A stretch of 64,000 nucleotides of DNA from Martelella lutilitoris (lineage in GTDB: Bacteria; Pseudomonadota; Alphaproteobacteria; Rhizobiales; Rhizobiaceae). The notes beneath the pieces were generated by a model that made no database searches, was not told where the DNA came from, and was given only the letters and a program-made list of their open reading frames with translations. Each line of letters begins with the position of its first letter. The stretch's first letter is position 1. The stretch spans positions 1 through 64,000 of the forward strand of contig NZ_VCLB01000001.1 in the NCBI RefSeq assembly GCF_005924265.1, given 5' to 3'. Shown here one piece after another: positions 1-64,000 of the stretch. The translations under genes were made by a program, and so were the position numbers.

Positions 1-28
1 AGTCGTCCTCTGTCATCTTCGTGCTCAT
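1..28 (-). CDS. 5' end of an unidentified gene (partial)
   Basis: Nine codons of a minus-strand reading frame (MSTKMTEDD) before the window edge. The start is chosen because TTGGAGGT lies directly upstream (positions 33-40 read on minus), an almost ideal Shine-Dalgarno sequence 4-5 bases from the ATG. Nothing can be said about the product. It lies downstream of and in the same direction as the acyl-CoA dehydrogenase gene, after a gap of about 210 bases containing two hairpins, so it may be a separate transcription unit. Confidence 0.5.
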
Positions 29-153
29 GTCGACCTCCAATCAGTCGACATCCCATGAATCAGACAACGCTCAGCCGGGGAATCCCATTTCTTCAAACTG
101 CGGCAATCCGTCCACACCGCCTAGAGCCCTTCAGTCGCCCGGAGCATTTCGCA

Positions 154-173
154 GTCAGATGGAAACATCTGAC
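154..173. other. 8-bp hairpin with GAAA tetraloop
   Basis: GTCAGATG (154-161) and CATCTGAC (166-173) are perfect inverted repeats separated by GAAA. It lies about 125 bases upstream of the partial gene at the window edge. There is no T-run, so it is more likely an operator or an RNA element than a terminator. Confidence 0.35.
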
Positions 174-204
174 GTCCGCGAAAATGCGTCAAAACAAACA
201 GACT

Positions 205-241
205 GATCGTTTACGCGTTTCCATGAAAGGCGGAAACGATC
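205..241 (-). terminator. possible terminator hairpin after acyl-CoA dehydrogenase gene
   Basis: Nested inverted repeats start at the stop codon: outer arms GATCGTTT (205-212) and AAACGATC (234-241), inner arms CGTTTCC (216-222) and GGAAACG (232-238). The arms compete, and no clear U-tract follows on minus, so terminator function is tentative. Confidence 0.3.
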
Positions 242-1326
242 TAAGCCGCCTCGGCAAAACGCTTCAGATGCGCTGCCCTGTTGCCGCCCGTCTGGGTGAG
301 GACCAGAAGACGCTTGACCATGTGGCCGACGGCCAGTTCATCGGAAACGCCCATGCCGCCGTGAAGCTGGACGGCATCGCGGAGCACCGCGCGCGCCGCA
401 TCCGAAATCTTCACCCGCGCGGCAGAGACCAGTCTGGCGCGGAACGCGGCATCGCCGCTTTCCATGGCCTCGGCAGCCAGCAGAACCATGGAGCGGGCCT
501 CCTCGCAAGCAATGAACATGTCGGCCATCTTGTGCTGCACCACCTGGAACTTGCCGATCGGGCGACCGAATTGCTCGCGCATCTGAACATAGTCCAGCGT
601 TGCCTTGTGAAGGGCGTTGATGACGCCTGAGGTTTCGGCGAGCACACCCACGAGCGCCAGATCGGCGCCAAACTCCAGCGCCGCGTCGCAATCGAAAATC
701 GCCTCGGCTGCCGGCACCGTCACATTATCGAGAGACACTTGCGCTGCGGCCTGACCATCGACCAGCCGGCATGGCGTCACTGCCGCATCTTCGGCAGGGA
801 TACGCACCAGCATTCGCGATCCGTCCAGTTCCGCGACGACCCAGAAAGCCGCCGCGGCGGCAGCGCCGATCACGGCGGGAGAAGCGCCGGAGAAAACGAG
901 CGTGTCGCCCTCCCGGCGGGCCGCGATCGACGTGCCATCCCGCCCAGCGACAACGACCTCGATCGCCTCGCCCGCAAGAACCGGCGCAAGCCTTTCGGCC
1001 ACGTCATCGGGGGAAAGCGCGCGGGCCAGCATGGCGGCGCAGCCGAGGCTGACGGCGCCGACCGGCTCCAGGATCAGGCCTGCGCCCAGAACCTCCATCA
1101 TCGGCACGATCTGCGCCGGCGTAAGCCCCAGGCCGCCGGCCTCCTCAGGCACGCAGGCCACCAGCCAGCCGAGTTCCGCCATTTCGGCCCAGTGCCTCGG
1201 CACATCGCCCGGCGCGGCCGAAATGGCCTTTGCCCTCTGCTCCAGCGCGTAATTGTCGGCAACGAAACGCTCCGCCGTATCCTTCAGCAGCAGCGCTTCT
1301 TCTGTTGGAAGCTCAAAACGTATCAT
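241..1326 (-). CDS. acyl-CoA dehydrogenase family protein (small partner of a heteromeric pair)
   Basis: 361 residues with acyl-CoA dehydrogenase architecture: helical N-domain, middle beta domain, and C-terminal helical domain with QFGRPIGKFQVVQHKMADM and QLHGGMGVSDE. It should oxidise an acyl-CoA to the 2-enoyl-CoA with FAD, passing electrons to ETF. The start at 1326 has AGGGGA upstream and leaves a 13-base gap to the preceding gene; longer in-frame starts would overlap that gene. The C-terminus reads LTQTGGN where many family members have the YEG catalytic glutamate. With its neighbour it resembles two-subunit enzymes such as PimC/PimD or FadE26-27, in which only one subunit is complete. 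Substrate unknown. Confidence 0.85.
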   Translation of the reverse strand: MIRFELPTEEALLLKDTAERFVADNYALEQRAKAISAAPGDVPRHWAEMAELGWLVACVPEEAGGLGLTPAQIVPMMEVLGAGLILEPVGAVSLGCAAMLARALSPDDVAERLAPVLAGEAIEVVVAGRDGTSIAARREGDTLVFSGASPAVIGAAAAAAFWVVAELDGSRMLVRIPAEDAAVTPCRLVDGQAAAQVSLDNVTVPAAEAIFDCDAALEFGADLALVGVLAETSGVINALHKATLDYVQMREQFGRPIGKFQVVQHKMADMFIACEEARSMVLLAAEAMESGDAAFRARLVSAARVKISDAARAVLRDAVQLHGGMGVSDELAVGHMVKRLLVLTQTGGNRAAHLKRFAEAA

Positions 1327-1339
1327 GCGGCTTTTCCCC

Positions 1340-2497
1340 TCAAAGTCCCAAGACCTGGCCGGCCAGGATGCTGCGCTGGATTTCGTTGCTGCCGCCATAG
1401 ATCGAAAGCTTGCGCCAGTTCAGGAACTGATAGGCGACATGGGCAAGAAGGTTGTCGGCACAGTCGCTGGCGCTTTCCGGCAGCGCGGCGGGGCCGGCGA
1501 TATCCAGCATCAGTTCGGTCAGCCCCTGCTGCACCTCGGTGCCCCTCACCTTCAACAGCGAGGTTTCCGCGCCCAACGCGCGGCCCGCCTCGGCAGCGGC
1601 CAGAAGGCGCAACGTCGTCGCCTCGATCGCCATGATATCGATCTCGAATCCGGCAAGCCGCGCGGAAATCTCCGGATCATCGGCCATCCCGACGGCTTCA
1701 GTCATTTCCCGCACGCGCGCCAGAAGATGTTTCGAGCGCCCGACGCCGCCGATCCCCAGTCGCTCATGCTCCAGCAGCGCCTTGGCATAGGTCCAGCCCT
1801 TGTTGATCTCGCCGACGACCAGATCATCGGGCACGAAGACATTGTCGAGGAAGATCTCGTTGACTTCCTCGGTTCCATCCATCAGCCGGATCGGGCGACG
1901 TGAGACCTCGGTCGCGGACATGTCTATCAACATCATCGAAATGCCCTGTTGCTTCTTGACCTCGGGATCGGTTCGCACGAGGCAGAAGATCCAGTTGGCG
2001 TATTGCGCATAGGTGGTCCATGTCTTGGAGCCGGAGACCAGCCAGCCGCCATCGGTCCTGACGGCGCGGGTGCGCAGCGAGGCGAGATCGGAGCCGGCGC
2101 CCGGCTCGCTGAACCCCTGGCACCACCAGTCCTCGCACGACAGGATGCGCGGCAGGAAACGCTGCTGCTGTTCGCGACTGCCGAAGCGGATGAGGATCGG
2201 GCCGATCATCTTCAAACCAAAACCCGGCAGCGGCGGTGTGTTAAGCCGGAACATCTCCTCATCGGCAATCAGCCGCTGCCGCGCCGTCCAGCCGGGGCCG
2301 CCATGTTCTGCCGGCCAGCCCGGCGCCACCCAGCCCTTGCGGTGCATGCTCTGATGCCAACGCAGAAAATCCTCGCGCGCAAGCGGGCTGCCGCGCGAGA
2401 CTTTCGCTCTTGTCGCGGGATCGAGTTCTGCTTCGACGAAAGCCCGGATCTCGGCGCGAAACGCGCTGTCCTCGGGTGCGTTGAGAAGATCGGTCAC
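1340..2497 (-). CDS. acyl-CoA dehydrogenase family protein (large partner)
   Basis: 385 residues, a typical acyl-CoA dehydrogenase: FAD-site motif CQGFSEPGAGSDLASL in the first third and WRKLSIYGGSNEIQRSIL at the C-terminus. The position that is Glu in medium-chain enzymes (YEG) is Gly here (YGG), as in many long-side-chain or heteromeric family members. The start is GTG at 2497, in a GTGA overlap with the stop of the upstream ligase gene, which indicates translational coupling. With the following dehydrogenase it probably forms one heteromeric enzyme performing the first beta-oxidation step on a CoA thioester made by the upstream ligase. Confidence 0.87.
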   Translation of the reverse strand: MTDLLNAPEDSAFRAEIRAFVEAELDPATRAKVSRGSPLAREDFLRWHQSMHRKGWVAPGWPAEHGGPGWTARQRLIADEEMFRLNTPPLPGFGLKMIGPILIRFGSREQQQRFLPRILSCEDWWCQGFSEPGAGSDLASLRTRAVRTDGGWLVSGSKTWTTYAQYANWIFCLVRTDPEVKKQQGISMMLIDMSATEVSRRPIRLMDGTEEVNEIFLDNVFVPDDLVVGEINKGWTYAKALLEHERLGIGGVGRSKHLLARVREMTEAVGMADDPEISARLAGFEIDIMAIEATTLRLLAAAEAGRALGAETSLLKVRGTEVQQGLTELMLDIAGPAALPESASDCADNLLAHVAYQFLNWRKLSIYGGSNEIQRSILAGQVLGL

Positions 2498-4683
2498 GCC
2501 TCATCCTCCGGTTTGATAATCAGCGCATCGACGGCAACGCAGCCCTCGCCTTCGGGCAGGACGAGAACCGGGTTGATGTCGATGCTTTCGATGGCGTCCT
2601 GATGGGCGACAGACAGGGCGGAAAGCCGCAGGACCGCATCTTCCAGCGCCGCGCGATCGGCAACAGGGGACCCGCGATAACCGGCAAGCAGCCGGCCAAG
2701 CCGGGTTTCGTCGATCATCTCGGCAACGTCCGTGCGGCTGAGCGGCGCGCGACGCAACGCCACGTCGTTCAAAAGCTCGGTCATCACGCCGCCGACGCCG
2801 ACGAGGATCATCGGCCCGAAATCTGGATCATTCTGCATGCCGAGAATGGCCTCGACACCGCCGTCGACCATTTTTTGCACCAGGCAGGGTGCCGGCTTGC
2901 CGTTCAGCGTGTGGCCGGCAAGCTTTTCGGCAAGATCGGCATATGCGCGGCACACGGCATCACCATCGCCAAGCTTCAGGTGCACCAGACCGGCATCGCT
3001 CTTGTGCTCCATACCGTCGGCCAGCCCCTTGAGCACGACGGGGTAACCGATCGCCTCGGCGGCCCGCAGCGCGTCCGCCTCGCTCCCGACCAGGGTTTCG
3101 CCGACCATCGGCAGGCCATAGGCCAGAAGCGCCTGCTTGGCGACATCCTCGGCCATCGTCCGCCCGCCGCCGGCAAGCAAGGCATCGACGCGCGCGCCCG
3201 CATCTGCCGGAATTTGCGGCCCCATGCCATCATCTACCGGGCGTTTCGCGCGCTTATGATAATCGGTGAAGCGTTTCAGCGCCTTCAGCATCTGCTGGCT
3301 ACCGCGATAGATCGGCAGGCGGCCGTCGCGGGCAAGCTGCTCGTAGCCTGCTTCCACCACCTTGCCGCCGTCATAGACGACGATGATCGGCTTGTCCGCC
3401 GTCTCGCTCAGTTCGAGCACCGGGCCGATCAACCGACCGCGCCAGCTTTTGCGCACCTGATGGATAAACACGACGAGAATGTCGGTGTTCTCGTCATCCA
3501 GGGCGATCTTCAGGCTCTGGCCCCAGCGTTCGGGGTGGTTGTTGACATTGCCTGACAGATCAAGCGGGTTGACCGGCGGTGTGAAATCGAGAAGCGGACG
3601 CAGGCCGTCGACGGTCTTTTCGGTAAAATCCGCCATCGGCAGGTCCAGCGCCTCGCACTGATCCGCCATGACCCCGCTCCAGCCGCCGGAAAAGGTCACC
3701 ACCGCGATACGCTCGCCGCGCGGCGGCGGACATTTTTCGAAGAGAGCGGCCGCCTCGGCCAGCTCCATCGGGTCATCGACCGAGACCACGTTGTTTTGCC
3801 GGAACACGGCCTCATAGGTGCGAAACGCGCCGGCCATCTTGCCGGTATGGGCAAGCGCCGTGCGCGCGGCGCGTTTGCTGCGGCCGAGCTTGAGCACGAT
3901 CAGCGGCTTTTCGACGGCTTGCGCCTTTTCCGCCAGCGCCATGAAGCGCGACGGCGTACGCAGCCCTTCAAGATTCATGCAGACCGAGGCGATTTCCGGA
4001 TCATCGAGGGCCCAGCTCGCATAGTCCGCCGCTTCGACGTTGAGCTCATTGCCGGTGGAGACGAGATAGCGCATGCGCACGCCCTGATCATGGGCGCGCG
4101 CCAGAAGCACCATCAACAGCTGGCCGCTCTGGGAAATCAGCGCCGTACGGCCGGCTGACATATCCTCGGGGAAGGTCGCTGCCGTCAGCCCCATGAAGCC
4201 GCTGTCGAGATTGGCAAGGCCAAGGCAGTTCGGCCCGCAGATGGCGATCCGGTTGCGGTTGGCGATCTCGCGCAGCGTCTCTTCCATGGCGCGCCCCTCC
4301 TCGCCGGTCTCCGAAAAGCCCGATGCGAGAATGACGGCGCCGCGCACGCCCTTGCTGCCGCAATCCTCCAGAATTTCCGGCAACAGTTTCTGCGGCACGA
4401 AGATGAGAACGGCATCGACAGGCTCGGGGATGGCCGAGACGGACGGGTAGCATTTGAGATCGTTCAGCTCTTCATATTTGGGATTGACCGGGAAGATGCG
4501 CCCCGCAAAGCCGAGCCTGCGCAAGACCGGGACCGCCATGCCGCTCCAGCCGTCGCTCCTGTTGCTGGCGCCGACAACGGCAACGCTTTTCGGGTTCATC
4601 AGCCCCGAGAGCTGAGCGAAGACGCCCTCGCCCGCTGCGACCTCCTGACCGGTCGGCGAACCGGACGCAGCATTTTTCAACAT
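2494..4683 (-). CDS. ADP-forming acyl-CoA synthetase (acetate-CoA ligase family, fused alpha-beta)
   Basis: 729 residues: N-terminal CoA-binding Rossmann domain (SVAVVGASNRSDGWSG near residue 33), succinyl-CoA ligase-like domain with the phosphohistidine motif AHTGKMAG, then a C-terminal ATP-grasp domain (from about residue 505; VLKGLADGMEHKSDAGLVHL). Known enzymes of this family activate acids to acyl-CoA with ATP giving ADP and Pi. It is first in an operon with two acyl-CoA dehydrogenases, so it probably supplies their CoA thioester. An IclR-type candidate operator lies 75 bases upstream of the start. Substrate cannot be read from sequence; the family covers acetate, dicarboxylates and aryl acids. 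Confidence 0.88.
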   Translation of the reverse strand: MLKNAASGSPTGQEVAAGEGVFAQLSGLMNPKSVAVVGASNRSDGWSGMAVPVLRRLGFAGRIFPVNPKYEELNDLKCYPSVSAIPEPVDAVLIFVPQKLLPEILEDCGSKGVRGAVILASGFSETGEEGRAMEETLREIANRNRIAICGPNCLGLANLDSGFMGLTAATFPEDMSAGRTALISQSGQLLMVLLARAHDQGVRMRYLVSTGNELNVEAADYASWALDDPEIASVCMNLEGLRTPSRFMALAEKAQAVEKPLIVLKLGRSKRAARTALAHTGKMAGAFRTYEAVFRQNNVVSVDDPMELAEAAALFEKCPPPRGERIAVVTFSGGWSGVMADQCEALDLPMADFTEKTVDGLRPLLDFTPPVNPLDLSGNVNNHPERWGQSLKIALDDENTDILVVFIHQVRKSWRGRLIGPVLELSETADKPIIVVYDGGKVVEAGYEQLARDGRLPIYRGSQQMLKALKRFTDYHKRAKRPVDDGMGPQIPADAGARVDALLAGGGRTMAEDVAKQALLAYGLPMVGETLVGSEADALRAAEAIGYPVVLKGLADGMEHKSDAGLVHLKLGDGDAVCRAYADLAEKLAGHTLNGKPAPCLVQKMVDGGVEAILGMQNDPDFGPMILVGVGGVMTELLNDVALRRAPLSRTDVAEMIDETRLGRLLAGYRGSPVADRAALEDAVLRLSALSVAHQDAIESIDINPVLVLPEGEGCVAVDALIIKPEDEA

Positions 4684-4758
4684 ACCATTCCTCCCTTGGT
4701 CTGTCCGGCAGGACTATTCCCGAAACGCTTCCAAGGGTCAACATATTTTTGGAATGCT

Positions 4759-4775
4759 TGCCTGCATTGCAGACA
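4759..4775. promoter_or_regulatory. candidate IclR operator, copy 1 (before ligase operon)
   Basis: TGCCTGCATTGCAGACA, an imperfect palindrome (TGxCTGCA-T-TGCAGxCA) located between the iclR stop and the ligase start. The identical 17-mer recurs at 5712-5728 before the divergent operon. Binding by the encoded IclR protein is inferred from position and symmetry. Confidence 0.65.
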
Positions 4776-4786
4776 ATGAGGAAATT

Positions 4787-5590
4787 CTATTCGGAATAGC
4801 GTCGCCGCATGCGCCCCTCGATCACGCGCGCCGAGTTCATCAGCGCCGCTGCGTATTCGCCGCACACCTTTTCCGGCGTGAGCACAGATGAAAGCCCGGA
4901 AATCGATAGGAGAAGCGGATCGCCGTCCTCGACAAAACGGATCGTCGTGGCCGCCGCATTGAGTTCCGGCCACCAGCAGCCAAACGAAGTCACGTAGCCC
5001 TCCGATTGATACCGCTCCATCTCGGCGACCAGAAGCGGCGCCTGCGCATCGTACAGCGCGGGCTCTTCCGCCTTTAGCCGCCGCAACAATGCAGCGCGCC
5101 GCGTCTCGGAAAGCGCGGAGAGATAGGCCCGGCCAATCGCCGTCTGCAACACCGGCACAAGGGCGCCGACATCCAGGTTGAGGACGATCGCCTCGGGCCG
5201 CCGGGCAAGCTCCAGATAGCGGATGCCGCCGTCGCTCGCCACGCCCAGTGCAACGGAGAAGGGCCCAAGCTCGGAAAGCGCCTCCATGGAAGGCCGCGCC
5301 AGCTCGCCGATACCGGTACTGACCAGCGCCGCGCGGCTGAGTTCGATGACGCGCGGCGCCAGACTGTAGCCGGAGGCGCGCGCATGATGGACGAGATAAC
5401 CCAGCTTGTGGAGCGTATGGGTGAACCGGGCGACCGTGGAACGCGGCAGGCCGGTCCGCTCGGCAAGCGCCTGATTGCTCAGCGCCCGGTCATCCGGCCC
5501 ATAGGCCGTAATGACCCGAAGACCGCGCTGCAGCGACGTCACGAAATGGCGATCTCCGGCATTCTCGCCCTCGGCCTCGAACTCGGTCAT
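4787..5590 (-). CDS. IclR family transcriptional regulator
   Basis: 267 residues: N-terminal winged helix (SLQRGLRVITAYG, then ALAERTGLPRSTVARFTHTL with the recognition helix) and a C-terminal IclR effector domain. The start at 5590 is preferred because GAAAGGAAAC sits 5-8 bases upstream; a longer frame to 5644 lacks support. It lies between two operons for one acyl-CoA pathway, and identical candidate operators precede each, so it is very likely the local regulator, responding to the acid substrate or a CoA intermediate. PcaR/PobR-type members of the family regulate aromatic acid catabolism, but the effector here is unknown. Confidence 0.9.
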   Translation of the reverse strand: MTEFEAEGENAGDRHFVTSLQRGLRVITAYGPDDRALSNQALAERTGLPRSTVARFTHTLHKLGYLVHHARASGYSLAPRVIELSRAALVSTGIGELARPSMEALSELGPFSVALGVASDGGIRYLELARRPEAIVLNLDVGALVPVLQTAIGRAYLSALSETRRAALLRRLKAEEPALYDAQAPLLVAEMERYQSEGYVTSFGCWWPELNAAATTIRFVEDGDPLLLSISGLSSVLTPEKVCGEYAAALMNSARVIEGRMRRRYSE

Positions 5591-5711
5591 TTCCGTTTCC
5601 TTTCTACATGGCCCGAGAGGCTCTAGGCCCGAACCCGCCCTCACGCAAGCCGCCGGACACGCCTCGTCTTGCCAGAAGAGTGAAAGCTTGCTAACTGTAA
5701 TTCAAAATATA

Positions 5712-5728
5712 TGCCTGCATTGCAGACA
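5712..5728. promoter_or_regulatory. candidate IclR operator, copy 2 (iclR / DUF35 divergent promoter region)
   Basis: Exact second copy of TGCCTGCATTGCAGACA, 65 bases upstream of the DUF35 gene and 121 bases upstream of iclR. It could serve autoregulation as well as control of the plus-strand operon. Confidence 0.65.
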
Positions 5729-5793
5729 CTACTGCATTTTTTGCGACACGGGGAAGAGCGTATCGCGGCAGGCGCATTCAGGGAGGAAAAGCG

Positions 5794-6201
5794 ATGACGG
5801 CTCAATTGCCGGCTTCAGGGCCGGATCTTGAATTTCAGGCCCATGTCGAGGATGGCCGGCTCTGGCTTCAAACCTGCGCGGCCTGCCAAACGACGATCTT
5901 CATGCCCCGCATCATCTGCCCCCATTGCGGTTCTCTCAGGCTTGCCTGGCATCCCGCCTCGGGGCTTGGAACCGTCTACTCCCGCACGGTTCTCCACGGC
6001 CGCCCCAAGCCCGGCGACACCCGGCCCTCGCGCCACGCGCTCGTCCTTGTGGACCTCGACGAAGGACCGCGGATGATGAGCCGCCTGCCCGGTACGGATC
6101 CCGATGACATCACTATTGGCATGCGCGTGAAGGCGCGCATCGAAGGCGAAACCGGCGCGCGTTTCGTTGTGTTCGACCCCAACGCGGAGGCAGGCGCATG
6201 A
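5794..6201 (+). CDS. DUF35 OB-fold/zinc-ribbon protein, thiolase partner
   Basis: 135 residues. The N-terminal rubredoxin-like zinc ribbon shows C-x2-C (CAAC) and C-x2-C (CPHC) pairs near residues 28-45, followed by an OB-fold (GLGTVYSRTVLHGRP, GMRVKARIEGETGARFVVF). DUF35 proteins act as obligate partners of thiolase-superfamily enzymes, for example BbsA with BbsB and the ChsH2 DUF35 domain with Ltp2. GGGAGGAAA precedes the ATG. The gene overlaps the thiolase-like gene by ATGA, as expected for a complex. Whether it binds CoA or only stabilises the partner cannot be seen. Confidence 0.88.
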   Translation: MTAQLPASGPDLEFQAHVEDGRLWLQTCAACQTTIFMPRIICPHCGSLRLAWHPASGLGTVYSRTVLHGRPKPGDTRPSRHALVLVDLDEGPRMMSRLPGTDPDDITIGMRVKARIEGETGARFVVFDPNAEAGA

Positions 6202-7349
6202 CCTCTCGTTTACGCGGCAAAGCCGCCATTGTCGGTGTCGGAACGGCCGGGCACGGCGAAGCCCCCGGTTTCAACGCCATGGATATCCAGGCGCTCGCCG
6301 TTCACGAGGCGCTTGAAGACGCCGGGCTGAAACTCTGCGATGTGGACGGGTTGTTCACGGCCAATATGAGCCACACCTTCCCGGCGATCTCGACCATCGA
6401 ATATCTTGGGCTGAAACCCCGCTGGATCGACGGCACCAATACCGGCGGCTCCAGCTTCGTTGCCGATGCCCTGTCTGCGACCATGGCGCTCGAGGCCGGG
6501 CTGTGCGACGTGGCGCTGATCTGCTACGGCGCGACCCTGCGTTCGGGCGCCGGACGCATGACGCCCGCTGCCGAGCAGCCGACCTATGAAATTCCCCACA
6601 AGCCGCGCTATCCGATGACCGCCTATGCCATGGCGGCGGCCACCCATATGGCGCGCTTCGGCACCACCCGCGAACAGCTTGCCGAGGTGGCCGTCGCCGC
6701 CCGCGCCTGGGCGCGGATGAACCCCGAGGCCTTCGAGCGCGATCCCTTGACCATTGAGGACGTGCTGTCCTCGCGCATGGTGATGGAGCCGCTCAGCCTG
6801 CGTGACTGCTGCCTTCTGACCGATGGCGCCGGCGCCGTGGTGATGACCCGCGCGGACCGGGCCCGTGACCTGCCCAACAAGCCGGTCTATTTCCTCGGCG
6901 GCGGTATCGCCTCCTATAACAGGGCCGTCTCCGAAATGCCGGACCTGACGACGACGGCCGCCCGCGATTCCGGAGCGCGCGCCTTTGCCATGGCCGGGCT
7001 GAAACCGGAGGACATGAATGTGCTTCAGCTCTATGACGCCTTCACCATCAACGTCATCCTGTTCCTGGAAGACCTCGGCTTCTGCCCCAAGGGCGAAGGC
7101 GGGTCATTCGTTTCCGGCGGACGCATCGCCCCCGGCGGTCCGCTGCCGGTCAATACCAATGGCGGCGGGCTCTCCTTCTGCCATCCCGGCATGTACGGCG
7201 TGTTCACGCTGATCGAGGCGACGCGGCAGTTGCGCGGCACGGCCGGCGAACGCCAGATCGCCGAGGCCGAAACGGCGCTTTGCCACGGCAACGGGATCAC
7301 GCTGTCGCACCAGGCGACGGCAATTTTCGGAACGGAAGCGGCCCTTTGA
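6198..7349 (+). CDS. thiolase-superfamily protein (SCP2/lipid-transfer type), DUF35-dependent
   Basis: 383 residues of the SCP-x/lipid-transfer thiolase family: N-terminal AAIVGVGTAGHGE, central GGSSFVADALSATMALEAG, and C-terminal GGGLSFCHPGMYG that supplies the second-half Cys-His. The segment where true thiolases carry the nucleophilic cysteine reads GGSS here, so that Cys seems absent, as in Ltp2-type retro-aldolases. It may therefore perform retro-aldol or atypical thiolytic cleavage. It sits between its DUF35 partner (4-base overlap) and a FadJ-like fusion (15-base gap), placing it at the carbon-carbon cleavage step of the pathway. Confidence 0.85.
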   Translation: MTSRLRGKAAIVGVGTAGHGEAPGFNAMDIQALAVHEALEDAGLKLCDVDGLFTANMSHTFPAISTIEYLGLKPRWIDGTNTGGSSFVADALSATMALEAGLCDVALICYGATLRSGAGRMTPAAEQPTYEIPHKPRYPMTAYAMAAATHMARFGTTREQLAEVAVAARAWARMNPEAFERDPLTIEDVLSSRMVMEPLSLRDCCLLTDGAGAVVMTRADRARDLPNKPVYFLGGGIASYNRAVSEMPDLTTTAARDSGARAFAMAGLKPEDMNVLQLYDAFTINVILFLEDLGFCPKGEGGSFVSGGRIAPGGPLPVNTNGGGLSFCHPGMYGVFTLIEATRQLRGTAGERQIAEAETALCHGNGITLSHQATAIFGTEAAL

Positions 7350-7364
7350 CGCGGAGATAAGACC

Positions 7365-9428
7365 ATGACCAACACGCTTGTCGAACAGGAAAAGCGCGGC
7401 GCGCTCGGCGTCATCCGCATGAACCGCCCGCCGGTCAACGCGCTCGGATATGAACTCAGAAGCCAGATCGCCGAGGCGCATGCCGCCTTCGAGGCCGATC
7501 CGGAGATCGCCGTTACCGTGCTCACCGCATCGGGCCGCGTCTTTTCCGGCGGCGCTGATATCACCGAGTTCAATACGGGCCGCAAACATCCCTATCTGAC
7601 CGAACTGATCGCCATGCTGGAAGAGGGCAGAAAACCCGTCATTGCGATTGTCAATGGCATCGCCTTCGGCGGCGGCTTCGAACTGGTGCTCGGCTGCGAT
7701 TATATTTTCGCCCTGCCCGGCGCAAAGTTCTCCTTTCCGGAAATCAAGCTCGGCAATATCCCAGGCGCAGGCGGCACGCAAAAGCTGCCGCGACTGGCCG
7801 GCGGACCCAAGGCGCTGGAGCTTATTCTCACCGGCAAGGCCATCACGGCGGATGACGCCGTGACGCTTGGCATTGCCGAAACCGTTGCCGCAGACGAGGC
7901 GGCAGCACTCGCGCGTCTCGAAAAGGCGGTCGCCGACGGCCTGCCGCGCCGACGGGTCCGCGACATCGTCATGCGCGGCTCGCCGGATGAGCTTGACGCC
8001 ATTGCCGAAGGGTATCTGCGCCGCAGCCGGGGCGCGCCGGCGGAAAAGACGGCGCTTGAGGCTGTGCGCAAGGCCTATGACACGCCCATCGACGAGGCGC
8101 TTGCCTGGGAGCGCGACACGTTCCAGATCCTCAACGCCACGCCGGAAGCGCGCGCCATGCGGCATCTGTTCTTCGCCGAACGCGAGGCGCGCAAGATTGC
8201 CGACCTGCCGAAGGATACGCCGCAACGCTCCGTTTCATCCGTCGGCGTTGTTGGCGCCGGCACGATGGGCCGCAGCATTGCCATGTGCTTTGCCGATGCC
8301 GGCCTGCCCGTCATTCTTGTGGAGGAGGCGCAGGACCGGCTGGATGCGGCCCTTGCCGCCATCGCCAAGACCTATGAGGCCTCGCGCGAAAAGGGTCGAA
8401 TTTCCGCCGAGGAAGCCTCGGCGCGCATGGCGTTGATCACGGGCACGATCGCGCTTGATGACCTGGCCGCCGTCGATCTCGCCATCGAGGCCGTATTCGA
8501 ATCCATGGAGGTGAAATGTTCAGTCTTTACCGCTCTCGACAAGGTCTGCAAGCCGGGTGCGATCCTCGCCACCAATACCTCCACGCTTGATGTCAACCGC
8601 ATTGCGGCCGCAACCGCGCGGCCTGAGGATGTCATCGGCCTGCATTTCTTCAGCCCGGCCCATATCATGAAGCTGCTGGAGGTCGTGCGGGCGGAAAAGA
8701 CCGCGCCGGACGTGATCGCGACGGCTATGGAGATCGGCCGGAGGCTTGGAAAGCACAGCGTCCTCGTCGGCGTCTGCGACGGCTTTGCCGGCAATCGCAT
8801 GTTCATCAACTTCAATCGCGAGGCCCAGATTTTGATCGAGGAGGGCGCCCTGCCCTGGCAGGTCGACGCGGTCATGACCCGCTGGGGTCTGGCCATGGGG
8901 CCATTGGCGGTGATGGACCTCGCCGGCCTCGATATCGGCTATCATATCCGCCAGGCGCGCGGGCCCCAGACCCCCTACCCCTTCACCACCGCCGACCGTC
9001 TTTTCGAGGCCGGGCGGCTCGGCCAGAAAACCGGCAAGGGCTGGTATCTCTACGAGGAGGGCGCGCGGCGCGGAACGCCCGACCCGGAGGTCGAGGAACT
9101 GATCAAGGCGGTTTCGAAGGAAAAGGGCATCACGCGGCGCGCGGTCAGCGATGACGAGATCCTGCGCCGATGCATGTGGCAACTGGTCAATACCGGCTAC
9201 CAGATCGTCGAGGAGGGCATTGCCCAGCGCATCAGCGATCTCGATGTCATCTTCGTCAACGGCTATGGCTTTCCCCGCACGCGTGGCGGCCCGATGTGCT
9301 TTGCCCGCGAAACCGGGCTGGAGCAGGTCGCCCGCGACATCATCCGCTACCACGCCGAGATCGGCCCGCACTGGACGCCTTCGGCGCTGCTGCTCGATGA
9401 AGCGGGCGTTTCTCCGGGAAGCAGATAG
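7365..9428 (+). CDS. enoyl-CoA hydratase / 3-hydroxyacyl-CoA dehydrogenase fusion (FadJ/PimF-like)
   Basis: 687 residues. Residues 1-190 are crotonase (oxyanion-hole FSGGADI, glutamates in GGGFELVLG and SFPEIKLGNIPGAGGTQ). From about 290 there is a Rossmann NAD domain (VGVVGAGTMGRSIA), the HAD motif GLHFFSPAHIMKLLEVV with its His, and two C-terminal helical domains. It should hydrate the enoyl-CoA and oxidise the 3-hydroxyacyl-CoA. Length and order match FadJ and PimF. It ends the plus-strand operon and, with the ligase and dehydrogenases opposite, completes a beta-oxidation-like spiral. Confidence 0.92.
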   Translation: MTNTLVEQEKRGALGVIRMNRPPVNALGYELRSQIAEAHAAFEADPEIAVTVLTASGRVFSGGADITEFNTGRKHPYLTELIAMLEEGRKPVIAIVNGIAFGGGFELVLGCDYIFALPGAKFSFPEIKLGNIPGAGGTQKLPRLAGGPKALELILTGKAITADDAVTLGIAETVAADEAAALARLEKAVADGLPRRRVRDIVMRGSPDELDAIAEGYLRRSRGAPAEKTALEAVRKAYDTPIDEALAWERDTFQILNATPEARAMRHLFFAEREARKIADLPKDTPQRSVSSVGVVGAGTMGRSIAMCFADAGLPVILVEEAQDRLDAALAAIAKTYEASREKGRISAEEASARMALITGTIALDDLAAVDLAIEAVFESMEVKCSVFTALDKVCKPGAILATNTSTLDVNRIAAATARPEDVIGLHFFSPAHIMKLLEVVRAEKTAPDVIATAMEIGRRLGKHSVLVGVCDGFAGNRMFINFNREAQILIEEGALPWQVDAVMTRWGLAMGPLAVMDLAGLDIGYHIRQARGPQTPYPFTTADRLFEAGRLGQKTGKGWYLYEEGARRGTPDPEVEELIKAVSKEKGITRRAVSDDEILRRCMWQLVNTGYQIVEEGIAQRISDLDVIFVNGYGFPRTRGGPMCFARETGLEQVARDIIRYHAEIGPHWTPSALLLDEAGVSPGSR

Positions 9429-9547
9429 GTCACTGCGACCGCCTCGTTCGGCGATCGGGCGCAACGTCCCGATCACGTTGCATGATCCCGGTGGCGCTGG
9501 AAATGCACGCGATGGATTCACCCGTTATATCCGTAACAATGAATAGA

Positions 9548-9576
9548 CCTTCCTCGGCAGCGACGCTGCCTCAAGG
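9548..9576. other. small hairpin after fadJ-like gene
   Basis: GGCAGC-GAC-GCTGCC core inside longer imperfect arms ACCTT...AAGGT. It lies between convergent genes, ahead of the stronger hairpin at 9585-9618. Confidence 0.3.
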
Positions 9577-9584
9577 TCCTGAAC

Positions 9585-9618
9585 GATGGCCCGGTAGACA
9601 CATATCCGCCGGGCCATC
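9585..9618. terminator. likely bidirectional terminator between fadJ-like gene and RNHCP gene
   Basis: Perfect 10-bp arms GATGGCCCGG (9585-9594) and CCGGGCCATC (9609-9618) with a 14-base loop, followed by CTCTTTC on plus. It sits between two convergent genes. Confidence 0.55.
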
Positions 9619-9623
9619 CTCTT

Positions 9624-10151
9624 TCACTTCGTCATGACGGCGCCAAACAAGGACCGGTGCAGCAAGCCGACATCATCGGCCTCCAGCAGCGCGACGCCGG
9701 CGCATTCGATCCTTTGCCGCTTGCCCTCTTCCATCGCCAGTGACGTTTCGAACACCGCGAGGATTTTCTCGCAGTCGTCATCCGCGGCAATGCGGTTGAT
9801 GTTGATCGTGCCGCATCCAAGGCACGCGTGGACCAGCATCAGGTCGCTGATCCTTTCCCTTCCATATTTGTCGACGCCGTTCCTCTTCCACGTCAGGCCG
9901 ACCGGGGCCATGCGGGCATGGCAGTCGGAGGCGCGGTTGCCGGGCCTCGTGTCGACATGGAGCGAATGGAGGCAGTGCGGGCAGTGGTTGCGATGGGCCG
10001 TCCCCATTTCAGGGGTCGGGAAAACCATCTGCCTGCAGTTCGAACAGCGGAATTCGCCATCCGCCGCATGCCATCGATTGTTCTTGTGCTTGTCGCGTTT
10101 GTGCGCGGTGCGGAAGGATTTCCGCCCGTCATAATCGTCGTGGTAACGCAT
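9624..10151 (-). CDS. RNHCP domain-containing protein
   Basis: 175 residues. The N-terminal 50 residues are basic. A zinc-binding segment FRCSNCRQMVF is followed by the family signature HRNHCPHCLHSLHVDT around residues 50-70, then ACLGCGTININRI near 110-122. Cys pairs suggest at least one zinc site. RNHCP proteins are small and widespread, and their role is not established. The gene stands alone, convergent with the fadJ-like operon. Recognition of the family is confident; no function is proposed. Confidence 0.82.
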   Translation of the reverse strand: MRYHDDYDGRKSFRTAHKRDKHKNNRWHAADGEFRCSNCRQMVFPTPEMGTAHRNHCPHCLHSLHVDTRPGNRASDCHARMAPVGLTWKRNGVDKYGRERISDLMLVHACLGCGTININRIAADDDCEKILAVFETSLAMEEGKRQRIECAGVALLEADDVGLLHRSLFGAVMTK

Positions 10152-10566
10152 TTCGTCTTGCCGTAAATCTTCGGGGAGAAGACAGGGCAGACCGAAATCT
10201 CGGATATTCTTGTTGAGGGAGATTTCGCTGCCAGCAAGATCGGCCGATGCTGTCAGCGGCGTTTTGTCAAAGGCGGCTGATCAACGCACAGGACGACCGT
10301 TCCGCAAAGGCTCCGTGAGGACGGCCGATGCGGCGCTGGCAACATTTTCCATGCGTTGGCGATATGACAAAAAACACCTCAAATAGGTTCGACGGCAGGG
10401 TACTACGCCTTTGGCGCGAGCAAGGCAAGCCTTTTCCATCTCTGGCCGAAATGCTTCTCGGCCGCGACGTCATGTCCGGCCGTTGGGAGTGAATTTTCGC
10501 CACGCCGCCATTGCCAAGCCGCTGCAAATGCGGCTGACTTGCGGCCTCAAGAACGGAAAAGGGAGC
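10152..10566. other. intergenic region before Ldh-family gene
   Basis: 415 bases without a supported gene. One candidate sigma70-type promoter is noted at 10356-10384 on plus. The rest shows no repeat, RNA gene or convincing small reading frame. Confidence 0.4.
10356..10384 (+). promoter_or_regulatory. candidate promoter for Ldh-family oxidoreductase
   Basis: TTGGCG (10356-10361), 17-base spacer, TCAAAT (10379-10384); four of six matches in each box. About 180 bases upstream of the start. Weak evidence. Confidence 0.25.
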
Positions 10567-11598
10567 ATGATGTCCGGCGACGAGACGACGATTACGCGCG
10601 AGGCGGCGACGGAATTGGGAGAAGAGGTGATGCGCCTGGCGGGTTTTGCGCCTGATCACGCGCGCGCGATCACTGCCTGCGTGGTGCGAGCCCAGGGCGA
10701 CGAATGTCATTCCCACGGGCTCTACCGTCTGCTTTCCTGTGCAGCCCTCGCCGAAAAAGGCAAGGTCGATCCGAAGGCAACGCCGGTGGTTGACGACCGG
10801 GCGCCGGCGATCGTGCGCGTCGATGCGCGTCGCGGTATCTCGCTGAGGTCTTTCGAAGCCGGCCTGCCATTGCTCTGCGAGAAAGCGAAGACTGCGGGAC
10901 TGGCGGCGCTGGCGATCAACAATTGCTATCATTTCTCCGCCCTCTGGCCGGAAATTGAAGCAATCACGGACAAGGGGCTGGTGGCGCTTGCCATGACCGT
11001 CAGTCATGCCTGGGTGGCACCTGCCGGCGGCACGCGCCCCGCCTTCGGCACCAATCCGATCGCCTTCGGCTGGCCGCGCCCCGGCAAGCACCCCTTCGTC
11101 TTCGATTTTGCCACCTCGGCCATTGCACGCGGCGATCTTGAACTGCACCGCCGGTCCGGCACGCCGCTGCCCGAAGGCGTTGCCGTCGATGCGGCAGGCA
11201 AGCCGACCACCGATCCGCTTGAGGCCATCAACGGCGCGATGCTGACATTTGGCGGGCACAAGGGCTCTGTCCTTTCGGCCATGATCGAGCTTCTCGCCGG
11301 GCCGCTGATCGGGGACATGACGAGCGCGCAGTCGCTGGCCCATGACGATGGCGCAGGCGTGATCCCCATGCATGGCGAACTGATCCTGGCGTTTGACCCC
11401 GCCTCCTTCCTCGGCGGCACGGTTGCCGAGAGTAGCGCACAGGCGGAGGGGCTCTTCGATGCGATAACCGGCGCGGGGGCCCGCCTGCCATCGGCGAGGC
11501 GTTACGCCGCCCGCCGCCGCAACGCGGACAGACCCATGCCCGTGCGCCGCGCCGTGCTGGAGGATATCGCGGCATTGCGCGAACGGCTGCGACGATAG
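10567..11598 (+). CDS. Ldh family (malate/L-lactate/ureidoglycolate-type) oxidoreductase
   Basis: 343 residues of the MDH2/LDH2 (YlbC/DlgD) family, which uses NAD(P) with a non-Rossmann fold. Family features: GDECHSHGLYRL near residue 40, AFGTNPIAFGWPRP and FDFATSAIARG in the middle, and GHKGSVLSAMIELLAGPLIG near 230. Members reduce 2-oxoacids, cyclic imino acids or diketogulonate, so the substrate cannot be assigned. Two adjacent ATGs (10567 and 10570) follow GGAAAAGGGAGC; the second gives better spacing. It is monocistronic, ending in a terminator shared with asd. Confidence 0.85.
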   Translation: MMSGDETTITREAATELGEEVMRLAGFAPDHARAITACVVRAQGDECHSHGLYRLLSCAALAEKGKVDPKATPVVDDRAPAIVRVDARRGISLRSFEAGLPLLCEKAKTAGLAALAINNCYHFSALWPEIEAITDKGLVALAMTVSHAWVAPAGGTRPAFGTNPIAFGWPRPGKHPFVFDFATSAIARGDLELHRRSGTPLPEGVAVDAAGKPTTDPLEAINGAMLTFGGHKGSVLSAMIELLAGPLIGDMTSAQSLAHDDGAGVIPMHGELILAFDPASFLGGTVAESSAQAEGLFDAITGAGARLPSARRYAARRRNADRPMPVRRAVLEDIAALRERLRR

Positions 11599-11605
11599 AG
11601 CGACA

Positions 11606-11635
11606 AAAACGGCGCCGGTTTCCCGACGCCGTTTT
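11606..11635. terminator. bidirectional rho-independent terminator
   Basis: AAAACGGCG (11606-11614) and CGCCGTTTT (11627-11635) form a perfect 9-bp stem whose A/T flanks give a U-run in both directions. It serves the plus-strand oxidoreductase gene and minus-strand asd, which converge here. Confidence 0.8.
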
Positions 11636-11661
11636 GCAAGATTTCGGGTTCTCCGGCCCGA

Positions 11662-12693
11662 TCAGGCCGTGGCGCGCGGCTTGACCAGATTGCGCTCGAC
11701 CAGAAGCTCGGCGATCTGAACCGCATTCAGCGCCGCGCCCTTGCGCAGATTGTCGGAGACGACCCACATGGCCAGCCCGTTTTCGACGGTCGCGTCCTCA
11801 CGGATGCGGGAAATATAGGTGACGTCCTCGCCGGCGCATTCGACCGGGGTGACATAGCCGCCATCCTCGTGCTTGTCGACGACAAGGCAGCCGGGGGCTT
11901 CGCGCAGGATCTCGCGGGCTTCGTCAGCCGTGATTTCCTTTTCGAACTCCAGGTTCACCGCCTCGCCATGGCCGATGAAGACCGGCACGCGCACAGCGGT
12001 GCAGGTGACCTTGATCTTCGGGTCCAGCATCTTCTTGGTTTCCGCCAGAACCTTCCATTCCTCCTTGGTGTAGCCGTCTTCCATGAAGACGTCGATATGG
12101 GGAATGACGTTGAAGGCAATGCGCTTGGTGAACTTCTTGTTCTCGATCGGATCGGCAACGAAGACGGCGCGGGTCTGGTTGAACAGCTCGTCCATGCCGT
12201 CCTTGCCGGCGCCGGAAACCGACTGGTAGGTGGAGACGACCACGCGCTTGATGGTCGCCGCATCATGCAGCGGCTTCAGCGCGACAACCAACTGCGCGGT
12301 CGAGCAGTTCGGATTGGCGATGATATTGCGCTTGGTGAAGCCCTCGATGGCATCCGGATTGACCTCCGGCACGATCAGCGGGACATCGGCGTCGTAGCGC
12401 CAGGCCGAGGAATTGTCGATCACGACGCAGCCCTGCGCGCCGATCTTCGGCGACCACTTCTGTGAAATCGATCCGCCCGCCGACATCAGGCAGATATCGG
12501 TGTCGGAGAAATCGTAATTCTCAAGGTTCTTCACCTTCAGCGTCTTGTCGCCGAAGGAGACTTCCTTGCCGACGGAACGGCTGGAAGCGAGCGCGACGAC
12601 CTCATCGGCCGGAAAACCGCGCTCTGCGAGGATGGAAAGCATTTCGCGCCCGACATTGCCGGTAGCGCCGGCGACTGCAATCTTGAAACCCAT
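11662..12693 (-). CDS. asd: aspartate-semialdehyde dehydrogenase
   Basis: 343 residues. NADPH site GATGNVGREML at the N-terminus, catalytic cysteine Cys130 in NPNCSTAQ, and the usual downstream segments SVSGAGKDGMDEL and RVPVFIGHGEAVNLEF. It reduces aspartyl phosphate to aspartate semialdehyde for Lys/diaminopimelate, Thr and Met synthesis. Length fits the family. It is expressed from minus, ends at a bidirectional terminator and is preceded by a short putative gene. Aspartate semialdehyde is also the product of a DoeD-type aminotransferase such as the one encoded at 48454-49824, though the two loci are far apart. Confidence 0.96.
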   Translation of the reverse strand: MGFKIAVAGATGNVGREMLSILAERGFPADEVVALASSRSVGKEVSFGDKTLKVKNLENYDFSDTDICLMSAGGSISQKWSPKIGAQGCVVIDNSSAWRYDADVPLIVPEVNPDAIEGFTKRNIIANPNCSTAQLVVALKPLHDAATIKRVVVSTYQSVSGAGKDGMDELFNQTRAVFVADPIENKKFTKRIAFNVIPHIDVFMEDGYTKEEWKVLAETKKMLDPKIKVTCTAVRVPVFIGHGEAVNLEFEKEITADEAREILREAPGCLVVDKHEDGGYVTPVECAGEDVTYISRIREDATVENGLAMWVVSDNLRKGAALNAVQIAELLVERNLVKPRATA

Positions 12694-12810
12694 GGTGATA
12701 TAGCTCTCTTTCGTTTCTCTCCTCTTGGGGGCGGGAGCGGAAGAGCGGCCTCAAAAAGGCGCCTTCCCGTCCCCGGCCAGACCGGGGAGAGAGCGGCAGG
12801 GCCAGAGACG

Positions 12811-12933
12811 TCAGACGGTTTTCGTCGTCGTTTTCTTGGCCGTTTTGGTGAGAATAGCGGATGCACGAACCCTGCTGCCGGCGCTTGACGCCAGCGACAC
12901 ATCACCAGATCCGGGACGCATGAGCTGCAGCAT
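12811..12933 (-). CDS. putative 40-residue basic small protein
   Basis: A short minus-strand frame between the PAP2 gene and asd, beginning MLQLMRPGSGDVSLA and ending KTAKKTTTKTV. AAAGGA lies nine bases upstream of the ATG. The Lys/Thr-rich tail is like the disordered tails of nucleic-acid-binding proteins, but no family is recognised. It starts 27 bases after the PAP2 stop and ends about 117 bases before asd, so it could be cotranscribed with either. It may equally be a chance frame. Confidence 0.4.
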   Translation of the reverse strand: MLQLMRPGSGDVSLASSAGSRVRASAILTKTAKKTTTKTV

Positions 12934-12959
12934 GAATTCGTGTCCTTTAACCGCGAAGG

Positions 12960-13778
12960 CTAATGGCCTTTTTGCGTCCCCAAGTCAAGGTCTGTTTGCT
13001 TGGGAACGGGTGCCCGGTGGTGGCGCATGAACTCCGGTTTCAGCGCCCTGATGCTGTTGCGCGGCACCGGCCAGCCGCCGTCATCGATCCTGAAGACCAT
13101 GCGGTAGCGCGAAAAGAAGATCGCGACCAGGTAGGTGCACCAGGCGCCGAAGGCGAGGCCCGCGATCACATCGCTCGGATAGTGCGCGCCGACAATGGTG
13201 CGGCACATGGCAACCGCCACGGCAAGACTGAAGAACAGAACGCGGTGGCGCGGCATGAAGAAGGCAGCGCAGGTGAAGATCGCCGCGATCGTGGTCGAGT
13301 GACCGGAGGGAAAACTGGCGAAATCGGCGTCGAACTGCATCGGGCTGAAGGAAAACGGCCCGAGATCATGAGCGAGCATGTTGGGGCGCGCCCGGCCGAT
13401 CGTGTTCTTGATCAGGGCAACGGCAATCCCGGAAAAGGCGATGGCCGCGAAGACGAAACTGGAAGCCTGGGCAAGGAAGACGCCCTTGGCGCGGGTGCGC
13501 CGGTCGCCGGTGCCGGCAGCGCCGAGACCGACGATGATGGCGAGGAAACTGACGATCAGGACCCAGTCCGACTTGCCGAAATCGGTCAGCAGGTTGCCAT
13601 ACCGGTGCAGGAGCGGATCAAGCTGCTTGCTCATGACCCCGACCGGATAGTCGAGGATCGCGAAGGCGACCAGAACCATCCCGGCCGTCCCGACGACAAA
13701 GCCGCGCCAGTGGTTGCACGGCCACTTCCGGTCTTTCACTTTCCGCCGCTGGCCGAACCAGCGATAAGGCACTGTCAT
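12960..13778 (-). CDS. PAP2-superfamily membrane phosphatase
   Basis: 272 residues with about six membrane helices. The three phosphatase motifs are visible: KNTIGRARPN (KX6RP type), FPSGHSTT (PSGH) and CRTIVGAHYPSDV (SRX5HX3D type, with Cys for Ser). The family removes phosphate from lipid phosphates, including undecaprenyl pyrophosphate. The start at 13778 has GGGGA five bases upstream; a longer frame reaches 13823. It is divergent from the polysaccharide operon that starts 443 bases away, so a link to lipid-carrier recycling is possible but not shown. Confidence 0.85.
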   Translation of the reverse strand: MTVPYRWFGQRRKVKDRKWPCNHWRGFVVGTAGMVLVAFAILDYPVGVMSKQLDPLLHRYGNLLTDFGKSDWVLIVSFLAIIVGLGAAGTGDRRTRAKGVFLAQASSFVFAAIAFSGIAVALIKNTIGRARPNMLAHDLGPFSFSPMQFDADFASFPSGHSTTIAAIFTCAAFFMPRHRVLFFSLAVAVAMCRTIVGAHYPSDVIAGLAFGAWCTYLVAIFFSRYRMVFRIDDGGWPVPRNSIRALKPEFMRHHRAPVPKQTDLDLGTQKGH

Positions 13779-14221
13779 CAAATCCCCGCAAATCCTCCTG
13801 CCCGGACCTGCGTCCGAACCCATGCGGGGGAAACCTAACCGAAAAACGCCGCGAACTCAACGCCGCCAGGGACTTCACCTTCCCGCCGGAGAACCCGACG
13901 ACCAAGGACGCGCGGACGAGGCAATTGCGGCGGCGGCCGAACCGACGCGAGGTCTCCGGAATATCGCCCGTCCCCAGCGTGTCGTTATCTATCTTGCACC
14001 CGCAGTAACGCCCAAACAGGCGCTTGTGCAGTCTCGCCATTGTTTGCGTAACCGATAATTAACCATGACCTACTAAAAATCATATCGAAAATGATCAGTA
14101 TTTCTCTGCTGCGCCGGTTCGTCCGGCAGTCCCGGGGGACGATCGTCAGCCAGGCGCTTCGTCAGTGCCGAATTCAGGAAACGGTGCTCGGTTGGGGCTG
14201 TGTGTTTAAGGAAAGCGTGTC
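13779..14221. other. divergent promoter region before the polysaccharide operon
   Basis: 443 bases between the PAP2 gene (minus) and wecB (plus). The half nearest wecB is AT-rich and holds TTAACCAT at 14059-14066, which matches the half-site used by rhizobial CtrA. A 44-codon frame (14091-14225) overlaps the wecB start by GTGA but has no convincing ribosome binding site. No RNA gene was recognised. Confidence 0.45.
14059..14066 (+). promoter_or_regulatory. possible CtrA half-site
   Basis: TTAACCAT within an AT-rich stretch 155 bases upstream of wecB, preceded by GTAACC. An 8-mer is weak evidence on its own. Confidence 0.25.
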
Positions 14222-15367
14222 GTGAAAGTCCTCTGCGTATTCGGTACCAGACCAGAAGCGATCAAGATGGCTCCGGTTGTCAACGCGGTTGCGCGCGACA
14301 GCGCTATCACGGGCGCAACCTGCGTCACGGGCCAGCACCGCGCAATGCTGGACCAGGTGCTCGATCTCTTCGACATCACACCCGATTACGACCTTGCGGT
14401 CATGGCGCCGAACCAGACGCTGAACAGCCTTACCAGCCGGGTCATTACCGGGCTCGACGCGGTTCTCGAGGAGGTGCGTCCCGATTGCGTGCTGGTTCAC
14501 GGCGACACGACATCGGCCATGGCGGCGAGCCTTGCCGCTTTCCACCGCGGGATAAAGATCGGTCATGTGGAGGCGGGGCTCAGGACCTACGACCTTTCCA
14601 GGCCCTGGCCGGAGGAGATGAACCGCCGGGTGATCGACGTGGTGTCATCGCTCGCCTTCGCGCCAACGGCTTCCAGCGCCGAGAACCTCGAGCGCGAACA
14701 TCTCGGCGGCCGCATCATCGTCACCGGCAACACGGTGATCGATGCGCTGACGGAAACGGCCGGCCGCATCGGCAAGGACGCAAGCCTTCGCAAAACGCTT
14801 GAAGAGCGGTTTTCCTTCATCAATCCCGCCCGCAGGCTGGTTCTGGTCACGGGGCACCGGCGCGAAAGCTTTGGCGGCGGCTTCGTCAACATCTGCAAGG
14901 CGCTGGCACGGCTTTCAGAACGCGACGACATCGAGATCGTCTATCCGGTGCACCTCAACCCGAATGTCTCGGGGCCTGTGCATGAACTGCTGGGCGCGCT
15001 CGAAAATGTCCATCTCATCGATCCGCTGGCCTATCTCGATTTCGTCTATCTGATGACGCGGGCCGATATCATCCTGACGGATTCCGGGGGCGTTCAGGAA
15101 GAAGCGCCCTCTCTCGGCAAGCCGGTTCTGGTGATGCGCGACGTCACGGAAAGGCCGGAGGCCGTGGCCGCCGGCGCCGTCATGCTGGTGGGAACGGAGC
15201 CCGAGCGGATCGTCACGGAAACCGAGCGGCTTCTGGACGAGGCAACGCACTACCAGAGCTTTGCCCGCGCCATCAATCCCTACGGCGACGGCAAGGCCGC
15301 CGGGCGCATTGCCGATACGCTTGCAGGACGGCCGGTCTCTCCCTTCGACCCGAGGGCGGCTCGATGA
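14222..15367 (+). CDS. wecB: UDP-N-acetylglucosamine 2-epimerase (non-hydrolysing)
   Basis: 381 residues with the WecB signatures GTRPEAIKMAPV at the N-terminus, HGDTTSAMAASLAAF and GHVEAGLRT near residues 97-120, and DSGGVQEEAPSLGKPVLVMRDVTERPE near 280. It interconverts UDP-GlcNAc and UDP-ManNAc in the cytoplasm. GTG start at 14222, preceded by AAGGAAAG. It is first in a five-gene operon whose next members build and export a polysaccharide, so it probably supplies UDP-ManNAc as the donor. In E. coli wecB is likewise required for the NfrAB-dependent glycan. Confidence 0.93.
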   Translation: MKVLCVFGTRPEAIKMAPVVNAVARDSAITGATCVTGQHRAMLDQVLDLFDITPDYDLAVMAPNQTLNSLTSRVITGLDAVLEEVRPDCVLVHGDTTSAMAASLAAFHRGIKIGHVEAGLRTYDLSRPWPEEMNRRVIDVVSSLAFAPTASSAENLEREHLGGRIIVTGNTVIDALTETAGRIGKDASLRKTLEERFSFINPARRLVLVTGHRRESFGGGFVNICKALARLSERDDIEIVYPVHLNPNVSGPVHELLGALENVHLIDPLAYLDFVYLMTRADIILTDSGGVQEEAPSLGKPVLVMRDVTERPEAVAAGAVMLVGTEPERIVTETERLLDEATHYQSFARAINPYGDGKAAGRIADTLAGRPVSPFDPRAAR

Positions 15368-15406
15368 TGAAACGATATGCCGAGAGCGCCGATGGGAGCT
15401 GACAAT

Positions 15407-17653
15407 ATGACCGTCCGGAAAAACAGTGCAGGCCGCAAAGCCACATTGTGCGTCGCCATCGGAAGCCTCTTGCTGCTTTCGGGCCAGACGACGACCGAAG
15501 CCGGCGACGTGGCCGATGCGATCCGCGCGCTCGGCGAAAGCGATGTCGTCACCCGCAAGGTCTCGCTGACCGACCTCGGCATCACGGAACCGCTCGCCTT
15601 CTCGGCCAACAGGGTCAACCGCGAAATCTTCATCCCCGTGCCGGCCGGCGTGCCGCTGATCGAGCCGAAACTCTTCTTTGACGGCACCCATCTGAGAGGC
15701 GACGGCGGCAAGACGACCTATATCCTCTCGCTCGACGGCTATGCCGTTGCCGCCCGCTCGCCGGAGGGCGAAAGGGGAAAGACGCAGTTCGACATCGGCG
15801 TTGACGGGTCGGCGCGCGAGGACGGATTCGTGCGCCTCGGCATTGCCTGGCAACCGCTGGTCGGGCAGTTCTACTGCTACGGCACCGGTCCGAACAGCAA
15901 CCGGCTCCTCGTTCATCCCGATACCTATCTGGAATACAGCTACAACGCCGCCGACCTCAAAACCGTCTCCAGCGCATTTGCCGCGTTCAAGCAGACCGTG
16001 ACGCTGCTGGTCGCCGGCAACGTGCTTGACAGCGACAGCTATGACGCGGCCTGGCGGCTGGGCGTGGCGCTGCAAAGAGCGGGCAAGACCCTGCAACTGA
16101 GGGCGCTGCCGGCGCGCGGCGATACGGTCGACGCCTCCGCCATCACCGTGCCCGCGGCGCTTGCAAGCGTCCCGGGCTTTGCCGCCTTCTCCAAGGGCGG
16201 TCTGGTCGAGATCGATGCCCCGGCACAGATCGGCGCGCTTCTCGTTCTCGGCGCAACCGACATGCAGGCGGACATCGCCATTGCCGGGACAAGCCTTTCG
16301 GCGGAAATCGACGCCGCGTTGAAGGCGATCGGTGCGGAACTCTCGTCTGCCGATCCGGATGCGGCAGAGGCATTCAAGGCGCTTGTCGCGGCGCGCGAGA
16401 CATTGTCGCTTCCCGTCGAGGCGGGCTCCTACAGCGTGCGCCTTGTCGGCGGTGAGCCGGTGCTCGCCGTGCAGCCGGACGGAGCCAGGGAGGCCGCCGG
16501 CCTTTTCAGCACGTGGTGGCGACGCACGGCGACCAGCGGCGACATGGTTATCCGCGCGGCGCGGTTGCCAATGGCCGACGGAGACGCGATGGCGCTGCTT
16601 CCGCCGGGGGATTCCGACAGCAATTTCAGCGTCGTCGGCCTCGGCGAATGGTCGACGACAGCCGATCTCGGCGGCGATATTCCGCCCGGCATGGTGCCGT
16701 CGGTCATTCATGTCTTCGTTTCCGCCGCGCCCGGCGCCACCGCAACGCGACCGGTGGCATCGGTCTTCCTCAACGACATGCTTCTCGGCGCCAAACAGCT
16801 TGAGGCCGATGGCATGCCGGAAGCGATTTCCGTTCCCGTTCCCGCCTATACGCTGCTGCCGAGCAATACGATCGTCGTGCGGGTCCAGCGCCAGCCGGCG
16901 CCCGGCGATTGCCAGGAATTGCCGCAGGGCTACCCCGTTTCGATCTCGCCCGACAGCTATGTCGAACTCGCGCCCGCCCCGGAAGCGGTCGATTTCTCGA
17001 GCGTCTCCGCCAGGCTTGCCGGCGACAGTCTCGTCGTCGTCAACAAGAGCTGGCTCGAAGACGCACTTACGACGCTGCCGAACGTGATCGTGCTGGCCGA
17101 TGCCAGCGGCATTGCGCCAGAGCGCGCCGACTTCAGCGTGGCCGACCGCGCCACCTATCCGGAGCCGGACAAGCCTTTCCTCCTCTTCGACGTGGCGGTG
17201 GAGGGCGTGCGCAAGCGCGCGAGCGTCGACGGCAATACCGTTCAGATCACGACCGCGAAGGGCACGACGCTGTTCGATGCTACCGGCCTGTCGGACATCG
17301 CCCTGTTGCAGGCGGAAACCGGCGGAGACGAGCCGGGCCTTACCTATTCGGCGGACGGCGTCGGGCCGCTGATCGAAAAGCCGCTCCGGCTCAGGCATGG
17401 CGATGTCGCCGTCATCGGGTCGGAGGGCGTTCTGGCCGAGGTCCGGACCAGCGGTCGGCCGCTGCCGAGCAATACCGAGCCCGATCGCCTGACCAAAAAG
17501 CCGTTCAGCTTCTCCTGGCGTCTGCTCACCGATACCGATTTCTGGTTCCGCCAGCTACCCGTCCTGATGACGGCGCTCATTCTCGGCGGCTTCGTCCTGC
17601 TCATGCTGCTTGCCCGCCTGGCCAAGCGGCGCAAGCGAGACGGCAAGAGCTGA
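15407..17653 (+). CDS. BcsB-like periplasmic subunit of a polysaccharide synthase
   Basis: 748 residues from the preferred start at 15407 (GGGAGC eight bases upstream; an earlier in-frame ATG at 15377 lacks this). N-terminal signal peptide (CVAIGSLLLLSGQTTTEAG), large beta-rich periplasmic region typical of BcsB (cyclic-di-GMP-binding regulatory protein family of cellulose synthases, a historical name), and one C-terminal membrane helix (VLMTALILGGFVLLMLLA) followed by a basic tail. In cellulose synthase BcsB clamps the inner-membrane catalytic subunit and guides the glucan through the periplasm. Here it is 17 bases upstream of an NfrB-like synthase. E. coli NfrAB loci are not known to me to include this subunit. 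Confidence 0.82.
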   Translation: MTVRKNSAGRKATLCVAIGSLLLLSGQTTTEAGDVADAIRALGESDVVTRKVSLTDLGITEPLAFSANRVNREIFIPVPAGVPLIEPKLFFDGTHLRGDGGKTTYILSLDGYAVAARSPEGERGKTQFDIGVDGSAREDGFVRLGIAWQPLVGQFYCYGTGPNSNRLLVHPDTYLEYSYNAADLKTVSSAFAAFKQTVTLLVAGNVLDSDSYDAAWRLGVALQRAGKTLQLRALPARGDTVDASAITVPAALASVPGFAAFSKGGLVEIDAPAQIGALLVLGATDMQADIAIAGTSLSAEIDAALKAIGAELSSADPDAAEAFKALVAARETLSLPVEAGSYSVRLVGGEPVLAVQPDGAREAAGLFSTWWRRTATSGDMVIRAARLPMADGDAMALLPPGDSDSNFSVVGLGEWSTTADLGGDIPPGMVPSVIHVFVSAAPGATATRPVASVFLNDMLLGAKQLEADGMPEAISVPVPAYTLLPSNTIVVRVQRQPAPGDCQELPQGYPVSISPDSYVELAPAPEAVDFSSVSARLAGDSLVVVNKSWLEDALTTLPNVIVLADASGIAPERADFSVADRATYPEPDKPFLLFDVAVEGVRKRASVDGNTVQITTAKGTTLFDATGLSDIALLQAETGGDEPGLTYSADGVGPLIEKPLRLRHGDVAVIGSEGVLAEVRTSGRPLPSNTEPDRLTKKPFSFSWRLLTDTDFWFRQLPVLMTALILGGFVLLMLLARLAKRRKRDGKS

Positions 17654-17670
17654 CCGGGCCGGGAGGAACC

Positions 17671-19854
17671 ATGGAGCTCTACTGGCCCTATCTGATCGCC
17701 GACTACTACCGGGTGCTGGAATATCTGACGGCCGCCGTCGCCGTCATCATTCTCGTCTCCTGCGTCGACGACCTGTTCATCGACGCCGTCTTCTACCTGC
17801 GCGCCATCAAGCGGCGCCTGACCGTCGAGCGTCGCTACAAGCCGCTGACGCCGGACCAGCTTTCCGGTCGTCCCGAACAGCATATCGCCATCATGGTGCC
17901 GGCATGGCTCGAAAGCGACGTGATCGCGGCGATGATCGAGGGCATGGTCGGCACGCTCGACTACCGCCATTACACGGTCTTTGTCGGCACCTATCGCAAT
18001 GATGCGGCGACCATCAACGAGGTGGAGCGCATGCGGCGGCGCTATCGCCAGCTTGTGCGCGTCGAGGTGCCGCATGACGGGCCAACCTGCAAGGCCGACT
18101 GCCTGAACTGGGTGGTTCAGGCGATCTTTGCCCATGAGGAGCGGCACGGCATTTCCTTCGCCGGCGTCATCCTGCATGACAGCGAGGATGTGCTGCACCC
18201 GCTCGAGCTGCGTTTCTTCAATTATCTCCTGCCGCGCATCGACCTCATCCAGATCCCGGTCAACTCGCTGGAGCGCCACTGGTCCGATCTCGTCGCCGGC
18301 GTCTACATGGATGAATTCGCCGAGTGGCACGGCAAGGATATCGTCGTGCGCGAGGCGCTCTCCGGCATGGTGCCGTCGGCCGGCGTCGGCACCTGTTTTT
18401 CGCGCAAGGCGCTGCTGACGCTTGCGGCCGAAGACAGCAACCAGACCTTCAACACCCAGACGCTGACCGAGGACTACGATATCGGCATGCGGCTTGCCGA
18501 ACACGGCATGCGCTCCATCCTCGCCCGCTTTCCGGTCGACTACCAGGTCAAGCGCAAGACCTGGTTCGGCTTCGGTCCCGAAAAGGACATGACCGTGCGG
18601 ATGGCGCTGTGCGTTCAGGAATATTTTCCCAATACCTTCCGCACCTCATACCGCCAGAAGGCGCGCTGGTCGCTCGGCATCTGCTTTCAGGGCTGGGCCT
18701 ATTTCGGCTGGCACGGTTCGCTCATCGACCGCTATTTCATGCTGCGCGACCGCAAGGGCATGGTCACCACCTTCGTGACCGTTTTCGCCTATGTTCTCGC
18801 GCTTCAATATATCCTGTTCCAGCTCGGCTTCACCTTCGGACTTCTTCCGGGCGGCTATCCGCCGCTCCTTGCCGTCGAAGGCTGGGTCGGGCTTGTCCTG
18901 ATCCTGAACGCCGTGGCCCTCTTCCTGCGCATCTCGCAACGCTTCTATTTCACCGCGCGCACATTCGGCTGGGAACACGGCCTCCTGTCCATCCCGCGCA
19001 TCATCGTCGGCAATTTCGTGAACTTCATGGCGATGGCGCGGGCATGGAACCAGTATCTCAACCACCTCTTCACCGGTAAACGTCTGGTCTGGGACAAGAC
19101 CATGCATGACTTCCCGACCGGCGACGGGCTGGTGGACCGGAAGACGAAACTGGGCGACCTTCTGGTCTCCTGGCACGCCATCAACGCCTCCCAGCTGGAA
19201 ACATCGCTTGCGGCGCAGAAAGCCCGGCGCGTGCCGCTCGGCCGCATTCTGCTGGACGAGGGCTGGCTCGAGGAGGACGTACTGGCGGAAGCCGTCGCCT
19301 TCCAGTCCGGCCTCGACCTGATCACCGTGACGGAAGAGGAACTGGTCGCCGCGCGCGACCGGTTCAGGCCGGATTTCCTGTTTGCCTACCGGGTTCTGCC
19401 GGTGATCGACGAGGAGAGCGACAGGCTGGCGCTCGCCACGTCCTTTCCGCTTGCCGAGGATGCGCTCGCGGCAATCGCCAGACGCCTCGGCTACGAGCCG
19501 CGCTATTTTGTCGTGCGCGACCGGGTGCTTGCCGGGGGCCTGCGCCTGCTTGCAGCGAAAGGCCGCGACAGGGAGCCCTCAAGAGAGGAACGTATCGAGG
19601 CCAATATTCCCCTGCTTGGCGAAATTCTGGTTGAAAACGGCGCGGTCTCCAATGACGCGCTGCAGAAGGCGCTTGTCGACTATCAACCCGAGCGTGACGG
19701 GCTGATCGGTTCCTATCTCGTCGACCGGGACGTCGTCTTCAGGGAGGCAATCGAAAACGCGCTCGAGGAGCAGCGCGCACGCATTGCCCGGGCGCGGGAA
19801 CGACAGGACGCCAGGCCGGACGTGACCGAAAGCGAAGAGGAGGCCCGGTCATGA
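17671..19854 (+). CDS. NfrB-like inner-membrane family 2 glycosyltransferase with C-terminal MshEN domains
   Basis: 727 residues (E. coli NfrB is of similar length). One N-terminal membrane helix, then a processive GT2 domain: aspartates in HDSED (170-173), TED (266-268) and QKARW (329-333, the QxxRW motif). Further membrane helices lie at about 360-450. The C-terminal third has no PilZ domain. Instead KLGDLLVSWHAINASQLETSL (from 493), with LGRILLDEGWLEEDVLAEA after it, and a second copy LLGEILVENGAVSNDALQKAL (from 648), match the MshEN c-di-GMP-binding pattern. The start at 17671 has GGGAGGAA. Donor is probably UDP-ManNAc from the adjacent WecB. Confidence 0.88.
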   Translation: MELYWPYLIADYYRVLEYLTAAVAVIILVSCVDDLFIDAVFYLRAIKRRLTVERRYKPLTPDQLSGRPEQHIAIMVPAWLESDVIAAMIEGMVGTLDYRHYTVFVGTYRNDAATINEVERMRRRYRQLVRVEVPHDGPTCKADCLNWVVQAIFAHEERHGISFAGVILHDSEDVLHPLELRFFNYLLPRIDLIQIPVNSLERHWSDLVAGVYMDEFAEWHGKDIVVREALSGMVPSAGVGTCFSRKALLTLAAEDSNQTFNTQTLTEDYDIGMRLAEHGMRSILARFPVDYQVKRKTWFGFGPEKDMTVRMALCVQEYFPNTFRTSYRQKARWSLGICFQGWAYFGWHGSLIDRYFMLRDRKGMVTTFVTVFAYVLALQYILFQLGFTFGLLPGGYPPLLAVEGWVGLVLILNAVALFLRISQRFYFTARTFGWEHGLLSIPRIIVGNFVNFMAMARAWNQYLNHLFTGKRLVWDKTMHDFPTGDGLVDRKTKLGDLLVSWHAINASQLETSLAAQKARRVPLGRILLDEGWLEEDVLAEAVAFQSGLDLITVTEEELVAARDRFRPDFLFAYRVLPVIDEESDRLALATSFPLAEDALAAIARRLGYEPRYFVVRDRVLAGGLRLLAAKGRDREPSREERIEANIPLLGEILVENGAVSNDALQKALVDYQPERDGLIGSYLVDRDVVFREAIENALEEQRARIARARERQDARPDVTESEEEARS

Positions 19855-22817
19855 AGGCTTTCCGGCCCTTCCCCTTGCTGATTGCCGCGGTCATGATCGT
19901 GCAGTCCGCAGCACCCGTTGCGGCGCAGGAGGCGACAGCAGGCGCCGCCACCGTCAGGATCGAATATCTGCCGCTCTCCGGCCCGCCGCTTCTTCTCTAC
20001 CGCAACGCCAGGCAGGCGCTGGCCGACGGCAATGCCGAACGGGCGATCGCGGACCTGAGGGAAGCGATCCGGCAAAGGCCGGATGCCGGCGAACTCAGAC
20101 TGGCGCTTGTGGAGGCGCTCCTCGCCGCAGGCCGTGACGGCGAAGCGCGGGAAGCGGCACTTCTTGCCGCCACCGATCCGGATGTCGACGCCGAAACCCG
20201 TCGTCAGCTTGCCGCCGAGGCCGCCGCGATCGAAGAGGAACCCGTTGCCGCAACGCCTGACCCTGCCATTGAGGCCTATCAGTCCGCCGACGCTGCCTAC
20301 CGCGCCTATGAGCGCGGGGATTTTAGCGCAGCGGTTGCGCTTGCCGAACGCGCTTTGGAGCGCGCACCCGACAATGGCGACTACCAGAGCCTTTTCGAAA
20401 ATGCAGTGGCCGCGCGCGATGCGGAGATTGCCCGGGAAGCGGCCGAGGAACAGACGGCTGAAGACGCGGCGGCAGCCTCCGAGGCGACAATCGATCCCGA
20501 GCTTGACGACGATGCCATTCGCCTCCTCGCCGAACGGGCCGCCGCCATCCGGGAAGGCCGCGCGCAAGAGGAAGCGGACGAAGACGCCGGCGAGATCGCG
20601 GCGGAGGACGCCCAGGACGCGCCCCTTTCCACCGACGACCCCGCCTACAAGGCCGCCGATACGGCCTATCGCGCCTTCGAGCGCGGCCAGTATGCCCAGG
20701 CCGTTGCCGCCGCCGAAGAGGCTGTCAGGCTGGCGCCCCGGATTGATGACTACCGAACCCTGCTCGACAATGCGAGAACCGCCCTTGCCGAGGAGCGGGC
20801 ACGACAGGCGGCCGCCGCTGAAGAAGCCAAAGCGGCTGAACCCGCACCGCCGGAACCGACCGGCGAACCGGGCCTCGACGCCGAGGCCATCCGCCGCCTT
20901 TCCGCGCGCGCTGCCGGCATCAGGCAGGAGCGGGACGGGCAGACGGAGCCGGCGACGGAAAGCCCTGTCGCGGCGGCGGCGGAAGCGCCTCCTGCCGAAA
21001 CTCTCCCCGCAACCGAGGACCCCGCCTACAAGGCCGCGGATGCCGCCTACCGCGCCTATGAGCAAGGCGAATACCGCAAGGCCGTCATCAATGCCGGAGA
21101 CGCCGTCCGGCTTGCGCCCGACAATGACGACTATCGAGCGCTTCTAGACAATGCCGAAAAGGCCCTGGCGGAGATGAAAGCGAAAACGGCCGCCGCCTCG
21201 CCGGCGGCAAGAGCCGCCGAAAAGGCCTATGCGGCGCTGAGGCGCGATGATCCGCAAGCAGCACTTGGGCCCGCATGGCAGGCCGCGCGCCACGCGCCCG
21301 ACAATCGCTCCTACCAGGTGCTGCTGGTCGATGTCCTCAATCGCAACGGCGACCGGGAGGACGCGCTGCGCGTCGTCGATGCGGCGATTGCCCGCTTCGG
21401 TCCGAACCGCACCCTGCTCAGCCAGCGCGGCGTCATCCGGCAGGCGCTCGGCGACCAGACCGGCGCGCTCGCCGATTTTCAACAGGCGCTCGCTTTGCCG
21501 GGCGAAACTGCGGATGAGACCGATCTACGCCTCAACCTTGCCGCGGCGGCCATGGCGACGGATGCGCCCGAAACCGCCTATCAGGCGCTCATGCCCCTCG
21601 GCGACAGCCCGGATGCCGCCGTCTGGCTGGCGCGGGCAAAAGCGTTGACCGCCATGGAGACCTTCACCGCCGCCGCGACCGCGCTTGAGCAGGCGGAGAG
21701 GCTGGCAAAGGGCGAGAGGCAACAGGCGGATGTCGCCATTGCCGGGCTCGACCTGCTGATGGCCGAAGGCGAAAGCCGGCGCGCCCGCACGGGCCTGCAC
21801 GCCGCCGCCGAGGACGGCGTTCTCGCGCCGATCGGCCCGACGGAAACGGCCTATCTTGCCGCCCGCCTCGGCGACCGCGCGCTTGCCTATGACGCCTTCA
21901 GCGAGGCCTATCAGGCAGGCTCCCTTGACGGCAACCAGCTGATTGATGCGGCCTATGCCGCAAGGCGGGATTACCACAACGAGGATGCGGTCTCCTGGCT
22001 GAAACAGGCGATCGACGAAGTGGATGCCGGCAGGCTCTCCCTGTCGCCGGAAGGGCTTTTCGGCCTCAGGCGCGAGGTCTCGGATATCTCCCGGCGCTGG
22101 GGCGCCAATATCGGTCTGTTTTATGGCAGCACCGGCATTTCCGACGGCTACATCACGCCGCCGGCTTCTGCCGGGCGCAGCATGCAACTCGGCTCGGAAA
22201 TCTTCTGGCGGCCGCCGGTCATCGGCTACCGGGACGGACGCACGGTCGATCTCTTTGTCCGCCAGTTCACCACGGTTTACGATTCGCTCGGCGGCGCGGT
22301 CGGGTTATCGACCATGCAAGGCGCGGCGGGCGTGCGCGTCAAGCCGTTTACCAATCTCAACCTGGCGCTGGAGGCCGCGCGCTATTTCAAGGTCGGGCGC
22401 TACAGCCGCGACGACACGCTGGTGCGGGCCGCCATATCGGACGGGTTCAACACCGACCTGATGCCCGGCTCGGATGCCTGGTGGACGGGCTGGTATTATG
22501 GCGAGGCGGGACGCTATTTCGACAGCGACGAGGATTTTGCCCTGGCGAATGCGAGCCTTGGTCGCAGCTTCTCGCTCAACGACGACGGGACCCTTATCGT
22601 GACGCCCTATATCGGCATCGCGGCCGACTACAACGACACCTATGCGACGGAGTTCGCGCTGGGCGCGGGACCGGGGATCAACCTGCGCTACTGGTTCCGC
22701 CAGACGACGTACGAAGCGCCGATGTCGCATATCGATATCAACGGCCAGTACCGGGCAAGGCTCGGCGGCGATGACAGGGCGCGCGGATGGTTCGCTTCCC
22801 TCAACCTCATGATATGA
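19851..22817 (+). CDS. NfrA-like outer-membrane TPR/beta-barrel polysaccharide exporter
   Basis: 988 residues, essentially the length of E. coli NfrA. Signal peptide ending APVAAQ near residue 25. A TPR-rich periplasmic region contains three long repeats starting at D137, D263 and D390 (period about 126 residues; core DPAYKAADxAYRAxExGxY...AVRLAP). The C-terminal part from about residue 750 has alternating aromatic beta strands ending in an NfrA_C-type segment (INGQYRARLGGDD...). NfrA is the outer-membrane receptor of phage N4 and is thought to be the export pore of the NfrB-made glycan. ATGA overlap with the synthase gene. Ala/Glu-rich linkers between repeats look disordered. Confidence 0.85.
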   Translation: MKAFRPFPLLIAAVMIVQSAAPVAAQEATAGAATVRIEYLPLSGPPLLLYRNARQALADGNAERAIADLREAIRQRPDAGELRLALVEALLAAGRDGEAREAALLAATDPDVDAETRRQLAAEAAAIEEEPVAATPDPAIEAYQSADAAYRAYERGDFSAAVALAERALERAPDNGDYQSLFENAVAARDAEIAREAAEEQTAEDAAAASEATIDPELDDDAIRLLAERAAAIREGRAQEEADEDAGEIAAEDAQDAPLSTDDPAYKAADTAYRAFERGQYAQAVAAAEEAVRLAPRIDDYRTLLDNARTALAEERARQAAAAEEAKAAEPAPPEPTGEPGLDAEAIRRLSARAAGIRQERDGQTEPATESPVAAAAEAPPAETLPATEDPAYKAADAAYRAYEQGEYRKAVINAGDAVRLAPDNDDYRALLDNAEKALAEMKAKTAAASPAARAAEKAYAALRRDDPQAALGPAWQAARHAPDNRSYQVLLVDVLNRNGDREDALRVVDAAIARFGPNRTLLSQRGVIRQALGDQTGALADFQQALALPGETADETDLRLNLAAAAMATDAPETAYQALMPLGDSPDAAVWLARAKALTAMETFTAAATALEQAERLAKGERQQADVAIAGLDLLMAEGESRRARTGLHAAAEDGVLAPIGPTETAYLAARLGDRALAYDAFSEAYQAGSLDGNQLIDAAYAARRDYHNEDAVSWLKQAIDEVDAGRLSLSPEGLFGLRREVSDISRRWGANIGLFYGSTGISDGYITPPASAGRSMQLGSEIFWRPPVIGYRDGRTVDLFVRQFTTVYDSLGGAVGLSTMQGAAGVRVKPFTNLNLALEAARYFKVGRYSRDDTLVRAAISDGFNTDLMPGSDAWWTGWYYGEAGRYFDSDEDFALANASLGRSFSLNDDGTLIVTPYIGIAADYNDTYATEFALGAGPGINLRYWFRQTTYEAPMSHIDINGQYRARLGGDDRARGWFASLNLMI
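20637..21170 (+). repeat. tandem coding repeats in the nfrA-like gene
   Basis: The stretch GACCCCGCCTACAAGGCCGC occurs at 20637 and again at 21018, 381 bases apart, and a diverged third copy starts at 20259. Each unit encodes a TPR pair followed by an Ala/Glu-rich linker. This is domain duplication within the gene, not a mobile repeat. Confidence 0.75.
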
Positions 22818-23695
22818 CCCGCCGCCTGCTCAGGGTCCTGCCGGCCGTGCTCTTGCTGGGCGGCGCCTTTCTTCTGGGGCGCTTCCTCATCCTGTCGCCC
22901 GGCCACCGCGCGGCGCCTGTCGACGGGCCGGTCACCGGCATCGTCTGGCAGGTCGATGACGCGACCGCAAAACCCGAGGGCGAATGGCAGCGCCTCGGCG
23001 CGGACCATCTTCTCATCCAGTGGATCGTTGTCGACGATATCGGTTTTGCCCGCGGCACCGGCGGGAAGGCGCCAACCCAGATGCCCGACTGGCGGCGCAT
23101 TGCCAAAGAACCCTGGGCCCGGCACGTCACCCTCGGCCTTGCCGGCGATTTCGACGAGAAGAAAGCGCGGGCAAATGTGTTGCAGCTGGCAAAGACTTCG
23201 GCCGCCCTTGCAGGCAGGAAACCGCCGCTCGAGATTGAAGGCTATTATTTCCCCGTTGAGGTCGATCCGACCTGGAAGGAAGCGGCAGAGGTGATGCCGA
23301 AGGCGCTTGCCCTTCTGCCGCGCCCGCTCTGGATCAGCGTCTACGACAACAGCAATATCGGCGGCGAGGCCCTTGCCGACTGGCTATCGACCTGGCTGCC
23401 GGCAGATGTCGGCGTCTTCTTCCAGGACGGCGCCGGCGTTACGGCGCGTTCCCCGCAGACGGCGCGCGACTATGCCGACGCGCTTGCCGCAAGCCTCGGC
23501 AAGGATCGCCTGCGCATCATCACCGAAGCCTTCCGCCCTCTGCCCAACGGCGGCTTCCGGCCGGCGACGGTCGAGGAACTCATGCCCCAAATCACCCTCA
23601 TGCAGGGCTATGACCTCTACCTCTTCGACGGCCCGCATTACCTCGACGACAAGCTCGTCGATGCGCTTGTGAAGGCTTTTGACGCGCATGAATGA
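22814..23695 (+). CDS. signal-anchored putative glycoside hydrolase (DUF4434-like TIM barrel)
   Basis: 293 residues, start fixed by ATGA overlap with the nfrA-like stop. N-terminal signal/anchor (LPAVLLLGGAFLLGRFLIL), then alternating beta/alpha segments typical of a TIM barrel: ITGIVWQ, HLLIQWIVVD, VTLGLAGDFDEKKA, EIEGYYFPVEVD, LWISVYDNSNIGGEAL, VGVFFQDGAGV, RIITEAFRP, DLYLFDGPHYLDD. Glutamates in EIEGYYFPVE and ITEAFRP are candidate acid/base and nucleophile. The fold resembles DUF4434 proteins, which are hydrolase-like. As last gene of the operon it may trim or release the exported polymer in the periplasm. Family call is moderate. Confidence 0.65.
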   Translation: MTRRLLRVLPAVLLLGGAFLLGRFLILSPGHRAAPVDGPVTGIVWQVDDATAKPEGEWQRLGADHLLIQWIVVDDIGFARGTGGKAPTQMPDWRRIAKEPWARHVTLGLAGDFDEKKARANVLQLAKTSAALAGRKPPLEIEGYYFPVEVDPTWKEAAEVMPKALALLPRPLWISVYDNSNIGGEALADWLSTWLPADVGVFFQDGAGVTARSPQTARDYADALAASLGKDRLRIITEAFRPLPNGGFRPATVEELMPQITLMQGYDLYLFDGPHYLDDKLVDALVKAFDAHE

Positions 23696-23710
23696 GAGGA
23701 AAGAGGCCCG

Positions 23711-24475
23711 TCAGCGGCGGTTTCTCAGCCCGCCGTCGAAGTCGACGACATTGCCGGAGATGTAGCCGAGAACCGGCGAGGCCAGCGACACGATCAGCCG
23801 GGCAACTTCGTCCGGCTCGGCGAGGCGGTCGAAGGGAAGGTTCTGCAAGACATCGCGCCAGCGCTCCTCATCGCCATACAGGCTTTTGGCCCGGCCGCGC
23901 GCCACCTTTTCCACCCGCTCGGTCCCCGTTCCGGCCGGATTGATGCCGAAGACCCTGACATTCCAGTCGGTCGAGCGCGACCCGACGGCCTCGGTAAAGG
24001 CGATCAGCCCCGCATTCGCGGCGCTGCCGGCGACATAATCGAAGCGCGGCGCGCGGCCGAGATCGCCGATGATGTTGATCACCGTCCCGTCCCGGCGCGC
24101 CTTCATCGCCTCGACCACGAGCTGGGTCAGGTGGATATAGCCGAAGACCTTCAGCTGCCAGGCCTTCTCAAGCTCGGCAAAGGGAAGGTTCAGGATATCG
24201 CCGCCAGGAATGGCGCCGGCATTGTTGACAAGGATATCGACCGGGCCTGCCTCCTTCACCAGCCTTTCGCGCTCGTCTGCCAGCGAGAGATCGGCGGCGA
24301 TGATGCGGACATCAAAGCCTGAAAGCGCGGCTTGCGCCTTTTCCAGCGCTTCCCCGGAGCGCGCGGCCAGAATGAGCGAGCAGCCTTCCCCGGCAAAGGC
24401 CCTGGCCGCCGCGAAGCCGATGCCTTTCGAGCCGCCGGTGATCAGGACGGTCTTGCCTTCGAGTTTCAGATCCAT
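23711..24475 (-). CDS. atypical SDR-family oxidoreductase
   Basis: 254 residues. The SDR nucleotide site (VLITGGSKGIGFAAARAF) and NNAG motif (ILVNNAGAIPGG) are intact, but the active site is not: NIIGDLG replaces the usual NxSS segment, and YVAGSAAN has Ser where the catalytic Lys of Y-x3-K belongs. Tyr is kept. It may be a divergent subfamily or have lost classical chemistry. The ATG begins directly after the stop of the ABC ATPase gene, so it is the last gene of the transporter operon and probably acts on the imported compound. It converges with the polysaccharide operon, 15 bases away. Confidence 0.8.
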   Translation of the reverse strand: MDLKLEGKTVLITGGSKGIGFAAARAFAGEGCSLILAARSGEALEKAQAALSGFDVRIIAADLSLADERERLVKEAGPVDILVNNAGAIPGGDILNLPFAELEKAWQLKVFGYIHLTQLVVEAMKARRDGTVINIIGDLGRAPRFDYVAGSAANAGLIAFTEAVGSRSTDWNVRVFGINPAGTGTERVEKVARGRAKSLYGDEERWRDVLQNLPFDRLAEPDEVARLIVSLASPVLGYISGNVVDFDGGLRNRR

Positions 24476-25267
24476 TCAGACGGCCGCCTCTTTAGTGACG
24501 GCCGCCGCCTTGGCATGGGCATGGCGCATTTCATGCATGATCTCCGCCTTGTAGGCGACGAATTCCGGCGAGGTCAGGTCGTCAATGCTGCGCGGGCGGG
24601 CAAGTTTGATGTCAATCTCGCGGGCGATATGAGCCGGACGCGCCGACATGACGCAGATGCGGTCCGCCAGAAGCACCGCCTCGTCGATGTCATGGGTGAC
24701 GAACACCACCGTCGTCTTGTGCTTCTGCCAGATCGACAGCAGAAGTTCCTGCATGGTCAGCCGCGTCTGGGCATCAAGCGCGCCGAAGGGTTCGTCCATC
24801 AACAATGCGCGCGGCTGCATCACCAGTGCACGGGCAATGCCGACGCGCTGGCGCATGCCGCCGGAAAGCTGCGAGGGATAGGCATGCCTGAAATCGGTCA
24901 GCCCGACCATGTCCAGCATGGCATTGACCTCGGGCTCGTAGTTCATGCGGGTCGAGCCCTGCAGCCTGCGGCCGAAATTGACGTTGTGGAACACGGTGAG
25001 CCAGGGAAAAAGGGCCGCCTCCTGAAAGACGACGGCGCGCTCGGGCGCGGGCTTGGTGATCGGCCCGCCGTCGAAACGAACCTCGCCTTCCGTATTCGCC
25101 TCGAAGCCTGCGAGAATGTTCAAGAGCGTCGACTTGCCGCAGCCGGAGGGGCCGAGCAACGCGACGAATTCTCCCTCGCGGATGGAAAGGTCGACATTGT
25201 CCAGCGCGCGCACCGGCGGGTTTCCGGGATAGGTCTTGGCGACGTTGGTGATTTCGATATTGGCCAT
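24476..25267 (-). CDS. ABC transporter ATP-binding protein (nitrate/sulfonate/taurine type)
   Basis: 263 residues. Walker A GPSGCGKST near residue 40, Q-loop FQEAALFPW, signature LSGGMRQRVGIARAL, Walker B ALLMDEP and H-loop FVTHDIDEA. It closely follows the SsuB/TauB/NrtD pattern. Start MANIEITNV at 25267; a longer frame runs back into the permease gene and is rejected. Third gene of an operon SBP-permease-ATPase-SDR on minus. Substrate unknown. Confidence 0.94.
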   Translation of the reverse strand: MANIEITNVAKTYPGNPPVRALDNVDLSIREGEFVALLGPSGCGKSTLLNILAGFEANTEGEVRFDGGPITKPAPERAVVFQEAALFPWLTVFHNVNFGRRLQGSTRMNYEPEVNAMLDMVGLTDFRHAYPSQLSGGMRQRVGIARALVMQPRALLMDEPFGALDAQTRLTMQELLLSIWQKHKTTVVFVTHDIDEAVLLADRICVMSARPAHIAREIDIKLARPRSIDDLTSPEFVAYKAEIMHEMRHAHAKAAAVTKEAAV

Positions 25268-25278
25268 GATCTTGTCCT

Positions 25279-26157
25279 TCACCGCGTCCCGCCGGCAGCC
25301 TGCCAGGCAAGAAGGCGATGCTCGATGATGAGAATGATCCGGTCGCTCAGAAGGCCCATCAGGCCGATCGTCGCCATGTCGGCGATCACCACATCCATGC
25401 GGCCGACATAATAGGCATCCCACAGCACATAGCCGAGGCCGGATTTGACGGCGACCATCTCGGCGACGATCACCGCCGTCCAGCCGATGCCGAGACCGAT
25501 GCGAAGGCCGGTAAAGATCGATGGCAGGGCAGACGGCACGACCACTTTCAGCAGCACGTCGCGACGGTTGGCGCCCAGCATGCGGGCGGCCCGGACCAGG
25601 TTCTTCTCGACATTGCGCGCGCCCTGGGTGGTGTTGATGACGATCGGATAGAATGCGCCGAGCGCGATCAGGAAGATGGCGCCGAAGCTGGAAATACCGA
25701 AGACGGCGATCGAAAACGGCAGCCATGCGGTGATCGGGACCGGGCGCAGAAGCTGGATGGTCGGATCGACGGCTTCGGCGGCAAGCCGGCTCCAGCCGAT
25801 GAAGATGCCGGTCGGGATGGCGACGACGATGGCGAGCGCGAAACCCTGGGCGACGCGGATGGTCGAAAAGCTCAGACTGTCCCACCAGGTGCCGCTATAG
25901 GGATTAAGCCCCATGCCGGAGGCGCCGAACGCCCAGGTCTGCCAGCCTTTCCAGACGCGATCGGGCGTCGGCAGGACGCCGCCGAAAAGCGAGCCGTTCG
26001 TGCCGCTTGCCTGCCAGATAACCAGAACGGCAATCGGCAGGATCAGCGCGACCAATGTGCGTCGGAGATTGAAACCGCGAACGGCTGTCCAGAGCCCGCT
26101 CGCCCGTCTTGCGGTCATCGAGCCCGCCGTGCCGGGCGCTGCGCTTGTCTGTTCCAT
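25279..26157 (-). CDS. ABC transporter permease (SsuC/TauC type)
   Basis: 292 residues. A long N-terminal cytoplasmic stretch, first helix ALILPIAVLVIWQ near residue 37, then five to six membrane helices of the BPD_transp_1 fold. The coupling segment that contacts the ATPase is AARMLGANRRDVLLKVVVPSALPSIFTGL. It is 11 bases upstream of the ATPase gene and 92 bases downstream of the binding-protein gene, with a strong hairpin in that gap. Confidence 0.92.
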   Translation of the reverse strand: MEQTSAAPGTAGSMTARRASGLWTAVRGFNLRRTLVALILPIAVLVIWQASGTNGSLFGGVLPTPDRVWKGWQTWAFGASGMGLNPYSGTWWDSLSFSTIRVAQGFALAIVVAIPTGIFIGWSRLAAEAVDPTIQLLRPVPITAWLPFSIAVFGISSFGAIFLIALGAFYPIVINTTQGARNVEKNLVRAARMLGANRRDVLLKVVVPSALPSIFTGLRIGLGIGWTAVIVAEMVAVKSGLGYVLWDAYYVGRMDVVIADMATIGLMGLLSDRIILIIEHRLLAWQAAGGTR

Positions 26158-26204
26158 TCTGTTCTTTTCCAGCGGCAGGCTTCAGCCGCGTTTCAATTGG
26201 CGTT

Positions 26205-26231
26205 CGGCAGGCGCAGCCAGAGCGCCTGCCG
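26205..26231 (-). other. intercistronic stem-loop between SBP and permease genes
   Basis: CGGCAGGCGC (26205-26214) and GCGCCTGCCG (26222-26231) form a perfect 10-bp stem with a 7-base loop. A stem-loop after a binding-protein gene commonly protects its mRNA or partly terminates transcription, giving excess binding protein over permease. There is no U-run, so partial attenuation or a 3' stabiliser is more likely than full termination. Confidence 0.6.
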
Positions 26232-26249
26232 GTTGCCTGGGTCAAAAAC

Positions 26250-27242
26250 TCAATAGGACTTTGCTTCCTCGACGATGGTCTCGTCCCAGTGATCGGGAAT
26301 TTCGCCGGAGACATCTTCCTGAATGACGCCGAGTTCGGCGAAGGCCTTGGCCTGGGCGGCGGCCTGCTCGGGCGTGACGACGGAACCGAGCGTGATTGCC
26401 TTGGAGGCCTGTTTGGAAAGCTCGAGATCAAGGCCGGTATGGGCCGCATAGGCCTCGGCAAAGGCCTCCGCATCATCGGCGAGCGCCTGCTGCGCCGCAA
26501 GATAGGCCCAGACGAACCGCACCACGGCATCGCGCTTTTCTTCCAGAGCATCCTTGGAGGCGACCATCATGCCAAGCTCGTCGCCAACAGATTCAGACGT
26601 CGAATAGTCGAGATTGGTGGCGAAATGGCCGTAGCCTTCCAGAACCGGGATGGATTCGAAGGGCTCCCAGGTGATGATCGCATCGACATCGCCGCGCTGC
26701 AGCGCCTGGTCGAAGGCGGCTCCGCCGCCCTGAATGTTCACGGCCTCGAAGCTGTCATAGGGAATATCGTTCTCGATCAGCGTCGCGGCGAACTGGAACC
26801 AGACGGCCGAGCCAGGCGCAATGCCGACCTTCTTGCCGGCAAGGTCGTCCCAGCTTTCCATTTCAACGCCGTTGCGCACGACGGGATACTTGGCAGAGGA
26901 GCCGACGCCCATGATGCCGTAGACCGCATCCGAGCCCTGAGCGAGCGCGATCGGAAGATCCGCCGGGCCAACGGTTGCAATATCAAGCGAACCGGCGAGA
27001 AGCGCCGTGCGCGTGTCGGCATAGCGCGAGAATTCGACCATTTCGATCTCGACATTAAGCGGATCCAGCATCTCCTGGACGAGCTGCAGCGGCGCCAGAT
27101 GGCCGACCTTTTGATAGCCGACGGTCAGCGTGGTTTCACTCTCAAGCGGCGCTGGCTCTTCCGCATGCGCCGTGATTGCAGGGGTCGCGATCAGGCCTGC
27201 CGAAACGGCGGCTATCGCGAATGCATTCGACAGATTTCTCAT
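26250..27242 (-). CDS. ABC transporter substrate-binding protein (SsuA/TauA/NrtA-like)
   Basis: 330 residues. Signal peptide with cleavage after ITAHA (about residue 28). The mature protein has the family features TVGYQKVGHLAPL, RTALLAGSLDIATVGPADLPIALAQG and DAIITWEPFESIPVLEGYG. The family binds sulfonates, nitrate, thiamine precursors or aromatic acids. ATG at 27242 follows AGAGGTGATTG; a TTG one codon earlier is possible. First gene of the transporter operon, 263 bases after the LysR gene on the same strand, so it probably has its own promoter. Confidence 0.92.
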   Translation of the reverse strand: MRNLSNAFAIAAVSAGLIATPAITAHAEEPAPLESETTLTVGYQKVGHLAPLQLVQEMLDPLNVEIEMVEFSRYADTRTALLAGSLDIATVGPADLPIALAQGSDAVYGIMGVGSSAKYPVVRNGVEMESWDDLAGKKVGIAPGSAVWFQFAATLIENDIPYDSFEAVNIQGGGAAFDQALQRGDVDAIITWEPFESIPVLEGYGHFATNLDYSTSESVGDELGMMVASKDALEEKRDAVVRFVWAYLAAQQALADDAEAFAEAYAAHTGLDLELSKQASKAITLGSVVTPEQAAAQAKAFAELGVIQEDVSGEIPDHWDETIVEEAKSY

Positions 27243-27505
27243 CAATCACCTCTGGAGTTGTTTGTTTTTGTCCGGCGCTGTTACCCCTGCAGCACGAGAA
27301 AGAGCGGTAGCCTCGCGACAGCAGGCTTTCGGGCAGCCGCTCTCTGCACATTTGTGCGGAAGCGCATGAGCAAAAGCGCCGTGAAGACTAAACATTGACA
27401 CGGGCAACGCCGTCCATGACGCACGTGCTCTAGCAGCTATGCCGCAACGCACGATCAATGGTCCGGGCATGATCGACAGGAAAGGGACGATGCCACAGCT
27501 TGTCC

Positions 27506-28450
27506 TCAGACGATTTCGCTTTCCGCCGGTTCATCGACTGCAGAGGCAGCGGCAATCTGCAGCTGGATGGCGCGGCGAACCTCGCGCATGGCGGAGGTGA
27601 ACGGCTTGTTGGGAACGCTCGCCATCAGCATGACATTGAGGAGTTCCGGGCTGGTGATGCGCCAGGCCGAGAACTCCCGGTCGGAAAGCTGACGGTTGAC
27701 GCAGCCGATCGGCAAAATGCTGAAGAACGGCTCGACCTGGACGAGTTTGGTGATGGCGGCGATCGCGTCGATCTCGATCTCGATATCAAGCGCGACGTTC
27801 ATCTCCCGCGCGGTGCGGTCGATCAGCCGCCTGAGACCATGGCTGTCGCCCTGCAGGATCAGCGGCAAATTGGCGACAGTATCGAAGGAAACGGTTCCGA
27901 TAGCGCCTTGCGGGTCCGCCAGGATATCCGTCGCGGACGGTCGCCCGACCAGATAGAGCGGCTCGGACATCAGCGGTTCTAGCAGGAGACCGGAGGACTG
28001 GCGCGACTCGTGGACGATGCCGATATCGATCTTGCCGGCGGTCATCCACTCGCAGATATGGCCGGAGAGCCCGTCGATGATGTGTAGCTTGATGTCGGGA
28101 AACTGCCGGCGAATGCTCAACAGAAGCGAGGTCGCGATCATGGCGCTGACCGACGGCGGCATGCCGACCGTGACCGTACCGGAGGGCGCATCGCGATCCT
28201 CGGCCAGTTCGGCGCGAATGTTTTCCAATTCGCCGAGCACGCTGTCTGCCACGGCGAGGAAACGCTTGCCGGCATCCGTCAACGCCACGCCGCGCCCGTT
28301 GCGGTAGAACAGCTTGGTCGACAACTCGCTTTCAAGCCGACCGACCTGCCGGCTGAGCGCCGGCTGCACGACCATCAGCTCCGACGACGCCCTGGAAAAA
28401 CTGCCCGCCCGCGCAACGGCGCAGAAATATTCAAGCTGCTTCATTTCCAT
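27506..28450 (-). CDS. LysR family transcriptional regulator
   Basis: 314 residues. N-terminal HTH MKQLEYFCAVARAGSFSRASSELMVVQPALSRQVGRLE, then an effector domain from about residue 90 (GTVTVGMPPSVSAMIATSLL). The Met at 28450 follows AAGGAG 12 bases upstream; an inner Met two codons later is also possible. It is divergent from the deacetylase-amidase operon (228-base gap) and upstream of the ABC operon on its own strand, so it is the natural regulator of either or both. Effector unknown. Confidence 0.92.
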   Translation of the reverse strand: MEMKQLEYFCAVARAGSFSRASSELMVVQPALSRQVGRLESELSTKLFYRNGRGVALTDAGKRFLAVADSVLGELENIRAELAEDRDAPSGTVTVGMPPSVSAMIATSLLLSIRRQFPDIKLHIIDGLSGHICEWMTAGKIDIGIVHESRQSSGLLLEPLMSEPLYLVGRPSATDILADPQGAIGTVSFDTVANLPLILQGDSHGLRRLIDRTAREMNVALDIEIEIDAIAAITKLVQVEPFFSILPIGCVNRQLSDREFSAWRITSPELLNVMLMASVPNKPFTSAMREVRRAIQLQIAAASAVDEPAESEIV

Positions 28451-28677
28451 GATGCGTGATTGCTCCTTCGGGCATAGCTGTTAGACCGGTGAGATCGGCT
28501 CACAATCCCGCTTGCCCATAATAAGTTCGTCGCCGACGGACCGGTCGGATGATCCGGCGCCCGTCGCTGAAGGAACACTATGCAAGTTTTGCGCCAGACG
28601 CCCCGCTTCGCGCGGCATCGTTTCGCACCATGGCGAAGCGGCTGGCCCGCAGGCCTTTTGCCAGAAGGGAAGAGCTC

Positions 28678-29574
28678 ATGATCGCCTCCAATCCGCGCAT
28701 TCCATATCGATTGGCCGATGACCGTGATGCCCTGCCCGCTTTCAACAACCGGCGCATCGTTGTGCAGTTCGTCGTGAATATGGAGCACTGGCGCTTCGAC
28801 CACCCGATGCCGCGCGGCATCTCCACGCCGCCGCAGGGCCGCGCCGCCGTTCCCGATATCCCGAATTTCGCCTGGGCCGAATATGGCATGCGCGTCGGCA
28901 TGAAGCGCTTCTTCGATCTCTTCCGCGCGACCGGTCTGCCGGCATCCGCCAGCCTCAACGCCAATGTCATCGACGTCTATCCCGAATGCGCGGAGCAATC
29001 CGTTGCGCTCGGCTGGGAGTTCATCGGCCACGGGCTTTATCAGCAGGCCGTCCATACGGAACCGAACGAAACGGAGATCATAGAAAGAAGCCTTGAGCGG
29101 CTGAAGGCCTATACCGGCGTCAAGACGCGCGGCTGGCTCGGTCCGGGTCTTGGCGAAAGCGAGAAGACGCCGGATATCCTGAAAAGCCTCGGCATCGAAT
29201 ATCTGCTCGACTGGGTGCTGGATGACCGCCCCTGCTGGATGGAGACGAAAAAGGGTCCGCTCCTTTCCGTGCCCTATACGCTGGAACTGAACGACAGCAC
29301 GGTCTACGCCGTCGAGAAACACCGGACCGGCGAGTTCCTGAACCGCGTCAGGCGCACGCTGGCGGCCTATGAACGCGAGGAGGAAAGCGGCACCGTGATC
29401 ATGACCGTTGCGCTTCACCCCCATCTCATGGGCGTGCCTCACCGCATCACCGAGCTTGTCGAGATGACCGAAGTGCTGATGGCGCATCCGCAGGTGACAT
29501 TCGCTCAGCCGGGCGAAGTCGCTCATTGGTTCGAGGGCCTTTGCGACGAAACTGCAAAGCGAAAGATGGCCTGA
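28678..29574 (+). CDS. polysaccharide deacetylase family protein (PuuE/allantoinase-like)
   Basis: 298 residues of NodB-type fold in the PuuE-like branch: RIVVQFVVNMEHWRFDHPMPRG near residue 25, PNFAWAEYGMRVGMKRFFDLF near 65, GWEFIGHGLYQQAVHTEPNETE near 115, and VALHPHLMGVPHR near 245. PuuE is an allantoinase lacking a classical metal site, so the substrate may be a ureide or cyclic amide rather than a polysaccharide. The start at 28678 has AAGGGAAGAG. It heads an operon with an amidase and its small subunit, suggesting sequential ring or amide hydrolysis. Confidence 0.8.
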   Translation: MIASNPRIPYRLADDRDALPAFNNRRIVVQFVVNMEHWRFDHPMPRGISTPPQGRAAVPDIPNFAWAEYGMRVGMKRFFDLFRATGLPASASLNANVIDVYPECAEQSVALGWEFIGHGLYQQAVHTEPNETEIIERSLERLKAYTGVKTRGWLGPGLGESEKTPDILKSLGIEYLLDWVLDDRPCWMETKKGPLLSVPYTLELNDSTVYAVEKHRTGEFLNRVRRTLAAYEREEESGTVIMTVALHPHLMGVPHRITELVEMTEVLMAHPQVTFAQPGEVAHWFEGLCDETAKRKMA

Positions 29575-29579
29575 AGCCC

Positions 29580-29774
29580 ATGGACGAGGATGAAAAAGCG
29601 CGCGTGATCGCCGAGGCGGCCGGCCTTGGCCGGATCGTGGAGATGGACGAGGACGACATTCTGAGTGCGGCGGCAAGCGCCCGCGCCTTTCGCGCAGCGC
29701 TGACGGAGAAGGACACGCCTGCCGACGAGCCCTGGCCGCCGATGACCGCCGGGAGGCGAAATGACCGCCCTTGA
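29580..29774 (+). CDS. AtzG-like (DUF4089) amidase small subunit
   Basis: 64 residues, helical: MDEDEKARVIAEAAGL...AASARAFRAAL...PADEPWPPM. The pattern of two helices and a C-terminal Pro-rich end resembles AtzG/DUF4089, the small subunit that stabilises the amidase AtzE in 1-carboxybiuret hydrolysis. The 3' end overlaps the amidase gene by 14 bases and the start is 5 bases after the deacetylase stop, fitting a coupled complex. Recognition rests on size, position and partial sequence resemblance. Confidence 0.65.
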   Translation: MDEDEKARVIAEAAGLGRIVEMDEDDILSAAASARAFRAALTEKDTPADEPWPPMTAGRRNDRP

Positions 29775-31152
29775 ATTCGCCTCCGCGTCTGAAATCGGCG
29801 CACTTTACCGCAGCCACAAGCTTTCCCCTGCCGAATATGTCACGACCCTTTCCAGCCGCATTGCCGCGCTGGACCCGAAACTCAACGCCTTCATCCATTT
29901 CGATGCCGATGATGCTGCAAGGCAGGCTTCCGTCCTGACGGACGAGCTTGCCGCCGGAAGACTGCGCGGGCCGCTTCACGGCATCCCCGTCGCCATCAAG
30001 GACATTATCGACGTGGAAGGCGTTGCCACCACCTGCGCCTCGCACACGCGACAGGACGCGATTGCGGCGGACGATTCCCATGTCGTTGCCCTTCTGCGAC
30101 GGGCCGGCGCGATCATTTTCGGCAAGACCAATACGCATGAGTTCGCTTGCGGGCGACCAAGCTTCGACCTGCCGGTTCCCCCGGCGCGCAATCCGTGGAA
30201 CCCGGATCATCACCCCGGCGGCTCCTCGTCCGGCTCCGGCGCGGGCGTTGCCGCCGGCCTGTTTCCGCTGGCCTTGGGAACGGATACAGGCGGTTCCGTG
30301 CGTCACCCGGCAAGCGCCTGCGGGATTGTCGGCTTCAAGCCCACCTATGGCGCGGTGTCGCGGCGCGGCGTGTTTCCGCTCGCCCAGACGCTCGACTGTA
30401 TCGGCGCGCTGGCCCGCACCAGCACGGATGCCGCGCTGCTGATCGATGCCATTGCCGGCGTCGATGCGAGAGAACTATCCACGATCGCCATGCCGTGGAA
30501 GACCTGCGCGGAAGGCGACAAGGCCTCTCTCACGGGTCTGAAAATCGGCTATATCCGGCAGTTTCACACCGAGGATCTTGTCGCGCCCGACGGTACGGCG
30601 CAGCTGATCGACGGCGCCGCCGCAACCCTTGCCGAGCTCGCCGCAGAGGTCGAAGACGTGCGCCTGCCGCCGCTTTCCTCCTTCTTCGCGGTCAACCGCA
30701 TCCTTCTCTCGGCGGAAGGTTTTGCTGTCCACGCCGATCACCTGCGCACCCGGCACGAGGATTACGGACGGTTGACGCGACGGGCACTTCTGGCAGGCGC
30801 GTTCCTGACGGCGGAAGATTATGTGCGGGCGCAGAAGCAGCGCAAACGCCTCGTCGAGGCAGTCAATGATGCTTTCTCCCGCTACGACATACTGGTATCG
30901 GCGAGCTCAATGGAGGCCGCCGCAAGGCTCGATGATCCGGCGGAGACGGCCCGCACCTATACGCGACAGGCCCGCACGCCCTTCAGCGTCACCGGTCATC
31001 CGGCCTTAAGCGTCATGGCGGGGCTTTCCGATGATGGCCTGCCGATCGGCGTCCAGTTCGCGGGCCGCGCTTTCGAAGAACCGAAGCTGATTGCCGTTGC
31101 CCGCGCGTTCGAAGCCGCGCGCGGTCTGCCGATGACGCCGCCTGCCCTATGA
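29761..31152 (+). CDS. amidase-signature family hydrolase (AtzE-like)
   Basis: 463 residues. The Ser-cisSer-Lys triad is visible: Lys80 in VAIKDIID, Ser155 in GGSSSGSG and Ser179 in DTGGSVRHPAS. The family hydrolyses amides, ureas and carbamates; AtzE and allophanate hydrolase are relatives. An AtzG-like small subunit overlaps its start, making an AtzE-AtzG-type complex likely. The upstream PuuE-like gene suggests stepwise breakdown of a ureide or cyclic amide for nitrogen. The next gene overlaps by ATGA. Confidence 0.87.
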   Translation: MTALEFASASEIGALYRSHKLSPAEYVTTLSSRIAALDPKLNAFIHFDADDAARQASVLTDELAAGRLRGPLHGIPVAIKDIIDVEGVATTCASHTRQDAIAADDSHVVALLRRAGAIIFGKTNTHEFACGRPSFDLPVPPARNPWNPDHHPGGSSSGSGAGVAAGLFPLALGTDTGGSVRHPASACGIVGFKPTYGAVSRRGVFPLAQTLDCIGALARTSTDAALLIDAIAGVDARELSTIAMPWKTCAEGDKASLTGLKIGYIRQFHTEDLVAPDGTAQLIDGAAATLAELAAEVEDVRLPPLSSFFAVNRILLSAEGFAVHADHLRTRHEDYGRLTRRALLAGAFLTAEDYVRAQKQRKRLVEAVNDAFSRYDILVSASSMEAAARLDDPAETARTYTRQARTPFSVTGHPALSVMAGLSDDGLPIGVQFAGRAFEEPKLIAVARAFEAARGLPMTPPAL

Positions 31153-32207
31153 CGCTGGACCGGTTGCTCTTCGATGCAGGGCGCATGGCCGCAACCGCGA
31201 TTGCCGCCGCAATCGGCGGCGGCGTCGCAAATGCCGCCGGCATTCCGCTCGGCTTTCTGATCGGCGCGATGTTCGCGACGGCGGCCCTTTCGCTCTTCAA
31301 CCTGCCCGTTGCCGTGGTGCCCAACAGCCGGCAGGCGGCGCAGGGGCTGATCGGCATCGGCGCCGGCCTTCGCCTGACGCCAGATGTCGCCGAGCGCCTG
31401 GCCGGCCTCTTCCCGGTGATGCTGGCCTCGGCCTTCGCCCTCATCCTGGCGGCCTGCCTGATATCGCTCGCCATCAACCGCCTCACCCGGCTTGACCCGG
31501 ACACTGCCTTTTTCATGAGCCTGCCCGGCGGTATCGCCGAAATGGCCGTGCTTTCCGAGCGCTACGGCGGCGTGCCCGGACTGGTCTCGATCGGCCAGTT
31601 CCTGCGCATCCTGTTCGTCACGCTCACCATTCCGCAAATCGTCTTCGCCTTCGGGCGCGACGGCGCGGTGCAGCCGGAAGTACCCGCCCCCCATGCGGAG
31701 GTCCTGTGGCTGCCGCTGATCGTCCTGTGCATCGCGGCTATCGTTCTGGCGCGGCTCTTGAGCGGAAAGCGCGTCCCCAATGCCTGGCTGCTTTCCGGCA
31801 TCATCGCCGGCGCGGGGGCGGCGCTGTTCGAGTGGCATACGGCCGTGCCGTTGGAAGGACTGGAACTGGCGCAGATCTTCATCGGCATCTCGCTCGGCGC
31901 GCGCTGCACCCGTGCCGTCTTCCGCGACGGATACCGCTTTCTGCCGGCCAACCTCGCCGGAACCGCCACGCTCGTGGCCTTCTCCACGGCTCTCGCCTTC
32001 ATCATCGGCCGCGCCTTCGACATCGACACGATCTCGCTCGTCCTGGCGCTGGCGCCGGGCGGGATTGCCGAGATGTCGCTGGTCTCCGGCCAGATCGGCG
32101 CGGATACCGTGCTTGTCGTCGCCTTCCATCTGGTCCGGGTGGTGATGGTGCTGTCGCTTGCCGTCCTCCTGCGGCGGATTTTCCTGCCGAAAGAGCGGGA
32201 CGGATAG
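31149..32207 (+). CDS. AbrB-family integral membrane protein (putative transporter)
   Basis: 352 residues, very hydrophobic, about ten membrane segments in two homologous halves (GGVANAAGIPLGFLIGAMFAT... and a later half ending PGGIAEMSLVSGQIGADT). The repeated PGGIAEM motif appears in both halves. Databases label this family AbrB-like transcriptional regulator or ammonia monooxygenase, but the sequence is plainly a membrane protein and probably a transporter. Last gene of the deacetylase-amidase operon, overlapping the amidase by ATGA. It may import the substrate or export a product. Confidence 0.82.
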   Translation: MTLDRLLFDAGRMAATAIAAAIGGGVANAAGIPLGFLIGAMFATAALSLFNLPVAVVPNSRQAAQGLIGIGAGLRLTPDVAERLAGLFPVMLASAFALILAACLISLAINRLTRLDPDTAFFMSLPGGIAEMAVLSERYGGVPGLVSIGQFLRILFVTLTIPQIVFAFGRDGAVQPEVPAPHAEVLWLPLIVLCIAAIVLARLLSGKRVPNAWLLSGIIAGAGAALFEWHTAVPLEGLELAQIFIGISLGARCTRAVFRDGYRFLPANLAGTATLVAFSTALAFIIGRAFDIDTISLVLALAPGGIAEMSLVSGQIGADTVLVVAFHLVRVVMVLSLAVLLRRIFLPKERDG

Positions 32208-32373
32208 GCAGACGCGCAACGGACCGAGGGCGCGCGTCTCAAAATCGTCTTTTCCAAGAGCAGAGCCGCGGTTGGCCGCCATGCGATTCCGCGCCTGAAG
32301 CGGCCTCGAGCATGCCTTTGATTTTTCATGCAGAAGCGCGCGTCTCATCAGCCAGCCCGCTCATTTCAACAAT

Positions 32374-32387
32374 GTCCTATATAGGAC
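32374..32387. promoter_or_regulatory. candidate GntR (HutC-type) operator
   Basis: GTCCTATATAGGAC, a perfect 14-bp palindrome 60 bases upstream of the GntR gene and directly abutting a possible -35 box (TTGCCA, 32388-32393). Position suggests autoregulation. Confidence 0.6.
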
Positions 32388-32417
32388 TTGCCAATTTTTT
32401 AAACATATGCGTTAATT
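32388..32417 (+). promoter_or_regulatory. candidate promoter of gntR-TRAP operon
   Basis: TTGCCA (32388-32393), 18-base spacer, TTAATT (32412-32417). The palindrome immediately upstream would let a bound repressor interfere with RNA polymerase. Confidence 0.35.
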
Positions 32418-32447
32418 TATGCAGAAAAACCTGCGAAGGACATCCTC

Positions 32448-33221
32448 ATGCCCTCTGGTATGCCATCCCGCTCCAACATGGCGCTCCATCGCCGGATCTC
32501 GGAACAGATTCTGACCGATGTGGAAAACGGCCGCTGGCTTCCCGGCGATCAACTGCCCTCCGAGGATCAGCTTGCCAGCGAGATGAATGCCAGTCTCGGC
32601 ACGGTGCAGCGGGCGCTGCGCTCGCTGGTGCAGATGGGCGTTGTCGAACGCCATCACGGCCGCGGCACCTTCGTTTCCGGCGCCCGCGCGCTTGAGGAAC
32701 AGCTTCAGCATTTCCGCTTCCACGCCGAAGGCAGCGACAAGCTGCTGCCGGTCTATTTCAAGATCATCAGCGTCGAGGAGACCTCGGAGACGGGCCCCTG
32801 GAGCCATTTCCTCGATGAGGACGATCCCAATTTCCTGCACATCAGCCGGATTGTGTCGGTCAACGACGAATTCGAGGTCTACAGCGAGATCTATCTACCG
32901 GCCGGGCGCTTCGCCGATATTGCGCGCATGAGCGAGAAGACGCTGAACGGCGTCTCCTTCCGCGACCTTCTGGCCGAGCGGTTCAACGCGCCGACGCTCA
33001 ACACCCGCCAGACCATGTCGTGCCAGCCCCTGCCGCCGCGCGTCGCCCGCAGGCTTGCCGTGCCGGCCGGCCAGTACGGGCTTGTTTGGACCATTTGCGG
33101 CATGAGCTATCGCGACGCGCCGATCACCTGGCAGCGCATTTTCGTGCCGCCGAGCGACCGCGTCATCGAGATCGGTTCGTTCTCGCCCAAGAACGCCAAC
33201 AGCAACAAGAATTCCGCCTGA
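32448..33221 (+). CDS. GntR family (HutC subfamily) transcriptional regulator
   Basis: 257 residues. N-terminal winged helix (ALHRRISEQILTDVENGRWLPGDQLPSEDQLASEMNASLGTVQRAL) with the recognition helix near residues 47-56, and a C-terminal UTRA effector domain. AAGGA lies upstream of the ATG. It leads into a TRAP transporter operon after 72 bases and is preceded by a 14-bp palindrome, so it likely represses the transporter and itself until the solute is present. Confidence 0.92.
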   Translation: MPSGMPSRSNMALHRRISEQILTDVENGRWLPGDQLPSEDQLASEMNASLGTVQRALRSLVQMGVVERHHGRGTFVSGARALEEQLQHFRFHAEGSDKLLPVYFKIISVEETSETGPWSHFLDEDDPNFLHISRIVSVNDEFEVYSEIYLPAGRFADIARMSEKTLNGVSFRDLLAERFNAPTLNTRQTMSCQPLPPRVARRLAVPAGQYGLVWTICGMSYRDAPITWQRIFVPPSDRVIEIGSFSPKNANSNKNSA

Positions 33222-33293
33222 CCGTCATAAAGACGCGGCGACACAAGCGGGCAAAGATCCGCATCAACGACCCATATAACCAGGAGAACAGCA

Positions 33294-34337
33294 ATGAACG
33301 CATTCAGCATGGACTTGTCGCATCTTGCGACCGGACTGACCCTTAGGGCAAAGGCAGCGGCCATCGGCGCCAGCCTCACCATCGCCGCCCTTTCCACCTC
33401 CGCGCTCGCGCAGGACTACCCCGAGATGACGCTCAAATTCGGTCATCCCTACAATGAGAGCCATCCGCTTGCCCAGGGCGCCCAGATGTTTTCCGATATC
33501 ATCTCGGAGAAGACCGGCGGCAATGTCGATATCGAGGTCTTCCCCAACTCGACGATCGGCGATGCGCGAGAACTGGTGGAAAGCATGCAGATCGGCGTCG
33601 TGGATTTCGCGCTGGTGCCGACCACCAATGTCGCGAGCTTCTATCCGCCGCTCGACATCTTCTACCTGCCCTTCCTGTTCCGCGACAGCGATCATGCCTA
33701 TGCCGTCTCCGACGGCCCGGTCGGGGAAGAACTCTATGCGGGCCTTCTGGCGGAAACAGGCATCCGCACGCTCGGCATGTATGAAAGCGGCTTCCGCACG
33801 ATCACCACATCCGACAAGAAGATCGAGGCGCCGGAAGACATGCAGGGCGTGAAATTCCGCGTCGTCAACAATCCGCTGAACGTCGCCACCTTCAAGGCGC
33901 TCGGCGCAAACCCGACGCCAATGCCGCTTTCGGAGGTCTTCACCGGTCTGCAGCAGGGCACGGTCGAGGGACAGGACAACCCGGTCGGCAACGTCAAGGC
34001 CTTCGGCTTCGACAAGGTCCAGGACTATATCACGCTCTCCAACCACCAATGGGCCGGCATCATGTTCCTGGCCGATGACAAGATGTGGGAAGACCTGCCG
34101 GAAGATCTTCAGACGCTGTTTGCCGAAACCGCTCTTGAAACGCAGACATGGGAGCGCGCCGAACTGCAGAAGGTCGAGCAGCAATATCTCGACGAAATGG
34201 CGGCCGACGGCATGACGGTGACCGTGCTGACGCCCGAGCAGGCATCGGCCTTCCAGGAGGCCATGGAGCCGGTCTGGGCCGAATACGGGCCGAAGATCGG
34301 CGAGCAGCGCATCGACGCAGTCGTTTCCACCCAGTGA
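33294..34337 (+). CDS. dctP: TRAP transporter solute-binding protein (DctP)
   Basis: 347 residues. Signal peptide ending STSALA near residue 39. The mature part is a typical DctP fold: LKFGHPYNESHPLAQGAQMFSDII, GDARELVESMQIGVVDFALV and QGVKFRVVNNPLNVATFKALGANPTPMPLSEVFTGLQQGTVEGQDNP. The Arg in KFRV is the usual carboxylate-binding residue, suggesting an organic acid ligand. AGGAGA six bases before the ATG. First of a dctPQM set. Confidence 0.93.
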   Translation: MNAFSMDLSHLATGLTLRAKAAAIGASLTIAALSTSALAQDYPEMTLKFGHPYNESHPLAQGAQMFSDIISEKTGGNVDIEVFPNSTIGDARELVESMQIGVVDFALVPTTNVASFYPPLDIFYLPFLFRDSDHAYAVSDGPVGEELYAGLLAETGIRTLGMYESGFRTITTSDKKIEAPEDMQGVKFRVVNNPLNVATFKALGANPTPMPLSEVFTGLQQGTVEGQDNPVGNVKAFGFDKVQDYITLSNHQWAGIMFLADDKMWEDLPEDLQTLFAETALETQTWERAELQKVEQQYLDEMAADGMTVTVLTPEQASAFQEAMEPVWAEYGPKIGEQRIDAVVSTQ

Positions 34338-34365
34338 ACCGGCGCATCGCGGTCAGGAGGCGGTT

Positions 34366-34866
34366 ATGCCCAATCTTGTGAAGTCGCTGGACCTGTCGGA
34401 ACGTCTCCTGACGGTGCTCTGCGTGACTGCCTTCATCGCGATGTTCGTGCTTGGCATCGCGACGGTGGTCTTCCGCTTCATCATCGAAAGCTCGCTCGCC
34501 TTTCCGGACGAACTGATCCGCTATCTGTTCGTCTGGATGATCGCACTTGGCTCGGCGGTTGCCTTCAGGCGCAACATGCATGCCGCCATCGGCGTGGTCA
34601 TTGAGCGGTTTCCCGTGGGCCTGAAGAGGACCAGCCTGTTGTTTTCAGCGGGCTGCAGCCTCGTCTTCTTCGTGCTGGTCTTCTGGTACGGCCTGCATCT
34701 GATGCTCAGGGTGAGGCCGCAGATTTCCCCGGCGCTCGAGATATCCATGGCCTGGGTCTATGCCGCGATCCCCGTCGGCATGGCTTTCCTGGCGGTCTAT
34801 GCGGTCGAACTTTTCGTCCGCCAGATGCATGCGCCCGCCGACGAGCTGACCGCCCAGAGCGCCTGA
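34366..34866 (+). CDS. dctQ: TRAP transporter small permease (DctQ)
   Basis: 166 residues with four membrane helices (first LLTVLCVTAFIAMFVLGIATVVFRF near residue 12). The family segment FPDELIRYLFVWMIALGSAVAFRRNMHAAI is clear. It pairs with DctM to form the membrane unit. 28 bases downstream of dctP. Confidence 0.92.
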   Translation: MPNLVKSLDLSERLLTVLCVTAFIAMFVLGIATVVFRFIIESSLAFPDELIRYLFVWMIALGSAVAFRRNMHAAIGVVIERFPVGLKRTSLLFSAGCSLVFFVLVFWYGLHLMLRVRPQISPALEISMAWVYAAIPVGMAFLAVYAVELFVRQMHAPADELTAQSA

Positions 34867-34903
34867 TGCCTTTTCGTTTTTCCGTTTGCAAGGATAGCCG
34901 CTG

Positions 34904-36175
34904 ATGGTTACCGCAGCGATCTTCATCTGCCTGCTCGTCCTGATGCTGCTGCGCGCGCCGATCGCCGTGGCGCTCGGGCTCTCGAGCGTCGTCGCTCTTC
35001 TCATGAGCGATATCAGCCTGGAAATGGTGGTGCAGCGGATGCTGTCGACCAATAATTCCTTCCCGCTCCTCGCCATTCCCTTCTTCATTCTCGCCGGCGA
35101 GATCATGTCCATCGGCGGCATGTCGCGCCGCCTTGTCGCCTTCGCCAACGCGCTGGTCGGCCACCTGACCGGCGGGCTCGGCGCGGTTGCCATTCTCGGC
35201 TCCAGCTTCTTTGCGGCGCTTTCCGGCTCGAACGCGGCAACGGTCGCCGCCATCGGCGGCGTGCTGAACCAGCCGATGGCGGAAAAGGGCTATCGCCCGT
35301 CCTTCACCGCGGCAACGATCGCGGCAGCCGGCGTCACCGGCATGATCATTCCGCCGAGCATCCTGCTCATTCTCTACGGCGTGGTTACCGGCGTCTCCAT
35401 TTCCGACCTGTTCCTGGCGGGGCTGATGCCGGGTATCGTGATCTGTATCAGCCTGCTCATTCTCAACCGCTTCCTGGCGGTCAAGGAGAACATCGCGTTG
35501 CAGCCCTATGGAGGCGTTGGCGAGATCGCGCGGCAATTCCGCTCCGCCTTCCTGCCGCTGATGATGCCGGTGATCATCCTGTCGGGCATTTACGGCGGCG
35601 TTTTCACGCCGACCGAAGCGGCGATCGTTGCCGTACTCTATGGCCTCGTCGTCGGTCTGATCTACCGCGAACTGACGCTTGCCGCGCTCTACACCGCCTT
35701 CCGCCGCGCGGTGCTGTCTTCCGCCGTCGTGATGTTCATCATGAATGCCGCTGGCATCTTCGCCTGGACGATCACCATCAACCAGATCCCGCAGAGCATC
35801 TCGCTCTGGCTCTCCGAAATCGCGGGCTCGCAGATCGTCTATCTGCTTCTGGTCAATGTCTTCCTGCTCTTTGTCGGCTGCCTGATGAACGCGGCCGCCG
35901 CGATCGTCATCTTCACATCGATCCTTTATCCGGCGGCCATGAGCTTCAGCATCGATCCGGTGCTCTTCGGCATCATCGTGTCGGTGAACCTGTCGATCGG
36001 CACGGTCACGCCGCCGCTCGGCGTCGACCTGTTCATCGCTTCCGCCATCACCAAGGTCTCGATGGAGCGCATCGTCGCGGCCATCTGGCCCTATATCCTG
36101 GTGCTGCTCATCGACCTCCTCATCATCACCTTCTTTCCGCCGCTCTCGACCGTCCTCGTCCGCGCCTTTTCCTGA
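34904..36175 (+). CDS. dctM: TRAP transporter large permease (DctM)
   Basis: 423 residues, about eleven to twelve membrane helices. Typical DctM segments include FILAGEIMSIGGMSRRLVAFANALVGHLTGGLG, ALSGSNAATVAAIGGV, MIIPPSILLILYGVVTG and VSVNLSIGTVTPPLGVDLF. It is the ion-coupled translocation subunit. 37 bases after dctQ. Confidence 0.94.
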   Translation: MVTAAIFICLLVLMLLRAPIAVALGLSSVVALLMSDISLEMVVQRMLSTNNSFPLLAIPFFILAGEIMSIGGMSRRLVAFANALVGHLTGGLGAVAILGSSFFAALSGSNAATVAAIGGVLNQPMAEKGYRPSFTAATIAAAGVTGMIIPPSILLILYGVVTGVSISDLFLAGLMPGIVICISLLILNRFLAVKENIALQPYGGVGEIARQFRSAFLPLMMPVIILSGIYGGVFTPTEAAIVAVLYGLVVGLIYRELTLAALYTAFRRAVLSSAVVMFIMNAAGIFAWTITINQIPQSISLWLSEIAGSQIVYLLLVNVFLLFVGCLMNAAAAIVIFTSILYPAAMSFSIDPVLFGIIVSVNLSIGTVTPPLGVDLFIASAITKVSMERIVAAIWPYILVLLIDLLIITFFPPLSTVLVRAFS

Positions 36176-36193
36176 TATCCGGATCCACCGACC

Positions 36194-38503
36194 ATGAACC
36201 ATTCCGCCAAGACCGAGAAACCCTGGACCGCAATCAACAGCGGCGTCATCCGCGCGCCGATCGGGGCCGAGCATCTCGGACATGCCGTCATCGACCCCTC
36301 CGGCGCATTCGAGGCGGGCTCCTATGCGTCATTCACGCTCACCTATACGGCGGGCACGTTCGGCATTGACGATTCGGGCAGTCTGAGGGTCTGTTTCCGC
36401 TTTGCCTCGGACCAGAGCAGCCCGCAGTTCGACGATCCGAAGGGCGCCAATTACTGCACGGTGGAAGCCTCCAACGGCGCCGTGCTGCAGGTCCGTTTCG
36501 ATCCCAAGGGCAATGTCCGCCCGTGGGACCGGACGATCTGGATCAAGGTGGCGAAGGGCTATCTCCAGGAGGGCGACCGCATCACCATCCGCTTCGGCGT
36601 CACCGATCATGGCGGCCCCGGCATGCGGCTCCAGACCTTCTGCGAGGAGAATTTCGAGTTCCGCGTCCTGGTCGACCCGATCGCCACCTTCAATTTTCAG
36701 ACGCTTCCCGTCCAGCCGTCGATTGCGATCGTGCCCGGCAGGCCGGAACGCTTCGTCGCCGTTCTGCCGACGCTCAAGCGCCCCGGCGAGCGTTTCGCGC
36801 TGAAGGTGAGAGGCGAGGACAAGTGGGACAATCCCTCCAACCGCTGCAACGCGATCTTCACCGTGGAAGCCGAGGGCAGGATCGAGGGCCTGCCGCAAAC
36901 CCTGACGCTGAGCGAGGGCCCCTATGCCTTCGAGATCGACGACCTCGTCTCTCCCGAACCCGGCAGGGTGGCGATCACGCTCAAGGACGAAAGGGGCAAT
37001 GTCGCGGCCCGATCCAATCCGCTGATCATCGAGGACCGGCCGCTGATGCATTTCTGGGGCGACATGCACGGCCAGTCCGGAGAGACCATTGGCACCGGCT
37101 CGGCGGAGGACTATTTCGCCTTCGCCCGCGACCGGGCCTTTGTCGATGCCTGCGGCCATCAGGGCAATGATTTCCAGATCACCGACGCCTTCTGGGAAGA
37201 GCTGAATGCCATCACCGCCCGCTTTGACGCCCCCGGCCGGTTCGTGGCGATGCCCGGCTATGAATGGTCCGGCAACACCGCTCTTGGCGGCGACCGCAAT
37301 GTCTTCTTCCCGGATGAAAACCGCATTATCCGCCGTTCGTCCAAGGCCCTGATCGAGGGCGGCGCGGATACCGATTGCACCACCGCCAACGACCTTTTCG
37401 AGGCGTTTGCGGAAAACCGCGAATTCGATGTCGTCTGCTATGCCCATTGCGGCGGACGCTATGCCGATATCGCGGTCGCCCATGACGGCCGGTTTGAAAA
37501 ATCAGTCGAGGTCCACTCGTCCTGGGGCACGTTCGAATGGTTGCTGGCTGATGCCTTGAGGCTCGGCTACCGGGTCGGCGTCGTCGCCAATTCCGACGGC
37601 CACAAGGGCCGGCCGGGCGCAAGCTATCCGGGCGCTGGAAAATTCGGCGCGATCGGCGGGCTCACCTGTTTCCTGACGACGGAACTGAGTCGCGCGGCTT
37701 TGCTGGACGCCATGCGCAAGCGCCATCACTACGGCACCAGCGGCGGCCACAGCGGCCGCATGGCCATCGATCTCGCCGTTGCCTTCGACCGACCGGGCAC
37801 GCTCTATCATGACGATCCGAAGCTCGGGCCGGCGGAGGGGATTGCGACGACGAGCGCGATGATGGGCGATATCGTTCACCTGCCGGAAGGAAAGGCCCGG
37901 CTTTCCGTCAGCGTCTTGGCGCGCGCGCCGGTCCTGAAGGTCGGTCTCTTCAACGGCCTCGAACATGTCGAGACGATCCGTAACTACAAGCGCGAAGACC
38001 TCGGCAATCGCATCCGGATCAGGTGGGAGGGCGCGGAATATCGCGGCCGCTTCCGCCAGGTCACCTGGGACGGAAAGGCCAGCGTCTTTGAGAACAGCAT
38101 CGTCTCGGCCTCGCCGCTCAACTTCTTCAACCACGACAAGACCGTTGCATTGGCGGGGCCACGGGACGTTGAATGGAAGGCCCAGACAACCGGCAATTTC
38201 GGCGGCGTCGATCTGGTGCTGGAAAACGGCAGCGAAGGAACACTCTCGGTCAGGACGCCGCTGGTCGAGGCCGAACTGTCCGTTGCGGAAATCGGATTTG
38301 AAGGCGTGTCCTTTGACAAATCCGGAGAATTGCCGCGCATCCTCTCGGTGACGCGCCTGCCCGATGCCGGCATTGCGACCGACATCGCCTTTACGCGCGA
38401 CCTCGCCGTCCGGAAAAGCGGCGACAATGCCTGGTATATCCGCGTGGAATTGGAAGACGGCACCACGGCCTGGACCAGCCCGGTCTATCTCTTCCGGGAG
38501 TGA
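36194..38503 (+). CDS. DUF3604 (PHP-like) domain protein
   Basis: 769 residues, no signal peptide. The N-terminal 280 residues are beta-rich. The C-terminal portion is PHP-like DUF3604, beginning HFWGDMHGQSGET (metal-type His286, Asp290, His292), with ACGHQGNDF, YEWSG, CYAHCGGRY, EVHSSWGTFEW and VVANSDGHKGRPG supplying further likely ligands. PHP folds usually carry a multi-metal hydrolase or phosphoesterase site. It is 18 bases after dctM and so in the TRAP operon, likely acting on the imported solute. The substrate is unknown. Confidence 0.83.
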   Translation: MNHSAKTEKPWTAINSGVIRAPIGAEHLGHAVIDPSGAFEAGSYASFTLTYTAGTFGIDDSGSLRVCFRFASDQSSPQFDDPKGANYCTVEASNGAVLQVRFDPKGNVRPWDRTIWIKVAKGYLQEGDRITIRFGVTDHGGPGMRLQTFCEENFEFRVLVDPIATFNFQTLPVQPSIAIVPGRPERFVAVLPTLKRPGERFALKVRGEDKWDNPSNRCNAIFTVEAEGRIEGLPQTLTLSEGPYAFEIDDLVSPEPGRVAITLKDERGNVAARSNPLIIEDRPLMHFWGDMHGQSGETIGTGSAEDYFAFARDRAFVDACGHQGNDFQITDAFWEELNAITARFDAPGRFVAMPGYEWSGNTALGGDRNVFFPDENRIIRRSSKALIEGGADTDCTTANDLFEAFAENREFDVVCYAHCGGRYADIAVAHDGRFEKSVEVHSSWGTFEWLLADALRLGYRVGVVANSDGHKGRPGASYPGAGKFGAIGGLTCFLTTELSRAALLDAMRKRHHYGTSGGHSGRMAIDLAVAFDRPGTLYHDDPKLGPAEGIATTSAMMGDIVHLPEGKARLSVSVLARAPVLKVGLFNGLEHVETIRNYKREDLGNRIRIRWEGAEYRGRFRQVTWDGKASVFENSIVSASPLNFFNHDKTVALAGPRDVEWKAQTTGNFGGVDLVLENGSEGTLSVRTPLVEAELSVAEIGFEGVSFDKSGELPRILSVTRLPDAGIATDIAFTRDLAVRKSGDNAWYIRVELEDGTTAWTSPVYLFRE

Positions 38504-38540
38504 AGCCGGTTCCGTATGGTCCAACGCCCCGTCTTGAGGG

Positions 38541-39125
38541 AGCGCGTGCAGTGATGTCGTGAGGTTTGGCTGGGGTGACATTCAAGGGCGGTACCTTCAC
38601 CTTATCCAAACCAAAACAGGGACAGAGCTAAGGTTATTTATCCAGCCGGAACTCAATGAGGCGATAGCCGATATACCGCGAGAACAGCCAACCTTCCTGA
38701 TTACCGGGCAGGGGAAGCCCTTCACGCCTGCCGGTTTCGGAAACTGGTTTCGTGAGCAATGCAGAGCGGCGGGCCTTCAAGAATGCTCGGCTCACGGGCT
38801 ACGCAAAGCTGCCGCCCGCCGCATGGCTGCAAACGGGATGAGCGCTGACACAATCAAAGCCGTCACGGGCCATACCGAGCTGAAGCAGGTTTCCATCTAC
38901 ACCGCCGCTGCCAATCAAGCGTCCCTTTCGCATAAGGGTACGAAAGCGATCATCGGGAAGAAAAAAGAACGAAAATTGTCCAACCATCCGCCGAAGTTGG
39001 ACAGGAAAGAGGTAAATAATATGGAAAATCAATTGACTACAGAAAACGTAGCGGCGAGTGAAGGACGAAGTTCGAACTCGGAGCCAACGCGCTTTGGGTT
39101 GGCGAGTGACAAAGCGCAGCGGAGA
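38541..39125 (+). pseudogene. N-terminally truncated tyrosine recombinase (integrase remnant)
   Basis: The frame resumes at CSDVVRFGWGDI, the segment that follows the first catalytic Arg in tyrosine recombinases; that Arg and everything before it are missing. The rest is well preserved: HGLRKAAARRMA (H-x-x-R), TGHTELKQVSIY (His and the nucleophilic Tyr near 38898). Base composition is more AT-rich than the flanks. The frame then stays open through tRNA-Ser to 39338, a common artefact at tRNA attachment sites. It is the remnant of an element once integrated at this tRNA; the left part was deleted up to 37 bases after the DUF3604 stop. Confidence 0.8.
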
Positions 39126-39215
39126 TGGCGGAGAGGGGGGGATTCGAACCCCCGATACGGTTGCCCGTATGCCGCATTTCGAGTGCGGTGCATTCGACCA
39201 CTCTGCCACCTCTCC
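39126..39215 (-). tRNA. tRNA-Ser(CGA)
   Basis: 90 bases including encoded CCA. The acceptor arms GGAGAGG and CCTCTCC pair with discriminator G. The anticodon arm is CCGCA-CTCGAAA-TGCGG, giving anticodon CGA (codon UCG). A long variable arm with GTTCGAATC in the T-loop confirms class II serine. The 3' end faces the integrase remnant, as expected for an attachment site. Confidence 0.96.
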
Positions 39216-39312
39216 AGGAACCACGTGGTCTGCGCGCTTGGCGCGGGGTGTCTCTTAGCTGGCAAAGGCCGGTCTTGCAAGAGCGTTGATCAAGCTTTTT
39301 TGCCGCGATTTA

Positions 39313-39341
39313 TTGACTTTGCGGCTCCGTCATCGTAAGCA
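39313..39341 (+). promoter_or_regulatory. candidate sigma70 promoter for rplU-rpmA
   Basis: TTGACT (39313-39318), 17-base spacer, TAAGCA (39336-39341). The -35 is near consensus; the -10 is weak. Confidence 0.45.
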
Positions 39342-39379
39342 CCCTGCTGGACGCGTATGTCTTCCGACATGCGCCTAAC

Positions 39380-39395
39380 TCTCCCGCAAGGGAGA
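39380..39395 (+). promoter_or_regulatory. hairpin with GCAA tetraloop in rplU leader
   Basis: TCTCCC-GCAA-GGGAGA, a perfect 6-bp stem with a GNRA loop. It may be part of an L21 leader; not verifiable from one sequence. Confidence 0.35.
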
Positions 39396-39523
39396 CTTCA
39401 CCGGCAGACCGGGTTTGACAAGATTTTTTCTTTGCAACTCCCTGCTTTAACCAGGCTGACAAAAAGACGGCCGCTTCCGCCTTTAGGGGGCAGAGCCGGA
39501 CTTAGAACATGAAAGGATAAAAA

Positions 39524-39838
39524 ATGTTCGCAGTCATCAAGACCGGCGGTAAGCAGTACCGCGTCAACGCCGAGGACACGCTGCGCATCGAAAAGCTCGA
39601 TGCCGAAGCAGGCTCCACGGTCGAGTTCTCTGACGTTCTCGTTGTCGGCGAAGGCGCTGACGCCAAGATCGGCGCGCCCTTCGTCAAGGGCGCCGTCGTC
39701 AAGGCGGAAGTTGTCGAGCAGACCCGTAACCGCAAGGTTATCGCGTTCAAGAAGCGTCGTCGGCAGAACTCCAAGCGTTCGCGCGGTCATCGCCAGCACG
39801 TCACGGTCGTGAAGATCACCGACATCGTCGCCGGCTGA
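39524..39838 (+). CDS. rplU: 50S ribosomal protein L21
   Basis: 104 residues: [24 protein letters not shown] at the N-terminus and [21 protein letters not shown] near residue 70, the L21 signature region that contacts 23S rRNA. AAAGGA precedes the ATG. Forms the conserved pair with rpmA, 40 bases downstream. Confidence 0.98.
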
Positions 39839-39878
39839 TCTGAAAGCAGAAGTTTCGAAGGTTTAAAGGAGAACTCCA

Positions 39879-40151
39879 ATGGCACATAAAAAAGCTGGCG
39901 GTTCGTCGCGCAACGGTCGCGATTCTGAGTCCAAGCGCCTTGGCGTGAAGAAGTTCGGCGGCGAGAACGTCGTTCCGGGCAACATCATCATTCGTCAGCG
40001 CGGCACCAAGTGGCACCCCGGCGACAATGTCGGCATGGGCAAGGACCACACGATTTTTGCCAAGATTGAAGGCAATGTGACGTTCCGTGCGCGCGCCAAT
40101 GGCCGCATGTACGTGTCCGTGGCGCCGAAACAGGCAGAAGCAGCGGAATAA
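39879..40151 (+). CDS. rpmA: 50S ribosomal protein L27
   Basis: 90 residues: [29 protein letters not shown], the classic L27 N-terminus that reaches the peptidyl-transferase centre, then [27 protein letters not shown] precedes the ATG. Followed by two hairpins that probably end the rplU-rpmA transcript. Confidence 0.98.
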
Positions 40152-40165
40152 GCCGGACCGCTCAA

Positions 40166-40199
40166 TTAAAAGCCGGCGTCACATCGACCCGGCTTTTAA
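40166..40199 (+). terminator. first hairpin after rpmA
   Basis: TTAAAAGCCGG (40166-40176) and CCGGCTTTTAA (40189-40199), a perfect 11-bp stem starting 15 bases after the stop. The T-rich arm makes it plausible as terminator. Confidence 0.65.
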
Positions 40200-40228
40200 A
40201 TATCAGGTTACCGGACCTGGAATTTGAA

Positions 40229-40267
40229 AAAGAAGGGAAGATGGGACGCCACCATCTTCCCTTCTTT
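40229..40267 (+). terminator. second, strong terminator after rpmA
   Basis: Perfect 16-bp stem (40229-40244 pairing with 40252-40267; core GAAGGGAAGATGG) with a 7-base loop, followed by CGTTTC. It ends 30 bases before the first GNAT gene. Confidence 0.75.
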
Positions 40268-40296
40268 CGTTTCAAACCCAGGAAAGGACTGAGAAA

Positions 40297-40935
40297 ATGC
40301 AAAGGGATCTAAACAGGGAAAGCCAGTCGCGGCTATCCCGGGAACGGCTGAGGCCGGATTTGCAAAGGCGGGATTGCCCCGTTCTTCTGTCGCAACGGCT
40401 CGTCCTGCGCGCCCCGCACGAAGATGACATTGACGCCATTGCCCATCTCGCCAACAACGACAAGATCGCGACCATGGTGTCGCGCATGCCGCATCCCTAT
40501 ACGACAGCAGATGCCGCCAAGTTCGTGGAGCGAACCAAAGAGGGCGCGATCGGCAATTGCGTTTATGCCATCACGAAAGCGGAAAACGGCGAGTTCATCG
40601 GTTGCTGCGGTATCGAGAACATACCCGATGACGACAGCGTGGTCGAGATCGGCTACTGGCTGGGCGAACCCTATTGGGGCAAGGGCTACACCACGGAAGC
40701 CGCCCAGGTTCTGATCGACATGGTCTTCCGCACGAGGAACGAGGTCGACCATATCGATGCGCGCTGCCGGGTCGTCAACCCGCGCTCGCGGCGCGTGCTG
40801 CACAAGTGCGGCTTCCAGTTCCAGGGGCCCGGCATGGTCCAGTCGCTCGCCATCGGCGGCTCGGTCGCGGTCGAATGGTACCGGCTGGAGCGGCGCAACT
40901 GGATGTCGCTGAAGAGCTGGGGAGGCCAGAGATGA
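40297..40935 (+). CDS. GNAT family N-acetyltransferase (RimJ/RimL-like), first of pair
   Basis: 212 residues. GNAT core: LLSQRLVLRAPHEDDIDAIAHLANN, then EIGYWLGEPYWGKGYTTEAAQVLIDMVF containing the acetyl-CoA loop (Q/R-x-x-G-x-G/A type, here WGKGYT), and NPRSRRVLHKCGFQF at the C-terminus. The N-terminal 30 residues are a basic extension. GGAAAGGAC precedes the ATG. Paired GNAT genes after rplU-rpmA are common in Rhizobiales. The substrate is unknown. Confidence 0.88.
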   Translation: MQRDLNRESQSRLSRERLRPDLQRRDCPVLLSQRLVLRAPHEDDIDAIAHLANNDKIATMVSRMPHPYTTADAAKFVERTKEGAIGNCVYAITKAENGEFIGCCGIENIPDDDSVVEIGYWLGEPYWGKGYTTEAAQVLIDMVFRTRNEVDHIDARCRVVNPRSRRVLHKCGFQFQGPGMVQSLAIGGSVAVEWYRLERRNWMSLKSWGGQR

Positions 40936-41498
40936 GCCTTGACCTCAAAGAGCGGCAGAAGAGCGCGACCATCGACACCGAAAGGCTAAGCCTCAGGGCG
41001 CTGAGACAGGGGGATGCGGAGGCCATTGCCGCCGCACTCTCCGATTTTGCAGTCACCGGCATGCTCGCGCGGCCGCCCTACCCGTTCACCGCCGATGATG
41101 CGGAAGACTGGCTGGATGCGCTGCAGGACAGCAAAGACCGGGAATGGTCCTTCGCCATCACCCAACCGGAAGACCGGGTGCTGATCGGCGTCGTCACCAT
41201 CGAACTCAGGCAGGGCGGCTATCACCTCGGCTACTGGCTCAGCCGCTACTACTGGGGTCGCGGCTTCATGAGCGAGGCGGCCTCCGCCCTTCTCGCCCGT
41301 TTCTTCGCCGAAAAGGGCGCGGTCACGCTCAATTCCGGCGCCTTTGCCGAAAACGGCGCTTCGCTGAAGGTGCAGCAACGTCTCGGCTTCCAGGTCACGG
41401 GCCTCAGGGACATCTATGCCGCAAGCCGCGGCGCAATGGTCCAGGAGGTGACGACGGCGCTGACGCCGGACTATTTCCGCCCCTATCACTTCGGCTGA
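40932..41498 (+). CDS. GNAT family N-acetyltransferase (RimJ/RimL-like), second of pair
   Basis: 188 residues, start set by ATGA overlap with the first GNAT gene. DTERLSLRALRQGDAEAIAAAL, YHLGYWLSRYYWGRGFMSEAASALLARFF (acetyl-CoA binding) and ENGASLKVQQRLGFQVTG. Similar to its neighbour in domain order, so probably an old duplication. The transcript ends at the terminator starting 41507. Confidence 0.88.
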   Translation: MSLDLKERQKSATIDTERLSLRALRQGDAEAIAAALSDFAVTGMLARPPYPFTADDAEDWLDALQDSKDREWSFAITQPEDRVLIGVVTIELRQGGYHLGYWLSRYYWGRGFMSEAASALLARFFAEKGAVTLNSGAFAENGASLKVQQRLGFQVTGLRDIYAASRGAMVQEVTTALTPDYFRPYHFG

Positions 41499-41506
41499 TG
41501 ATCAAG

Positions 41507-41541
41507 GGCCGGGCCAGCAAAAGCGGCCCGGCCTTTTCTTT
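41507..41541 (+). terminator. rho-independent terminator after GNAT pair
   Basis: GGCCGGGCC (41507-41515) and GGCCCGGCC (41525-41533), a 9-bp stem followed by TTTTCTTT. Confidence 0.85.
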
Positions 41542-41660
41542 GTGAAACCCGGCGCACATCCATGGGGATGGCCATGGTTCCGACATGAATTTTGGTTGTC
41601 ATTGGCGCCCGCATCGCTACCTTCCGCGACCAGAGACAATGAACCGGACAGACCTGCCCC

Positions 41661-43958
41661 ATGAGTGACACCAAAATTGCCCGCATCGTCGCCGATGAAA
41701 TCAAGGCCCGGCCCGACCAGGTGAACGCGGCGCTCGAACTGCTGGACGGCGGCGCGACCGTGCCCTTCGTGGCGCGCTACCGCAAGGAGGCAACCGGCGG
41801 GCTGGACGATACGCAGCTGAGGCAATTGTCGGAGCGGGTGACCTATCTGCGCGAGCTCGAGGCGCGGCGGACGACGATCACGGAATCGATCGCAAGCCAG
41901 GGCAAGATGACGGAGGAACTGGCGGGCAAGATCGCCGCCGTCACCACCAAATCCGAGCTGGAGGACCTTTACCTCCCCTTTAAGCCCAAACGCCGCACAA
42001 GGGCGATGATCGCCCGCGAGAACGGGTTGCAGCCGCTGGCAGACGCGATCTTCGAAGACCGTGCGGCCGATCCGGAAAGCCTCGCGGCCGCCTATCTCAA
42101 CGAGAATGTCGGCGATATCCGCGCCGCCCTTGACGGCGCACGCGACATTCTCTCCGAACAGTTTGCCGAAAACGCCGAACTCGTCGGCCGTCTGCGCCAA
42201 TATATGCGCGACAATGCCGTGCTCTACGCCAAGGTGGTGGATGGCAAGGAAGAGGCCGGCGCGAAATTTTCCGACTATTTCGAACATTCCGAAAAATTCG
42301 CCACCGCGCCGGGCCACCGCGTGCTTGCCATGCTGCGCGGCTGGAACGAGGAGGTGCTGACGGTGGCGATCGAGGCCGACCGCGACAATCCCTCGCCCGT
42401 CAAGCCCGCCCAGCAGATGATCGCCCGCTTCTTCGATATCGGCAGCAAAGGCAAGGCGGATGAATTCCTGATGCAGGTTGCCGGCTGGTGTTGGCGGGTG
42501 AAGCTGTCCACCTCGCTCTCGCTCGATCTGATGCGCGAGATGCGCGAGCGGGCGGAAGACGAGGCGATCCATGTGTTCGCCCGCAACCTCAAGGACCTGC
42601 TGCTGGCAGCCCCCGCCGGCTCCCGCGTCACGCTCGGCCTTGATCCGGGCATCCGCACCGGCGTCAAGGTTGCTGCCGTCGACGGCACCGGCAAGCTTCT
42701 GGACACGGCCACGATCTACCCTTTCCAGCCGCGCAATGACGTTCAGGGATCAATGGCCGTGCTGAAGGCGCTGATTGCCCGTCACAAGGTGTCGCTGATC
42801 GCCATCGGCAACGGCACGGCAAGCCGCGAGACGGAAAAGCTCGTAGCCGATCTTCTGAAGGAAATCCCCGAGCCGAAACCGGTCAAGGTGATCGTCTCGG
42901 AAGCCGGCGCCTCGGTCTATTCGGCTTGCGAGACGGCGGCGAAGGAATTCCCCGGCCTCGATGTCTCGCTGCGCGGCGCGGTGTCGATTGCGCGGCGCCT
43001 GCAGGACCCGCTCGCCGAACTGGTGAAGATCGAGCCGAAGTCGATCGGCGTCGGCCAGTACCAGCACGATGTCGACCAGATCAAGCTGTCGCGCTCGCTC
43101 GATGCCGTGGTCGAAGACGCGGTGAACGGCGTCGGCGTTGATCTCAACACGGCCTCCGCCCCGCTTCTGGCGCGCGTCTCCGGCCTCGGCCCCGCGATTG
43201 CCGAGGCGATCGTGGTCCATCGCGACGCCAATGGCGCATTCCAGAGCCGCAAGGAACTGCTGAAGGTCGCCCGCCTCGGTCCGCGCGCCTTCGAGCAATG
43301 CGCCGGCTTCCTGCGCATCCGTGACGGCAAGGAGCCGCTCGATGCCTCCGCCGTGCACCCGGAAGCCTATGACGTTGCCAAGAAGATCGTCGCCGCCTGC
43401 GGTCGCGATCTCAGATCCCTGATGGGCGACAGCGCGGCGCTGAAATCTGTCGATCCGCGCGCCTTCGTCGACGAACGCTTCGGCCTGCCGACGGTGCGCG
43501 ACATTCTGGCGGAGCTGGAAAAGCCCGGCCGCGACCCGCGCCCGGAATTCAGGACCGCAAGCTTTGCCGATGGCATTGACGAGATCTCGGACCTGAAGCC
43601 GGGCATGATGCTGGAAGGCACCGTGACGAACGTCGCCGCCTTCGGCGCCTTCGTCGATATCGGCGTGCATCAGGACGGGCTTGTCCACGTCTCCCAGCTT
43701 GCCGACCGTTTCGTCAAGGACCCGCACGAGGTGGTCAAGGCCGGCGACGTGGTGAAGGTGCGTGTCGTCGATGTCGATGTGAAACGCAAGCGCATCGGCC
43801 TGTCGATGAAGAAGGATGACGGCGCGCCTGCCGCCAGAGGTCCGCGCGGCGGCGACCGCAAGCCGCAGCGTGACAACAAGCGCGACAGCAAACGAGATGA
43901 CCGGGCAAGCCAGGGCGCCTTCGGCGCGGCGCTGGCCGATGCCATGCGCCGGAAGTAG
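41661..43958 (+). CDS. tex: Tex family RNA-binding transcription accessory protein
   Basis: 765 residues. N-terminal Tex domain ([23 protein letters not shown]), YqgF-like RNase H-fold ([32 protein letters not shown]), helix-hairpin-helix repeats ([23 protein letters not shown]), and an S1 domain at about residues 650-715 ([38 protein letters not shown]). The last 50 residues are basic and low-complexity. Tex binds nucleic acid and transcription complexes. It ends 3 bases before a convergent gene. Confidence 0.96.
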
Positions 43959-43961
43959 CGC

Positions 43962-44825
43962 TCAGTCTGAGTCGAGCCGATTGCCGAAGATGTCGTAACC
44001 CCGGCTTTCACCGGCAATCCGGTAGCCGGTAGTCACTACGGCAAGACCGGAGAAGATGGTGAAGAAGGTCGTCACCGTGCTGAAGAACACGGCAACGACC
44101 GTGACAAAGGCACCCACCGTCGGTGCCAGCGCTGCCGGTGCCACAGTCAGATAAAGCGCGGCCAGCGCTGCAAGCCCGAACTGCAGTGCAAGCGACAACA
44201 GCGCAACCAGAAGAGCGATGACGACGTTCGTGATTGCCATGGCAAGACCGAAGCCTTCGCCATGCCGAAAGGCGTCCATAACCCCGAAATCGCGGTCAAC
44301 CGCCGTCGCCGGCAGCACCAGCGAATAGCGCATTGCCAGCGCGACGACGGCAAAATAGCCGGCAATGCCAAAGAACGCGAGTAGAAGTAGGGAGAACCAG
44401 TCTCCATTGCTCGAAAGTGCTCCCAGCAGCAGCACGACGGCAAATAGCGGCACCATGATCAGCGCCATCATAAGCCCAACAAGAATGCTCTTGCCGAGGA
44501 AGCGCAGTTCGCGCCGCGCAAAACGGATCGGAAACGGCTTCGGCATCTCGCCGAGGAGCCCATGCCGATGCCAGGCGACAGCGACGGAGCAAAAGGCGAT
44601 GATATAGACCACGCCGATGGCGAGTGAACCCAGAACAGCCAACAGTATCTGACCGGAGCTGAGTTGGCTCATCTCGTAGCGCACCGGCTCCGCCGGCGCG
44701 AACAGGCTGACGAGAAAGGCCAGCAGCACCCAGGGCCAGGCGATTCTCAGCGCGACCACGATGTTTGAGAAGAGCAGACCCAGCGATCCGCCCATGACCG
44801 CCTTCAGGCGTCCGCCAAATGTCAT
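43962..44825 (-). CDS. hypothetical multi-pass membrane protein
   Basis: 287 residues with about six membrane helices (IVVALRIAWPWVLLAFLVSLF, ILLAVLGSLAIGVVYIIAF, ILVGLMMALIMVPLFAVVLLLG, LLLLAFFGIAGYFAVVAL and two more). A short loop HRHGLLGEMPKPFPIRFARRELRF precedes the third helix, and RYSLVLPATAVDRDFGVMDAF follows the fourth. The layout is like small uncharacterised membrane proteins of alphaproteobacteria; no function is recognised. Convergent with tex and divergent from the cyclopropane synthase gene. Confidence 0.78.
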   Translation of the reverse strand: MTFGGRLKAVMGGSLGLLFSNIVVALRIAWPWVLLAFLVSLFAPAEPVRYEMSQLSSGQILLAVLGSLAIGVVYIIAFCSVAVAWHRHGLLGEMPKPFPIRFARRELRFLGKSILVGLMMALIMVPLFAVVLLLGALSSNGDWFSLLLLAFFGIAGYFAVVALAMRYSLVLPATAVDRDFGVMDAFRHGEGFGLAMAITNVVIALLVALLSLALQFGLAALAALYLTVAPAALAPTVGAFVTVVAVFFSTVTTFFTIFSGLAVVTTGYRIAGESRGYDIFGNRLDSD

Positions 44826-45051
44826 CGTTCACGCCCCCCAGCGCCCGAATCAGATACTGTCCCCATGTTTCGTTTCCACCCTTTCAGACGGGATTGCATG
44901 TCGCAATCAAAAATTGCACCTTCTGCAGGCCTTTGAATTCATACCCGAAAGCCAAGGCACGGGAGATGGCCGAACCGCCTTGTTTCTTGTATTAAAACGA
45001 ATATTGTACGCTAAATAATATGTGACATTAGCAGGCATTCAGGGGATTGAG

Positions 45052-46314
45052 ATGGCTTCACCGCTGTTCGACCTGATCGAGAAGATCATTAAAACCGGAA
45101 CACTCAAGGTCAAGACGGAGACGGGCGAGGTTACCACATTCGGGGACGGCACGGGCGACCCGGTGGCCATTCGCTTTACCGATCGGCAGGCACAGGACCT
45201 CGTCGCCAAGGACCCGGCGCTCACCCTCGGCGAGATGTATATGCAGGGCCGCTTCTTGATGGAAGAAGGCGATATCTACGATTTTCTCTCGCTTGTCCGG
45301 CGCAACACGCTCGATATCGTCTTCAGCCCCTTGATGGCGGCAAGAGTTTTCTGGCGCATCGGCCTGGCGCAGGTTGGCACCCGACTGCCGATCAACAGGA
45401 ACCGCAAGAATGTCTCGCATCATTACGACCTGACGCCGCCGCTCTTCAGCCTGTTTCTGGACGAGGACTGGCAGTATTCCTGCGCCTATTTCGATCCGCC
45501 GGACATTTCGCTCGATGAGGCGCAGCTCGCCAAGAAGCGCCATATCGCGGCGAAACTGCGTCTCAGCGAAGGTCAGCGGGTGTTGGAAATCGGTTCCGGC
45601 TGGGGCGGGCTCAGCATGTATCTCGCCGAAATGGCCGGCGTCGACTGCACCGGCATCACGCTTTCCCATGAGCAGCACGACATTTCCGAGGACCGCGCGG
45701 CAAAGCGCGGGCTTTCCGACAGGGTGCGCTTTCAGCTCCAGGACTATCGGACGATGAAGGCCAAGCCCTTCGACCGGATCGTCTCCGTCGGCATGTTCGA
45801 ACATGTGGGCATCGGCCGCTACAGGAACTTCTTCGACAAGTGTTTCGAGCTTCTGGACGATGACGGCGTCATGGTGCTTCATTCGATCGGCCGCGATATC
45901 GCCGGCCACGGCCACACCAACCCCTTCATCGAGAAGTACATCTTTCCCGGCGGCTATATCCCCTCGCTTGCCGAGGTCCTGCCGGCGGTGGAAAAATCCG
46001 GCCTTCTGGTGCGCGACGTCGAAATCCTGCAGATGCACTATGCCTATACGCTGCGCGCCTGGCGCGAACGCTTCGTCGCCCGTAAGGAAGAGGCGATCAG
46101 GCTTTATGACGAGCAGTTCTTCCGCATGTGGGAATTCTATCTCGCCGGTTCGGAAATGGCCTTCGAATGGGACAAGATGTTCGTGTTCCAGATGCAGCTC
46201 TCCAAGAGCCAGTTTGCCACGCCGAACAACCGACGCTATATGTTCGAGGCCGAGGAGAAGCTGAAGGCCGCGGAAGCGACCCGGGCGCCTCTTGAGCCGG
46301 TCGAGTTCGACTGA
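45052..46314 (+). CDS. cyclopropane-fatty-acyl-phospholipid synthase family methyltransferase
   Basis: 420 residues. N-terminal lipid-binding domain, then the catalytic region SHHYDLTPPLFSLFLDEDWQYSCAYF and the SAM-binding VLEIGSGWGGLSMYLAE, with FDRIVSVGMFEHVGIGRYRNFF and HSIGRDIAGHGHTNPFIEKYIFPGGYIP. It methylenates cis double bonds of membrane phospholipid acyl chains with SAM. The start at 45052 follows AGGGGATTGAG; an upstream GTG at 45022 is less likely. Preceded by an AT-rich region, so it is probably expressed from its own promoter. Confidence 0.93.
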   Translation: MASPLFDLIEKIIKTGTLKVKTETGEVTTFGDGTGDPVAIRFTDRQAQDLVAKDPALTLGEMYMQGRFLMEEGDIYDFLSLVRRNTLDIVFSPLMAARVFWRIGLAQVGTRLPINRNRKNVSHHYDLTPPLFSLFLDEDWQYSCAYFDPPDISLDEAQLAKKRHIAAKLRLSEGQRVLEIGSGWGGLSMYLAEMAGVDCTGITLSHEQHDISEDRAAKRGLSDRVRFQLQDYRTMKAKPFDRIVSVGMFEHVGIGRYRNFFDKCFELLDDDGVMVLHSIGRDIAGHGHTNPFIEKYIFPGGYIPSLAEVLPAVEKSGLLVRDVEILQMHYAYTLRAWRERFVARKEEAIRLYDEQFFRMWEFYLAGSEMAFEWDKMFVFQMQLSKSQFATPNNRRYMFEAEEKLKAAEATRAPLEPVEFD

Positions 46315-46396
46315 AGCCTGCCTTTTTCGGGTATCAAGGCTTGAAGTCGACGGCTGACCGGTCGGCAGATCAGACGCTTTGATGCACCGAGGATTT

Positions 46397-47350
46397 ATGG
46401 GCACGACCACTGAAGATAACGGCCGCGTTTTCGACGCCCCGTCGGACAATTTCGTCTACAGCCTCCTGCCCCGCTGGCTCTGGCCCTATGCCCAACTCGC
46501 CCGCTGGGACCGGCCGATCGGCTGGCAATTGCTGATGTGGCCCTGTTTCTGGTCTGCGGCGATGGCGGCAGCCGTGACGGCCGAGGCCAATGCCTTTCGG
46601 CCGGGCCAGTTCATCGCCCATCTCCTGCTGTTCTTCATCGGCGCCGTTGCCATGCGCGGGGCCGGCTGCACCTATAACGATCTCGTCGACCACGACATCG
46701 ACAATCAGGTGGCGCGCACGCGCTCCCGCCCTCTGCCTTCCGGCCGCGTCACCCGGCGTCAGGCAAAGATCTTCATCTTGGCACAGGCGTTGACCGGGCT
46801 TGCCGTGCTGTTGTCGTTTAACGTCTTTACGATTCTGCTCGGCTTCGCATCGCTCGCCTTCGTGGCGATCTACCCGTTTGCCAAGCGGTTCACCGACTGG
46901 CCGCAGCTTTTCCTGGGGTTGGCCTTTTCCTGGGGCGGGCTTGTCGGCTGGGCGGCCGTGTTCGGCTCGCTGTCACTGCCGGCCATGCTGGTCTATCTCG
47001 CCGCGATCGTCTGGACCATCGGCTACGACACGATCTATGCCCATCAGGACAAGGAGGATGACGCGCTCATCGGGGTGCGGTCCACCGCGCTTCTCTTTGG
47101 GGAGAAGACGAAGCCCTGGCTCGTCCTCTTCTACGCCGCCATGCTGGCCCTGCTTGTCGCCGCCTGTCTTGTCGCCGGTCTCGGCTGGGCCGCGTTCGCC
47201 GGCCTTCTGGCGGCGGGTGTCATGCTGTTCTACCAGATCGCCGTGCTCGATATCGATGACGGCGCGCAATGCCTCAAACTGTTCAAGTTCAACAGCCGCG
47301 TCGGGCTGGTCGTCTTTCTCGGCCTTGTGGCCGCAATCTTCATCGGCTGA
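46397..47350 (+). CDS. ubiA: 4-hydroxybenzoate octaprenyltransferase
   Basis: 317 residues, nine or so membrane helices. The two Asp-rich prenyltransferase motifs are visible: YNDLVDHDID and YDTIYAHQDKEDD. It prenylates 4-hydroxybenzoate in ubiquinone synthesis at the inner membrane. The start at 46397 has GAGGA; a longer frame from 46379 begins with TTG. Convergent with the DUF6101 gene. Confidence 0.94.
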   Translation: MGTTTEDNGRVFDAPSDNFVYSLLPRWLWPYAQLARWDRPIGWQLLMWPCFWSAAMAAAVTAEANAFRPGQFIAHLLLFFIGAVAMRGAGCTYNDLVDHDIDNQVARTRSRPLPSGRVTRRQAKIFILAQALTGLAVLLSFNVFTILLGFASLAFVAIYPFAKRFTDWPQLFLGLAFSWGGLVGWAAVFGSLSLPAMLVYLAAIVWTIGYDTIYAHQDKEDDALIGVRSTALLFGEKTKPWLVLFYAAMLALLVAACLVAGLGWAAFAGLLAAGVMLFYQIAVLDIDDGAQCLKLFKFNSRVGLVVFLGLVAAIFIG

Positions 47351-47358
47351 GCCGCTGC

Positions 47359-47922
47359 TCAGGCAGCGACCGCGCGGCCCTTGACCGTCATCTTCACGCC
47401 GATCGGGCAATCGCTGAGCCGCATGGCCAGGCGCTTGATGCTGCGGGCGGCAGCGCGGCGAGCGGGACCTGCCGCATCATCATTGGCGGCAACGGCCTGG
47501 TGCGGCTTGAAATCCACCGGACGGGCAATGCCGTCGGCCTCGACCATCATCATCGGAATATCGTAGAGCAGCGCCCAGTCCTGCCAGTCGGCCACAATTT
47601 CGCTCAGATCATGGGCGACAAGCAGCGGAATGCAGAGTTCCGGATCGGCGTGATGCAGTTCCAGCGTTACCGTGATGCCACCATCGGCATGGGCAACGGC
47701 GCGGGCGGCAACGCCCTTGAAGGCCCGGCCCGGAAGCGCGATGGAAAAGGGAAGGTTGCTTGAGGGCAGGTTGCGGCGGACCACCGCGCCCCGTTGATCG
47801 AGCTTGACGCCGATGCGGGTTTCGGCCCCCTTGGCGACATAGGAGAATTTCTGCGGGAAGTGCGCCGGATCTATCCTCAGAACCGGTTCCTCATTCCCCC
47901 TCTTGACCTGCGAATTCGTCAT
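47359..47922 (-). CDS. DUF6101 family protein
   Basis: 187 residues. A conserved alphaproteobacterial family recognised by RIDPAHFPQKFSY, GAVVRRNLPSSNLPFSIALPGRAFKGVAARA, VTLELHHADPELCIPLLVAHDLSEIVADWQDWA, followed by a variable basic C-terminus. No membrane helix or signal peptide. Function unknown. AAAGGGTGATC precedes the start. Convergent with ubiA (8 bases). Confidence 0.82.
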   Translation of the reverse strand: MTNSQVKRGNEEPVLRIDPAHFPQKFSYVAKGAETRIGVKLDQRGAVVRRNLPSSNLPFSIALPGRAFKGVAARAVAHADGGITVTLELHHADPELCIPLLVAHDLSEIVADWQDWALLYDIPMMMVEADGIARPVDFKPHQAVAANDDAAGPARRAAARSIKRLAMRLSDCPIGVKMTVKGRAVAA

Positions 47923-48019
47923 CTGATCACCCTTTGGCTCTGTCGCCGGTAGCCGGCTTTTTTCTCGCGGACTTTCCGTCCGTCTGAGAGCCATCATAGG
48001 CGAGGTTCTTACCAGCCGC

Positions 48020-48038
48020 CTTAACAAGCAGGGTTAAG
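48020..48038. promoter_or_regulatory. inverted repeat upstream of DUF6101 gene
   Basis: CTTAAC (48020-48025), 7-base spacer, GTTAAG (48033-48038); about 100 bases upstream of the DUF6101 start. It could be an operator, but no family is indicated. Confidence 0.25.
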
Positions 48039-48303
48039 AAAATCCAACCCGGATGAATGGTTATCAAAATCCGATCCGTGAGGGTTGAGAGAGCGTGAAC
48101 GGATGGGTGAGGATACGTTAACCGCACCGCCGCGACGGTTTGGTCACAGTCCGGGCAACCTGCTTCTGCGCCAGCGCTCGGGTTGGCCACACCTCTCTGG
48201 CTTATGCTTGGGTGAGATCGAAAGAAACGATTGCAGGTCAGTGCCCGCAAGGCGCGCCGCATTCCCCAGATACTCATTTGCTCCGAATGTCCGTCCGCAG
48301 TCG

Positions 48304-48327
48304 ATCTCCCCCCTTTTTGGGGGAGAT
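48304..48327. repeat. intergenic palindrome (CTCCCCC/GGGGGAG type)
   Basis: ATCTCCCCC (48304-48312) and GGGGGAGAT (48319-48327) with a CTTTTT loop. This kind of palindrome is common between genes in Rhizobiales and resembles part of the mosaic at 53181-53294. Confidence 0.5.
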
Positions 48328-48453
48328 TGTTGGGAGGCAAGGATTTCGAGGGGCAGAAGACGATGTGTTTCTGCCCCACCAGCAAGACGAACATCGCCCT
48401 CTCAAAAAGAGAGCTTGGCGAGCATCGAAACCAGAGCCCTCTACCCCTTTCCC

Positions 48454-49824
48454 TCAGCCGAGAACCGTCGTCACCGCCTTCTTCGTCGCCGCGACGATTT
48501 GGTCGGCTTCCTCGCGCGTCAGGCAGAGCGGTGGGGCGTAGCCAAGGATATCGCCCTCCGGCATGGCGCGGGCGATGACGCCTTCCGACAGGAGCGCGGC
48601 CGCCAGTTTGTAGCCGATCTTTTCCTCCGGGTCGAAGAAGGTGCGGCTCTCGCGATCCTTGACGAATTCGACGGCCAGCAGCATGCCTTCGCCCCGCACA
48701 TCGCCGACATGGGCATGGTCGCCGAGCGCATCCTGCATCGCGGCGCGGAAATAGGCGCCGGTCTCACCGGCGTTCTTCACCAGGCCCAATTCGTCGATCA
48801 GCTTCAGATTGGCAACGCCGGCGGCAGCCCCGAGCGGGTGGGCGGAATAGGTCCAGCCATGGCCGATCGGGCCGTTCTCGTCGGTGCCCTGTTCCAGAAC
48901 CTTCCACATCTTCTCCGAGACGATGGATCCGGACAGCGGCGCATAGGCGGACGTCAGCCCCTTGGCGATGGTGATGAGATCGGGTTTCAGGCCGAAATGC
49001 GCCGAGCCGAACATCGAGCCGAGACGGCCGAAGCCGGTGACGACCTCATCGGCGATCAGCAGGATGTCGTGCTTTTCCAGAACGGCGGAAATCGCCTCCC
49101 AATAGCCTTCGGGCGGGGGCACGAGGCCGCCCGTGCCCAGCACCGGCTCGCCGATGAAGGCCGCGATCGTATCGGCGCCCTCGCGTTCGATCCGATGTTC
49201 GAGTTCGGCCACGCAATAGGCCACGAAATCGGACTCGCTCATGGCGAGATCCTTGCGGCGGTAATAATAGGGCGCTTCGGTGTGGAACACGCGTTCCAGC
49301 GGCAGGTCGAATTTTCTCTGGAAGCCGGGAAGGCCGGTCAGCGAGCCGGTCATCAGCCCGGAGCCGTGATAGCCGCGCCAGCGGGAGATGATCTTCTTCT
49401 TTTCCGGACGGCCGAGAATATTGTTGTAGTACCAGACGAGCTTGATGTTGGTCTCGTTGGCATCCGAGCCTGACAGGCCGAAATAGACCTTGGACATGTG
49501 CTCCGGCGCGCGGTCGATCACCATCTTGGCCAGATTGATCGCCGCTTCCGTGCCGTGGCCGGCATAGGCGTGATAGTAGGCAAGCTCCTTCGCCTGCTCG
49601 GCGATCGCCTCGATAATGCTCTCCTGTCCATAGCCGACATTGACGCAGTAAAGCCCGCCAAAGGCGTCCAGCAGCTTCTTGCCGTCGCGATCCTCGATGA
49701 ACACGCCCTTGCCCGTCTTGACGATACGGCTGGGGCTTTCGCCGCGCGCATGCTGGGCGAGATGGGTCGAAGGGTGGAAGAAGTTCTCGCGGTCGAAACG
49801 GTCGAGCTGGTCGTTGGTGAGCAT
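48454..49824 (-). CDS. class III aminotransferase (DoeD-like)
   Basis: 456 residues, fold-type I PLP enzyme: HGTEAAINLAKMVIDRAP, YFGLSGSDANETNIKLVWYYNN, RGYHGSG, GEPVLGTGGLVPPPEGYW, LIADEVVTGFGR, and PLP lysine in TIAKGLTSAYAPLSG. In ectoine catabolism DoeD transaminates 2,4-diaminobutyrate to aspartate semialdehyde; beta-alanine or putrescine pyruvate aminotransferases are alternatives. Start at 49824 (AGGA five bases upstream) or 49827. Divergent from a DoeA-like gene, with an 18-bp palindrome between them. Confidence 0.88.
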   Translation of the reverse strand: MLTNDQLDRFDRENFFHPSTHLAQHARGESPSRIVKTGKGVFIEDRDGKKLLDAFGGLYCVNVGYGQESIIEAIAEQAKELAYYHAYAGHGTEAAINLAKMVIDRAPEHMSKVYFGLSGSDANETNIKLVWYYNNILGRPEKKKIISRWRGYHGSGLMTGSLTGLPGFQRKFDLPLERVFHTEAPYYYRRKDLAMSESDFVAYCVAELEHRIEREGADTIAAFIGEPVLGTGGLVPPPEGYWEAISAVLEKHDILLIADEVVTGFGRLGSMFGSAHFGLKPDLITIAKGLTSAYAPLSGSIVSEKMWKVLEQGTDENGPIGHGWTYSAHPLGAAAGVANLKLIDELGLVKNAGETGAYFRAAMQDALGDHAHVGDVRGEGMLLAVEFVKDRESRTFFDPEEKIGYKLAAALLSEGVIARAMPEGDILGYAPPLCLTREEADQIVAATKKAVTTVLG

Positions 49825-49910
49825 CATTATCCTCGCGGTGCGGGTGTTTGAAGAACTGCATCGTCCGGGTGTTTTTGACGTTTGAAACCTATTGCACCGG
49901 ACACGGAAAA

Positions 49911-49928
49911 CGTGTTGTATACAACACG
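49911..49928. promoter_or_regulatory. candidate FCD-GntR operator
   Basis: CGTGTTGTATACAACACG, a perfect 18-bp palindrome with TTGTATACAA core, in the divergent promoter region of the aminotransferase and DoeA-like genes. The core is of the kind bound by FCD-type GntR repressors, and one is encoded at 52385-53053. Confidence 0.7.
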
Positions 49929-50017
49929 GCGACAAGACATGAAAGTCAACCCGGAATCCGGTTTAAATTTGTCGATTTTTGTTTCTTTTTACGCTTATTT
50001 CCGATCACCTGCGTCTG

Positions 50018-50027
50018 TTGTGCACAA
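50018..50027. promoter_or_regulatory. second, weaker palindrome before DoeA-like gene
   Basis: TTGTGCACAA, a 10-bp palindrome differing from the TTGTATACAA core in the central four bases, 16 bases before the DoeA-like start. Confidence 0.4.
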
Positions 50028-50043
50028 ATAATATGAGGGAACC

Positions 50044-51222
50044 ATGCCAGCGCTGCCTTTTTCCAGATCCGAATATGACCGCCGCCTGGCGCTGACCCGC
50101 AAGGCCATGGAAGCCGCGGGCCTCGATGTGCTGGTTGTCACCGCCCCTGCCGGCATGAACTGGCTGACCGGCTATGACGGCTGGTCCTTTTACGTCGACC
50201 AGGCCGTTCTGGTGACCCCCACCGGCATGCCGTTCTGGTGGGGCAGGCTGATGGATGCCAACGGCGCGCGCCGCACCTCCTATATCGATGAAGACCATAT
50301 CATCTATTATGCCGACCGCTATGTGCAGGCCGCCGACTGCCACCCGATGGACGACCTTGCCGACAAGATCCGGGAACTCGATCATGGCAAAAACCGCATC
50401 GGCGTGGAGATGACCGCCTATTACTATTCAGCGGCCGGTCACAAGGCGCTCGTCGCAGGACTTCCCGACGCGACGATCATTGACGCTTCCGGCCTTGTCG
50501 ACTGGCAGCGCGTGGTCAAGTCGGACGAAGAAATCGCCTTCATGCGCAAGGCGGCGAGGATCTCCGACAAGGTGATGTCGCATGCCATGGAGATCGCCGA
50601 GCCGGGCATGAAGAAAAACCGCTTCGTCGGCGAACTGATGAAGGCGGCAATCGACGGCGTTGATGACGCCTGGGGCGACTATCCCTCCATCATGCCGCTT
50701 CTGCCCTCCGGCGCCGATGCCTCCGCCCCCCACCTCACCTGGAACAGCGATGAATTCCGCATGGGCGAGGCGACCTTCATCGAGCAGGCGGGCTGCTATC
50801 GCCGTTACCATGCTCCGCTGTCGCGCACGATCTTCTTCGGCGCGCCGCCGGACCACATGAAGGCCGCCGCCGATGCCGCCGTTGCCGGGCTCAATGCGGG
50901 CATCGAGGCGGCCAAGGCCGGAAACCGCGCCGGCGATATCGCCGCCGCCATGGAACGGGAACTCTGGAAGGTCGGCATCGAGCGGCCGAACCGCTGCGGC
51001 TATGCCACCGGCCTTGCCTATCCGCCCGACTGGGGCGAGCACACGGTCTCCATCCGCACCAGCGATGACACGCTTTTGAAGCCGGGCATGACGCTGCATT
51101 TCATGCCAGGCCTGTGGATGGACGACTGGGGGCTGGAAATCACCGAGACCATCCTCATCAAGCAGGACGGCCCGGCCGAGGCGCTCTGCAATATCGAACG
51201 CAAGCTGTTCGTGAAAGGCTGA
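50044..51222 (+). CDS. M24-family ectoine hydrolase-like enzyme (DoeA/EutD)
   Basis: 392 residues. N-terminal creatinase-like domain (RLALTRKAMEAAGLDVLVV, TGYDGWSFYVDQAVLV), then the M24 pita-bread domain. Segments characteristic of DoeA as I remember it include GDYPSIMPLLPSG, APHLTW, FIEQAGCYRRYHAPLSRTIFFG, and YPPDWGEHTVSIR. DoeA opens the ectoine ring to N-acetyl-2,4-diaminobutyrate. GAGGGA precedes the ATG. Its neighbours (deacetylase, aminotransferase) are what the pathway needs. Xaa-Pro peptidase is the alternative, but the shared segments argue for DoeA. Confidence 0.8.
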   Translation: MPALPFSRSEYDRRLALTRKAMEAAGLDVLVVTAPAGMNWLTGYDGWSFYVDQAVLVTPTGMPFWWGRLMDANGARRTSYIDEDHIIYYADRYVQAADCHPMDDLADKIRELDHGKNRIGVEMTAYYYSAAGHKALVAGLPDATIIDASGLVDWQRVVKSDEEIAFMRKAARISDKVMSHAMEIAEPGMKKNRFVGELMKAAIDGVDDAWGDYPSIMPLLPSGADASAPHLTWNSDEFRMGEATFIEQAGCYRRYHAPLSRTIFFGAPPDHMKAAADAAVAGLNAGIEAAKAGNRAGDIAAAMERELWKVGIERPNRCGYATGLAYPPDWGEHTVSIRTSDDTLLKPGMTLHFMPGLWMDDWGLEITETILIKQDGPAEALCNIERKLFVKG

Positions 51223-51230
51223 AGGTCCAT

Positions 51231-52388
51231 ATGTCCGAACTTGCCGCCTGCCGCGACATTCTGGCCGATCTCATCGCCTTCCCCTCGGTCTCGTCGGAAA
51301 GCAACCTGCCGGTGATTGCCTATATCGCCGACAGGCTGGCGGATGTCGGAGCCCGGGTGGAGATCTTCACCGACGAGACGGGCACAAAGGCCAATCTCTT
51401 CGCCTCGCTCGGCCCCGAAAAAGCCGGCGGGCTGATGCTTTCCGGCCATACGGACGTGGTGCCGGTCGACGAACACATGTGGACGAGCGACCCCTTCGAG
51501 CTCGCCGAGCGCGATGGCCGGCTCTACGGACGCGGCACGGCGGATATGAAGGGCTTCATCGCCTGTTGCCTCGCCCGCCGCGAAGAACTGGCGACGGCCG
51601 CCGAGAAGAGACCGATCCACTTCGCCTTCACCCATGATGAAGAAGTCGGCTGCATCGGCGCGAAAAACCTTGTCGAACACCTAAAGGACCGCGACATCCG
51701 CCCGGGTCTTGCCATCGTCGGCGAACCGACGCTGATGCGGGTGGTCGAGGGCCACAAGGGCTGCTGCGAATATACCGTGACCTTTACCGGCCGCTCCGGC
51801 CACTCCTCCGCGCCGGATGCCGGGGTCAATGCCGTGGAATATGCCGCCCGCTACATCGCCCGTCTTCTGGAACTGCGCGACGGGTTGATCGCGCGCGCGC
51901 CCGTCGGCTCGCGCTACGAACCGCCCTATGCGACGCTCAATGTCGGCGGACTGGAGGGCGGCATGTCGCATAATGTGATTGCCCCGCGCGCGGTGCTGAA
52001 ATGGGAAACGCGGCCGGTGGTGGCCGAGGATCTCGGCTATGTGAAGCAGGAGATCGCAGAATACTGCCGCACGAAGCTTCTGCCGGAAATGCGCCGGCAC
52101 ACGCCGGAGGCGGGCATCGAAACCGAGGTGATCGGTGAGGCGGCGGCGCTCTTTCCGAAAAACGCCAACAGCGCCCGCGACCTTGCCTTTGCGCTCACCG
52201 GCGAAAACCGGGCCGACGTCGTGCCCTTCGGCACGGAAGCCGGCTTCTTTCAGGAGATCGGCATGGACGTCGTGGTCTGCGGGCCAGGCTCGATCGATCA
52301 GGCGCACAAGCCGGATGAGTTCATCAGCGCCGAGCAGCTTTCGCAATGCCTTGCCATGCTCGACCGGCTGGCGGAGCGCTGGACATGA
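51231..52388 (+). CDS. M20-family deacetylase (ArgE-like)
   Basis: 385 residues. Zinc-site motifs of M20 enzymes: SGHTDVVPVD (His and Asp), GRGTADMKG, DEEVGCIGA (Glu pair), GEPT, and a C-terminal DQAHKPDEF. Closest to acetylornithine deacetylase ArgE. GAAGGT precedes the ATG, 8 bases after the DoeA-like gene. In canonical ectoine catabolism the deacetylase DoeB is an unrelated AstE-type protein, so this gene may substitute for it by removing acetate from N-acetyl-diaminobutyrate. N-acetylornithine or N-acetylglutamate are other possible substrates. Confidence 0.87.
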   Translation: MSELAACRDILADLIAFPSVSSESNLPVIAYIADRLADVGARVEIFTDETGTKANLFASLGPEKAGGLMLSGHTDVVPVDEHMWTSDPFELAERDGRLYGRGTADMKGFIACCLARREELATAAEKRPIHFAFTHDEEVGCIGAKNLVEHLKDRDIRPGLAIVGEPTLMRVVEGHKGCCEYTVTFTGRSGHSSAPDAGVNAVEYAARYIARLLELRDGLIARAPVGSRYEPPYATLNVGGLEGGMSHNVIAPRAVLKWETRPVVAEDLGYVKQEIAEYCRTKLLPEMRRHTPEAGIETEVIGEAAALFPKNANSARDLAFALTGENRADVVPFGTEAGFFQEIGMDVVVCGPGSIDQAHKPDEFISAEQLSQCLAMLDRLAERWT

Positions 52389-53053
52389 GCGAGGAGGACA
52401 TCATCGAGGCGCCGACCGGCCGCGACCGGCTGGAGCAGATCCACGACATCATCCGCGAGCGCATCTGCATGCTCGACTATCCGCCCGGCGAAAAGCTGTC
52501 CGAGACGGCTTTGGCGGAAGAATTCGGCATGTCGCGCACGCCGCTGCGCCGCGTACTGGCGCGGCTGGAGGATGAGGGCCTGTTGCAGTCGGTCCATGGC
52601 GTCGGCACCATCGTCACCGTTGTCGACCTCGATGAACTCGCCCAGGTCTATCGCCTGCGCATGGAACTGATGGTGCTGACGACGCGCCTCGACCCGGCAG
52701 AACTGACGCCGCAACTGATCGATGCCTTCCGGGTGATGAATGCCCGCGCCGAGGCGCTCAGGCGCAACCCGTCGCCCCGTGACTTTGCCGTGCTCGACCG
52801 CGACATGCTGCTGCAATTGCTTCAGCTGACGGAGAACATGGCGCTGAGGGAGGCAAGCGAGCGGCTTTATTTCCGCACGGCCCGCATCTGGCTGCAGGCG
52901 ATCACCGCCTCCGACATCGATCTGGAACACGAGGCGGAGATCTACTGCCGCGAAACCGCCGATATCCTGACCGCGCTCGAAAACGGCAACCTCGACGCCG
53001 TCGGCCACATGCGCCGCGCCCATATCTCGATGAGTCTCGCGCGGATGCGATGA
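52385..53053 (+). CDS. GntR family (FCD subfamily) transcriptional regulator
   Basis: 222 residues. N-terminal winged helix (RLEQIHDIIRERICMLDYPPGEKLSETALAEEFGMSRTPLRRVLARLEDEGLL) and an all-helical FCD effector domain. The start overlaps the deacetylase stop by ATGA. It probably binds the 18-bp palindrome at 49911-49928 and controls both divergent transcripts. In known ectoine loci the regulator is a MocR-type EnuR, so this locus, if for ectoine, is differently regulated. Confidence 0.9.
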   Translation: MSEEDIIEAPTGRDRLEQIHDIIRERICMLDYPPGEKLSETALAEEFGMSRTPLRRVLARLEDEGLLQSVHGVGTIVTVVDLDELAQVYRLRMELMVLTTRLDPAELTPQLIDAFRVMNARAEALRRNPSPRDFAVLDRDMLLQLLQLTENMALREASERLYFRTARIWLQAITASDIDLEHEAEIYCRETADILTALENGNLDAVGHMRRAHISMSLARMR

Positions 53054-53180
53054 GCAGGCGCGACCGAACGCACCGACCGCCTGTCCGCGTTTGAGCGCCC
53101 TTTGTGCGTCCATATCTTGCGGCATCCTCACTCTCGACCGCAGGGCGATCGTATATGGCCCCGCGGCGTGCTCCAAATAC

Positions 53181-53294
53181 TCTCTCCCGCCTGCGGGAGA
53201 GATGCCCCGACAGGGGCAGTGAGGGTGATGCGGCATTTCCAAACGTGAGGGCGTCGGAGCGGATAGACTCTCCCCTCACTGTCGCTATCGCGAC
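53181..53294. repeat. mosaic intergenic palindromic repeat
   Basis: Hairpin 1: TCTCTCCCGC-CT-GCGGGAGAGA (53181-53202). Hairpin 2: TGCCCC-GACA-GGGGCA (53203-53218). Hairpin 3: TGTCGC-TATC-GCGACA about 53279-53294. Such mosaics are dispersed between genes in Rhizobiales genomes. Confidence 0.6.
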
Positions 53295-53454
53295 ATCTCT
53301 TGCCTCCGGGGCGCGAAGATTTGGGGGCCATGCGGTAACGCCTCTTATTCGACCGAAGGATGCGCAACCAGCCCCGAACCGCACCTGCAAGGTCTGTCTC
53401 TGTTTGCCCTGCCGCCACGAGTTGACGCCCGCCCGGTTTTTGATTACTGACGTT

Positions 53455-53466
53455 ACGTTATAACGT
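53455..53466. promoter_or_regulatory. possible Zur box before COG0523 GTPase
   Basis: ACGTTATAACGT, a 12-bp perfect palindrome with GTTATAAC core similar to Zur sites of proteobacteria, 60 bases upstream of the start. Confidence 0.45.
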
Positions 53467-53526
53467 TTACAGGTCAAGCGAGGACTGCTCGATTGGCATC
53501 GTCTCTCACCACCAGGACATAACGTC

Positions 53527-54738
53527 ATGCTCCAAACCAACGATACCCGTCTTCCCGTCACCGTGCTTTCAGGCTTTCTCGGCGCCGGCAAGACGACCCT
53601 GCTCAACCATATTCTCAACAATCGCGAGGGACGGCGGGTCGCGGTGATCGTCAACGACATGAGCGAGGTGAACATCGACGCCGACCTCGTGCGCGAGGGC
53701 GGCGCCGATCTGTCGCGGACCGAGGAAACCATGGTCGAGATGACCAATGGGTGCATCTGCTGCACGTTGCGCGACGACCTTCTGACCGAGGTACGGCGGT
53801 TGGCTGAGGAAAAACGTTTCGACTATCTCCTCATCGAAGGAACCGGTATCGCCGAACCGCTGCCGGTGGCCGCGACCTTTTCATGGCGTGACGAGCGCGG
53901 CGAGAGCCTGTCCGATCTCGCTCGGCTCGACACCATGGTGAGCGTGGTCGACGCGGTGAACCTTCTTCGCGAATATGGCGGCCACGAATTCCTGAGGGAT
54001 CGCGGCGAAGTGGCTGGCACGGCGGACGAACGCACGCTGGTCGATCTCCATGTCGAACAGATCGAATTCGCCGATGTCGTCGTCGTCAACAAGGTCTCTG
54101 ATGTCACGCCTAAGGAACGTGAAAATGTGGTCAAGATCGTGCGGGCGCTGAACGCCGACGCGAAGATCATCGAGACGGATTTCAGCCGCGTCGATCTCGA
54201 TGAACTGCTCGACACCGGCCTTTTCAGCGAGGACAAGGCCAGCCAGCATCCGCTCTGGGCCAAGGAACTCTACGGCTTTGCCGACCATGTGCCGGAAACC
54301 GAGGAATACGGCATTTCGAGCTTCGTCTACCGGGCGCGCGCGCCATTCGACCCTTTGAAATTCGATGCCTTCACGCGGATGAATTTTCCCGGCCTGATCC
54401 GCGCCAAGGGTCATTTCTGGCTGGCGACGCGGCCGGACTTCGCGGGAGAATTCTCGCTTGCCGGAGCGATCGTGCGCAACGGTCCGCTGGGGCGCTGGTG
54501 GGCGGCCGTGCCGAAGAGCCGCTGGCCGAACGCTCCGGAGCTTCGGCAGATGATTGATGATTGCTGGGACGAGGTCTATGGCGACCGCCGCCAGAAAATC
54601 GTCTTCATCGGCGCCGGCATGGACAAGGCGGCGATCCGGGAGGCGCTTGACGATTGCCTGATCGACACGGGCCCGGTCTTCAACGAGCGCGCTTTCGAAG
54701 GCATTGCCGATCCGTTTCCCTCCTGGACGCGAAGTTGA
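53527..54738 (+). CDS. COG0523/CobW-family metal-chaperone GTPase
   Basis: 403 residues. P-loop GFLGAGKTT (16-24), metal-binding C-x-C-C motif at Cys76-Cys78-Cys79 (NGCICC), GTPase segments VVDAVN and NKVSD, and a C-terminal CobW_C domain ([25 protein letters not shown]). The family delivers metals; Zur-regulated members (ZigA/YciC type) help in zinc starvation. A GTTATAAC-core palindrome upstream points to that group. It stands alone between unrelated genes. Confidence 0.9.
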
Positions 54739-54747
54739 GGCAGGGGC

Positions 54748-55734
54748 CTACCCCCACAGCGCCGGATCGGCCGGGTGCATGACCGAGCCCTTGAAGGCGA
54801 TCGCATTGGCGCGGTCCTTTGCCAGCAGAAGCGGGCCGTCGAGATCGACGAAGGGGGCGCCGTCGGCGACCAGCATGGCGGGCGCCATGGCAAGCGAGGT
54901 GCCGAGCATGCAGCCGGTCATGATCTGGAAGCCGGCCGCCATCGCTTCCGTCTTCAACAGGAGCGCTTCCGTCAGCCCGCCGGTCTTGTCGATCTTGATA
55001 TTGATCGCGTCATACTTGCCCTTGAGGCTTTCGAGCGAGGGGCGCGCATGACAGCTTTCATCGGCGCAGACCGGCAGCGGACGGTCGATCTCGGCAAGGG
55101 CCGCATCGTCCCCGGCCGGCAGCGGCTGTTCAACGAGCGCCACGCCGAGACGCACCAGTTCGGGTGCCAGCTTCTGATAGGCCTCGACGGTCCAGCCTTC
55201 ATTGGCATCGACAATAATCGTCGCGTCCGGCGCGCCGGCGCGCACCGCCTCGATCCGCCCGCGGTCATCATCCGTGCCAAGCTTGACCTTGAGCAGCGGC
55301 CGGTGGGCATTTTCCGCCGCCTGCGCCTGCATCTTCTCCGGCGTTCCGAGCGAGATCGTGTAGGCGGTGACGAGCGGCCCGGGCTTCGAAAGCCCTGCAA
55401 GCTGCCAGACCGGCCTGCCGGCGCGCTTGGCCTCGAGATCCCAGAAGGCGCAATCAAGCGCGTTGCGGGCCGCGCCCGGCTTCATCCTCTGCTGCAGCGC
55501 GATCCTGTCGAGCCCGCCGGCAATCTCGCCTTCAAGCGCCAGAATATCGGAAATCACGCCGTCGACCGTTTCGCCATAGCGGGCATAGGGTACGGATTCG
55601 CCGCGTCCCATATGCACGCCGTCACTGAGCGTAACGGTGACGACGCGGATTTCCGTGCGCGAGCCGCGCGAGATGGTGAAGCTGCCGGCGACGGGAAAGA
55701 CGTCCTCCCGCGCGGTGACCGTAATGCCGGTCAT
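54748..55734 (-). CDS. dgcA: enolase-superfamily epimerase (DgcA; N-acetyl-D-Glu racemase or dipeptide epimerase)
   Basis: 328 residues. Enolase fold with KVKLG lysine near residue 150, metal ligands in VDANEGW, EQPL and ADES, and the second lysine in INIKIDKTGGL. Sequence alone resembles L-Ala-D/L-Glu epimerase, but it overlaps a DgcN gene by ATGA. The DgcN-DgcA pair is known to catabolise D-glutamate through N-acetyl-D-Glu and N-acetyl-L-Glu, so DgcA (racemase) is preferred. Confidence 0.8.
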   Translation of the reverse strand: MTGITVTAREDVFPVAGSFTISRGSRTEIRVVTVTLSDGVHMGRGESVPYARYGETVDGVISDILALEGEIAGGLDRIALQQRMKPGAARNALDCAFWDLEAKRAGRPVWQLAGLSKPGPLVTAYTISLGTPEKMQAQAAENAHRPLLKVKLGTDDDRGRIEAVRAGAPDATIIVDANEGWTVEAYQKLAPELVRLGVALVEQPLPAGDDAALAEIDRPLPVCADESCHARPSLESLKGKYDAINIKIDKTGGLTEALLLKTEAMAAGFQIMTGCMLGTSLAMAPAMLVADGAPFVDLDGPLLLAKDRANAIAFKGSVMHPADPALWG

Positions 55735-56732
55735 AGCGCGGCAAGCGCGTCTGCGAGCCGCTCCGCGCCGTGGCGGAAGGGGTCAACCGTCGGCAGGCCC
55801 ATGCGCGCCTCGGTCTCGCGGCAATAGGCAAGCGCCTCCTCATCCGACATCGCCGAGGTGTTGACGGAAATGCCGACAACCTTGCAGGCCGGGTTGACGA
55901 TGCGGGCGACCTGCAGGGCGAGGTCTTGCAGCGCCTCGAGGCTCGGCAACTGGTAGTCGGGCAGGCCGCGCATATGCGGACGGTTCGGTTCGTGGCAGAG
56001 CACCAGCGCGTCCGGCTGACCGCCATGAACGAGCGCCATGGTGACGCCGGAATAGGATGCGTGGAACAGGCTGCCCTGCCCTTCGATCAGGTCCCAGTGG
56101 TCGGCGTCATTGTCCGGCGTCAGATATTCGACCGACCCGGCCATGAAATCCGCGATCACCGCATCGAGCGGCACGCCTTCGCCGGTGATCAGGATACCCG
56201 TCTGGCCGGTGGCGCGGAAACTGGCCTTCAGACCCTTTTCCCGCATCGCTTTCTCAACGCAAAGCGCGGTGTACATCTTGCCGACCGAGCAATCCGTGCC
56301 GACGGCGAGCATGCGCTTGCCAGTGCGCTTCTTGCCGTTTGCGATCGGATATTGCACGGCGGGAATGCGGACATCATGCAGGGTGCGGCCAAGTTCCTTC
56401 GCCTTCGCGGCAAGGTCGGGCTCGTTGCGCAACAGGTTGTGCAGTCCGGAGGCGAGGTCGAGGCCCGCTTCAAGCGCTTCGATCAGCACCGTCTTCCATG
56501 CCGGTGAAATCACCCCGCCGCGATTGGCAACGCCGATGACCAGCGTCTTCACGCCCTTTTCCGCCGCCTCGGCAATGGTGAGGTCCGGCAGCTTCATGTC
56601 AGCCTTGCAGCCTTCGAGACGGAGCTGGCCGACGGCATATTCCGGTCGCCAGTCCTTGATGCCCTGGGCCACCTTGGCGGCCAGCGCATCGGGCGCATCG
56701 CCGAGAAACAGAAGATAAGGGGTTTCGATCAT
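55731..56732 (-). CDS. dgcN: DUF1611 family D-glutamate N-acetyltransferase (DgcN)
   Basis: 333 residues. N-terminal Rossmann-like part (VKTLVIGVANRGGVISPAWK) and C-terminal P-loop-like domain (KRMLAVGTDCSVGKMYTALCVEKAM), followed by FRATGQTGILI and SLFHASYSGVTMALVHGGQPDALVLCHEP. This is DUF1611/DgcN. It acetylates D-Glu before racemisation by DgcA. The start at 56732 is preferred over 56792, which would extend without a clear ribosome site. Forms a two-gene operon with dgcA. Confidence 0.82.
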   Translation of the reverse strand: MIETPYLLFLGDAPDALAAKVAQGIKDWRPEYAVGQLRLEGCKADMKLPDLTIAEAAEKGVKTLVIGVANRGGVISPAWKTVLIEALEAGLDLASGLHNLLRNEPDLAAKAKELGRTLHDVRIPAVQYPIANGKKRTGKRMLAVGTDCSVGKMYTALCVEKAMREKGLKASFRATGQTGILITGEGVPLDAVIADFMAGSVEYLTPDNDADHWDLIEGQGSLFHASYSGVTMALVHGGQPDALVLCHEPNRPHMRGLPDYQLPSLEALQDLALQVARIVNPACKVVGISVNTSAMSDEEALAYCRETEARMGLPTVDPFRHGAERLADALAAL

Positions 56733-56924
56733 GTTGCCGTGCCCTTCGAAGCTGAAAAGAGGTCCCGCGCCCGTTCGGGCTGCGCCAGTCAACGATATAG
56801 CGGGTCGGGCAGGCCGGTCAAGAGCCGCCGCAGCAACATTGCGCCAAACGCCGCCTCCGCCGCCTATACTTGCATGAAGCGGAATTTACACGAACGTTTT
56901 GGCGGCTAATCATCATTTTTGCAC

Positions 56925-56960
56925 AAAAAAAGCCGCGCCGGCATCGGCCAGCGCGGGCTT
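56925..56960 (-). terminator. rho-independent terminator of manC
   Basis: On minus: AAGCCCGCGC...GCGCGGCTT with a T7 run (plus-strand A7 at 56925-56931). Directly downstream of the manC stop. Confidence 0.85.
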
Positions 56961-56975
56961 CGCGTCTTTCAAGCC

Positions 56976-58409
56976 TCAGCCGCGACCGAAGTCGTCGACG
57001 ATACGGATGATATCGTCCTCGCCGAGATAGGAGCCGGTCTGCACCTCGATCAGTTCCAGCGTGATCTTGCCCGGATTGGAAAGCCGGTGAACGGCGCCGA
57101 GGGGGATATAGACCGACTGGTTTTCCGTCAGCATCTTCACATCCTCGTCGATCGTCACCTCGGCCGTGCCCTTGACCACGATCCAGTGTTCGGCGCGGTG
57201 ATGGTGCTTCTGCAACGACAGCTTCTTGCCGGGCGTGACGAAGATGCGCTTGGCCTGGAAGCGCTCGCCCTTGATGATGGAGGTATAGCCGCCCCACGGA
57301 CGGTAGGAGGTCGGATGCTCCTCGGCCAGCGCCCTGGTCTCCGCGCTCGCCTTCAGCATCTTGACGATATTGCCAACATTCTGGCTGTCGGAAAGCTTGC
57401 CGACGTAAACGGCGTCTTCCGAGGCGATCACGGCCATGCCGTCAAGCCCCTGCATGGCCACATGCAGATCGCGCGAGATCACCAGCGAATTCGTCGTGTC
57501 GACCAGCGTCGCGTCGGCGGCGATCACATTGCCGTCCGCGTCCTGCTCGCCATCCTTCCAGACCGCATCCCACGAACCGAGATCGGACCAGGAGAAGGCC
57601 GAAGGGACCACGGCAGCGGCATCGGTCTTTTCCATCACCGCATAGTCGATGGAGATATCCGGGCATTTTTCAAAGGCGTCCTTGTCGAGACGGATAAAGT
57701 CGAGCTCGAGGTCGCTTTCATCCTTGAGCACGGCCTGCTCGGCATATTGCATCACCTCCGGCGCATAGGTCTCAAGCTCGCGCACCAGAACCGCGATCGG
57801 GAACATGAAGATGCCGGAATTCCAGGTGTAGTGTCCGGCAGCAAGCATCTCCTCGGCCTTCGCCAGTTCAGGCTTCTCCACGAAACGGGCGACGGAGCGC
57901 GCGCCCGACGGCAGTTCATCGCCGGCTTCGATATAGCCATAGCCGGTGGCCGGCTCCGTCGGCTCAATGCCGAAGGTCACGAGCTTGCCGGATTTGGCGG
58001 CGGCAAAGGCCGTATCGATGCAGGCGAAATAGTCAGGCCCGGCTTCGATTTCGTGGTCTGAGGCAAAGACCTGCATGATCGCGTCCTCGCCGAAATTGGC
58101 GCGCACCAGTGCGGCGGCGGCGGCAACGGCGGGCGCAGTGTTGCGCGCGATCGGTTCCAGAATGATACCCGTCAGTTCCATGTCGATCTCGCGCGCCTGT
58201 TCTGCGGCGAGAAAACGGAAATCCTCGTTCGTCAGGATAATCGGCGCTTCGTAGCGATCGCTGTCGGAAACCCGCTCCAGCGTCTTCTGGTAAAGCGTCT
58301 TCGGCCCGAGAAAGCGGATGAACTGCTTCGGCGCGGTTGCGCGGGACAGCGGCCAGAGCCGCGTGCCCTTGCCGCCGGCCATGATGACGGGAACGATCTT
58401 GCTGGTCAT
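56976..58409 (-). CDS. manC: mannose-1-phosphate guanylyltransferase / mannose-6-phosphate isomerase
   Basis: 477 residues, bifunctional type II enzyme. N-terminal nucleotidyltransferase (IMAGGKGTRLWPLSRATAPKQF, FVEKPEL), C-terminal cupin-like isomerase (RPWGGYTSIIKGERFQAKRIFVTPGKKLSLQKHHHRAEHW). Makes GDP-mannose for polysaccharides. The start at 58409 follows GGAG; a longer frame to 58439 is unlikely. 54 bases downstream of the phosphohexomutase gene and ends at a clear terminator. Confidence 0.95.
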   Translation of the reverse strand: MTSKIVPVIMAGGKGTRLWPLSRATAPKQFIRFLGPKTLYQKTLERVSDSDRYEAPIILTNEDFRFLAAEQAREIDMELTGIILEPIARNTAPAVAAAAALVRANFGEDAIMQVFASDHEIEAGPDYFACIDTAFAAAKSGKLVTFGIEPTEPATGYGYIEAGDELPSGARSVARFVEKPELAKAEEMLAAGHYTWNSGIFMFPIAVLVRELETYAPEVMQYAEQAVLKDESDLELDFIRLDKDAFEKCPDISIDYAVMEKTDAAAVVPSAFSWSDLGSWDAVWKDGEQDADGNVIAADATLVDTTNSLVISRDLHVAMQGLDGMAVIASEDAVYVGKLSDSQNVGNIVKMLKASAETRALAEEHPTSYRPWGGYTSIIKGERFQAKRIFVTPGKKLSLQKHHHRAEHWIVVKGTAEVTIDEDVKMLTENQSVYIPLGAVHRLSNPGKITLELIEVQTGSYLGEDDIIRIVDDFGRG

Positions 58410-58463
58410 AGTCTTGTTACTCCAATGATTTTTCTTCAAATGTCTTGTGAAAATGGGATCGGT

Positions 58464-59882
58464 TCAGTCGGCCTTGAAAGCCTCGATCAGGGAGAGGCCC
58501 TGTTTCAGCAGGTCACACGCCGCTTCCGCCGTTTCCGCCTCGACATAGCAGCGCATTTCCGGCGCATTGCCGGAGGGGCGGAAATGGATGATGCGGCCGT
58601 CCTCGAGCGTCACCCTGAGGCCGTCAATGTCGCTCTTGCCGGCAACGGAGCCGATCGGGGCGAGAAAAGCGGCAAGGTTGTCGTCGCTTGACCGCAGATG
58701 ATCCATCAGCGCTGCGCTGCGTTCCTGGGCGAAGTCCTTGATGCGGTCGGCGTCGGCGACCGGCAGGCTGTAGGCGCTTGCCAGTTCCGACATCGCCCGC
58801 TTGTCTTTGGCCGCAAGATAAAGCGCAGACAGGATCGGCAGGAAGCAGTCGCGCGTCGGCAGCGCAGCGATCGTGTCATCGGCAGGCCGGAAGGCAGAGG
58901 CGGTCAAGAGCCCGCCATTGGCTTCGAAGCCCATCACGCCCTCCTTGCCGGCAGACAGCGCCTCCATCATGCCGGCAATGACGAAGGGGGAGCCGACGCG
59001 GGTGCGCACCACGTCAAAATCGCCGTTCTTTTCAATGCCGGAATTGGAGGTGACCGGCGTGACGACCACCTTTGCCTTGAGGAAATTCGCGGTCATCAGA
59101 CCGACGAGATCGCCGCGCAGCGGCGTCCCGGTCTCGTCCGCCACCAGCGGACGGTCGGCATCGCCGTCGGCGGAAACCAGCGCATCGAGGCCGTGCTCCT
59201 TCGCCCAGCCCTTCAAAAGAGCGACGGTCTCCGGCGAAACCGCCTCGGTATCGACCGGAATGAAGCTTTCGGAAAAACCAAGCGGCACGACATCGGCGCC
59301 GAAATGCTCGAGCACGGCGATGAACAGGTCGCGGGCGACGGTGGAATGCTGGTAGACGCCGACCTTCATGCCCGAAAGCGCATCTTCAGGCAGAATGGAT
59401 GTGCAGCGCGCGCCAAACAGCGCCAGCGCCTCGCTTGCCATGTCATCGCCTTCGCCGTCATCGGTGGCGACCGTGCCCTTCAGCTTTTCCGCCCAGGCGG
59501 AAATGGCCTGCTCGTCTTCCTTGGTGATCTCGCCGTCGGCGCGGTAGAACTTGATGCCGTTGCGGTCGGCGGGAATATGCGAACCGGTGATCATGATCGA
59601 GGCGGCATTCTTCTTCTGCCCGAAAAAGGCAAGCGCCGGCGTCGGCAGCGCGCCGCAATCGACCGGCCTGAACCCGGCAGCGGCAATCGCGCCCATGCAA
59701 CTGGCGGCAATTGCCGGACTGGATTCGCGAAAATCCTGGCCGACGAGAACAGCATCGCCCGCTTTCGCCTGCCCGGTTTCCAGAAGATGGCGGCAAAACG
59801 CCGCGGAATACAGAGAGGATGGTTCGCCCAGTAGATCCACCGAAAGGCCGCGCAGCCCGCTGGTCCCGAATTTCACACTCAT
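58464..59882 (-). CDS. phosphomannomutase / phosphohexomutase
   Basis: 472 residues. Active-site phosphoserine loop ITGSHIPADRNGIKF near residues 98-110, metal-binding DGDADRP near 240, sugar loop GFEANGG near 315, and phosphate-binding RPSGNAPEMR at the C-terminus. It interconverts hexose-6- and hexose-1-phosphates; next to manC its likely role is mannose-1-phosphate supply. Forms an operon with manC on minus. Confidence 0.92.
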   Translation of the reverse strand: MSVKFGTSGLRGLSVDLLGEPSSLYSAAFCRHLLETGQAKAGDAVLVGQDFRESSPAIAASCMGAIAAAGFRPVDCGALPTPALAFFGQKKNAASIMITGSHIPADRNGIKFYRADGEITKEDEQAISAWAEKLKGTVATDDGEGDDMASEALALFGARCTSILPEDALSGMKVGVYQHSTVARDLFIAVLEHFGADVVPLGFSESFIPVDTEAVSPETVALLKGWAKEHGLDALVSADGDADRPLVADETGTPLRGDLVGLMTANFLKAKVVVTPVTSNSGIEKNGDFDVVRTRVGSPFVIAGMMEALSAGKEGVMGFEANGGLLTASAFRPADDTIAALPTRDCFLPILSALYLAAKDKRAMSELASAYSLPVADADRIKDFAQERSAALMDHLRSSDDNLAAFLAPIGSVAGKSDIDGLRVTLEDGRIIHFRPSGNAPEMRCYVEAETAEAACDLLKQGLSLIEAFKAD

Positions 59883-60248
59883 TGAAACAATCTATCCCTT
59901 TTTTGGCGCAATCAACGGCCAGAGTAAAACGGCCGACACAATTAAAAAACCATCATTCCCTTCGAGGCGTTGCCTAGCGCAAGCGCCCAGGGCTGGCGGA
60001 TGCATTCATTCAAAACAGTCGGTCGCACGATACTATGACGCATTATAAACGCGCAACGCTCCGAAGCGTTCCAACCTTAATAAAGTTCGGCCATTTCTGA
60101 AAACCGCACCGCCGTTGTTTTGTCACGAGGGCTCTTCCAGTTGGGCACCCGGACAAGGCTATCGCCTGCTTGTGACAAAACCATCAAAAAAGTTTCGACA
60201 GGCGCTTGCCGAACACGGCACGCTGTTTTATAGAGCAGCCGCTGGTCA
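59883..60248. other. divergent promoter region, phosphohexomutase / tRNA-Pro
   Basis: 366 bases, AT-richer than the surroundings. It has a perfect TATAAT on minus (60042-60047) that may serve the phosphohexomutase operon, a small hairpin AACGCT-CCGA-AGCGTT (60055-60070), and the tRNA promoter at 60206-60234. No gene seen. Confidence 0.5.
60206..60234 (+). promoter_or_regulatory. promoter of tRNA-Pro
   Basis: TTGCCG (60206-60211), 17-base spacer, TATAGA (60229-60234), ending 14 bases before the tRNA. Confidence 0.6.
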
Positions 60249-60325
60249 CGGAGTGTAGCGCAGCCTGGTAGCGCACCTCGTTCGGGACGAGGGGGTCGCA
60301 AGTTCGAATCTTGCCACTCCGACCA
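60249..60325 (+). tRNA. tRNA-Pro(CGG)
   Basis: 77 bases with encoded CCA. Acceptor arms CGGAGTG and CACTCCG, discriminator A; anticodon arm CCTCG-TTCGGGA-CGAGG gives anticodon CGG (codon CCG); T-loop GTTCGAATC. Complete cloverleaf. Confidence 0.97.
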
Positions 60326-60418
60326 TCCAATTTCCCGAGATTATCCCCTTTCGTTTTTTGTTTGCAGGGCCGGCGCGCCGCCGCGCATGCGTTTCATTCT
60401 GCGCCGGCATATTTGCAG

Positions 60419-61114
60419 TCAGGGCTTGGCGGCATCCGGCGTGACGTCATCGGCAGCGCGCCCGTGTTCGCGGATTGGCCGAAAGCTCCTGCGGTGGAGC
60501 GGACATGGCCCGGCTTCGGCAATCGCCGAAATATGGCGGGCGGTTCCGTATCCCGCATGGGCATCAAATCCATAAACCGGATAGAGCAGGCCGGCATTTG
60601 CCATCATCCGGTCGCGCGTCACTTTTGCGACGATGGAGGCAGCGGCGATCGACAGGGACCGCCCGTCTCCCTTGATCACCGCCTCCGCGCCGCAGGCAAT
60701 GCCCGGCGGTCGATCGCGACCGTCTGCGAGAACGAGCATCGGCACGCGGGCGAGACCGCAAACGGCGCGCCGCATCGCATCGAGGCTTGCTGCGAGAATG
60801 TTGATGCGGTCGATGAGGGCGGGGCTGCTCGAGGCGACGGAGACGACGGCATCCGCCATGATCTTGTCGAACAGATCCTCGCGCCGCTTCGCCGTCAGCT
60901 TCTTCGAATCGTCGAGGCCCTCGGGAATGCGGTCGGGATCGAGGATCACGGCGGCGGCAACCACGGGGCCTGCCAGCGGACCGCGTCCGGCCTCATCGCA
61001 GCCGGCGACCGGCCAGAGACCCCTGGCGCGCGCGCTTTGCTCGAGCACAAAATCGGGCCCGGTTGGCGGCAGATCGAAAAGGGCAGGAGAATCGGCTGGA
61101 TCGCTGAATGACAT
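60419..61114 (-). CDS. rnhB: ribonuclease HII
   Basis: 231 residues from the ATG at 61114; an in-frame GTG at 61129 would add five. Catalytic motif [19 protein letters not shown] (Asp-Glu pair) near residue 40, then [13 protein letters not shown] and the Asp-containing GYGTARH region near the C-terminus. Removes ribonucleotides from DNA and RNA primers. Part of a Rhizobiales-typical neighbourhood with the radical SAM gene. Start choice is uncertain because neither candidate has a strong ribosome site. Confidence 0.94.
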
Positions 61115-61245
61115 GGCGTCATTTGACACGACCCGCCGATCTCCCGCAAGTCTCCTTCCGGGCGATCCTTGCGGGGATAACCCGAGTGCGGCGGCGAAGG
61201 AGACTTCTTCGGCATCGGCCCAGGGAAGGCCGGCCGGAAAGGCTG

Positions 61246-61269
61246 GCGGGCGGCTTCCCGGCCGCCCGC
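61246..61269 (-). terminator. possible terminator after radical SAM gene
   Basis: GCGGGCGG (61246-61253) and CCGCCCGC (61262-61269), an 8-bp GC stem about 20 bases beyond the stop; the U-tract on minus is weak (CCTTTCC). Confidence 0.45.
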
Positions 61270-61289
61270 TTCTGGCGTTGAAGCCGGGA

Positions 61290-62417
61290 TCAGAACAGGT
61301 TGAGCTGCGTCCCCGCGCCGTCGGGCGGCTGGAACAAATCCTCCCTCAGCGCCCCGCCGCGCCGCGCAAGGCCGAGGCGCTTGGTCGCAAGCTCGAAGCG
61401 ACGGGCGATCTGCCAGGCATAGGGGCCGCTCCCCTTCATCCGCTTTCCGAACTCGGCGTCATAATCCTTACCGCCGCGCATCGAACGGATCAGGCTCATC
61501 ACATGGCGATACCGCTCGGGATGATGTTCCAGCAGCCAGTCCTTGAAGAGCGGCGCCACCTCCAGCGGCAGGCGCAGCAGGATATAGCTTGCCTCGCGCG
61601 CGCCCGCAGCCTTGCCGCTGTCGAGAATGCGCTCGATCTCGTGATCCGTCAGGGCCGGAATGACCGGCGCCACGGAAATGCCGACAGGGATGCCATGCTC
61701 TGAAAGCGTGCGGATGGTCTCGAGCCTCCGCGGCGGCGTGGCCGCCCTCGGCTCCATCGCCCTGGCAAGCTTGCGGTCAAGCGTCGTCACCGAGACCATG
61801 AGCTTGACGAGGTGCTTTTCCGCCATGGCCGAGAGAAGATCGAGGTCGCGCAGCACGAGCGCCGATTTGGTGGTGATCGACACGGGGTGATTGGCCTCCG
61901 CCAGAACCTCCAGCAGCTGGCGCATGATCCGCCAGGTCCTTTCCACCGGCTGATAGGGATCGGTATTGGTGCCGATCGCGATCGTCTTGGCCTTGTAGCC
62001 GGGCTTTGCCAGTTCGCGGGCAAGCTGGCGCGGCGCATCCGGCTTGGCAAACAGCTTCGTCTCGAAATCCAGCCCGGCGGAAAGCCCCATGAACCCATGC
62101 GTCGGCCGGGCAAAACAATAGATGCAGCCATGCTCGCAGCCGCGATAGGGGTTGACCGAGCGCTCGAACGGCACGTCCGGTGAGGTGTTGCGGGTGATGA
62201 TCGTCTTTGCCTTTTCCACCTGCACCTCGGTTGCAAGCGTCGGCAGATCATCGTCCAGATCCCAGCCATCGTCGAAGCGCTCGCGCGAGACCGTCTCGAA
62301 GCGGCCGTCCGGATTGGCCGTTGCCGCGCGCCCGCGCCGAGCCTCCGGCATCACCGGCTCGAAATGCGGCTCCTGCACGGGACGCGGGGCAAAATCGGTA
62401 ATGAAGGCATCATCCAT
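61290..62417 (-). CDS. PA0069-family radical SAM protein (spore photoproduct lyase-like)
   Basis: 375 residues. The [4Fe-4S] motif C-x3-C-x2-C appears as CEHGCIYC, followed by [28 protein letters not shown] and the barrel segment [15 protein letters not shown]. The family is a relative of spore photoproduct lyase with unknown function. AGGAGG seven bases before the ATG fixes the start. Divergent from a GT2 gene. Confidence 0.9.
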
Positions 62418-62565
62418 GATCGAACCTCCTCGGCGGTTTGCGGACCGAAACAAGCGGACCGGCGGCAACACATTGCAGCAAACTTAGCGCAATACGGAGA
62501 ACAAAACAAGAACATATATCCTCCCCCTTTGCAACAAGCCCTTACTTTTGCAATAAGTACCCATC

Positions 62566-63084
62566 ATGCTGAGCGTCGTTATCGAAACCAACAATCACGA
62601 GGCGGAACTCGCCCACACGCTTTCGACGCTGGTTGTCGGCGCGGTCGAGGGGCTTGTCAGCGATGTCATCGTGCTCGATCACAGTTCCGACGACGGCACC
62701 GAGCGCGTCGCCGAGGCGGCCGGCTGCCGTTACCTGCGCGCCTGGGACCTGCCGGACGTGATGCGCCAGGCGCGCGGCGACTGGATCCTCGTTCTGGAAC
62801 CCGGCGCCCGCCCGCTTACAGGCTGGGTCGAGGCGATTTTCGAGCATATGGCGCTGGAAACGCGGCCAGCGCGCTTTTCCCGCTCGCGCAGGCATCGCCG
62901 GTCGCTCCGGCATGTCCTGTTCAAGCCGCGCTGCCCGCTTGAAGTGGGCGTTCTCCTGCCGAAGTCGCTTGCCGTGGAAAAGGCGGAAGCCTGCGGCACG
63001 TCGCCCTTTGCGCTCGCCCGCCGGCAGATGACGCGCAAGCTCTCCTGCGAGATCATTCCCGCCTGGGCCTCCGTCAGGGTCTGA
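62566..63084 (+). CDS. small family 2 glycosyltransferase-like protein
   Basis: 172 residues, shorter than most GT2 enzymes. N-terminal VVIETNNHEAELAHTLSTLV and VIVLDHSSDDGT are GT2-like, then GDWILVLEPGARPLTGW containing a D-x-D-like place occupied by LEPG. The C-terminal part is basic and lacks membrane helices. Catalytic competence is uncertain. It is present at this place in related genomes as far as I recall, so it is probably a real conserved gene. Confidence 0.72.
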   Translation: MLSVVIETNNHEAELAHTLSTLVVGAVEGLVSDVIVLDHSSDDGTERVAEAAGCRYLRAWDLPDVMRQARGDWILVLEPGARPLTGWVEAIFEHMALETRPARFSRSRRHRRSLRHVLFKPRCPLEVGVLLPKSLAVEKAEACGTSPFALARRQMTRKLSCEIIPAWASVRV

Positions 63085-63095
63085 CCTCCGCGCAA

Positions 63096-63626
63096 TCAGC
63101 CGCGCTTCAGGTGCTCGTCGAGACGCGGCATGATTTCCACGAAATTGCAGGGCATGTGACAGTAGTCGAACTGTTTTTCCAGAATGCCGTCCCAGGCATC
63201 GCGGCAGGCGCCGGGCGAGCCGGGCAGCACGAAGACGAAAGTCTGGTTGCAAAGCCCGGCTGTCGCCCTTGACTGCACGGTCGAGGTGCCGATCTTCTCG
63301 AAGGAAATCCGGTGGAAGACGGCGGAGAAACCGTCCATGCGCTTCTCGAACATCGGCTCGATTGCGTCGGGCGTTACATCCCGGCCGGTAAAGCCCGTGC
63401 CGCCCGTCGTCAGAACCACGTCGACCGCCTGGTTCCAGCACCAGTCCTTGACGACGGCCGTGATCGCCGCGCGGTCGTCGCCGACGATGCGTCGGTCGGC
63501 GAGCGTATGGCCGGCCCTGGCGATGCGCTCGGCAAGCGTGTCGCCCGAGCGGTCATCGTCAGGCGTACGCGTGTCGGAGACGGTCAGCACGGCGAAGCGG
63601 ACGGGAATGAAGCGGCGTTCAGACAT
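63096..63626 (-). CDS. moaB: molybdenum cofactor biosynthesis protein B
   Basis: 176 residues. FAVLTVSDTRTPDDDRSGDTL near the N-terminus, VDVVLTTGGTGFTGRDVTPDA and VFVLPGSPGACRDAWDGIL are the MoaB/MogA signatures for molybdopterin binding. AAGGAG lies upstream. Its start overlaps the ispE stop by 8 bases, so the two are coupled. Confidence 0.94.
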   Translation of the reverse strand: MSERRFIPVRFAVLTVSDTRTPDDDRSGDTLAERIARAGHTLADRRIVGDDRAAITAVVKDWCWNQAVDVVLTTGGTGFTGRDVTPDAIEPMFEKRMDGFSAVFHRISFEKIGTSTVQSRATAGLCNQTFVFVLPGSPGACRDAWDGILEKQFDYCHMPCNFVEIMPRLDEHLKRG

Positions 63627-64000
63627 GATCGTCGTCTCCTTCGGCAAGGGTTGCGGTTGCCGCCACGAACCAGTCCGGGCGGGCATGGGCAAGCCGGTCG
63701 GCAGCCGCCCGCGCGCTTTCAGCATCGTCAAACAGGCCGAAACAGGTCGCGCCCGAACCCGACATGCGGGCAAGCGATGCGCCCGCCGACGACAACGCAT
63801 CGAGCACGCCATGAATGACCGGCGCGATCCGGCTTGCGGCTAGCTGCAGGTCGTTGCGGCTTTCTCGCACGAGGGCGATCCATTCCGACGCGTCCGCCGG
63901 GGTCTGCCCCTCGATGGATAGCGGCGGATTGTGGCGATTCTCCAGGGCCGCAAACACGGCCGGCGTCGCGATCGGCCGCAGCGGGTTCGCGAGCACCATA
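63619..64000 (-). CDS. ispE: 4-diphosphocytidyl-2-C-methyl-D-erythritol kinase (partial, C-terminal part)
   Basis: 127 residues inside the window; the N-terminus lies beyond 64000. GHMP-kinase C-terminal features: LARMSGSGATCFGLFDDAESA (third GHMP motif) and DLQLAASRIAPVI. Catalyses the CTP-derived diphosphocytidyl-methylerythritol phosphorylation in the MEP isoprenoid pathway. Overlaps moaB by 8 bases. Confidence 0.9.
   Translation of the reverse strand, partial: MVLANPLRPIATPAVFAALENRHNPPLSIEGQTPADASEWIALVRESRNDLQLAASRIAPVIHGVLDALSSAGASLARMSGSGATCFGLFDDAESARAAADRLAHARPDWFVAATATLAEGDDDHV

Follow-up and report, generated by a model that had tools for sequence, protein, structure and literature searches.

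A BcsB-bearing operon of the Nfr kind in Martelella lutilitoris and its probable role in exopolysaccharide secretion

Described Nfr-type systems

Closely similar systems to the one reported here are already known as phage receptors, and the present locus is a further example and not a new type of system. In Escherichia coli, NfrB, NfrA and YbcH form, together with WecB, the system called NGR (PMC8669469, PMC8669472). Infection by phage N4 was reported to require NfrB activity, the c-di-GMP site of NfrB, and WecB, with YbcH being dispensable (PMC8669469); in the sections of the E. coli literature consulted, UDP-ManNAc as the substrate is itself inferred, and no purification of the polymer is described. 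The locus of Martelella lutilitoris shares with this system a GT2 synthase carrying MshEN with matching catalytic and c-di-GMP-site residues, an NfrA_C exporter with TPRs, a probable counterpart of YbcH, and WecB. In contrast, the E. coli operon contains no BcsB, its wecB lies in the ECA operon, and E. coli NfrB falls in another clade of our tree.

Nearer in gene content is the PGR locus of Acinetobacter baumannii, described in the consulted sections of PMC12507263 as holding an outer-membrane pore, a protein resembling the PgaB C-terminus and homologues of NfrB, BcsB and WecB in one locus. In genetic tests published in 2025, phage adsorption depended on pgrD (BcsB), and a point mutant of pgrF (WecB) was phage-resistant, with complementation in both cases (PMC12507263). 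The M. lutilitoris operon has this PGR-type gene content, matched to the published description of the Acinetobacter locus rather than to its sequences, whereas Acinetobacter also has PgrA, which is diguanylate cyclase-like with no GGDEF motif. In Achromobacter, NfrA, NfrB, WecB and a BcsB homologue are clustered as well, and the published cluster, in the part seen, has periplasmic O-acetyltransferase homologues, unlike the five genes here (PMC8669472).

NfrAB with WecB and BcsB was thus published for Achromobacter in 2021 (PMC8669472) and for Acinetobacter in 2025 (PMC12507263), and the novelty that the initial annotation saw in the combination is for the most part not supported. Its narrower claim, that the combination is uncharacterised in Rhizobiales, holds insofar as a literature search, judged from its listings, returned no study of a rhizobial copy, although the combination itself had appeared elsewhere. 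The consulted sections of PMC12633290 and PMC6467409 only cite E. coli NfrA/NfrB, with no rhizobial or Pseudomonas example. Two features go beyond the published accounts found, namely the invariant glutamates of the YbcH-like TIM barrel and a CtrA-like box upstream of wecB.

Layout of the operon and its five proteins

Positions in Table 1 refer to the window, the whole stretch of 64,000 nucleotides that was analysed (assembly GCF_005924265.1, contig NZ_VCLB01000001.1). The five coupled genes that had been annotated are all present and tightly packed on a single strand in the expected order, wecB, BcsB-like, nfrB, nfrA and YbcH-like, with gaps of 9 bp (wecB/BcsB-like) and 17 bp (BcsB-like/nfrB) and overlaps of 4 bp (nfrB/nfrA) and 31 bp (nfrA/YbcH-like). 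Very probably, the operon encodes a synthase-dependent exopolysaccharide system, namely the BcsB-bearing form of the Nfr/NGR type; the initial proposal of an Nfr-like operon for polysaccharide secretion that includes a periplasmic subunit of the BcsB type is supported, with gating by c-di-GMP being only probable. Profile searches, on which that proposal had been staked, placed the synthase as NfrB and the exporter as NfrA_C. By analogy with E. coli and Acinetobacter, a thin surface glycan that is likely a phage receptor is the probable product, and we infer, again by analogy, a ManNAc polymer under c-di-GMP control. No diguanylate cyclase was found in the neighbouring open reading frames scanned (three, then ten), which speaks against this reading; a PHROGs search with two proteins gave no match, and a sigma-70 promoter scan detected none near wecB.

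Table 1. Positions of the operon, its genes and the upstream box in the window
Feature	Position	Strand	Basis or remark
Operon	14222-23695	+	
CtrA-like box GTAA-N7-TTAACCAT, in a 20-bp block	14048-14067	+	about 174 bp upstream of the wecB start
wecB (nfrC), non-hydrolysing UDP-GlcNAc 2-epimerase	14222-15367	+	TIGR00236 463 bits, cut-off 210
BcsB-like periplasmic subunit	15377-17653	+	structure search of model; Pfam score below cut-off
nfrB, inner-membrane GT2 synthase with C-terminal MshEN	17671-19854	+	NF012033 1011 bits, cut-off 537
nfrA	19851-22817	+	PF13283 (NfrA_C) 161.5 bits, cut-off 25
YbcH-like membrane-anchored TIM barrel, putative glycoside hydrolase	22787-23695	+	structure model, alignment to YbcH

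The mechanical open reading frame of nfrB opens at 16909, but similarity to homologues starts only with the ATG at 17671 (728 codons including the stop), which was taken as the corrected start. NfrB carries the residues of the DxD, TED and QxxRW motifs of an NfrB-type GT2, and its score against NF008411, the model named NfrB, stays below the cut-off (633 bits vs 1170). MshEN was recognised by PF05157 (27.1 bits, cut-off 23.1) and, in two stretches, by NF053729 (85.5 bits, cut-off 38), and NfrB gave weak PDB matches to the c-di-GMP-binding domains of MshE and PilF. The equivalents of E. coli NfrB D169, D267, W330, L490 and G491 are retained (the last two as L494 and G495 here), while E. coli L537 is replaced by V542. 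These residues and domains mark NfrB as a candidate c-di-GMP-binding synthase acting via MshEN.

NfrA combines a signal peptide, recognised by eye, with several TPR matches (one at the cut-off, the rest below) and a C-terminal outer-membrane NfrA_C domain, the sole match to this family in the genome. WecB, from its family, would supply UDP-ManNAc. In a profile search, its gene was the sole TIGR00236 match in the genome, which agrees with a published observation that wecB and nfrB are linked when another WecB pathway is absent (PMC8669469).

The BcsB-like protein and the putative hydrolase both score under their family cut-offs, so that structure prediction was needed for both. The former comprises an N-terminal hydrophobic segment, two halves each predicted as jelly-roll plus flavodoxin-like, and a C-terminal membrane helix. 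The BcsB call was upheld by structure search and not by Pfam (PF03170, 14.1 bits, under the gathering cut-off of 21): all 22 best PDB matches of the model were BcsB or cellulose-synthase-complex chains (E 2.2e-18 to 9e-12). Comparison by hhalign with 13 cellulose-type BcsB sequences gave E 1.2e-4 and probability 55 over 93 columns, against E 0.28-0.59 for controls, and sequence searches of the PDB with the single protein or a 12-row profile gave no match. With a mean pLDDT of 66 and TM-scores of 0.31-0.42 to the best matches, the BcsB fold is assigned with low confidence.

The last protein was better modelled (pLDDT 86), with a helix at residues 7-34 followed by a strand-helix barrel pattern. 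Its scores against DUF4434 (18.8 bits, cut-off 30) and PRK09936 (34 bits, cut-off 344) are both below threshold, and nothing convincing was found in the PDB by sequence. Fold matches included 4h41 (E 2e-7), the PgaB C-terminal domains 4p7q (E 4e-4) and 6au1 (E 8e-4), and other TIM barrels. The hydrolase had been annotated as an added part of the operon, a reading that was dropped: the protein is probably the counterpart of ybcH in the E. coli nfrBA-ybcH operon, as indicated by its equivalent operon position and by an alignment with 22% identity and invariant residues in common, the curated cut-offs not being reached.

Distribution and gene order

Loci for comparison were the best 80 of at least 573 named NfrB loci, so that the following counts hold for close relatives of this locus and not for NfrB as a whole: BcsB was present in 77, wecB-bcsB-nfrB was consecutive in 70, and the exact five-gene order was found in 46, loci cut by contig ends being scored as misses in the gene-order counts. 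Chance does not account for an order that recurs in 46 of these 80 loci. No Acinetobacter record was among these 80. Five Achromobacter loci (L126-L128, L133 and L136) have wecB-bcsB-nfrB-nfrA, and the NfrB proteins of the four kept in the tree fall in the same clade as that of the window.

The tree of 94 NfrB rows, a quick tree with long branches, was thinned by dropping named loci with more than 75% of 5-mers in common with a kept locus, and L055-L057 were omitted; in it, with BcsB scored as present from a match of at least 100 bits within the fetched stretch, BcsB-bearing loci form essentially a single lineage, separate from the type found in E. coli. E. coli Nfr appears to be only one branch of the family, with a BcsB-bearing branch occurring in alpha-, beta- and gammaproteobacteria with largely fixed gene order. 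Confinement of the operon to Rhizobiales was rejected by the named-genome scan. BcsB is not essential to the scheme, since the E. coli operon and two Collimonas loci (L092 and L124) lack it. In eight of nine congeners with no operon at this place (the exception being L201), the PAP2-like gene has another of its kind next to it, and hence no clean insertion junction could be defined.

Proposed mechanism and its alternatives

WecB, by its family, would convert UDP-GlcNAc to UDP-ManNAc, which NfrB, whose motifs are in place, may polymerise in the inner membrane while pushing the chain out; this substrate is suggested by E. coli genetics, as is switching of NfrB by c-di-GMP. The BcsB-like subunit, anchored by its C-terminal helix, would cap NfrB and guide the chain across the periplasm in the way that BcsB guides cellulose, and NfrA, with its TPRs and outer-membrane domain, would export it. 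The YbcH-like barrel, anchored in the inner membrane, may trim or free periplasmic chains, as its fold and two glutamates suggest; such trimming would be optional, because YbcH is missing in three of seven congeneric loci (L033-L035) and is dispensable for N4 infection in E. coli. Because Nfr-type glycans are phage receptors in E. coli and Acinetobacter, the operon may predict phage sensitivity of its host, and such compact operons may serve to determine the polymer, to learn how BcsB contributes to a synthase of the NfrB type, and to find out whether YbcH has enzymatic activity.

GT2 sequence does not reveal substrate specificity and the literature consulted, as far as seen, does not report the chemical structure of the polymer made by E. 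coli, so a different polymer (e.g., GlcNAc or mixed), with the UDP-ManNAc of WecB serving as a minor unit or for a different glycan, has to be considered. We regard it as unlikely, given the position of wecB directly before bcsB-nfrB in 70 of the 80 nearest named loci, the single wecB found in the genome, and the genetics of E. coli and Acinetobacter, which, in the sections seen, link WecB to the NfrB or BcsB phenotype. A divergent cellulose synthase operon was rejected and is highly improbable. The BcsB fold of the second protein, the processive GT2 and the expected activation by c-di-GMP are shared with Bcs, and of seven plasmid homologues, three bear the annotation 'cellulose biosynthesis ... 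BcsB' and one that of 'cellulose synthase'. However, the synthase is NfrB and not BcsA, MshEN, NfrA and the YbcH-like protein take the places of PilZ, BcsC and BcsZ, respectively, the epimerase would be superfluous to cellulose, and a true BcsA(PilZ)-BcsB pair elsewhere in the genome makes a cellulose role for the operon unlikely. PNAG secretion likewise has a TIM-barrel partner, with the fold of the PgaB C-terminal domain, and an outer-membrane exporter with TPRs, PgaA. A PNAG operon was rejected, as the synthase scores 17.5 bits against the PgaC model TIGR03937 (cut-off 422) and no deacetylase match was found among the five proteins. The YbcH-like protein might instead be a non-catalytic, chain-binding scaffold, as the E. 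coli literature, in the part seen, names YbcH a putative periplasmic scaffold and non-essential; the best sequence scores, below cut-off, are to families of unknown function, and many unrelated TIM-barrel enzymes are among the fold matches. This is a serious possibility but the less probable one, since E158 and E247, which lie where strands 4 and 7 end, are the same in all 81 rows compared (the residue-conservation alignments, of 81 and 121 rows, contain near-copies), and a putative fucosidase, PgaB hydrolase domains and GH18-like proteins are among the top fold matches. Many retaining hydrolases carry their glutamates at these two strands, and E158 and E247 are candidate catalytic residues of the modelled barrel.

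The box upstream of wecB fits GTAA-N7-TTAACCAT, which we take to be the CtrA consensus. Its 20-bp block is identical in L036, L037 and L038 and has two mismatches in L059. Among 18 alphaproteobacterial loci hand-picked as BcsB-type (the window, L032-L039, L052-L054, L059-L062, L101 and L106), nine carry the box, a hint that some of the alphaproteobacterial copies are transcribed in connection with the cell cycle or motility. That it is no CtrA site at all but a chance or lineage-inherited match is an evenly balanced alternative: the window, in which it is the sole match, would yield 0.88 matches by chance, four of the nine carriers are near-copies representing one site, and spacer 6 still gives five loci, although enrichment peaks at spacer 7. 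The box is also missing from the other nine BcsB-type loci and from all eight usable alphaproteobacterial NfrB loci with wecB and no BcsB (nine such loci, L041-L047, L174 and L178, L043 being too short). Of 71 non-alphaproteobacterial loci, leaving out L078, which is on the same contig as the alphaproteobacterial L054, 64 were usable and 7 had the box; with a mean of 3.81 in shuffles, they show no clear enrichment, as 17 of 200 shuffles were as high. Against chance, nine of 18 compares with a shuffle mean of 0.67 and a maximum of 5 in 200 (0.71 and 4 on repetition), one locus per lineage leaves 5 of 11 (mean 0.55, maximum 3), none of 299 permuted half-site draws reached nine, and the carriers have the box at -159 to -208 at differing genomic sites. 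A wider model, in which some Alphaproteobacteria place the BcsB-type Nfr operon under CtrA, so that a ManNAc-type polymer is timed by the cell cycle with c-di-GMP as a second gate and the anchored hydrolase freeing chains, is tentative and rather doubtful; if true, the product would be an adhesin or phage receptor timed by the cell cycle, in a parallel to E. coli, where nfr is under flagellar (FliA) control.

Operon layout and core secretion proteins

The initial annotation had claimed five coupled genes in the window, and these were borne out in the order listed: five + strand open reading frames lie head to tail over 14222-23695. The operon is flanked upstream by a PAP2 phosphatase gene and asd, in divergent orientation, and downstream, on the opposite strand, by an SDR gene, ABC transporter parts and a LysR regulator. 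Elsewhere in the window, ARAGORN placed a tRNA-Thr (agt) at 50970-51070 without an Rfam report at gathering score; this is probably a false call.

Features of the operon and the separate cellulose-type gene pair
Feature	Position	Strand	Remarks
CtrA-like box	14048-14067		20-bp block upstream of wecB; GTAA-N7-TTAACCAT
wecB	14222-15367	+	first gene; 9 bp before BcsB-like gene
BcsB-like gene	15377-17653	+	17 bp before nfrB
nfrB	17671-19854	+	mechanical ORF from 16909, homology only from 17671
nfrA	19851-22817	+	4-bp overlap with nfrB
YbcH-like gene	22787-23695	+	31-bp overlap with nfrA
Cellulose-type bcsA (PilZ) + bcsB pair	contig C11 of the window's genome (G000), 308521-313052 (= L141:8521-13052)		separate from operon

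WecB, the NfrB-like GT2 with MshEN and the NfrA-like protein were confirmed by family model scoring, in which WecB, NfrB (GT2 and MshEN) and NfrA_C all passed curated cut-offs. NfrB scored 1011 bits against model NF012033 (cut-off 537) and fell below the cut-off of NF008411, the model bearing the name NfrB (633 vs 1170). In alignment, D170, D268, W333, L494 and G495 of the window's NfrB correspond to D169, D267, W330, L490 and G491 of E. coli NfrB, mutation of which was described to abolish function (PMC8669469); V542 stands in place of L537, which was mutated jointly with L490 in the same study. That study also described, for E. coli nfrBA-ybcH, c-di-GMP binding by NfrB, a linkage to WecB and FliA control, and noted occasional occurrence in alphaproteobacteria (PMC8669469). 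The predicted secretion scheme of the initial annotation is sound.

Three TPR-type units, spaced by ~125 residues, occur in the window's NfrA (marker at 149, 272 and 399). Among the other congeneric copies (L032-L038), the same marker pattern gave two units in L037, one each in L036 and L038 and none in L032-L035, and total NfrA length ranged from 714 to 988 aa across the eight copies.

The BcsB-like and YbcH-like proteins

The proposed BcsB-like subunit stood by fold but not by Pfam, against whose BcsB model it scored 14.1 bits (cut-off 21) and of which it is therefore not a member by that test; PDB sequence searches gave no match. A structure model built from a 12-row alignment (pLDDT 66) is read as having two halves, both jelly-roll plus flavodoxin-like, with a helix at the C-terminus. 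Its best 22 PDB matches, at E 2.2e-18 to 9.1e-12 and TM-scores of 0.31-0.42, were all chains of BcsB or of cellulose synthase complexes. Profile-profile alignment of 95 sequences (the window's and 94 relatives) with 13 cellulose-type BcsB sequences covered 93 columns at E 1.2e-4 and probability 55; with NfrA, YbcH and WecB profiles as controls, E was 0.28-0.59. We read the protein as a divergent BcsB. A role as cellulose subunit was considered and ruled out, because the sole Pfam BcsB above cut-off in the window's genome adjoins a PilZ-bearing BcsA on contig C11.

The fifth protein aligns with E. coli YbcH (22% identity), whose gene follows nfrB and nfrA consecutively. Its structure model (8 rows; pLDDT 86) starts with an N-terminal helix (7-34), followed by a strand/helix barrel pattern with eight main strands counted. 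The best fold matches were the putative fucosidase 4h41 (E 2e-7), a protein of GH18-like type and the C-terminal domains of PgaB (4p7q, E 3.8e-4; 6au1, E 8e-4), with many other TIM barrels below them. Clan GH-A retaining hydrolases carry glutamates at the ends of strands 4 and 7. In the model, E158 is situated where strand 4 ends and E247 is the last residue of strand 7, and glutamate occupies both positions in 81/81 aligned rows, near-copies included. The folds and invariant glutamates favor the putative hydrolase of the initial annotation, a reading that exceeds the published view, in which E. coli YbcH is a putative scaffold and its role auxiliary (PMC8669469).

Distribution, gene order and NfrB relationships

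A BcsB-like match was found in 7 of 297 genomes of the order (three of them weak), and NfrA_C in 8 of 61 relatives, all within the window's genus (13 genomes, the window's own counted). All seven other congeneric carriers have wecB-bcsB-nfrB-nfrA, four of them with ybcH too. Three carriers (L036-L038) hold the operon at the window's position, adjoining PAP2 and asd; in the other four the fetched stretch lacks both of these neighbors, and the PAP2-asd pair is located at another site of the genome. Among the nine congeners in which this position lacks the operon (L201-L209), eight, all but L201, have a second PAP2-like gene beside the first (window 12960-13823), occupying the operon's place, which suggests replacement or rearrangement.

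NfrB matches at E <= 1e-60 occurred in 15/385 genomes of the class (10 over cut-off) and 33/398 of the phylum (14 over cut-off), two draws that share some genomes. Scanning named genomes with the NfrB alignment gave at least 573 relatives, the nearest 80 of which were kept. Among these 80, the exact wecB-bcsB-nfrB-nfrA-ybcH order was found in 46, consecutive wecB-bcsB-nfrB in 70 and BcsB in 77; they included Paraburkholderia, Caballeronia, Pseudomonas, Achromobacter, Stenotrophomonas, Xanthobacter, Microvirga and Herbaspirillum, with 'Marinicella sp. W31' the closest named NfrB row. BcsB was absent from two Collimonas loci (L092, L124), where nfrB directly follows wecB, and from L066.

The novelty claimed for the gene combination mostly did not hold. 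BcsB-bearing loci have been published for Achromobacter, where a paper on NGR describes a cluster that includes a BcsB homologue (PMC8669472), and for Acinetobacter, in whose PGR locus deletion of pgrD (BcsB) abolished adsorption of the phage and a point mutation in pgrF (WecB) gave resistance (PMC12507263). Judged from listings, literature searches yielded no work on a rhizobial copy.

A quickly built tree of 94 NfrB proteins placed 71 BcsB-bearing rows, together with two that lack BcsB (L066, L124), on one side of a branch with SH-aLRT 95, and E. coli NfrB grouped separately with six others, all without BcsB (support 100). Three changes of the BcsB label suffice (shuffled labels, mean 20.9; 0/500 as low), a separation that carries no direction of gain or loss. 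After 'Marinicella sp. W31' came a Rhizobiales bacterium and Paenochrobactrum; deep placements are unsure because of several long branches.

Other arrangements were also seen. L066, a Brucella endophytica record, has a lone open nfrB-like frame with no wecB, bcsB, nfrA or ybcH match in the fetched stretch. In L055 and L056, a BcsB-like gene lies beside a ~610-aa GT2 without MshEN columns, another pairing of BcsB with a GT2 in the same order. The alphaproteobacterial family f64 contains many shorter NfrB-like glycosyltransferases (matches of ~430-480 residues), likewise without MshEN columns; of five such loci (L049-L051, L178, L179), four lack a WecB, BcsB or NfrA match nearby and L178 has WecB and NfrA.

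A CtrA-like box upstream of wecB

The CtrA consensus is TTAA-N7-TTAAC, from which the box upstream of wecB is one base away. In the whole window, one CtrA-like match was found vs 0.88 expected, which is unremarkable, and the 8-mer TTAACCAT once vs 0.23. The 20-bp block is identical 5' of wecB in the window and L036-L038, and two bases differ in L059. It was not found in the nine PAP2-region stretches of L201-L209, and therefore goes with the operon.

Within 300 bp 5' of wecB, allowing at most one mismatch, the box was present in nine of the 18 alphaproteobacterial loci of BcsB type; 200 shuffles gave a mean of 0.67 and a maximum of 5, and a repeat a mean of 0.71 and a maximum of 4. The nine loci that lack it are L033-L035, L039, L054, L060-L062 and L106. 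With one locus per lineage, 5/11 had it (shuffle mean 0.55, maximum 3). Those nine loci count against the site, as do eight other alphaproteobacterial NfrB loci with wecB, none of which had the box. It occurred in 7/64 named non-alphaproteobacterial loci, with no clear excess (mean 3.81; 17/200 shuffles as high). When spacers from 3 to 13 were scanned, spacer 6 gave five loci (three near-copies) and those besides 7 and 6 gave 0 or 1; permuted half-sites reached nine loci in 0/299 draws. These patterns make the block a candidate CtrA site, as a lead rather than proof.
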